From: a virus
IMG/VR virus record: IMGVR_UViG_3300042520_000262
Coordinates: 1-25,524 of that record
Reading direction: 5' to 3' (one strand)
DNA length: 25,524 nt
Within the stretch, counting starts at the first letter, position 1, and the number at the start of each line of letters is the position of its first letter. The notes under the pieces are model-generated. The model did not search any database and had not been told where the DNA came from. It saw only the letters and a program-made list of their open reading frames with translations. A program made the position numbers and the translations under genes. This document shows positions 1-25,524 of the stretch, piece after piece.

Positions 1-1
1 A

Positions 2-21
2 CCCAACTTTTTAAGGCTGGG
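2..21 (-). terminator. possible hairpin terminator after the MazG-like gene
   Basis: CCCAAC (2-7) and GCTGGG (16-21) can form a 6-bp stem. Read on the minus strand the one non-Watson-Crick pair is G-U, whereas on the plus strand it is an A-C mismatch, so the minus orientation is favoured. It lies just past the stop codon at 33. The U-tract that would follow is outside the window, so this is weak. Confidence 0.3.
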
Positions 22-32
22 AGTTTTTATGG

Positions 33-398
33 CTATACTAAATCGCTTAAATCAACGGGTTTAAATCCCTCGGGTTTCAATATTTTTCCCTCAGCATCTC
101 GCAATATTTGACCGTTTGGAAACTTACTCATATTGTTTTCGTGAACTCGATTAAATGCTTCTTCGAATATATTACTCATTCCGTGCTGGTGTATCGTTCC
201 GAGTAGCACATACATCTGGTCAACTAAAGCATCAAGTATCTCTACTTTATCGTGGTCGTGGCACGCTTGAAGGTACTCCTTATTCTCCTCTTTCATTAGA
301 TTATAGCGTAATGTATAATCATTGTATTTTGTAAGGCTTGGCGATTCGTTTATAAGTTGTCGCCCAATAGTCATAAATTCTTTAACTTTTTTCTCCAT
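33..398 (-). CDS. MazG-like nucleotide pyrophosphohydrolase
   Basis: A 121-residue all-alpha NTP pyrophosphohydrolase of the MazG / phosphoribosyl-ATP pyrophosphohydrolase-like superfamily, which hydrolyses (d)NTPs to monophosphates. The metal-binding pattern is visible: E37, E38 and E41, followed by E53 and D56 in a second helix (EILDALVDQ). The C terminus (SKFPNG, then RD..GKI.KPEGF) is typical of phage members. Such enzymes adjust the nucleotide pool or alarmone levels during infection. The ATG at 398 lies inside the preceding 38-codon gene (17-base overlap), so translation is probably coupled. It is the last gene of the early operon visible here. The family call is good; the substrate cannot be read from sequence. 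Confidence 0.85.
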   Translation of the reverse strand: MEKKVKEFMTIGRQLINESPSLTKYNDYTLRYNLMKEENKEYLQACHDHDKVEILDALVDQMYVLLGTIHQHGMSNIFEEAFNRVHENNMSKFPNGQILRDAEGKILKPEGFKPVDLSDLV

Positions 399-498
399 CT
401 TTCAGTATTTTGTGGTATAAATTATTAATTCTTTCGGAGTTGTGTCCTTTTTTTCTGTAGTACTCTAGTACTCGTTTAATCCTTTGTAGTTTGTTCAT
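382..498 (-). CDS. 38-residue basic protein of unknown function
   Basis: A short reading frame starting MNKLQRIKRVLEYY and ending KILKDGEKS. It begins at an ATG 23 bases before the end of the DUF3310-like gene and stops 17 bases inside the MazG-like gene, so it fills the 77-base gap between them exactly. The product is helical and rich in Lys and Arg, with no domain I recognise. Overlaps on both sides and protein-like composition support a real gene. It has no homology support, so it could be chance. Confidence 0.5.
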   Translation of the reverse strand: MNKLQRIKRVLEYYRKKGHNSERINNLYHKILKDGEKS

Positions 499-688
499 AT
501 TCTTTTAAATAAAGTTCTAAAACCGCAATAGTCTTTTTTATGTCCTCCTCAAAGTTCCCTTTTTTTCTGCATCGAACCGTACGTTTTAAAATGTCAAATT
601 CCCAAGCGTTTAAACCTTGTTGTTCTGCAAATTGGTATAAACTACCTTTACTATTATCGTAGTGGCTAGGAGTGTTTATTTCTTTCAT
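476..688 (-). CDS. DUF3310-like small phage protein
   Basis: A 70-residue protein with the DUF3310 layout: PSHYD near the N terminus (residues 7-11), a central helix, then a basic turn (RCRKKGN) and a final helix (EEDIKKTIAVLELYLKEY). DUF3310 proteins are widespread in phage early regions and have been called nucleotide-kinase-like, but their activity is not established. It sits between the OB-fold ssDNA-binding protein and the MazG-like enzyme, consistent with a role in nucleotide or DNA metabolism. Family call moderate, function unknown. Confidence 0.65.
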   Translation of the reverse strand: MKEINTPSHYDNSKGSLYQFAEQQGLNAWEFDILKRTVRCRKKGNFEEDIKKTIAVLELYLKEYEQTTKD

Positions 689-706
689 AATCTATTTTTT
701 AAATTA

Positions 707-730
707 ACCGCCCTAAATCAATAAGGCGGT
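707..730 (-). terminator. hairpin between the ssDNA-binding and DUF3310-like genes
   Basis: ACCGCC (707-712) pairs perfectly with GGCGGT (725-730) around a 12-base loop. On the minus strand it is followed by TTAATTT, a poor U-tract, so it may be an attenuator or processing hairpin rather than a full terminator. The 10-mer AACCGCCCTA recurs in the hairpin after the capsid gene (11622-11631). Confidence 0.4.
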
Positions 731-741
731 GTTATTGGTTA

Positions 742-1077
742 CTAGAATGGTAGATCCGATTCGGCTACGGGTGCAGTTTCTGCTACTGGAGCATCGCTTA
801 CTTTGTTAATTTTCCAAGCGGATAATTTTATAAAGTATTTACCATTCCACTCATTACATCCCACATTAAATTCAACTTTTACCGTTTGACCTACTTTATT
901 TAATTTAGCAAAGTTTTGTACTTTTTCTTCCCCAAAGATTTCAAAACAATAAAGGTTGTTGTATTGTTCTTCTGTCTTTACTAAAAAACTTTGTTTGTGC
1001 CATTCTTTACCGTCTTTTGATTGTCCTGTTTCTAACGGTAAAATGTTTTCGATTAATCCTGTTACTTCTAAAGCCAT
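742..1077 (-). CDS. DUF3127-type OB-fold single-stranded-DNA-binding protein
   Basis: A 111-residue protein of the DUF3127 type, a small OB-fold family common in Bacteroidetes and their phages. The beta-rich core runs over residues 1-92 (MALEVTGLIENILP, then a central FLVKTEEQYNNLYCFEIFG segment and KLSAWKINKV). A short Ala/Pro/Val linker follows and the protein ends in ESDLPF, resembling the acidic hydrophobic tip that SSB proteins use to recruit partners. Its ATG overlaps the end of the YqaJ exonuclease gene by 10 bases. I infer that it coats ssDNA during phage replication or recombination. Confidence 0.75.
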   Translation of the reverse strand: MALEVTGLIENILPLETGQSKDGKEWHKQSFLVKTEEQYNNLYCFEIFGEEKVQNFAKLNKVGQTVKVEFNVGCNEWNGKYFIKLSAWKINKVSDAPVAETAPVAESDLPF

Positions 1078-1685
1078 TGTTTATTATTATTTAATTTATT
1101 AATATACTCGTTTTTAATTTCCGTTGCTTCCTTAATTCGTTCCTTTATCTTGTCGCATAAAACCTCATCACGTTCAATTAGTATTTCGTGCCAATATTCC
1201 ATCCCCTCGTGAACTAAATAGTTAAAGAAATACGCTCTATTTCGATTGGTTGCCATCATTTGCAGTTGCATCTGGGCATAATACTTACTATCTATTTCAT
1301 TTGTAGCTACTAATTTAAAGAAAGTAGTTGAGCGCGGACATTTAATTTCTAAAATCGCATCGTTACCAACTAAGCCATCAGGACTTGCACCTGCATCTGT
1401 TCCGAGTTCAAAGAATCCGCAATTTTCAACCTCTATAAATTCAAGTTCCTTAATTTCTTTGAATTTTGCAAAAGCTAAAGGCTCTAGGTCAATCCCTCTT
1501 TGCATATCATAAGAGATAAAACTTTCTTCCATTTCTCCAAATAGTTGTTCTATAGCTTTATCAAAGGCGTAACTTTTTCCAGTTTCTCCAAGTCCTTTAA
1601 CTCCTAAAAGTTTTACTATTTCGCTGGCGGTAAATTTACCTCTACGTTGTTCGTGCCATTCATTTGAGCGTTGTACATTTTCCAT
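1068..1685 (-). CDS. YqaJ-like viral recombinase (PD-(D/E)xK exonuclease)
   Basis: A 205-residue nuclease of the YqaJ / lambda-exonuclease-like family, which resects dsDNA ends to expose ssDNA for annealing. Visible motifs are WHEQRRGKFTASEI near the N terminus (R15, G16), GIDLEP (E68), the catalytic ASPDG (D103) with LEIKCP (E113, K115), and the later QMQLQ helix. Length is normal for phage members. It overlaps the upstream 181-residue gene by 70 bases and the downstream OB-fold gene by 10, forming a recombination module. The usual partner is an annealase; the 181-residue protein is a positional candidate but shows no known annealase motif. Confidence 0.88.
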   Translation of the reverse strand: MENVQRSNEWHEQRRGKFTASEIVKLLGVKGLGETGKSYAFDKAIEQLFGEMEESFISYDMQRGIDLEPLAFAKFKEIKELEFIEVENCGFFELGTDAGASPDGLVGNDAILEIKCPRSTTFFKLVATNEIDSKYYAQMQLQMMATNRNRAYFFNYLVHEGMEYWHEILIERDEVLCDKIKERIKEATEIKNEYINKLNNNKQWL

Positions 1686-2161
1686 ATTTCCTCTGTTATT
1701 GTGTAATTTTTTTCTATTTGTTCTCTTGTTGCCTTAACTTTTAAAGCGCCCTCAAAATTAGCCTCTGTAAATTCCTTTTTTACTTTCTCTTTAGGTCGTA
1801 TCGCCTTAACTCGAATCCCATCGGTAATTGCGCCCATCATTTTAACGTTACGGTCAACAAACAATTCTATTTTCATTCCTGACCAATTCTCGATTACGTG
1901 GCACTCTTTACCAATTAAGCCATCTTGTTTAGCAAAACCAGCTAATATCTTATTATTGGTGCTATTTAATTTTAAAGGCTTAACGGCTTCCATAAAGTAG
2001 CAAAATATACCGTCTTGTTTAGTTCCTGATACATCTACTCCAGTTTCGTATTTTACTTCCTTAATCGTAAAAATTAAAGGTAATCCGTCCGTTTCCATTG
2101 CATCTAAATCCGCACTCGCTAAATGCGTGCTTTTTCTATACTTCCTCCAGTCTGTTGCCAT
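1616..2161 (-). CDS. conserved phage recombination-module protein, function unknown
   Basis: A 181-residue protein that begins MATDWRKYRKSTHL. The mid-region resembles a widespread phage family from recombination or replication modules: a segment ending in KPLKLNSTNNKILAGF, then IENWSGMKIELFVDRNVKM, then a conserved DGIRVKAI strand. The Lys/Glu-rich C-terminal third is probably helical and ends in a flexible Asn/Pro tail. No enzymatic motif is visible. The gene overlaps the 49-codon coiled-coil gene before it by 26 bases and YqaJ after it by 70 bases. Position suggests a DNA-binding or annealing accessory, which is inference. Confidence 0.7.
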   Translation of the reverse strand: MATDWRKYRKSTHLASADLDAMETDGLPLIFTIKEVKYETGVDVSGTKQDGIFCYFMEAVKPLKLNSTNNKILAGFAKQDGLIGKECHVIENWSGMKIELFVDRNVKMMGAITDGIRVKAIRPKEKVKKEFTEANFEGALKVKATREQIEKNYTITEEIWKMYNAQMNGTNNVEVNLPPAK

Positions 2162-2285
2162 CTTGTAATTCTTTTAGTAGTTGTGTTAAAATTTCTTTTG
2201 CCTCGTTTAACTGGCTTTGTAATTTAGCGTTTTCTCTCTCCAACGCTTCAATTCTCTGTGTTTGATAATCTGTTAGTTGTTCCAT
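2136..2285 (-). CDS. 49-residue coiled-coil protein
   Basis: A short gene starting MEQLTDYQTQRIEALE and ending DGNRLEEV. Leu, Ile and Ala recur in a heptad-like pattern (IEALEREN, KLQSQLNEA, ILTQLLKEL), predicting one amphipathic coiled-coil helix. It is the first gene after the strong promoter at 2302-2331, with ATG at 2285, and its end overlaps the start of the 181-residue gene by 26 bases. No family is recognised. It could oligomerise or act as a small regulator of the recombination module. Confidence 0.55.
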   Translation of the reverse strand: MEQLTDYQTQRIEALERENAKLQSQLNEAKEILTQLLKELQDGNRLEEV

Positions 2286-2301
2286 TTTATTTATTTTTTT
2301 A

Positions 2302-2331
2302 CAAATATAATACTTTATTTTGATTAAACAA
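2302..2331 (-). promoter_or_regulatory. Bacteroidetes-type promoter for the recombination operon
   Basis: On the minus strand there is TATATTTG (2309-2302), matching the Bacteroidetes -7 consensus TAnnTTTG. It is preceded by TTG (2331-2329) as a -33 element at a spacing of 19 bases, within the known range. It sits 17 bases upstream of the ATG at 2285. This is the best promoter in the window. Confidence 0.75.
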
Positions 2332-2340
2332 TACTTTTAT

Positions 2341-2520
2341 TCAAAAAGGACAATTATTTTTTTCTTTAGGTATTAAATCTTTATACTCTCGTTTGATTTT
2401 CTCAGCTATGGCTTCTCTAATGAAATGCCCAACATCGACATTGTAAGACTTCATTTTTTGGAGTGTAGCTAGTTGTATTGGTGTAACTCGGATTACTTTT
2501 GTTTTCGTTAGTATTTTCAT
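2341..2520 (-). CDS. 59-residue ribbon-helix-helix-like DNA-binding protein
   Basis: A short gene starting MKILTKTKVIRVTP and ending PKEKNNCPF. An N-terminal beta strand (TKVIRVTP) is followed by two helices (IQLATLQKMKSYN and DVGHFIREAIAEKIKREY), the layout of ribbon-helix-helix repressors such as Arc and CopG. The small size and basic tail fit. Similar short proteins with a terminal CPF are common in Flavobacteriia phages as I remember them. It lies directly upstream of the 2302-2331 promoter and could control it. An imperfect inverted repeat GTATT-N2-AATAC (2522-2533) abuts its start and is a possible autoregulatory site. Confidence 0.65.
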   Translation of the reverse strand: MKILTKTKVIRVTPIQLATLQKMKSYNVDVGHFIREAIAEKIKREYKDLIPKEKNNCPF

Positions 2521-2567
2521 AGTATTGTAATACGTTTGTTGCTGTTAGCGGATAGTTATATGATAGC

Positions 2568-2816
2568 TTACTCAACAAGACGTTCACGTAACTCCGAAAT
2601 AAATCTATCAGCCCTCATTCCACAAACTTTTACGGAACTCTCATAAGCTACTTTGTTTCTTGCAGCATAAATAATATCCTCTATCAATCTTTCGGTTAAT
2701 AAAATAGTATCTTCTAAATTAATAAGTCTTTCGCCATCTCGACTTGCATCTCCAGCGGGTTCAATAATTCCAGTTAATTTTTTTGTGATTTCGTAAAGGT
2801 TTTCAATTCTGTTCAT
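2568..2816 (-). CDS. 82-residue conserved phage hypothetical protein
   Basis: I choose the ATG at 2816 (MNRIENLYEI) instead of the upstream in-frame ATG at 2840, because the extra residues run into the inverted repeat at 2842-2968. The protein is helical: residues 1-15, then a PAGDASRDGERLINLEDT segment, then two helices with SSVKVCGMRADRFISELRERL at the end. This pattern recalls a short phage protein with a P-x-GD segment and a terminal AxxFLxxL helix that is common in Bacteroidetes phages. Function unknown. Confidence 0.65.
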   Translation of the reverse strand: MNRIENLYEITKKLTGIIEPAGDASRDGERLINLEDTILLTERLIEDIIYAARNKVAYESSVKVCGMRADRFISELRERLVE

Positions 2817-2841
2817 AATTTCTAAATATAAAGCCATCATA

Positions 2842-2968
2842 TAACAACGTGTATAAAAAATGGCGGGTTAGTTTTGTGTTTTTGAGTTTGGTTTATTAAT
2901 TTAAAAATCAGTCTGTACTTGGAAGCATTAGGCAAACTCTCCGCCACTTCCCATACACGCAAACGTTA
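2842..2968. repeat. attC-like imperfect inverted repeat between two early genes
   Basis: The two ends of this 127-base interval are related as inverted copies. CGTGTAT at 2848-2854 pairs with ATACACG at 2953-2959, and TGGCGG at 2861-2866 pairs with CCGCCA at 2941-2946. They are separated by a symmetric 6-base internal loop, and TAAC/GTTA (2842-2845 / 2965-2968) lies at the outer edges. The arms enclose 74 AT-rich bases. Outer AAC/GTT ends, interrupted arms and extrahelical bases are what integron attC sites show, but the R boxes match the GTTRRRY consensus only partly. Confidence 0.5.
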
Positions 2969-3217
2969 GGGAACAGCTTGCTCAGCGTTGTCGACAAAAG
3001 TTTCTTGATAATATTGTTCGCCATTTTTTAAAGTTCTAAAACTTTCATACAAATTCATCTCATACATAGTTTCTTCAACCGCTTCAATAATCTGTTTTTT
3101 CTCTTTTTCAATATAATAGTTTCCTATCATTCTTTGAATATCTGTAATTGAAATTGTATCAGTTATTTCTTTAAATTTCTCTATTTCAGAATATAATTCT
3201 TGCATTGATGTTTTCAT
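2966..3217 (-). CDS. 83-residue conserved phage hypothetical protein
   Basis: I choose the ATG at 3217 (MKTSMQELYSEIEKF). The longer frame to 3262 would need a TTG start. The protein is helical, with IEKEKKQIIEAVEETMYE in the middle and GEQYYQETFVDN near the C terminus. This combination is frequent in Flavobacteriia phage early proteins, but no biochemical role is known to me. The stop codon falls at the edge of the attC-like inverted repeat. Function unknown. Confidence 0.7.
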   Translation of the reverse strand: MKTSMQELYSEIEKFKEITDTISITDIQRMIGNYYIEKEKKQIIEAVEETMYEMNLYESFRTLKNGEQYYQETFVDNAEQAVP

Positions 3218-3341
3218 AATTTTATTTTTAAAATTAACGTTCCGTTTGGGTTGTGATTCCAAAACATAGAGTTTAAGTCTATCATTTCAAGCTTTTAAAA
3301 GTAATCAGAACTTTTTAATTAATGTTTATTTTTTCTTTGTT

Positions 3342-3359
3342 CCCGACATTAATGTCGGG
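3342..3359. repeat. perfect 18-base palindrome
   Basis: CCCGACATT (3342-3350) is followed directly by its exact reverse complement AATGTCGGG (3351-3359), with no spacer. It lies 20 bases past the stop codon of the 84-residue gene at 3379. Neither strand has a U-tract after it, so it is not a standard intrinsic terminator. It could be a protein-binding site, an extended hairpin limiting 3' decay, or a copy of a host dispersed palindrome. The rest of the gap 3218-3378 is AT-rich with nothing further recognised. Confidence 0.7.
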
Positions 3360-3378
3360 GACATTTAGGTTATAAATA

Positions 3379-3633
3379 TTACATCATTTTCTCAATTATG
3401 GCTTCTATTCTGCCTTTCATTCCGTGACCTGTAACTTTCAGTACTTCGTGAACTTTCCAGAGTTCGTCTATAATTTCGTTGCGTTTTTCGTGAAATACGT
3501 GTTCATATCCTGATTCGTAGGCTTCCGAAAGATTATCCCAGTGCGGTGTAAATTCATCTTTAAAAGTTTCTCTATTCATAGGACTATCGCTATCGTGTAA
3601 TCCTGTTTTGTAATCGTCGTAGTTAAAACTCAT
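3379..3633 (-). CDS. 84-residue acidic hypothetical protein
   Basis: A soluble protein with an N-terminal acidic segment (FNYDDYKTGLHDSDSP), a central region rich in Trp, His and Tyr (FTPHWDNLSEAYESGYEHVFH) and a C-terminal helix ending RIEAIIEKMM. No known domain is recognised. It is the first gene after the promoter element at 3664-3671, so it is probably among the first transcribed of this early cluster. Gene call based on length, a good ATG and promoter position. Confidence 0.65.
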   Translation of the reverse strand: MSFNYDDYKTGLHDSDSPMNRETFKDEFTPHWDNLSEAYESGYEHVFHEKRNEIIDELWKVHEVLKVTGHGMKGRIEAIIEKMM

Positions 3634-3663
3634 AATTTCTCTTTTTTAATTGTTATCTGAGCA

Positions 3664-3671
3664 CAAATATA
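3664..3671 (-). promoter_or_regulatory. Bacteroidetes -7 promoter element before the 84-residue gene
   Basis: TATATTTG on the minus strand matches TAnnTTTG exactly and lies 31 bases upstream of the ATG at 3633. The -33 region is T-rich without a clear TTG at the best spacing, so only the -7 element is convincing. It follows the terminator at 3714-3743, as expected for a fresh transcription start. Confidence 0.6.
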
Positions 3672-3713
3672 AGTCTATATTTTGAATAAAAAAAACTTTT
3701 TTTCAAAATTAAC

Positions 3714-3743
3714 ATAAAAAAAACCGTTAAACTTAATTAACGG
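3714..3743 (-). terminator. intrinsic terminator after the lysis genes
   Basis: On the minus strand a 7-bp perfect stem (CCGTTAA at 3743-3737 with TTAACGG at 3730-3724, 6-base loop) is followed by TTTTTTTAT. It separates the lysis cassette from the early operon whose promoter lies just downstream. Confidence 0.75.
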
Positions 3744-3792
3744 CTTTAAAATAAGTGTTCTAAATGGTAGCTAATTCAAATAGACTGGGACA

Positions 3793-3951
3793 CTATTTAC
3801 TCAATTTATGTGCAAACAATTTCACAACAACTCCAACAGGAACTATCTTTGCAATAAATCTTAAAATTCTACCAGCGTTGGTAGTTGCTGGACTTTGGCT
3901 GTACTTAGTGGCAGCGTTAGTCAATAAGTTTTCAATCAATTCTTTTTCCAT
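3793..3951 (-). CDS. 52-residue small membrane or amphipathic protein
   Basis: A short gene starting MEKELIENLLTNAATKYSQ. Residues 29-50 form a hydrophobic stretch (ILRFIAKIVPVGVVVKLFAH) followed by a basic end (KLSK), consistent with one membrane-associated helix. It starts five bases past the stop of the M15 peptidase gene and ends before the terminator at 3714-3743, so it is the last gene of the lysis cassette. It could be a holin-like, spanin-like or antiholin factor; no family is recognised. Confidence 0.6.
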   Translation of the reverse strand: MEKELIENLLTNAATKYSQSPATTNAGRILRFIAKIVPVGVVVKLFAHKLSK

Positions 3952-3955
3952 ACTT

Positions 3956-4432
3956 TTAAATTTTTGGGTATGTTATCCCGTTGTTAGTAATAATAATTCC
4001 TTTGTCAAATCTACTTTTTAAAGTTTTCCAATCAAAACCAAATGTTTTCTGAAAGTGTGGCGCATCTTTAAATTTTTTCCAATCTCCGCCCCACTCGTAA
4101 CCTTTACCTTTAAAGTACTCAGCTACTTTGTGCCAGTGTTCGTCAATTATCCAAGACGCACTTTCGAAATTACCATCGCCATTTTTATCGTATAATAATA
4201 CAACATCAAAAGCTAATCCGTAATTGTGCATACTTTGGAAAGAATCCGCATTTGTAACCTTAGGACGTTTTAAGAATAAAGCGTGTTGTTCCGCTGGACT
4301 TCTATAAACGTGGCTAAAACGTAGCCTAACGTGTTTAGGTAGCTTGTTATTACATTCTTTGTAATACACAAATAACTCCTCCCTAATCTTTGGGTGTGCT
4401 AATGCAATTCTTTCTAGTGTGATTTTATCCAT
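3956..4432 (-). CDS. endolysin, M15 family peptidase
   Basis: A 158-residue zinc peptidase of the M15 (VanY / L-alanyl-D-glutamate peptidase-like) family, expected to cut peptidoglycan stem peptides at the end of infection. The zinc ligands are visible: H69 and D76 in SMHNYGLAFDV, and H126 in APHFQ. The YRSPAEQ turn and YEWGGDW strand are typical. There is no signal peptide, so it needs a holin to reach the wall. Genes for small membrane proteins flank it on both sides. The C-terminal 25 residues (RFDKGIIITNNGITYPKI) extend past the catalytic core. Confidence 0.9.
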   Translation of the reverse strand: MDKITLERIALAHPKIREELFVYYKECNNKLPKHVRLRFSHVYRSPAEQHALFLKRPKVTNADSFQSMHNYGLAFDVVLLYDKNGDGNFESASWIIDEHWHKVAEYFKGKGYEWGGDWKKFKDAPHFQKTFGFDWKTLKSRFDKGIIITNNGITYPKI

Positions 4433-4437
4433 ATTTT

Positions 4438-4608
4438 TTATTTATTTCCTTCGTTAGATTTTAAATATCTTTTCCAATAATAAGCTATGGTTGTACCTAT
4501 AACCATTGCAACGGTAGTAATAATCACTTTCTCCATCATTTCCATAACAAATGTGCTTAAAAAGGCTGCACTTAACATTGATATTAGTTCTATCTTATTA
4601 CCTGTCAT
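4438..4608 (-). CDS. 56-residue membrane protein, putative holin component
   Basis: A short gene starting MTGNKIELISMLSAAFLSTF. Residues 8-21 are hydrophobic, and residues 28-43 (VIITTVAMVIGTTIAYYW) form a clear membrane segment followed by a basic cytoplasmic-type tail (KRYLKSNEGNK). It overlaps the preceding two-helix protein gene by 11 bases and ends five bases before the endolysin ATG. Position between a holin-like protein and the endolysin suggests a holin or holin partner. The gene itself is well supported by spacing and composition. Confidence 0.7.
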   Translation of the reverse strand: MTGNKIELISMLSAAFLSTFVMEMMEKVIITTVAMVIGTTIAYYWKRYLKSNEGNK

Positions 4609-4801
4609 TTCGTTTGTTTAAAAGGTCAATAAGTGAATAAGGGTTACGCATTAATACAACGGCAACCGCAGTTAATACAACTTCATTCATATTTAATTCT
4701 AAAGTATCTTGAAAATACTTATAAACTTGAAGTACCAATATAGCGAACCCTATTATAAGGGTTAACCATTTCATTATTTCGGTGCGTTGTGCTTGGCTCA
4801 T
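4598..4801 (-). CDS. putative holin (two membrane segments)
   Basis: A 67-residue protein. The first membrane helix covers about residues 11-28 (KWLTLIIGFAILVLQVYKYF), and a shorter apolar stretch covers about 39-51 (EVVLTAVAVVLM). It ends in a charged tail (LLNKRNDR). This is the architecture of small phage holins. It lies two genes upstream of the M15 endolysin. A TATCTTTG element overlaps the region just before its ATG but has no well-spaced -33 box. The holin call is inference from topology and context. Confidence 0.6.
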   Translation of the reverse strand: MSQAQRTEIMKWLTLIIGFAILVLQVYKYFQDTLELNMNEVVLTAVAVVLMRNPYSLIDLLNKRNDR

Positions 4802-4803
4802 AA

Positions 4804-5115
4804 TTACAAAGATATGCTTTTTTTACAATGGTTTTTATCAATTAAGTCTAAAATTTTAACTAAAATACGACCGCATTTAGTTAGGGTTTTGTCCCGCTCA
4901 TTTTTACCTAATGCGCTCGAAATTGTTTCGTTAGGGTTGCCAAATTGATAACCGTTTTTTTGCATTGAGAAATTAAGAAACGCCCTAAATTCTCTATTAC
5001 CAAACTTATCTAAATTGAGTGCAGTTTGTTTGAAATATCCTTTTTTGTTTTTTACACAAAAGTAATTAACGATTGATAACGGCAAAAATAAAATCCACGC
5101 TAAAATTAATAACAT
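4804..5115 (-). CDS. membrane-anchored hypothetical protein of the lysis region
   Basis: A 103-residue protein with an N-terminal hydrophobic anchor (residues 1-19, MLLILAWILFLPLSIVNYF) followed by a basic turn (KNKKGYFKQ). A soluble domain follows, with NREFRAFLNF, GYQFGNPNETISSALGKN and a C-terminal helix. The domain pattern resembles a family I have seen in Flavobacteriia phages near lysis genes, but I know no function. There is no lipobox or second membrane segment, so a classical spanin assignment is not supported. Confidence 0.6.
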   Translation of the reverse strand: MLLILAWILFLPLSIVNYFCVKNKKGYFKQTALNLDKFGNREFRAFLNFSMQKNGYQFGNPNETISSALGKNERDKTLTKCGRILVKILDLIDKNHCKKSISL

Positions 5116-5555
5116 AATTCGATATAATTTGAAATTTGTAAATGCAATCTACCGTATAAAGTAACTCCTATATTTTGCGAGCCTAACGCCTCTAATTTAA
5201 CTAAACCGCTAATCCACTGACCTGCTCTAATTTCGTCGCGTACAGGTATCAAAAGTTCTTCAATAGCCTTATGCTCGGCTTCGCTTATTTGACCGCTTAA
5301 TTTAGCCACTCTAAACTCTGCGCTAATCTTTAAATAAGCGTCCATTCCGTCGCGCTCCCTTTGTTGGTATTTCAAGAACTCGGCTTCTATTAGCTCCTCA
5401 TCAGTTGGAACGTGTGTTTCAATCAATACGCCACCAACTAAACGAGGTCTTTTAAATTGCGTGTTAAGTAAAGGTGTACCATTTTCGGGACAAGTATCAC
5501 TCATAATACAATGAGTAATATAATTGTTTTCGTCTAAAATTGAGTATAAAGGCAT
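5106..5555 (-). CDS. fibre-associated hypothetical protein
   Basis: A 149-residue protein with a beta-rich N terminus (MPLYSILDENNYITHCIM, PRLVGGVLIE) and a helical C-terminal half. That half contains a segment resembling other Bacteroidetes phage proteins next to tail fibres (SAEFRVAKLSGQISEAEH, then LLIPVRDEIRAGQWISGLVKLEAL). The N-terminal residues resemble tail-fibre-assembly-like proteins in spacing only. It directly follows the two receptor-binding candidates, so a structural or chaperone role for fibres is plausible but inferred. Confidence 0.55.
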   Translation of the reverse strand: MPLYSILDENNYITHCIMSDTCPENGTPLLNTQFKRPRLVGGVLIETHVPTDEELIEAEFLKYQQRERDGMDAYLKISAEFRVAKLSGQISEAEHKAIEELLIPVRDEIRAGQWISGLVKLEALGSQNIGVTLYGRLHLQISNYIELCY

Positions 5556-5556
5556 A

Positions 5557-6174
5557 TTATTTTGTTATTAAAAGTTGTGTTCTTACTACAGAATCGGTTG
5601 ATACTGATAACTGAACCGAAGTGAATAAATAGTTGTTAATAGTCGGGTCAAATGAAATACTTAATCCAGTACTTGTGCTTCCGAAGTTGTCTGAAAATGC
5701 ACTCGTTGCTCCACTTACTCTATTTTTCAAAAGTCCTCCAATTATCTCGTAAGTTCTGCGTGAACTGCCTCCTAATTGCGTTGCTGTAAAAGTTGTTGTT
5801 GATATTGCCGTCGAAGTCGCAAAATCATTTGAACTATTTACGTGCAATTTAACGATACAAGTCCCCGCAACTCCCGTTTTTAAAATTGATAAAGAATCTA
5901 AAGAAAAGTAATCGTTTGCACTAAATGTATTTGCAGGGATTAAAATACTGCTTCCTATTTGCGTTAATGTCGTAGTTCCTGTTACTGCGCTTGTAGGTGT
6001 TGAATCTTTAACCAAGTTAAAGTTTCTAGTATTTAACTGAGTTTGAATACTACTTGTAGCATCGTTAAAGGTATTTTGATTCTCGGTTTGATACCTTTTA
6101 CCTACACTGTCAGCAATATCAGCAGTAGTGTATGATTCTATTTGTCCTTTTTTTATTTTCTTTGTTCCGTTCAT
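5557..6174 (-). CDS. beta-rich appendage protein, putative receptor-binding component
   Basis: A 205-residue protein, rich in Thr, Ser, Asn and Gly with alternating hydrophobics. A polar N-terminal helix (residues 1-55, including KRYQTENQNTFNDATSSIQTQL) precedes a beta-sandwich-like domain (about 65-205) that ends in VQLSVSTDSVVRTQLLITK. It shares a TAATG stop/start junction with the large fibre gene upstream, so the two are co-translated. Composition and neighbours suggest a tail fibre tip or decoration protein; no specific family is recognised. Confidence 0.55.
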   Translation of the reverse strand: MNGTKKIKKGQIESYTTADIADSVGKRYQTENQNTFNDATSSIQTQLNTRNFNLVKDSTPTSAVTGTTTLTQIGSSILIPANTFSANDYFSLDSLSILKTGVAGTCIVKLHVNSSNDFATSTAISTTTFTATQLGGSSRRTYEIIGGLLKNRVSGATSAFSDNFGSTSTGLSISFDPTINNYLFTSVQLSVSTDSVVRTQLLITK

Positions 6175-8429
6175 TATGATGGTATTTTAATTATTGAAAA
6201 ATTCAAATCTGAAACCCTAACATCAGCCGACTGCGAGTTTTTCACAAACAACTCTAAATAGTCATTAGCTACTAAATCAATTACATATTGCGTACTGCCT
6301 GGGTGTTCTTGGTTAGCTGTTGATGTTCTAATAGTCATCTCTGAATTAGCTAGTATAGTTCCATTTTTAGCAACTCCAATACTAATGTTTTGATTACTAC
6401 TTCCTGACCTAACCGCCGTATTAATTGTTACTAAAAATGAAGTATTAAACGCTCCTGTATAAGTAAGTCTATTACTAGCGTGGTTAAATTTAGAGTTTGC
6501 CGTGTCTGCTGTTGTAGTACCTTGTGCCTTTAACCATACGTTAACATTTCCACCTCCTATGGTTGTATCGGTTCCGTTGTTAATCATATACATAAAACCA
6601 CGTGTTGCAGTATTAGCAATACCTACGCAGTTCACAAATAAAGCCTTATTTGAAGTATTTAAAACTCCACTTGTATAAGTTCCACCGCCACTAAAGTTAA
6701 TCGTATCTAAGATATATTTTTCATCGCTAACTGTTGCAGAGGTGCTAAAATTTACCCCTGTTTCGCCGCTACCAATAACAAAGGACGAATAAATAATTCT
6801 TAACCTACGGCTTACAGTACAAGTAGATAATATATTGATTGCAGTAGTTCCAGTTGCAGTATTAAATAAGGAGTTACTAAATCCAATAGTACCAATAGTA
6901 CCGTCAAAGTTAAAACCGCCACTATTTAAAAATGCACAATCACTCATTACAAAGTTAGCGTAATCTTTAATCGTTCCACCGCTTGTGCAATTAAGTAAAT
7001 TAACCCCGAACCAATCCAAAGCCGTGGTGGTTATGTCGCCTTGTAAATCAAAAACTAAAGCGTGAGTAAATGATATACTTCTAATCGGTAAAGAATAAGT
7101 AGAAGTAATTAAAGCAGTAGCACCACTTAAACCCGTTGAACTAATTGAGCAATTCTCTGAACTCCAACCAACTATTACAGTATTTTGACCACAGACTAAA
7201 CGTGAGCCTAGTAGGTCAATATGTTTTAAAAATAAGTAGGTATAGTTTGCAACTAAAGTAATCACTCCACTTACAGGAGTAGGTAAATCAGTTAGGTCAT
7301 TAACTTCTATAAATTCTGCGTGGTTGCTTTCATAATCAAAGGCATCTATTTCAGCTTTGGTATAATAGTCTAATACTCCAGCCACTACAGGCGTATAAAT
7401 AATATTAATTTTATCGCCACTTTCTAAAGTATCGGCAATAGTTAAAGTTGTAGTTACAAAAGAGTATTGCGAACTATTTAATTCTTGACCATTTACAAAA
7501 ACTGCATAGATTGCACTCGGTGTACTAGATAGCGTAAAATCTTGCGAACTTGTAAAGCTAAACTCTTGACGTGTTAAAGGTGCGCCAGCGCTTCCACCTT
7601 CAGCATACCCAAAGAATAATTTTGCTCCATTTGTTTGCGCCCTTGCTAAATCGCCTTCAATACCTCCTCCGTTATTGGTTTGCATTGATTTAGGCGCCCA
7701 AATTACGGCTGTATTTGTTGGGAAAAAGTTTGCGTAATCGTTGCCCGTTGTAGTTCCAATAGTTCCGTAGATTTCAAAGCGACCTGATGCACTTGTTCCA
7801 AAATTGTTTCCCGTCGCGCTTAATAGGATATTTCTTGTTTTTACAATTCCAGTAAAACCCGCAAAACAACCGTTTCCAAATGTGCAATTACCTAAAACAA
7901 CGTTGCAATTTGCACTTTGAAAAGAAGAAGCCCCAAAAGTGCAATCGCCTAAAACGTGATTTCCGCTATTAGGGTAAAACGCATAACCTCCAAATGTTGT
8001 AATTAGTCCTAATTCATCAATTATACTTGCTTTTGAGCCTCCTATAGCTAAAAAACCAATCAACAAATCAAAACTACTACCATTCGGAACGGTAAACCAA
8101 AATGTACCATTTGAAAAACTTTCATTTGTAATAGTGGCACTTGTGAACGTTCTAATATAAGCGCTTGCAGTTGCTAAATTGGTAAAGAAGTCGCCTGCTT
8201 TATCGACTATTTTAATAAGTCCTAAAGTTGCGCTTCCACCCGTTGCGCTTACAATAGGATTTAAAGGGTCGGTATTGTCTACGGTTACGTTAGTGCCAGC
8301 TACAACGCTTTCTAACTTACTATTATATAGTTCGGTTGTATTATCGTTTGTTTTTTGTTGCGATAGTCTTAAAGTATCGCCTGTTCCATCGTTTGCACTT
8401 GCGCCTACGTTAATTATTTGTTGTGCCAT
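6174..8429 (-). CDS. large tail fibre / receptor-binding protein with beta-helix and jelly-roll-like domains
   Basis: A 751-residue adhesion-type protein. The N terminus holds NDGTGDTLR (residues 13-21), a motif at the start of many phage baseplate or fibre proteins, followed by a helix and a short AGTNVTVDNTDPLNPIVSA domain often found in fibres. Residues about 150-200 show CTFG-type repeats (VLGDCTFG, VLGNCTFG) expected of a right-handed beta-helix. A second beta-helix-like region covers about 400-620. The last 110 residues (FNTSFLVTINTAV to IIKIPS) look like a C1q/TNF-type jelly roll. It is likely to bind the host surface. Domain limits are estimates. Confidence 0.75.
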   Translation of the reverse strand: MAQQIINVGASANDGTGDTLRLSQQKTNDNTTELYNSKLESVVAGTNVTVDNTDPLNPIVSATGGSATLGLIKIVDKAGDFFTNLATASAYIRTFTSATITNESFSNGTFWFTVPNGSSFDLLIGFLAIGGSKASIIDELGLITTFGGYAFYPNSGNHVLGDCTFGASSFQSANCNVVLGNCTFGNGCFAGFTGIVKTRNILLSATGNNFGTSASGRFEIYGTIGTTTGNDYANFFPTNTAVIWAPKSMQTNNGGGIEGDLARAQTNGAKLFFGYAEGGSAGAPLTRQEFSFTSSQDFTLSSTPSAIYAVFVNGQELNSSQYSFVTTTLTIADTLESGDKINIIYTPVVAGVLDYYTKAEIDAFDYESNHAEFIEVNDLTDLPTPVSGVITLVANYTYLFLKHIDLLGSRLVCGQNTVIVGWSSENCSISSTGLSGATALITSTYSLPIRSISFTHALVFDLQGDITTTALDWFGVNLLNCTSGGTIKDYANFVMSDCAFLNSGGFNFDGTIGTIGFSNSLFNTATGTTAINILSTCTVSRRLRIIYSSFVIGSGETGVNFSTSATVSDEKYILDTINFSGGGTYTSGVLNTSNKALFVNCVGIANTATRGFMYMINNGTDTTIGGGNVNVWLKAQGTTTADTANSKFNHASNRLTYTGAFNTSFLVTINTAVRSGSSNQNISIGVAKNGTILANSEMTIRTSTANQEHPGSTQYVIDLVANDYLELFVKNSQSADVRVSDLNFSIIKIPS

Positions 8430-8520
8430 TTTTCTTTAAATAGATTTCTAATTTTGCAATAGTCTTTTTAGCCTCACGCTCTTGTTTTTCTTTAGAATCC
8501 GAAGTCTTGGTCGTTGTCAT
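8410..8520 (-). CDS. 36-residue charged helical peptide, possible small gene
   Basis: A reading frame MTTTKTSDSKEKQ... ending KNGTTNN. It begins 29 bases inside the end of the connector-like gene and stops 20 bases inside the fibre gene, bridging the 62-base gap. The sequence is Lys/Glu-rich with a helix (EREAKKTIAKLEIYLKK). The ATG and the double overlap are suggestive. Low complexity and short length leave real doubt. Confidence 0.4.
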   Translation of the reverse strand: MTTTKTSDSKEKQEREAKKTIAKLEIYLKKNGTTNN

Positions 8521-9049
8521 TATCGCTTTTATTTCGTTTATTACTATGATTTATACCCTCAAAAAACCAACTTCCAGTACTTTGCTTACGTGCGGGAACT
8601 ACCGTCCCTGATACATAAGAATAATACTCAGGTATTCTGTTTAAAGATAACCATTTTTCCATCCTTTGCATATACATTTCAGCCTTTACTCTTTGATTTT
8701 CAACTAAAAAATCTACTTCATTTTTATCAATAGCGGTTCCGTTGTTTGGAGTGTGTTTATAAATCCCTCCATTACTAACGTGGTACGCCCCGATTTTAAG
8801 ATATTCCATTGCGCTTTGATGGATTAAAAAAGGCGTAATATACTTTGTATGCAGTATAAGATAATCGCCTGTTAAATCGCCATTTTCAAAGTCTGTTTTT
8901 ATCTTTTCGTATAGCGTTTCGCCTAAACTTTCTTCTAATTTAGATATTTGAGCATCTATAATACAAAATTTGTATCTATCTACATCAATATTACCACCCA
9001 ATAGAGTACTTTCTGTTATTTGGTTGTCTGTTAATAGTATCGTTTCCAT
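8492..9049 (-). CDS. putative head-tail connector protein
   Basis: A 185-residue, mostly helical protein starting METILLTDNQITESTLLGGNIDVDRYKF. The helix IDAQISKLEESLGETLYEKI and a later FLVENQRVKAEMYMQRMEKWL helix fit the general form of head-completion adaptors (HK97 gp6-like). It follows the portal gene with a one-base TAATG overlap. The C terminus is polar and Asn/Asp-rich. A DUF6712-type assignment is possible from memory. The adaptor role is inferred from position and shape. Confidence 0.55.
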   Translation of the reverse strand: METILLTDNQITESTLLGGNIDVDRYKFCIIDAQISKLEESLGETLYEKIKTDFENGDLTGDYLILHTKYITPFLIHQSAMEYLKIGAYHVSNGGIYKHTPNNGTAIDKNEVDFLVENQRVKAEMYMQRMEKWLSLNRIPEYYSYVSGTVVPARKQSTGSWFFEGINHSNKRNKSDNDNDQDFGF

Positions 9050-10737
9050 TAGTTTTGAGGTTTTAAATATCCATTATTTGGCATATCGTTTGGCATTTTA
9101 GCTACTAAAGCATCGTTTTGCTCAAAGTTCGCCTCTTTTCTTAGTGACGGGTCAAGTTCGTTAAGTAGTTCACGTGCCTTTTTTGCCGTAATTTTATCGT
9201 TATTTTTCTTAATGTATATGTTTCTCATAAAGAAATGGCGACATCTGGGACCGCCTTTAAAAAGCCAGACTGAGTACTTATCCGAACCCTCTGGACCGAA
9301 TCCTTTATTAACTGCTTTATTACCCGCAGCAATTAAATCTTCTTTACGATACATTAAATTAGCTTGCATCATTTTACGGCAAAATTCTCTTTCTGGGTTT
9401 GGATTACCGGCATAAGAATAACGAATTTTAAATAATGTTGTATCTTGTTCGCTATCTCTTTCAGGGAAGTTAGAAGGCGCATAAGCTAATTTAAAGGACG
9501 TTTCTGTAATTGGGTCATCGTTATTCGATTCCCTAGAGTCTATCAATTCCCACTCGTCTAAATCTATTGATTCGCCTAAGCCTACTAACTCATCGGCTAA
9601 AATATCGTCTGTATGTTCGTGGTTACTTTGTGCGCTTAATTGCGTAGGTTGTACTTCAACTGCCTTTGTTCTTAACGGTATAAAATCCAAATCAATACTA
9701 ATACCGCAAGCGTTAAAGATTTCCATTAAGCCGTCAAGTATTGTTTCTTTTTTTGGTTGGATAACATTAATCATTAACTCATCAAAAGCTACTTGCATTT
9801 CGTCTGCATTATTTCCGAATCCTGTATTGTCTTTTATACCGAATAAGATAGGACTTACAACTCTATGCGATAACATAATTTTTTGAGTTGCTTCCGAACT
9901 TAAAAACTCGTATTGTTTATGCGCTTCGTTAACCTCTAAGGTTTCAATTGTAATAGCGTTTTCTTTGTTGTCGTTGTACGCTAAAACAAAACTATTACTA
10001 TTATTAGAACCAGCTAGGTTTTCACGATAACTAGCCATTGTTTCTCTTTTCTGCTCATCAGTTCTATCAGCACCATCATTTATATTAATGATATGTCCAA
10101 AGGATAATCCGTTTTGGATATGTTTTACGCAAAAATTACCTATTTCCTCTTCTAGTTTTGCATAAGGCAAAGACGAAATATAAGACGGGTCTGAATAGTA
10201 ATTTTTGCCTACTTGGTAATCTTTAAAGATATAGATTGCACTTCCGCTCTTAGGTATTTTAGTTAAGTCTAAGGCATCAATAGGTAAAGGCTCATACTTT
10301 CTAGTGTCTGCAAAATTACGTGAATACCAATAAAGATTAATATCGCCGTCCTCATTCATTTTATTGGGTGCGATTGTATTCTTAGGTACGTGCTTAATTT
10401 GCTTTAATTTACCTTTATCAAATATAACCTCAGCGGACGATTCCCCAAATAACTCGAAATCGTGGCAAATGTTTTTTAAATCCTTTTTGCTAATGATTGA
10501 TAACACTGTTGCAAATTGGATAGGTTTAATCGATTGTTGTTTAGAAGTCAATCCTTTACCATAAATGAACTGAGAATAGGCGTCTATAATCGCCCTATTG
10601 GTTGGACTGCCGTTATAACGGTCTATAATTTCTTGATAAAAGCTGTTTTTATCGCCATTTAAAACGAAGTCTTTAGAGGCTACTTCTTTAATCTCAGGTC
10701 TGAAGTAGTTGCTTAGTTGTAATTTTTCTAGTATCAT
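9049..10737 (-). CDS. portal protein with C-terminal minor-head-like extension
   Basis: A 562-residue portal, the dodecameric ring through which DNA enters the head. The first 350 residues show the portal pattern: NRAIIDAYSQFIYGKGL, then the clip/stem region, and SHRVVSPILFGIKDNTGFGNNADEM, a typical portal segment. About residues 360-430 are acidic and probably disordered. The last 130 residues form a separate domain with EFCRKMM, GPEGSDKYSVWLFKGGPRCRHFF, resembling the C-terminal Cys/His region of Mu F / SPP1 gp7-like minor head proteins. Its ATG overlaps the preceding stop as ATGA. Confidence 0.82.
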   Translation of the reverse strand: MILEKLQLSNYFRPEIKEVASKDFVLNGDKNSFYQEIIDRYNGSPTNRAIIDAYSQFIYGKGLTSKQQSIKPIQFATVLSIISKKDLKNICHDFELFGESSAEVIFDKGKLKQIKHVPKNTIAPNKMNEDGDINLYWYSRNFADTRKYEPLPIDALDLTKIPKSGSAIYIFKDYQVGKNYYSDPSYISSLPYAKLEEEIGNFCVKHIQNGLSFGHIININDGADRTDEQKRETMASYRENLAGSNNSNSFVLAYNDNKENAITIETLEVNEAHKQYEFLSSEATQKIMLSHRVVSPILFGIKDNTGFGNNADEMQVAFDELMINVIQPKKETILDGLMEIFNACGISIDLDFIPLRTKAVEVQPTQLSAQSNHEHTDDILADELVGLGESIDLDEWELIDSRESNNDDPITETSFKLAYAPSNFPERDSEQDTTLFKIRYSYAGNPNPEREFCRKMMQANLMYRKEDLIAAGNKAVNKGFGPEGSDKYSVWLFKGGPRCRHFFMRNIYIKKNNDKITAKKARELLNELDPSLRKEANFEQNDALVAKMPNDMPNNGYLKPQN

Positions 10738-10997
10738 ATATTTTCAGTTGCATACGCTTTACCTCTATAAAGCAAAACGTCGTTAGTATCGTAAACTTCA
10801 AACTCAAAACTTTGCCCCTCAGTCATTGTGTGTGTAAATGTAGCGGTTAAATATCCGTTTACATTCGTGCAAGTTAAGTTGTGAGTTGTTTCTGTTTGCC
10901 TTAATTCATTCCTTAAAATCATAGTTGCAGTACTCACGTATTCACGTGGTATAATTTGCAAGGTGTGAGTTGTATCGGTTGGATCAAATATCTTCAT
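10734..10997 (-). CDS. 87-residue beta-rich structural hypothetical protein
   Basis: I choose the ATG at 10997 (MKIFDPTDTTHTLQII). The longer frame uses a GTG at 11045 that lies inside the terminator stem and would encode an odd Lys-rich leader. The protein is predicted all-beta (TLQIIPREY, ATMILRNEL, GYLTATFTHTM, FEFEVYD, VLLYRGKAYATE), like a small immunoglobulin or decoration fold. It is coupled to the portal gene by a 4-base ATGA overlap. Function unknown; a head or tail decoration role is plausible. Confidence 0.6.
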   Translation of the reverse strand: MKIFDPTDTTHTLQIIPREYVSTATMILRNELRQTETTHNLTCTNVNGYLTATFTHTMTEGQSFEFEVYDTNDVLLYRGKAYATENI

Positions 10998-11034
10998 ATC
11001 TATTAAACGCTTTTTTATCGGTTTGGTATCAAAT

Positions 11035-11060
11035 AAAAAACCCACCTATTAAAGTGGGTT
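11035..11060 (-). terminator. intrinsic terminator after the tail tube gene
   Basis: On the minus strand AACCCAC (11060-11054) pairs with GTGGGTT (11045-11039) around an 8-base loop, followed by TTTTTTATTT. It lies 26 bases past the stop codon of the 172-residue gene. The stem overlaps the alternative GTG start of the next frame, which argues for the later ATG. Confidence 0.8.
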
Positions 11061-11085
11061 TGATAAGATTGTTTCCTCCTTTCTT

Positions 11086-11604
11086 TTAAGGCGTTACTAC
11101 ATCGTTTGAAATTAAAGCCAATAAGGCAGTTTTTGCCGAACTAGATAAGAACGGAGCAAAGATTTTATCTTTTGCTTCCAAGGCTACTGTATATCCGCTA
11201 ACCTCAGTACTCATTACCGAAGTTGTAGCGTCCATACCACTATCAATACCCACTACTTTAACATTTCCGTTGTAGTCAGTTACAAATGCAACTACGCGTC
11301 CATAAAGTAAAGATTGTAATTCCACTTCTGTTTCTTTACCTAACTTTTGTAAATTCAAGGCTAATGCTTGAACTATCTCAGTAGTTCGGTTATCAGTATT
11401 TACAGTTGCAGTTTCGATTAATGAATTACCCGCTCCTTTTACTTCATATCTGAAAACCTCAGTTAAAGCAACTGGTAAAGTAGCGATTTCTTGAGCCGTA
11501 ACAGTGTAAGTCGTACCATCGTAAACCGCAAAATCTACGTATTTTATCCCTGTTCTTGAATCCTTACAAGATAAGGTTCTACCTTTTAATATATCACAAG
11601 CCAT
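11086..11604 (-). CDS. putative major tail tube protein
   Basis: A 172-residue protein that starts MACDILKGRTLSCKDSRTGIKYVDFAVY. This N terminus is one I recognise from Bacteroidetes phage structural proteins. The rest is beta-rich (FRYEVKGAGNSLIETATV, LYGRVVAFVTDYNGNVKVVGID, GYTVALEAKDKIFAPFL), as in tail tube folds. The gene is isolated between two strong terminators, immediately after the major capsid gene, which suggests high separate expression expected of a major structural protein. Tube versus head decoration cannot be settled from sequence. Confidence 0.6.
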   Translation of the reverse strand: MACDILKGRTLSCKDSRTGIKYVDFAVYDGTTYTVTAQEIATLPVALTEVFRYEVKGAGNSLIETATVNTDNRTTEIVQALALNLQKLGKETEVELQSLLYGRVVAFVTDYNGNVKVVGIDSGMDATTSVMSTEVSGYTVALEAKDKIFAPFLSSSAKTALLALISNDVVTP

Positions 11605-11616
11605 ATTTATACTTTA

Positions 11617-11644
11617 TTAAAAACCGCCCTATTTAAAGAGCGGT
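11617..11644 (-). terminator. intrinsic terminator after the major capsid gene
   Basis: On the minus strand ACCGCTCT (11644-11637) pairs with AGGGCGGT (11630-11623), an 8-bp stem with one G-U pair, followed by TTTTTAAT. On the plus strand the same position is a C-A mismatch, so the hairpin is built for minus-strand RNA. It sits 12 bases past the capsid stop codon. Confidence 0.8.
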
Positions 11645-11655
11645 CTTGATTAATA

Positions 11656-12678
11656 TTATCCTACGTATAGTACGTTGAATTTTTGATTAACAACGTGAGC
11701 GGCTAATGTCATATTGTGTTTGATAAACATATCCTCTCTGTTGTTAGCAATTTTATCTAACTGCATTAAGTTAATATCAGACGCTAAATCAGTTGCCCAA
11801 ATCAAATGAGACTTTAAAGCACATACTACAACATTCTCAGGAACTGGTACGAACTCAATTCTCAATCCATTAAAAAAGAAGTTTTGAGCCGAGGCATCAA
11901 TATCAAATGGCTTGTTAAAGTCAGATACCACATTGTTAGCTGCGATAATAAACTGCTTATGAGAACGTGGAGCGTATAAGATTGGTTGCTCAGTACCAGC
12001 TAATGTAGCAGCAGGAATAGCAGCAAAAATCTTATCATACTCGGCTTTGATATTAGAAGCAGTAATAGTTGTTCCAGCTACTTTAATTCTAGTACCTACT
12101 CCAGCAGTTGCAGTAGCGTTAGAATCGTTGTAAATCATTTTAACTAAAACACCATCAGTTTGCGCAGCGGTCAAAGCGGCAACAGCAGTTTTTTCAGCAG
12201 CACCAACTTGGTTATTAGCAGTTCCAGCAGTTAAAGCAGCAACGGCAGTTTTAGTAGCGGCTTTTGCACCGTTCCAAAATTCAAACTCAGCAGCTAAAGA
12301 TACTTGTTTAGCGTAAAGTCCACCAATAACAAGTTGCTCAAATTCTGAACTCATAACCTCCCACGCACCCGCTTTCATATCTCTTTTAAAACGAGAAAAA
12401 CGTAAAGAGTTAGGGTCAAACTCTTGGTAAAATTGTACTTTAGTTGGAGTAACAACTACGTCAAAAGCAGTTAAAGAACCCGCACTTGTTGGAACTCCAC
12501 TTGTGTACGCTTGTAATGTTGCGCTTGCAGTAGATTCTGTAAAGATAGTTTCTGCTTTTACATCAGTTTCAAATGTAACTAAAGACTTCGCAATAGTTTG
12601 ATTTTCAAATAATAATTCTTCCGTAATCGGTTCAGCAGCTACACCTCTGTAAGCTACTACGTTGTAAGTAATTGGCAT
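11656..12678 (-). CDS. major capsid protein (HK97-fold type)
   Basis: A 340-residue protein. The N-terminal arm (residues 1-75) ends before a beta region. The middle (FYQEFDPNSLRFSRFKRDMKAGAWEVMSSEFEQLVI) fits the spine helix and P-domain of capsid proteins. The C-terminal half (ILYAPRSHKQFIIAANN, GLRIEFVPVPENVVVCALKSHLIWATDL, MTLAAHVVNQKFNVLYVG) is the usual capsid ending. It is 11 bases downstream of the XkdF-type protease/scaffold gene, the standard arrangement. An imperfect duplication, TAVAALTA about residues 144-151 and 164-171, lies in an Ala/Thr-rich insertion. No N-terminal delta domain is visible, so scaffolding is probably supplied by the protease C terminus. Confidence 0.82.
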   Translation of the reverse strand: MPITYNVVAYRGVAAEPITEELLFENQTIAKSLVTFETDVKAETIFTESTASATLQAYTSGVPTSAGSLTAFDVVVTPTKVQFYQEFDPNSLRFSRFKRDMKAGAWEVMSSEFEQLVIGGLYAKQVSLAAEFEFWNGAKAATKTAVAALTAGTANNQVGAAEKTAVAALTAAQTDGVLVKMIYNDSNATATAGVGTRIKVAGTTITASNIKAEYDKIFAAIPAATLAGTEQPILYAPRSHKQFIIAANNVVSDFNKPFDIDASAQNFFFNGLRIEFVPVPENVVVCALKSHLIWATDLASDINLMQLDKIANNREDMFIKHNMTLAAHVVNQKFNVLYVG

Positions 12679-12689
12679 AATTTATTGTT

Positions 12690-13769
12690 TTATTTGGTTA
12701 GTCTAAATTTTTCTAAAGCAGTCATTTCTTCAAATGATTTTTCTTTAGCTGGTTTGTTTTTTGTTAAAGAAATTACTTCTTTTTGTTCTTCCATTTTAGC
12801 TTCAAAATCGGCTTTCAATTCCATTTTTAAAGACTCTAATTGTTTTCCGAACTCTTGCGCTAATTGGTAGAATATCTCTTGAGTGTGTTTCTCAGATTTC
12901 ACTCCATTAGGCTTAGCTTCTTCAAGTTCCGCTGGCATTTCTTCTTCTACTTCTTCAGCCTTGGCTTCTGAAAGTTCAGATACTAAACCACCTGCAACAG
13001 TTAAAGTCATTCCATTTTCTAAAATGTACTCGCCATCAGGTAAAGGCATAGCTTCGCCGTTTTCATTTTTGATAGTTAGCGGTAATCCAACTGCTAATGT
13101 ATCGCCCTCAAAGTCAATGCTTACCGCACCATCTTGGGTTTTAACGCTTCCAAGTTCTACTTTGCTTTTAGTTAGTGAAGCAAAGCCCTCCTTAATTGCG
13201 CTTAAAATTAAATCTACATTCATATTCTCGGTTTTTAAATTAATACGTTCTAGGTCGAAAAAGCCATCTATGCTAAATCCTTTTACTTTGCCAGTCTTTA
13301 CAAAGTCATTCCATACTTCATCATTATTCACTTTCATACTTGCGAACCAAGTTCCAACAGGTTCATTTAATCCATAGTGAACTGATTTATCTGTTTCGCT
13401 TTCTTTTATCCAACTTTCGACAAAGGTTACATCTTTTATCACTTGCTTTTCGTCGTGTTCTAAAGTCGATTGGCTTTGATAACCTTGCTCGAAAAAGTTC
13501 TCCATTGATAGCCTAATTGTTTCAGCTGAGAAAACAATATTAAACTCTTTGCCGTTTTGATTTCTGTAAACGGGCTTATTTGGTATTAAAACCGCACCCA
13601 ATAGGATACGCTTTTCAGTATCAATGGCTTTAAGTTGGATTTCTTTTTGTTCAGATAAAGCAATAAATTCAGACTCCATAGCGGGACTTTCCACTAAGGA
13701 TATGCCGAATACTCCATCCGTTTCTTCTTTATTAAAAACTACTTCGTATGTATCTATCATTTCTTGCAT
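12690..13769 (-). CDS. prohead protease/scaffold, XkdF-like (S78_2 family)
   Basis: A 359-residue protein. The first 180 residues match the XkdF-like phage serine protease pattern: ESPAM, LLGAVLIPNKPVYR, then LEHD (H105, candidate catalytic His), VESWIKES (E118) and KGFSIDGFF (S167, candidate nucleophile). The C-terminal third is acidic and helical (EAKAEEVEEEMPAELEE, then KQLESLKMELKADFEAKMEEQKE), typical of an internal scaffold that the protease removes. It lies directly upstream of the capsid gene. The XkdF family is less studied than S78, so catalytic residues are inferred. Confidence 0.8.
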   Translation of the reverse strand: MQEMIDTYEVVFNKEETDGVFGISLVESPAMESEFIALSEQKEIQLKAIDTEKRILLGAVLIPNKPVYRNQNGKEFNIVFSAETIRLSMENFFEQGYQSQSTLEHDEKQVIKDVTFVESWIKESETDKSVHYGLNEPVGTWFASMKVNNDEVWNDFVKTGKVKGFSIDGFFDLERINLKTENMNVDLILSAIKEGFASLTKSKVELGSVKTQDGAVSIDFEGDTLAVGLPLTIKNENGEAMPLPDGEYILENGMTLTVAGGLVSELSEAKAEEVEEEMPAELEEAKPNGVKSEKHTQEIFYQLAQEFGKQLESLKMELKADFEAKMEEQKEVISLTKNKPAKEKSFEEMTALEKFRLTK

Positions 13770-13810
13770 TTATTATATAACTAGTTTTTTTGTTTTTGGT
13801 ATCATTAAGG

Positions 13811-13846
13811 AAAAAAACCCTCGCTAATAAATAACGAGGGTTTTTT
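13811..13846 (-). terminator. bidirectional-looking terminator after the tape measure gene
   Basis: CCCTCG (13818-13823) pairs with CGAGGG (13835-13840), extended by A/T pairs on both sides. On the minus strand the stem is followed by a run of seven T. It lies 5 bases past the tape measure stop codon at 13851. The 42 bases from here to the protease ATG hold no TAnnTTTG element. Confidence 0.82.
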
Positions 13847-13850
13847 AATT

Positions 13851-15695
13851 TTAATTTCCAAAGGTCGCTGTTTTTACTCTATTTCTATCTAATGCTTGGC
13901 TGGTCGTTACTGCTGAACTCACTACAAAGGCTTCGATAGGTTTGTTTTGTTGTCCCGCTATTGTTTGCGCTAATTGGTTTGTACCGCTTTGACCTACTAT
14001 GTTAAATTGTGGAGGTGCTGGTGCTTGACCTCCTCCGCTTGGTAAAGAACCACCACCAGTAGAACCTCCACCACCTAAAGCGGATAAACCTTTTGCGGTT
14101 GCAGCGATTGAACTTGCAACACTAATACCAGCAGTTATATTATTGGCTAGTATTGTAGGAGGTGCTAATACTGGTCCAAGTGCTAAAGCCTTAGCATTAG
14201 CCGCCATTGTATTAATAATAATTTTTGCAATACCCGCTGCATTTTCCGCAATTAATAACCCTTTTTGTATCGCTTTGTTTTTTTCAAATACAGTTTTTAA
14301 AAGACCTATTCCTGCAGATACATTATCTAACTGAGCATTTTGAATAGATAGTTTAGCATCAGCAACCGCTTGCTCTCTTGCTATTTCTTCTTCTTTTGCT
14401 TTTTTATCTTCTTCAATTTTTTTATCATCAGCCTCTTTTTTTATCCTTGCATTTTCTTCATCTATTTTATAATTAATCTCTTGTTGCTTTAATGCTAAAT
14501 CATTTTTATCATTTAGGAATTTGATTTCTAAATCAAGCGTGCTGACTTTTTGCTTTTTTAAAATTGCTAATTCCTTTTCATACTTTTCTGTTAGCCTTTC
14601 TAAATCTGTTTTGCTTATTTCTTCATTTGCTTTTTTTGCATTGTTCGCAATATCTTGCGCCTCCTTTTTAAGCCTATCGCGTTCTTCTTTTCTCTTATCC
14701 CTAGCTTCTTTATTTTTAGCATCAATTTTATCTTGCTCCTCTTTAGCTTTTTTATCACTTTCGTCTTGTCTAGCTTTGTCTATGTTTGCAAGTTCTCTAT
14801 TCAATTCTTTTGCTAGTGCCACTCTATCCGCATTTTCTTCTTGGATGGCTTCGTTGTATTTATCCTTAGCGGCTATTTTTTGTTTTGTAAATTCGTCAAG
14901 TTGTGATCCGTGTTCCGCTAAATACTTTTTGTTTAATGCTATTGAATTTTTAGCACTTTTCATAAGTCTATCGTTTGCCCTTTCTGCTTCGCTAGTTGCA
15001 CCTACAAAGTCAGTAACGGCATTAACGATACTCATTACCACATCGCCCACCATCGCTAATTGTGGCACTAAATTAAGTACTACTTTTTTAACCTTATCAA
15101 AGTTGGCAATAAGTAAACCAATACCAATAACTAACGCACCTACTCCTGTTGCAATTAACGCACCTCTTAAAGCCTTAGCCGATAAAGTCGCGCCATTGGT
15201 TACAAAAGTTTGTATTGCAGTAGCAGCACTTAAAGCCTTTTGAAATAAAGTAGTAGAACGAATAACCGCACCAAGTTGCTTAAATGAATCTACACTCTCA
15301 CCAATAGCTTGCACGCCTTGTGAAATAGCCATTGCGCTTTGAACTTTAAGAATCATTTTCTCAACGTCCTTACTTTCCGCGCCCATAAGACCAATCGCGC
15401 CTTGCACCGCACTAAATCCACCAGCAACTCCTCCGAGTGTAGAAGTAAGAGCCTTAAATTTAGCATCTGGATTAAAGGCATCGGTTAAGGCTTTAGCATC
15501 GCCAATAGCATCTTTAAGCTCAGCCGCTTTCTTAGCAGCCTCTACTGCTTCTTTAGAAGTCGCTCCAAACTTTTTACTTAATTCGTTAACCTCGTTTTGC
15601 GCTTGCCTTAATTCCGTTTTAAGACTGACTACATTTTTTGTAGTGTCTTGTATGTCATCATTAACTTTTAAATTAACTACCTTTTCGATTGCCAT
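13851..15695 (-). CDS. tail tape measure protein
   Basis: A 614-residue protein that sets tail length and is ejected with the DNA. It has an N-terminal helical region (residues 1-75, QAQNEVNELSKKFGATSKEA), a Gly/Ala-rich region (80-170), a membrane-like segment (about 178-198, GALIATGVGALVIGIGLLIA), a long charged coiled coil (about 270-460, rich in Lys, Glu and Asp), a second apolar region (480-540) and a Gly/Ser/Pro linker (541-565). At about 1.5 angstrom per residue the tail would be near 90 nm, a rough estimate. Its ATG overlaps the end of the 49-codon gene by 19 bases. Confidence 0.88.
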   Translation of the reverse strand: MAIEKVVNLKVNDDIQDTTKNVVSLKTELRQAQNEVNELSKKFGATSKEAVEAAKKAAELKDAIGDAKALTDAFNPDAKFKALTSTLGGVAGGFSAVQGAIGLMGAESKDVEKMILKVQSAMAISQGVQAIGESVDSFKQLGAVIRSTTLFQKALSAATAIQTFVTNGATLSAKALRGALIATGVGALVIGIGLLIANFDKVKKVVLNLVPQLAMVGDVVMSIVNAVTDFVGATSEAERANDRLMKSAKNSIALNKKYLAEHGSQLDEFTKQKIAAKDKYNEAIQEENADRVALAKELNRELANIDKARQDESDKKAKEEQDKIDAKNKEARDKRKEERDRLKKEAQDIANNAKKANEEISKTDLERLTEKYEKELAILKKQKVSTLDLEIKFLNDKNDLALKQQEINYKIDEENARIKKEADDKKIEEDKKAKEEEIAREQAVADAKLSIQNAQLDNVSAGIGLLKTVFEKNKAIQKGLLIAENAAGIAKIIINTMAANAKALALGPVLAPPTILANNITAGISVASSIAATAKGLSALGGGGSTGGGSLPSGGGQAPAPPQFNIVGQSGTNQLAQTIAGQQNKPIEAFVVSSAVTTSQALDRNRVKTATFGN

Positions 15696-15826
15696 TGCCT
15701 TTTTATTTTTTTAGTTGCTCCTTTAAGCGTTGTTGGTAATTGATATTTCCCTTTTGCAATCTCGATACATTCGCCACCATTTAGCCAGTCGTCTAGCCTT
15801 AGTAATTGTATAACCTCTTTTATCAT
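15677..15826 (-). CDS. 49-residue protein between tail-tip and tape measure genes
   Basis: A short gene starting MIKEVIQLLRLDDWLNGGE and ending KRQWQSKR. It begins in a 4-base ATGA overlap with the end of the tail-tip gene and ends 19 bases inside the tape measure gene, strongly suggesting a coupled real gene. The N-terminal half is an amphipathic helix and the C-terminal half is basic. It occupies the slot directly before the tape measure, where small tail-assembly factors often lie, but no family is recognised. Confidence 0.65.
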   Translation of the reverse strand: MIKEVIQLLRLDDWLNGGECIEIAKGKYQLPTTLKGATKKIKRQWQSKR

Positions 15827-18168
15827 TGTGTAATTGTTAAGTCAAAATTAGTACCACCTATTATATAACGCAAAATGCCACTTCTAGTACTACCACTATT
15901 TGAATTTACGTTTACCATAGTGTAATCGGATTTATTACCTACTGCTTTATCTACTCCGAACCACGCCACGCCATCGCCTGTATCTACCTTTGTAACGCTC
16001 CAAGTAGTGTTTGCATTTACTTTAACCTCAAAGTATTCTTTTGCAGTTGTAGCCGTGTAATCGGTTCTACTTATTCCATTTGCAATAAATGAATAAAGCG
16101 CATCGTAAGTACTTATTCTATCAACCGTTATCGTATCAGTATCTACGGTTATATCCGTTCTATCCACCGTTAAAGGAATTTCATTTGCTATGGTATCGGC
16201 TGGTAAAGAGTAATCAGTAAACACTTCAATATCCGCTTGCGAGTTAATTAAATTTACTTTTACGTTTGATATTTTGTACTTATTTTTATTGATTATAAAT
16301 TTATCGTTCAAGGATAATTTAGTTAAAATCGAAATAGGCAACTTACATTTTAAATTTAGTACTCTAGTCTTTTGGTTGTATAAATCTTCTATGTACGTTT
16401 TCCAAAAGTTAAAGTATAGCGACTTTTGAATAGGACTAAAAAAATAAGTCGATATATCCGAGCCAAAGTTTAAACTATTAGTAACTTGCTCTAGTAGTAA
16501 ATTATCCTCAGTAGCTGTTAAAAATACTTTAGTTAGTGCAACTCCATTAATGTAAATAGTGTCCTCTAAATCTATCAATCCATTCTTATAAAATATAAAA
16601 GGCTTACCCACATAAGGCTCTGATTTCAAATCAATAGATTGTCCTATTTGTAGATTAGTTGTAACGCTTGGAGTAACTCCATTATTTTGCAATCTTTCAA
16701 ATTGTAAGTTTTCAAAGCTTACTTTTATACTCATATCACTTCCCGCAATATCGTCATACTTTGCGCTAAGGTCGCCATATCCTATACCGTTACTATCTAA
16801 GTATTGCTTCCCAAGTATTGCGCCCGCTGGTTCGTATTTAAACTCAATCAGTTTCTTTACATCGGGTTTCTTAATAGTTATGTCATCAATATTAATTAAG
16901 TGGCTTATATCGAACGTATCGCCTTTAGAGTACCAATTATCTAAGGTATCAATATAAAAGCTATTTGTCGAAGTTGGTATAATTATAAGATTGAATTGAT
17001 TAATTAAGCTACTGAATAAATCTTTTAGTTTTATTGTGGGTGCTTCATTTGATATACTTATATTCCCTGTTTTTGTTTGAACTGCAAATACTGCCGTTTT
17101 GGTAATAACAGAACCAGGTATGTAGTATCTGATATTCAAATCAATTTGAAAGTTAAAGTCTAAAGTAGAAGTAATAAAAAATTTATACTTATTTGGACTG
17201 AAAAAAGCATCTGCAAATATCCATTGACTACCCACTAAACTAGTAGAAAAAACAACGCCCTCGTTTTCCCTTTCAATTTCAAAAGTATAAGGTACGGTTG
17301 TATATCCACTTTGCGCAGTAAGTACAAAAAAGAATTTAGCAAAGGCGACATCTACTGGTTTAGTTGGAATTAAAATAGTATTATTAGTTAAATCGACTGC
17401 AACTCCTGTTGTGTCTTCTAGGTTTCCCTTACTTGTAAAATCGACTTGAACTCTAAGACCTTTATCGGTTACTTTTTTTACGTCTTTATGCAACCACATA
17501 AATAGATTATGAAATACCGAACGCCCAAAGAAATCACGTGAGAAAGTAACTCCTAGTCTTTGCTCCATAGCTTCGATAATTCTAACCAATCGTAAAGCGG
17601 GTTTAAAGTCTGTAATTGTTAAAGTATTGGTACTTAATTTTATATCGTTTGGAGTTCCATTACCATAATCAATATTCTTTGTATTACAAATTAAAGGATA
17701 ATATACATCACCATTTGCAATAGTATCTTTATACATCGCATCGGTAACGCTAGTAATACCATAAGCGTGGTCGTAATCGGTTAAATCTAAATCTTTCAAT
17801 TCTAAATTACCCATAAGGTCGGATAGTCCTACTACCTTACTAAAAAAAGTTAATTCATAAGAATAGATATTACCGCCTTTTAACTTGCAATTATCTAATT
17901 GAATAACCCCAACTTTAAACGGCAAAGTATTTACTTCGAGATACGCATCAACTCTAGTAACTGCATTAAATGTACCGTCCACAGTTGCATCATACCAATG
18001 TGAGAAGATAGCGTTATTGCTAGGCGTTGCAGGAACTGAAAAACCCTGTGAGAACTCAGCAAAGATTTTCGTAATATCTGAGATATTTTTTGAAGTAAGA
18101 TTAATTTCGATATTCTCATCTTTAAATAAATCTACTCTTTGACCTTGTATGTAAAGTGCTATATTCAT
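15823..18168 (-). CDS. large tail-tip protein with C-terminal BACON-like domain
   Basis: A 781-residue protein. Its N terminus (MNIALYIQGQRVDLFKDENIEINLTSKN) and the later FSQGFSVPATPSNN and RLVRIIEAMEQRLGVTFSR segments are of a kind common in Bacteroidetes phage tails, where it probably acts as the distal tail or tail-hub protein. The last 90 residues (about 690-781) contain ANTTWSVT, GVAWFGVD and GGTNFDLTITQ, the spacing of a BACON domain, an immunoglobulin-like fold linked to carbohydrate or mucin binding in Bacteroidetes. It starts at a TAATG junction with the preceding gene. The tail assignment is good; the exact part is inferred. Confidence 0.7.
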   Translation of the reverse strand: MNIALYIQGQRVDLFKDENIEINLTSKNISDITKIFAEFSQGFSVPATPSNNAIFSHWYDATVDGTFNAVTRVDAYLEVNTLPFKVGVIQLDNCKLKGGNIYSYELTFFSKVVGLSDLMGNLELKDLDLTDYDHAYGITSVTDAMYKDTIANGDVYYPLICNTKNIDYGNGTPNDIKLSTNTLTITDFKPALRLVRIIEAMEQRLGVTFSRDFFGRSVFHNLFMWLHKDVKKVTDKGLRVQVDFTSKGNLEDTTGVAVDLTNNTILIPTKPVDVAFAKFFFVLTAQSGYTTVPYTFEIERENEGVVFSTSLVGSQWIFADAFFSPNKYKFFITSTLDFNFQIDLNIRYYIPGSVITKTAVFAVQTKTGNISISNEAPTIKLKDLFSSLINQFNLIIIPTSTNSFYIDTLDNWYSKGDTFDISHLINIDDITIKKPDVKKLIEFKYEPAGAILGKQYLDSNGIGYGDLSAKYDDIAGSDMSIKVSFENLQFERLQNNGVTPSVTTNLQIGQSIDLKSEPYVGKPFIFYKNGLIDLEDTIYINGVALTKVFLTATEDNLLLEQVTNSLNFGSDISTYFFSPIQKSLYFNFWKTYIEDLYNQKTRVLNLKCKLPISILTKLSLNDKFIINKNKYKISNVKVNLINSQADIEVFTDYSLPADTIANEIPLTVDRTDITVDTDTITVDRISTYDALYSFIANGISRTDYTATTAKEYFEVKVNANTTWSVTKVDTGDGVAWFGVDKAVGNKSDYTMVNVNSNSGSTRSGILRYIIGGTNFDLTITQ

Positions 18169-19655
18169 TAAAGTACATCGTTTAAAAGGTTAAAGCTATA
18201 TTCAAAATCCATAGAATACTGAATCAATTTATTAATTAGTTTCGTTTTCTTTTCAAAACTATTTTTAGCTATATTTACTGGTAATACTTGTCCGTTTTCT
18301 TCAAGGTAAACGAACTCGGATAGCATTAATTCAGTAAATAATGCGTTATAATCCTCACTAATAAAGTCAGTATTAACCGTTATTTTCTCTTTTCCGTTAA
18401 CATTAAACGTCTGTTTTTCGTGTTGGTTAAGTGAATAGCTTCCAAAATTACTAATCAAACCATTATAACTTTCATTTGTAAATTCTTGAGCCTTTTTTGA
18501 TAGCCTATTAAATGGAATTGTTTGCCAAAATCCGTACTTATTTTTAAAAATGCAGTTAATAAGTGGGTATTTACACTCATCTTTTTGGTTAAAAACGTGT
18601 GTAATAACCTCCGAACCATAGGTAAAAATCACATTTGAGTAAGTAGAAGTATCAAAATATCCAATCTTTTGGTTAGAATAGTTTTGATTAAATGTAAAGG
18701 GTATAGTATCCCCATCGGCTACAATACTTGTTAACCCCTCCGTAATGAAATACAAAGGATATACGGAAGTATTATAAACGGTATGCGTATTTATACTACT
18801 CAGTACTTTTTTACCTATTAAAGGATTATGTAATTCTGTATGATAACCGAATCCGTCAACTGCTAGTAGTGTTTGATTAACTTGATATTGTTCAACTCCC
18901 GCTAGCTTTATCTTTGAATCAATATAAACCCAAACAGAATCCAAAGTTGAAGTGGTAAATGCGCCACCTCCTAACCCAATATAAGTATATTTGTTTTTTA
19001 CATAATCATTAACCAATTTATGAACGTCAAAGCTAATAGTAGGCTGTCCAACTTGTACAACTGTCTTACTTAATTGAAAGTTAGAAACTGCTGGTCGGTC
19101 ATCGACTTTATGCCCTCTATAAATAAAAACCTCTGCAGTAATTTCGTCAAATGTAACGCTAGGATTAACTTTAAAATGAAACGGACTTCTTGAAAGTATT
19201 ATTTGTTCAGGCAATACTTCGGGAACAGATGGATTAGGTACGGTATATTCTTCAGTTACATAGGTTATCCAAGATACATCCAACTGAGTGTCTCCCGAAT
19301 TAGTTAACTGAAATGTATTTACATCGGCACTATTACCCCACACCATTTCTACTACATTATCAACTATTGAAGTTTCAAAATAGAAACCTAATAAAGGTAA
19401 TTGAGCATCTAAATATAATTTAAAGTTGTTTGCAAAGTTGTTAATACTTGCACCTTTAACTACCTCAACATTGCTCCAACCTTCTGGAACTAATAAAGGG
19501 TTAAAGCTATAAGGGTCATATCCGTATTCAGCCGTAGGAGTAAATGTTGCAATAATTTTTTTTGATAAAAGTCCATTAACAACAAAATTCAAATAGGTAA
19601 CATTCCAACCTGTTATGGTACTCGATGGAAAAGTAAATGTAACTTTTTGTGTCAT
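18168..19655 (-). CDS. large tail structural protein of unknown type
   Basis: A 495-residue, beta-rich protein (MTQKVTFTFPSSTITGWNVTY at the start). Several Tyr/Asn-rich strands follow, then a region FNQKDECKYPLINCIFKNKYGFWQTIPFNRLSKKAQ, and a helical C terminus ending FEYSFNLLNDVL. The segment from C(K)YP to WQTIPF recurs in Bacteroidetes phage tail proteins as I remember them. It is joined by one-base TAATG overlaps to the neck-like gene before it and the tail-tip gene after it. A tail-tip or baseplate component is likely. Confidence 0.55.
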   Translation of the reverse strand: MTQKVTFTFPSSTITGWNVTYLNFVVNGLLSKKIIATFTPTAEYGYDPYSFNPLLVPEGWSNVEVVKGASINNFANNFKLYLDAQLPLLGFYFETSIVDNVVEMVWGNSADVNTFQLTNSGDTQLDVSWITYVTEEYTVPNPSVPEVLPEQIILSRSPFHFKVNPSVTFDEITAEVFIYRGHKVDDRPAVSNFQLSKTVVQVGQPTISFDVHKLVNDYVKNKYTYIGLGGGAFTTSTLDSVWVYIDSKIKLAGVEQYQVNQTLLAVDGFGYHTELHNPLIGKKVLSSINTHTVYNTSVYPLYFITEGLTSIVADGDTIPFTFNQNYSNQKIGYFDTSTYSNVIFTYGSEVITHVFNQKDECKYPLINCIFKNKYGFWQTIPFNRLSKKAQEFTNESYNGLISNFGSYSLNQHEKQTFNVNGKEKITVNTDFISEDYNALFTELMLSEFVYLEENGQVLPVNIAKNSFEKKTKLINKLIQYSMDFEYSFNLLNDVL

Positions 19656-20185
19656 TATTCTTTAAGTGTAAATTTTATAAATGATTCTAAATCTAATCCG
19701 TAGGCTTCTATTAATTCGTCTGGCAATCTTTCAAATCCTTTCTCAAACGGTTTGCTAAAAAATAATGTAGGCTTAGTTCCTTTTAAATAAATCGAACGTG
19801 TAATTAATTGCGCCGTTTGTTCATAACTCATAAACTTTCCATTCTCTTTATTTCTAAACTGAAAACGTCTAGCCTTAACCCAACCTCGAATCCCCTCTGT
19901 AAGTCCACCTTTACGACCTGTGCCACTTCCATACTTAAACGGACTGTTAGGCGCACGTTGACTACTTACTTTACCTTTAACCCCTAAGTCTAAGTACTGA
20001 CCGTATTCCTCCATTTCGATATAATTCTCAATAGAGTTAGGATTTACTTTTGTCTTTGACTTTAGTGAATCGTATAATTTCTTAGAAACATTTTTATCTT
20101 TTTTAGTAAGGTTCGTTCTCGCTTGCTGAATAACATATTTATTAAAAGCTTCGAGTGTACTTAATGTTTCTTGCTTCTTTAACAT
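19655..20185 (-). CDS. neck / tail-completion-like protein (HK97 gp10-like)
   Basis: A 176-residue protein. A helical N terminus (residues 1-45) precedes a beta strand and the EEYGQYLDLGVKGK segment, which corresponds to the E-x-G-...-Y-x-x-G core of HK97 gp10-like neck proteins. A basic, Gly-rich middle (SSQRAPNSPFKYGSGTGRKGG) and a C-terminal helix (FFSKPFEKGFERLPDELIEAYG) also fit. It overlaps the 147-residue terminator-like gene by 7 bases. Function inferred from this pattern and position. Confidence 0.6.
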   Translation of the reverse strand: MLKKQETLSTLEAFNKYVIQQARTNLTKKDKNVSKKLYDSLKSKTKVNPNSIENYIEMEEYGQYLDLGVKGKVSSQRAPNSPFKYGSGTGRKGGLTEGIRGWVKARRFQFRNKENGKFMSYEQTAQLITRSIYLKGTKPTLFFSKPFEKGFERLPDELIEAYGLDLESFIKFTLKE

Positions 20186-20622
20186 ACCGATACATTGTTA
20201 GTAATAGATAGTTGCAGTTCAGTTGTCCAACCGTCAAGCGTATCTTTGAACTCATAGATAACAGGAATCAAAGACGGTTCATTTAATAACTCAATATCTA
20301 AATCATTACGTTGTAGTTTTAAATCCGTAATCAATCTACTAAGGACCGCAAAACAAGTATTTAAGTTATCCAATTCATTATCATTCTTTAGGAATTTATC
20401 TGAACTAGCTTTCTTTGATAGGTTACGAATATCCAAAACCTGAACGGTAAAAGTAAATACAGATACGCCTTGACCTAGTGCGCCATTTGTAACCATTAAA
20501 TGAGCCAAAGGGAATAAGTCTTTTTTATTCTCAGGCGCTTCTCCGTGCACTACCGTATTAACATCAATGTCGTTTGATAGTTGGTCTTTTAAATATCCGA
20601 TTACTTGGTAAAAACTATTCAT
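20179..20622 (-). CDS. tail terminator-like protein
   Basis: A 147-residue alpha/beta protein starting MNSFYQVIGYLKDQLSNDIDVNTVVHGE. It shows a central strand (VFTFTVQVLDI), a helix rich in Leu around LNTCFAVLSRLITDLK, and a final strand pair (WTTELQLSITNNV). That order (helix, strand, FTVQVLDxR, long helix, terminal strand with W) is the pattern of tail terminator / minor tail U-like proteins. Its ATG overlaps the end of the frame-shifted chaperone frame by 8 bases. The call is by pattern and position. Confidence 0.6.
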   Translation of the reverse strand: MNSFYQVIGYLKDQLSNDIDVNTVVHGEAPENKKDLFPLAHLMVTNGALGQGVSVFTFTVQVLDIRNLSKKASSDKFLKNDNELDNLNTCFAVLSRLITDLKLQRNDLDIELLNEPSLIPVIYEFKDTLDGWTTELQLSITNNVSVC

Positions 20623-20863
20623 ACTTTTTTATCTGTTTGTTACTTTCATTTGCTAAATCGACCTTGAACTCTAAAAACATTAAGAACTCGTGAAGCCGTA
20701 GCTTAGTTGTTCTTTCAAAGTCAAAGATATGTCCTCCAGCGACTGTATAAATTGATTGATACCAACCCCACTTGTCGCCAAAGCCTGAGTTAAAAGTATC
20801 TTGTTTTGTGGTTGTGCTAAATAATCCTTCGTAGCTTTCAATAATTCGTTGCTTAAACTCCAA
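20615..20863 (-). CDS. frame-shifted extension of the tail assembly chaperone (second frame)
   Basis: An 82-codon frame in the -1 frame relative to the 218-residue gene, overlapping its last 184 bases. It has no ATG near its beginning; the first usable codon is a TTG directly after a T9 run. The product carries a strong protein signature, FGDKWGWYQSIYTVAGG, then TTKLRLHEFLMFLEFK, which I recognise from Bacteroidetes phage proteins next to tail genes. A -1 shift at 20863-20869 would join the first 158 residues of the 218-residue protein to this frame, giving about 240 residues, as in lambda G and GT. Independent TTG initiation is the alternative. Confidence 0.7.
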   Translation of the reverse strand: MEFKQRIIESYEGLFSTTTKQDTFNSGFGDKWGWYQSIYTVAGGHIFDFERTTKLRLHEFLMFLEFKVDLANESNKQIKKYE

Positions 20864-21336
20864 AAAAAAAGCATAGAACCTAAAACAATATCCAAATTAA
20901 GCGTATTAAATTCCGTATGTGATCCTTTGTATTCTTCAATATTATATAAGTCTTTACGCTTGTTTAAAATAGGTCTGTAAAGTACACTCATAGCTTTGTT
21001 ATAAGTCATTTCATCTTTTAAAAATGATTCTAAATCTATGTACTCGCCTGCAGTCATTTCGTCTAGGTTCGGAATAAATCCGTACTCTTTACCCTCGTGA
21101 ATAAACCTTTGGATAAATCTAGGCTCTTGACTTAATACTTTTGTAATATCGTTTACAATCGCTTCAAAGTCTGTAACTTCAATATTCTTTGCTTGCTCTA
21201 CTGATATATCGCAAAAGATAGTAACGGTTGCCAATTTTACAAAGTTATTCTCTTGGCTTTCTTTTAAAACTTTATTGAACAATACAAATTGTTCTAGTCT
21301 AATGTCGCTTAGTGATGTTGGTATTTTAATCTTCAT
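20680..21336 (-). CDS. tail assembly chaperone-like protein (zero frame)
   Basis: A 218-residue soluble helical protein starting MKIKIPTSLSDIRLEQFVLF. The internal segments FIPNLDEMTAGEYIDLESFL, MSVLYRPI and LDIVLGSMLFFWSLSNELLK match a conserved Bacteroidetes phage family as I remember it. The last 60 residues (GVGINQFIQSLEDI...) are encoded by the same DNA as the WGWYQSIY segment of the other frame. Gene position just after terminase and before the tail genes, and a nested -1 frame at a slippery T9 run, suggest the G/GT type of tape measure chaperone. The chaperone role is inferred. Confidence 0.65.
   Translation of the reverse strand: MKIKIPTSLSDIRLEQFVLFNKVLKESQENNFVKLATVTIFCDISVEQAKNIEVTDFEAIVNDITKVLSQEPRFIQRFIHEGKEYGFIPNLDEMTAGEYIDLESFLKDEMTYNKAMSVLYRPILNKRKDLYNIEEYKGSHTEFNTLNLDIVLGSMLFFWSLSNELLKATKDYLAQPQNKILLTQALATSGVGINQFIQSLEDISLTLKEQLSYGFTSS
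20863..20869 (-). promoter_or_regulatory. candidate -1 programmed frameshift site in the tail chaperone genes
   Basis: The minus strand reads CTT TTT TTT TGG in the zero frame, inside a run of nine T (20870-20862). The heptamer T TTT TTT permits both tRNAs to re-pair one base back, after which translation continues TTG GAG TTT in the second frame. Downstream RNA structure was not evaluated. Confidence 0.6.
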
Positions 21337-21351
21337 ATAAGTATAACGTTT

Positions 21352-22560
21352 TTATCCTAAAATGGTATTTCCTTTTGATAATTTATGTAACTGAAAATAT
21401 ACGGCATAACGAATTGCATCAATGCTATGATTAAACGCATCTATTGGAGTGTCGGACTTTCTATCGCTCCAGGTGTAGTTATTTAATTCCTTTACTATGT
21501 TGGTACTATCAGGGTCGATAATCAATTCATAATCTTGCATCAAAGCTAATCCCGCACTAACGCTTCCTGGTCCTTTAATCGTTTCTTTTATGTTATTCCC
21601 ACGTACCCTAAGTTCGTGAATTAAACGAGGCTCGGCACTATCTGCAATAATTAATTTATTATCGCAATACCTTTGATTAAGTTCGAATATCTCAGTAGTT
21701 GTTAGTTTAGCTTTATAAACTAATTCTTTGATATAGATACGCTTGTTTGATTTATCTATTGAGGTTTGAACTAATGTAGTCGGGTCAATACTGAATCCAA
21801 AATCCTGACCGTAAATGGATGGATTAACTTCGATAAATTTGCCTAGCTTCCAATTAGTAAAGACTACGCCCTCCGCTTTGTCTAGCCAACCGCCTAAGAT
21901 AGTATGTTTATACTTTATTGGGTTTGTTTCTTTAAGATTTTTAACCTCGTCCAAAAATGATTCGTCTAGGTTATCCTCGTTGTCTAGATAGGTGGTATGA
22001 ATATAAGTTACATTATTTTTAATCCCAGTAAATCCCTCTGGAACTCCCGCATTTTCAAAAAACCTTTTATAAATCCAATGCTCTTTAGTGGCTGGGTTCA
22101 TAATAAGAATTACCCTGTTTTGTATTCCCTTTTGTCTTATTGATAGGTTTATTTTATCGAATACTTTCTCATCTGTTTGTTCCTCCGCTTCGTCTAAAAT
22201 CCAAGTGGTTACACCCTGTAATGATTTAAGGTTTGCCGTCTGGTCGCCCGAGCTTGTCTTTATCCCTTTAAATAATATTTTAGAACCTGACTGCCTATTT
22301 ACTATTTCGGTTTTATTAATATCGAACTCTCCGTCCATATTCAGCAACTCTATTTTATTCTGAAACTCTGGTATAATAGACAGGTGTGCCGAGGTCATTG
22401 TTTGCCTTGTAAATAGTATCGTATGCCCTTTTTGAAACGACAAAAGGCTGGTAAATCTACCAACCTCAAAAGATTTTCCACTTCCACGTCCTCCAGTTAT
22501 AATAAAGTATCTCGTTTTACTCCCTAATATATCCCATATTTTTTTATGTTTCGGAATCAT
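21352..22560 (-). CDS. terL: terminase large subunit (Terminase_3 / PBSX type)
   Basis: A 402-residue packaging motor with an ATPase and a nuclease. Walker A is GGRGSGKS (residues 23-30), Walker B is WILDEAEE (120-127), and the ATPase coupling segment follows near IMNPATKEHW. The RNase-H-like nuclease acidic residues are visible at GQDFGFSIDP (D253), IIADSAEP (D307) and NHSIDAIRYA (D381). It overlaps the small subunit gene by 17 bases. Length is typical. Packaging type (cos or pac) cannot be told from the sequence alone. Confidence 0.95.
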   Translation of the reverse strand: MIPKHKKIWDILGSKTRYFIITGGRGSGKSFEVGRFTSLLSFQKGHTILFTRQTMTSAHLSIIPEFQNKIELLNMDGEFDINKTEIVNRQSGSKILFKGIKTSSGDQTANLKSLQGVTTWILDEAEEQTDEKVFDKINLSIRQKGIQNRVILIMNPATKEHWIYKRFFENAGVPEGFTGIKNNVTYIHTTYLDNEDNLDESFLDEVKNLKETNPIKYKHTILGGWLDKAEGVVFTNWKLGKFIEVNPSIYGQDFGFSIDPTTLVQTSIDKSNKRIYIKELVYKAKLTTTEIFELNQRYCDNKLIIADSAEPRLIHELRVRGNNIKETIKGPGSVSAGLALMQDYELIIDPDSTNIVKELNNYTWSDRKSDTPIDAFNHSIDAIRYAVYFQLHKLSKGNTILG

Positions 22561-22906
22561 AAAGCTTAGTTATATCGAAGTTGGTGTTTTTGTTTTCGCT
22601 TTCCACATATTGCATTGATAACTTTTTAAGTTCCTCAGGTGTTGCAATCAATTTCATCAATGCCATTTGTAACGCTGGAGCGTTTGAGTTGTACCACTTC
22701 GAGCGCATAGACACTTTTAAAGTGGTTCGATTAGTTTCCAGTAGTCCTTTTAGTTCGTTCATTTCGTTCGAGTCAGTCGAAAAATATTCGTAGAATGTAG
22801 TTTTACCACAAGGCAAAAAGGCTACTATATCCTCCACAAAAAACAATTTATGTTTGACTATCATTTCCTTTGCCTGTTCGAATATTTTAACTCTATCGTA
22901 AGCCAT
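22544..22906 (-). CDS. terS: terminase small subunit-like DNA-binding protein
   Basis: A 120-residue protein immediately upstream of terL. The N-terminal half has a helix-turn-helix pattern (FFVEDIVAFLPCGKTTFYEYF, residues 22-42), and the middle helix (LKGLLETNRTTLKVSMRSKWY) fits an oligomerisation region. The C-terminal NTNFDITKLYDSET overlaps terL. Small terminase subunits select the packaging start on phage DNA. The call rests on the HTH, size and position. Confidence 0.8.
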   Translation of the reverse strand: MAYDRVKIFEQAKEMIVKHKLFFVEDIVAFLPCGKTTFYEYFSTDSNEMNELKGLLETNRTTLKVSMRSKWYNSNAPALQMALMKLIATPEELKKLSMQYVESENKNTNFDITKLYDSET

Positions 22907-22908
22907 AA

Positions 22909-23589
22909 TTAATTTTTTTCGTTTAGCATTAAAGCGTCTGGCCTAAATATATCCTTAACCTCTAGGCTCGGCTCAAACGTGCTAAATCTGTTATCTTGTG
23001 CCCTTCCTTTTACCGTTCCGTTAATAATATCGTTTATGGTTTTATTAATTAGCCTAACCCCAATATCTTGAAGCTCGTGCTCCCATAGTAACTTAGCCGC
23101 CTTTTTTACGTCCATATTATACATTTTTGGGTCTATCCAAACTAGCTCTTGCTCTATAATATCTCCTCTATCAATTCCAGAGTTTAACCAAAATGTTGTG
23201 CCACCAGTTAAAAAGTCCCTCATTTTTATGGCCCACTCTATTGACGACCTCCCCCTATGTCTCGGTAGTAGGCTTGGGTGGTATCCTATCCATCCTATCG
23301 TCGGCTTATACCTTGTGGTCTTTCCTATGTAGTCGAATGAGTGGGCGGTTATACCAACGTCCACACCATTTGGAATAGTATCTCCGTTTAATGAACCCGC
23401 TGGTAATATTGGTATTTCATTTTCATAGGCCATTTTACCAACGTGTCTATCCCCTATTGGAGTGCATACTCCAACCACATTAACCCTAGGGTTTTTAATC
23501 ATTTCGTGTAGTATAAGCGAGCCAAAGTATTTCTGACCGCTTATAAAAACGTTTAGTTTTTTTTCGTTATCTAAAAATTCGTGCATCAT
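22909..23589 (-). CDS. formyltransferase-fold enzyme of the modification-like cassette
   Basis: A 226-residue protein with the N-terminal Rossmann-like domain of the methionyl-tRNA / GAR / sugar N-formyltransferase superfamily, which transfers a formyl group from 10-formyl-THF. Visible are IGYHPSLLPRHRGRSSIEWAI (residues 101-121), TGGTTFWLNSGIDRGDII (128-145) and a helical C terminus. Of the canonical Asn-x-His...Asp triad, H104 and D140 are present but the Asn position is G102. I recall phage members with the same GYHPSLLP form. It overlaps the GNAT gene as ATGA and is 2 bases from the terS start. The substrate is unknown. Confidence 0.85.
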   Translation of the reverse strand: MMHEFLDNEKKLNVFISGQKYFGSLILHEMIKNPRVNVVGVCTPIGDRHVGKMAYENEIPILPAGSLNGDTIPNGVDVGITAHSFDYIGKTTRYKPTIGWIGYHPSLLPRHRGRSSIEWAIKMRDFLTGGTTFWLNSGIDRGDIIEQELVWIDPKMYNMDVKKAAKLLWEHELQDIGVRLINKTINDIINGTVKGRAQDNRFSTFEPSLEVKDIFRPDALMLNEKN

Positions 23590-24179
23590 AACTTTTTACC
23601 TAAATATTTAAAGCCCTGTACCGCTCTAAAGTGCCCGCCATAGCCACCCCCATTTTTTCTATCCCCAATACCACCTTTACCCTTATTTGACTTCGCGATT
23701 GATGCCCCAGACTTTGCTTTACTTGCCCCATACATTGATTGACTTTTTAAAACCCAATTTTTTGAGTACTTTAAAAATCCAACTAATTGTGGGTGGCTCG
23801 TATGGAATAAGGTCGGGAACTTTTTACCGCACCTACCGTTACCATCTTTATGGTATTCACAAACCCACTCTAGGAACTTTGTTCCGACACCCGCACCTTG
23901 CCACTCTGGCATTACCACAAGCCTAGTTGCCCTGTAGGCCTTAGCCGTAAACATTGGGCATACCGCTAGGTGTGCCACAAGCTCTCCGTTAACTGTTCCA
24001 ACAAAGTATTCCGCAGCGGGTGGCATCGGCAAGTCTAAATAGTAATGTGGCTTAAAGTACTTCCAATAACTGGAGTTGACCTTCCTAATTTCCAACTCGA
24101 AGCTTGGTCTTGGCTCGAGTTGCTCTCTTTTTTTAACTCTCCAGTTCCAGTATCGAAAACCCAGTCTGGCTGTAGCCAC
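23586..24179 (-). CDS. GNAT acyltransferase domain, likely C-terminal half of an ATPase-GNAT protein
   Basis: The open frame has a GTG at 24179 but no sensible ATG, and its first 17 codons read through DNA encoding the ATPase in another frame. The real GNAT part starts near 24128. Visible are SSYWKYFKPHYYL, FVGTVNGELVAHLAV and the acetyl-CoA binding motif RLVVMPEWQGAGVGTKF (ORF residues 86-102). A Lys/Gly-rich stretch (153-185) and FRAVQGFKYLG end follow. The PSFELEIRKVN...HYYL stretch resembles the linker between ATPase and acetyltransferase domains in COG2401-type fusions. Mu Mom also has a GNAT fold. It ends in an ATGA overlap with the formyltransferase gene. Confidence 0.8.
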   Translation of the reverse strand: MATARLGFRYWNWRVKKREQLEPRPSFELEIRKVNSSYWKYFKPHYYLDLPMPPAAEYFVGTVNGELVAHLAVCPMFTAKAYRATRLVVMPEWQGAGVGTKFLEWVCEYHKDGNGRCGKKFPTLFHTSHPQLVGFLKYSKNWVLKSQSMYGASKAKSGASIAKSNKGKGGIGDRKNGGGYGGHFRAVQGFKYLGKKL

Positions 24180-24730
24180 TCAATAATATCGTAATGGCAC
24201 GCCAATAAAACAATTTTTTTTCCCTTGTTTCTTCTCCAACCCTTCGCGAAGGCCATAGCACCTATTTTCGCAATTTGCCTATCTATTACGGACGTAAACT
24301 CGTCCACAATAACCTCATCGGGTGCCTCGGTAATAATACGTGCCAAACCAGCTCTAAACTGTTGTCCGTTACTTAAAGCGTGAAATGGTCTTAGCCAACT
24401 TGGAACGTCTCCAAGCCCAACATTTGCCAGCGCTCCAGTAACGGTATCAAAGTCTCCATTCGGCGCTATTGCATCAATTATTGGCTTATCTTTATCCCAC
24501 CCATCATATAGGTCGATTAGTTTACCCCCACCAAATAATTGCTTTCCTATTGAGGTTTTGCCACTTCCGCTCGGTCCAACGACAAGACCAATTTGCCAGT
24601 CCATATCGTCTATGTCTATATTTGCGTCAAGGTTAAATTCGTTACCCCTCTCGGCATTAAATAGGGACTTAACCCTCGCAGACCTATAACTATTATAGTC
24701 CTCCGTTCTATTTCTAACTTGTACTATCAT
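24035..24730 (-). CDS. ABC-type ATPase, likely N-terminal half of an ATPase-GNAT protein
   Basis: A 231-codon soluble ABC ATPase without membrane segments. Walker A is GPSGSGKT (residues 52-59), the signature-like ALSNGQ is at 118-123, Walker B VIVDEFTS at 140-147, and the H-loop His at 179, all intact. The end of the core (HYDIIEWLQPDWVFDTGTGEL, 179-199) is followed by KK and, in this frame, an Asn/Ser/Gln-rich tail that looks like an out-of-frame tail. Staying in the other frame at the A7 run 24134-24128 gives a continuous 381-residue ATPase-GNAT protein. It starts at a TAATG overlap with the ParB-like gene. Soluble ABC ATPases of this type are not transporters. Confidence 0.85.
   Translation of the reverse strand: MIVQVRNRTEDYNSYRSARVKSLFNAERGNEFNLDANIDIDDMDWQIGLVVGPSGSGKTSIGKQLFGGGKLIDLYDGWDKDKPIIDAIAPNGDFDTVTGALANVGLGDVPSWLRPFHALSNGQQFRAGLARIITEAPDEVIVDEFTSVIDRQIAKIGAMAFAKGWRRNKGKKIVLLACHYDIIEWLQPDWVFDTGTGELKKESNSSQDQASSWKLGRSTPVIGSTLSHITI
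24128..24134 (-). promoter_or_regulatory. A7 run joining the ATPase and GNAT frames by -1 shift
   Basis: The minus strand reads GAG TTA AAA AAA GAG in the ATPase frame. After a -1 shift on A AAA AAA the ribosome reads AGA GAG CAA in the GNAT frame. The same fusion would result from transcription slippage adding one A, or if the true template has eight A and one was lost in sequencing. Confidence 0.6.
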
Positions 24731-25248
24731 TACGTTACCACCACTTTACAATTAAACCCCATCTTTGTTAGGTCGTTAAAAACGCTTTCCTGAGTTCCAG
24801 CACTTTCACAAACTACGATAACACCATATTGATTTTTATCACTAATTCCCTCATCGTCAAAGTTTCCCTCGTCCTCTAAGTCCTCGCCAAACGTTGGTAT
24901 ATCCATACCCCACTCTTCCAATTGTTCCGAGTTCCACTCGTTTGCAAGCATATCCCAGTCCCACTCGCCACCTGAGGTATTGTCTTTAATTAAAAACTCC
25001 CTTTGTTGCGCTTCGGTTAAGTCGGCCACAATAACTGGAACTTCTTTCAACCCTGCTTCTTTACAAGCTTTAAACCTCATATTACCTCCTAAAATAATCA
25101 TATCTTGGTTAACAACAATGGGTCTTATGTCGAGCATTTCTGGAAAGTCTTTAATAGACTGCACCAACTTTTTAAACTTATCGTCTTTAATCAAACGAGG
25201 ATTATTTGGATTAAGCTTAATTTCTGATATTTTAAAGTTCTGTTTCAT
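24730..25248 (-). CDS. ParB/Srx-fold protein of the modification-like cassette
   Basis: I choose the ATG at 25248 (MKQNFKISEIKLNPNNPR), 172 residues, because the domain begins there and it lies one base past the lipoprotein stop; the longer frame from 25302 overlaps the lipoprotein. The ParB-like domain shows LNPNNPR, LVQSIKDFP, IRPIVVNQDMIILGGNMRFKA and VIVADLTEAQ. A phage-type extension, IKDNTSGGEWDWDMLANEW, follows, then an acidic linker and a small beta domain (YGVIVVCESAG to CKVVVT). The fold binds or hydrolyses nucleotides and DNA in ParB, Srx and free-serine kinases. In phages it is often linked to DNA methylases. Overlap with the ATPase gene is TAATG. Confidence 0.82.
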   Translation of the reverse strand: MKQNFKISEIKLNPNNPRLIKDDKFKKLVQSIKDFPEMLDIRPIVVNQDMIILGGNMRFKACKEAGLKEVPVIVADLTEAQQREFLIKDNTSGGEWDWDMLANEWNSEQLEEWGMDIPTFGEDLEDEGNFDDEGISDKNQYGVIVVCESAGTQESVFNDLTKMGFNCKVVVT

Positions 25249-25249
25249 A

Positions 25250-25492
25250 TTACTTACAACTTCCTTTTTTTGGCTTGTTAGATTCTCCAACCCAACTGCC
25301 ATCCCTCTGTATTCCTGTGCAGTCGTTTATTGTTATGTAACTACCGAATGTACTTCTATCTGCTAGAGTAAAGCTATCAACGTAAACAACTCTATTGCAA
25401 TTACAATTCTGCTCAGGTGCTTCTGCATTGTCATCTTTACTACACCCTACTAATAAAATTCCCGCGATTAATCCTAATATCTCTGCTTTCAT
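25250..25492 (-). CDS. small surface-type lipoprotein
   Basis: An 80-residue protein with a signal peptide (MKAEILGLIAGILLVG), a lipobox LVGC (C17) and SKDDNAE just after the lipidated cysteine. The S-K-D-D pattern resembles the Bacteroidetes lipoprotein export signal that sends lipoproteins to the outer face. The mature part has four more cysteines (30, 32, 58, 79), suggesting two disulphides. It is the first gene of the accessory cassette. A phage surface lipoprotein may block receptors against superinfection, as Llp of T5 does, but that role is inference here. The 32 bases upstream to the window edge show no complete promoter. Confidence 0.78.
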   Translation of the reverse strand: MKAEILGLIAGILLVGCSKDDNAEAPEQNCNCNRVVYVDSFTLADRSTFGSYITINDCTGIQRDGSWVGESNKPKKGSCK

Positions 25493-25524
25493 AATGTTTT
25501 TTTTAAGTCGTTAATTACTTTTGT

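Follow-up and report, generated by a model that had tools for sequence, protein, structure and literature searches.

A phage cassette of ParB-domain protein, ABC ATPase-acyltransferase and formyltransferase-like protein is a probable DNA-base acylation system

What common task could unite a ParB-domain protein, an ABC-type ATPase, a GNAT acyltransferase and a formyltransferase-like protein (FMT) that lie together beside the terminase genes of a phage? We addressed this question in a window of viral DNA, by which we mean the whole stretch of 25,524 nt that was analysed; it is a virus record that may be a fragment, and genome-wide absences are not judged from it. The features of the locus, all on the minus strand, are as follows.

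24730..25302, minus strand: putative ParB-domain adaptor of 190 aa (alternative ATG start at 25248), with a ParB_N head (PF02195, E 7e-11) and a short C-terminal tail
24733..24843, minus strand: the C-terminal tail of the ParB protein, of an effector-specific type (phrog_28816 at residues 154-189)
24035..24730, minus strand: soluble ABC-type ATPase (PF00005, E 1e-6; phrog_11143, E 2e-87), nucleotide-site motifs all intact
24128..24134, minus strand: A AAA AAA slippery heptamer at the ABC/GNAT boundary, in a phase that fits a -1 shift
24093..24122, minus strand: RNA stem-loop, 5 nt 3' of the slippery run (z = -2.4 for the window)
23586..24179, minus strand: GNAT acyltransferase, a GTG-start ORF whose conserved part runs from 24128 (PF00583, E 9e-7; other half of phrog_11143, E 2e-50)
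22909..23589, minus strand: Formyl_trans_N protein, here FMT (PF00551, E 2e-14)
22544..22906, minus strand: putative small terminase subunit (TerS), named by position, which recurs in relatives between the exchangeable slot described below and TerL
21352..22560, minus strand: large terminase subunit (TerL; PF04466, E 2e-35)

Profile matches to ParB_N, ABC, GNAT and Formyl_trans_N bear out the four families named in a preliminary description of this DNA. The surroundings are also as it had reported: the small putative TerS, for which Pfam and PHROG profile searches gave no confident family match, and then TerL stand directly after FMT, and the cassette lies apart from the replication genes, an exonuclease and an SSB gene being found at the far end of the window (742-1685). 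No curated NCBIfam model fitted ABC, GNAT or FMT at its cut-off, and PADLOC together with NCBIfam returned for the cassette matches that were weak, generic or below cut-off; one of these was to a type II methyltransferase model, on the ParB head. The set had also been called undescribed. That does not hold for its core, as an ABC ATPase with a coupled GNAT has already been predicted to place an uncharacterised acyl group on a DNA base (PMC7824862, citing Iyer et al. 2013). The window shares both the ATPase and the GNAT family (phrog_11143) with this predicted system, and Tenacibaculum phage pT24, one of its examples, carries a relative of the window ATPase. In contrast, the available text of PMC7824862 has the system without a formyltransferase, a ParB tail, a frameshift or a form at the ends of Mu-like phages, some of which Iyer et al. 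2013 may describe. Within a partial coverage of the literature we found no paper on the FMT branch, the frameshift, the matching of tails to effectors or the Mu-end form.

The first question is whether the four families belong together at all. Loci were fetched by ABC similarity alone, through a viral search with the ABC protein (252 stretches matched, 80 kept) and a bacterial-genome search with an ABC alignment (432 stretches matched, 80 kept), so that the ABC gene is present by construction and the other genes are not. The cassette order recurs across the 80 viral and 80 bacterial-genome loci kept, in unrelated phages and prophages, the latter loci coming from Bacteroidota, Clostridia, Akkermansia, Planctomycetota, Proteobacteria and others. 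GNAT stands directly after ABC in every examined locus of sufficient length, and FMT follows GNAT in 138 loci, while 19 loci have room for it but lack it. Where 400 nt or more precede ABC (165 loci), the tail of the ParB protein lies just upstream of it in 157, and the ParB domain is present in 54. In one locus (L159) ABC, GNAT and FMT share a single ORF of 538 aa, and Gordonia phage BiggityBass, a Sourvirus, has exactly ParB / ABC-GNAT / FMT / terminase, with its FMT annotated as 'tRNA-methyltransferase'. The association of the four families is far beyond chance. Co-occurrence in other phages had been put forward as a check on the preliminary description, and the possibility that these genes are never conserved together clearly fails.

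Evidence on the target of the cassette comes from its ParB side. With the window's ParB domain alone as query, 80 viral loci were kept whose ParB domains are 83-92% identical to it, and the slot between ParB and TerS/TerL in these loci is occupied by an N6/N4 methylase in 42 (inside the ParB ORF in 40), by ABC-GNAT in five and by one or more separate genes in 33. Among 39 separate genes from those 33 loci, Pfam identified TAGT (14), Mom (11), Tet_JBP (5), D12 methylase (2) and FkbM (2), with C5 methylase, sulfotransferase and radical SAM found once each. The occupants of the slot are, almost without exception, DNA modifiers. The exchange can be followed between close relatives: the S. pyogenes phages Javan523, with tail-ABC-GNAT, and Javan447, with a DPPY methylase, are 96.7% identical to the end of the ParB domain and 95.3% identical through the terminase, and Javan141 and Javan128 are 97.2% identical up to that same break. 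L. gasseri phage JNU_P11 has ParB, TAGT and terminase in order, and Bacteroides phage BS-TP3 carries ParB, methyltransferase, TerS and TerL, matching the order of the window.

Beyond the ParB domain, the ParB proteins group according to their effector, with median local alignment scores of 341 within the Mom group, 341 within the TET group and 179 within the ABC group against 49 between groups; tails associated with TAGT are of several types (median within-group score 47). The ABC-type tail was not found in ParB proteins adjoining a methylase or TAGT, and in Mu-like phages, which lack the ParB domain, it persists as a free ORF of about 42 aa directly upstream of ABC. Some such mini-ORF bears the record label 'acr candidate', which we rejected as the labelled ORF is the tail itself. 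Because tails sort by effector and the ABC-type tail is kept free upstream of ABC in Mu-like phages, we read ParB as a constant head with an effector-matched tail, the tail being a putative docking adaptor predicted to bind its effector. The earlier suggestion that the ParB-like protein provides DNA recognition is thus partly retained: the ParB domain fits the part of a shared targeting unit, but what is tied to the effector is the C-terminal tail. Elsewhere, ParBc proteins adjoin a demonstrated phage cytosine hypermodification pathway (CmoX/CmoY), in which their function is called unknown, and fusions of such proteins with DNA methylases are frequent (PMC12783734). A ParB domain tied to DNA-modifying enzymes is common to those systems and ours, whereas the effector chemistry differs and the window's ParB is a separate protein with an ABC-GNAT-specific tail.

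The position of the cassette in Mu-like phages points the same way. With phrog_310 as marker, in place of PF09299, which proved too weak, a MuA-like transposase was detected in 19 of 50 records tested; in 17 of these 19, MuA occupies the left end, and 6-1662 nt separate the end of the cassette from the right end of the record, the prophage ends in IMG/VR being predicted ones. Porphyromonas phage008a and Pseudomonas Komp_PAO1_1 likewise have Mu-type transposition genes, with the cassette after the tail genes. In Mu, 115 nt lie between the end of the mom gene and the right end. The cassette of Mu-like relatives therefore sits at the right end as mom does, while in the window phage it adjoins the terminase instead, and Mom itself occupies that same ParB-terminase slot in the window's kin. 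A GNAT-fold effector is also common to the cassette and Com-Mom of Mu (PF25680, phrog_1384), a likeness that extends to all GNATs and is not specific. Membership of the cassette GNAT in the Mom family was considered and rejected (hhalign probability below 2%, no significant HMM match, Pfam Mom not among the matches), although the Mom profile is shallow and a distant kinship is conceivable. Unlike Mom, to which it has no detectable sequence or profile relation, the cassette GNAT has an intact acyl-CoA motif, an ATPase partner and often FMT. Exchange in the slot with Mom, TET, TAGT and DNA methylases, together with the mom-like position in Mu-like phages, makes a DNA target well supported, and we hold with good confidence that the cassette modifies DNA.

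The group transferred is a harder matter, and turns on FMT. The best solved relatives of this protein are the hydrolase domains of 10-formyl-tetrahydrofolate (10-formyl-THF) dehydrogenase (FDH), and its active site is of the FDH type: His94, Ser96 and Asp130 (numbered on the matched region), with His, Ser and Asp conserved in all 56 homologues and Gly, Ile or Val, never Asn (0/56), at the first position of N-x-H. Asn in this position is a feature of amine formyltransferases. The Asn-x-His plus Asp arrangement of Fmt and PurN is accordingly not found in FMT, and the NCBIfam fmt and PurN models scored below cut-off; the His-Ser-Asp without Asn of FDH/HypX-type thiol formyl transfer is what FMT has. 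The triad is common to amine formyltransferases too, and the missing Asn alone points away from them. FDH hands formyl to a phosphopantetheine thiol, and for HypX a transfer to CoA has been proposed (PMC6802093). With the FDH hydrolase domain, its best solved match, and the HypX N-domain, FMT shares the triad and a residue other than Asn before Tyr-His, but unlike them it is a small stand-alone phage protein with no ACP, ALDH or ECH domain. Given thiol formyl transfer by FDH, its proposed counterpart in HypX and the FDH-type site of FMT, formyl-CoA as the GNAT donor would be the simplest link between the two proteins.

It could be instead that the core modifies DNA with acetyl or another host acyl-CoA, and that FMT works separately, adding formyl to the installed group, removing it again, or hydrolysing 10-formyl-THF, of which an FDH-type site is also capable. 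The core can do without formyl: the 19 roomy loci without FMT keep ABC-GNAT, and neither the Streptococcus phages nor any of the five loci in the window's slot set that carry ABC-GNAT have FMT. Reading by eye the genes downstream of ABC-GNAT in L192, L200 and L201, three loci that lack FMT, revealed no obvious alternative donor enzyme. Set against a separate FMT are its place just after GNAT in the 138 loci, once within the same ORF as ABC-GNAT, and a motif of the GNAT itself: a C-terminal H-[FY]-R-A is missing in 15 of the 19 loci without FMT and in only 3 of the 138 with it, a clade-level correlation and not a count of independent events. We regard a separate FMT as unlikely, if by no means negligible, and favour FMT as the donor enzyme of the GNAT, while naming formyl as the group transferred only tentatively.

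How the effector is made is a question raised by the ABC/GNAT boundary. The overlaps of 1 to 4 bases said to couple all four genes exist between ParB and ABC (1 nt) and between GNAT and FMT (4 nt), but not between ABC and GNAT, where the similarity to GNAT sets in at 24128, in the -1 frame and at the A7 run, while ABC runs on for about another 93 nt to its stop (24035); the last 32 or so residues of ABC are the zero-frame end beyond the slip site. The boundary sequence is TTA AAA AAA GAG, and a -1 slip on it reads ...GTGELKK-REQLEPRPSFELEI..., joining the conserved domains without a gap. Relatives carry an in-frame ABC-GNAT fusion as a single ORF in 96 loci. The 357 positions of phrog_11143, a family of unknown function, span both ABC and GNAT, from which it follows that many relatives carry the two as one protein. 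Downstream of the window's heptamer, all eight stem pairs are kept in eight sequences (64 of 64 pair cells standard) with two pairs changed on both sides, and pairing drops to 39-50% when the partner is slid by one column; since control shuffles leave relatedness in, this covariation counts as support and not as proof. Among the loci folded, the stem-loop is confined mostly to A7 loci of the window's group, and as a universal signal it was rejected, most folded loci outside that group being without it. The Flavobacterium-type loci with A9-A11 runs mostly lack a stem, which suggests polymerase slippage there.

An in-phase slippery heptamer, an overlap and a downstream structure conserved in the window's group are the marks of a programmed -1 frameshift. 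Such frameshifting, with an A AAA AAA/G heptamer, a 5-nt spacer and a stem-loop, is well known from dnaX and IS transposases, and the window has the same three elements; here, in contrast, an ABC ATPase is joined to a GNAT, and many relatives have A9-A11 runs without a stem. The alternative, in which ABC and GNAT would be ordinary genes that overlap, each with a start of its own, and the run no more than a Lys-Lys codon pair, draws on the GTG start at 24179 in the window and on two Streptococcus split loci without the run. It seems improbable beside three observations: 53 of 56 distinct split loci have an A6-A11 run where the two domains meet, in -1 phase (A7 or longer occurs in 9 of 818 same-size windows of ABC-body coding sequence), the downstream stem is paired throughout with compensatory changes, and other loci are fused in frame. 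ABC-GNAT is very probably one chain, made through -1 frameshifting or slippage, so that the 'four enzyme genes' are probably three polypeptides, a fusion overlooked when they were described as separate.

Both halves of this chain appear intact. The ATPase has Walker A, the signature, Walker B with its DE and the H-loop invariant or nearly so in 70-72 homologues, and its AF2 model (pLDDT 82.7) shows a transporter-type NBD fold with the C-terminal 27 residues disordered. The GNAT has an acyl-CoA motif, QGxGxG, conserved among homologues, and its AF2 model (pLDDT 81) is a GNAT fold by Foldseek. The window shares with the ABC-GNAT system (phrog_11143) the coupling of an ABC ATPase to a GNAT, an intact nucleotide site and an intact acyl-CoA motif. 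The solved GNATs nearest to the window's are mostly protein or small-molecule acetyltransferases, and host proteins are known targets of some phage GNATs (PMC7824862); the GNAT might, then, acylate a host protein, such as RNA polymerase, a ribosomal protein or a defence protein, with ABC and ParB as targeting factors. We give this little credence, as it leaves unexplained both the mom-like position and the way in which methylases, Mom, TET and TAGT take the place of ABC-GNAT behind one ParB head. Finally, it is extremely improbable that the ATPase belongs to an ABC transporter ('ABC iron siderophore transporter' in some records) or is a drug-resistance moron whose neighbours are unrelated, for although its fold comes nearest to transporter NBDs, the cassette genes of the window and its relatives include no membrane subunit, the ATPase is fused to GNAT and the ParB tail is co-conserved phage-wide.

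We propose that the cassette is likely a phage DNA-base acylation system, with ParB as adaptor, ABC-GNAT as effector and FMT as donor enzyme, an assignment made by comparing sequences and gene neighbourhoods. The ParB domain would serve as a shared head, delivering a modification enzyme to phage DNA, and the C-terminal tail of the protein would dock one particular effector, here the ABC-GNAT chain that ribosomes (or polymerase slippage) would produce at the A7 run. The ATPase half may link the binding of DNA to an opening or remodelling of the helix that gives the GNAT access, a step for which the case is weak, and the GNAT half would move an acyl group from acyl-CoA to a base amino group. FMT would move formyl from 10-formyl-tetrahydrofolate to the thiol of CoA, yielding formyl-CoA as donor; CoA-linked formyl is put forward with moderate confidence. 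The expected mark, N-formyl or a formyl-derived base, would be placed after replication and before packaging, and would shield virion DNA from host restriction, an anti-restriction role to which we again attach moderate confidence. Of the earlier proposal that the set acylates or formylates DNA, the modification of DNA is well supported, by slot exchange and mom-like position, while acyl or formyl chemistry is plausible from inference. The fullest version of the proposal joins a plug-in slot for phage DNA modification, in which Mom, TET, TAGT, methylases and ABC-GNAT are exchanged behind one ParB head with effector-matched tails, to a plug-in in the window that uses formyl-CoA and a frameshift-made ABC-GNAT to write a new N-formyl or formyl-derived base mark; taken whole, it is a conjecture that we would sooner doubt than assert.

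The old prediction of DNA acylation by ABC-GNAT pairs is hereby turned into a testable pathway, for which isolated phages exist (Gordonia Sourvirus, Pseudomonas Komp_PAO1_1). A likely donor enzyme, FMT, can now be named, and the protein unit would take the form of a frameshift fusion with a tail adaptor. The sorting of tails by effector suggests that ParB acts as an adaptor, and may thereby offer a possible answer to why ParB domains accompany the DNA modifiers of phages.

Mom proteins (PF25680) lie between ParB and terminase in 11 of the related loci (L245:2709-3413 and ten further loci among L229-L308), where the adjacent ParB is near-identical to that of the window and carries distinct C-terminal tail types of its own.

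Several record labels in the compared loci were rejected. The 'acr candidate' of Porphyromonas phage008a (L002:3876-4004) is the tail mini-protein specific to ABC-GNAT, and its product is probably not an anti-CRISPR; the formyltransferase-like protein was mislabelled tRNA-methyltransferase (L004:1823-2473), the ABC ATPase iron siderophore transporter (L005:3962-4639), and the GNAT part DNA polymerase (L222:4100-4930). In the S. pyogenes phage Javan447, the ParB-methylase (L205:4001-5167) is broken into two ORFs and may therefore be a decayed gene.

Three further window genes were annotated:

33-398, MazG-like nucleotide pyrophosphohydrolase, at the opposite window end from the cassette
12690-13769, 359-aa protein matching phrog_1530, a PHROG named DNA methyltransferase
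25250-25492, small ORF with a lipoprotein-like N-terminus (LLVGCSKD), overlapping the ParB start

A family match was not found for the small ORF. The 359-aa protein also matches head maturation protease, and is probably a capsid protease.

The ParB-terminase slot may hold other chemistries. In Methanoculleus virus L4768, a gene labelled 'DNA modification methylase' (L091:1242-2486), with terminase downstream, encodes a ParB-like N-terminus followed by a PAPS-reductase domain (PF01507), possibly a sulfur-type DNA modifier occupying the same slot. Elsewhere (L230:4043-5522, L234, L292, L295), an FkbM methyltransferase or TAGT plus a TET/JBP dioxygenase follow ParB in a single slot, and these are candidate plug-ins for multi-step base modification.
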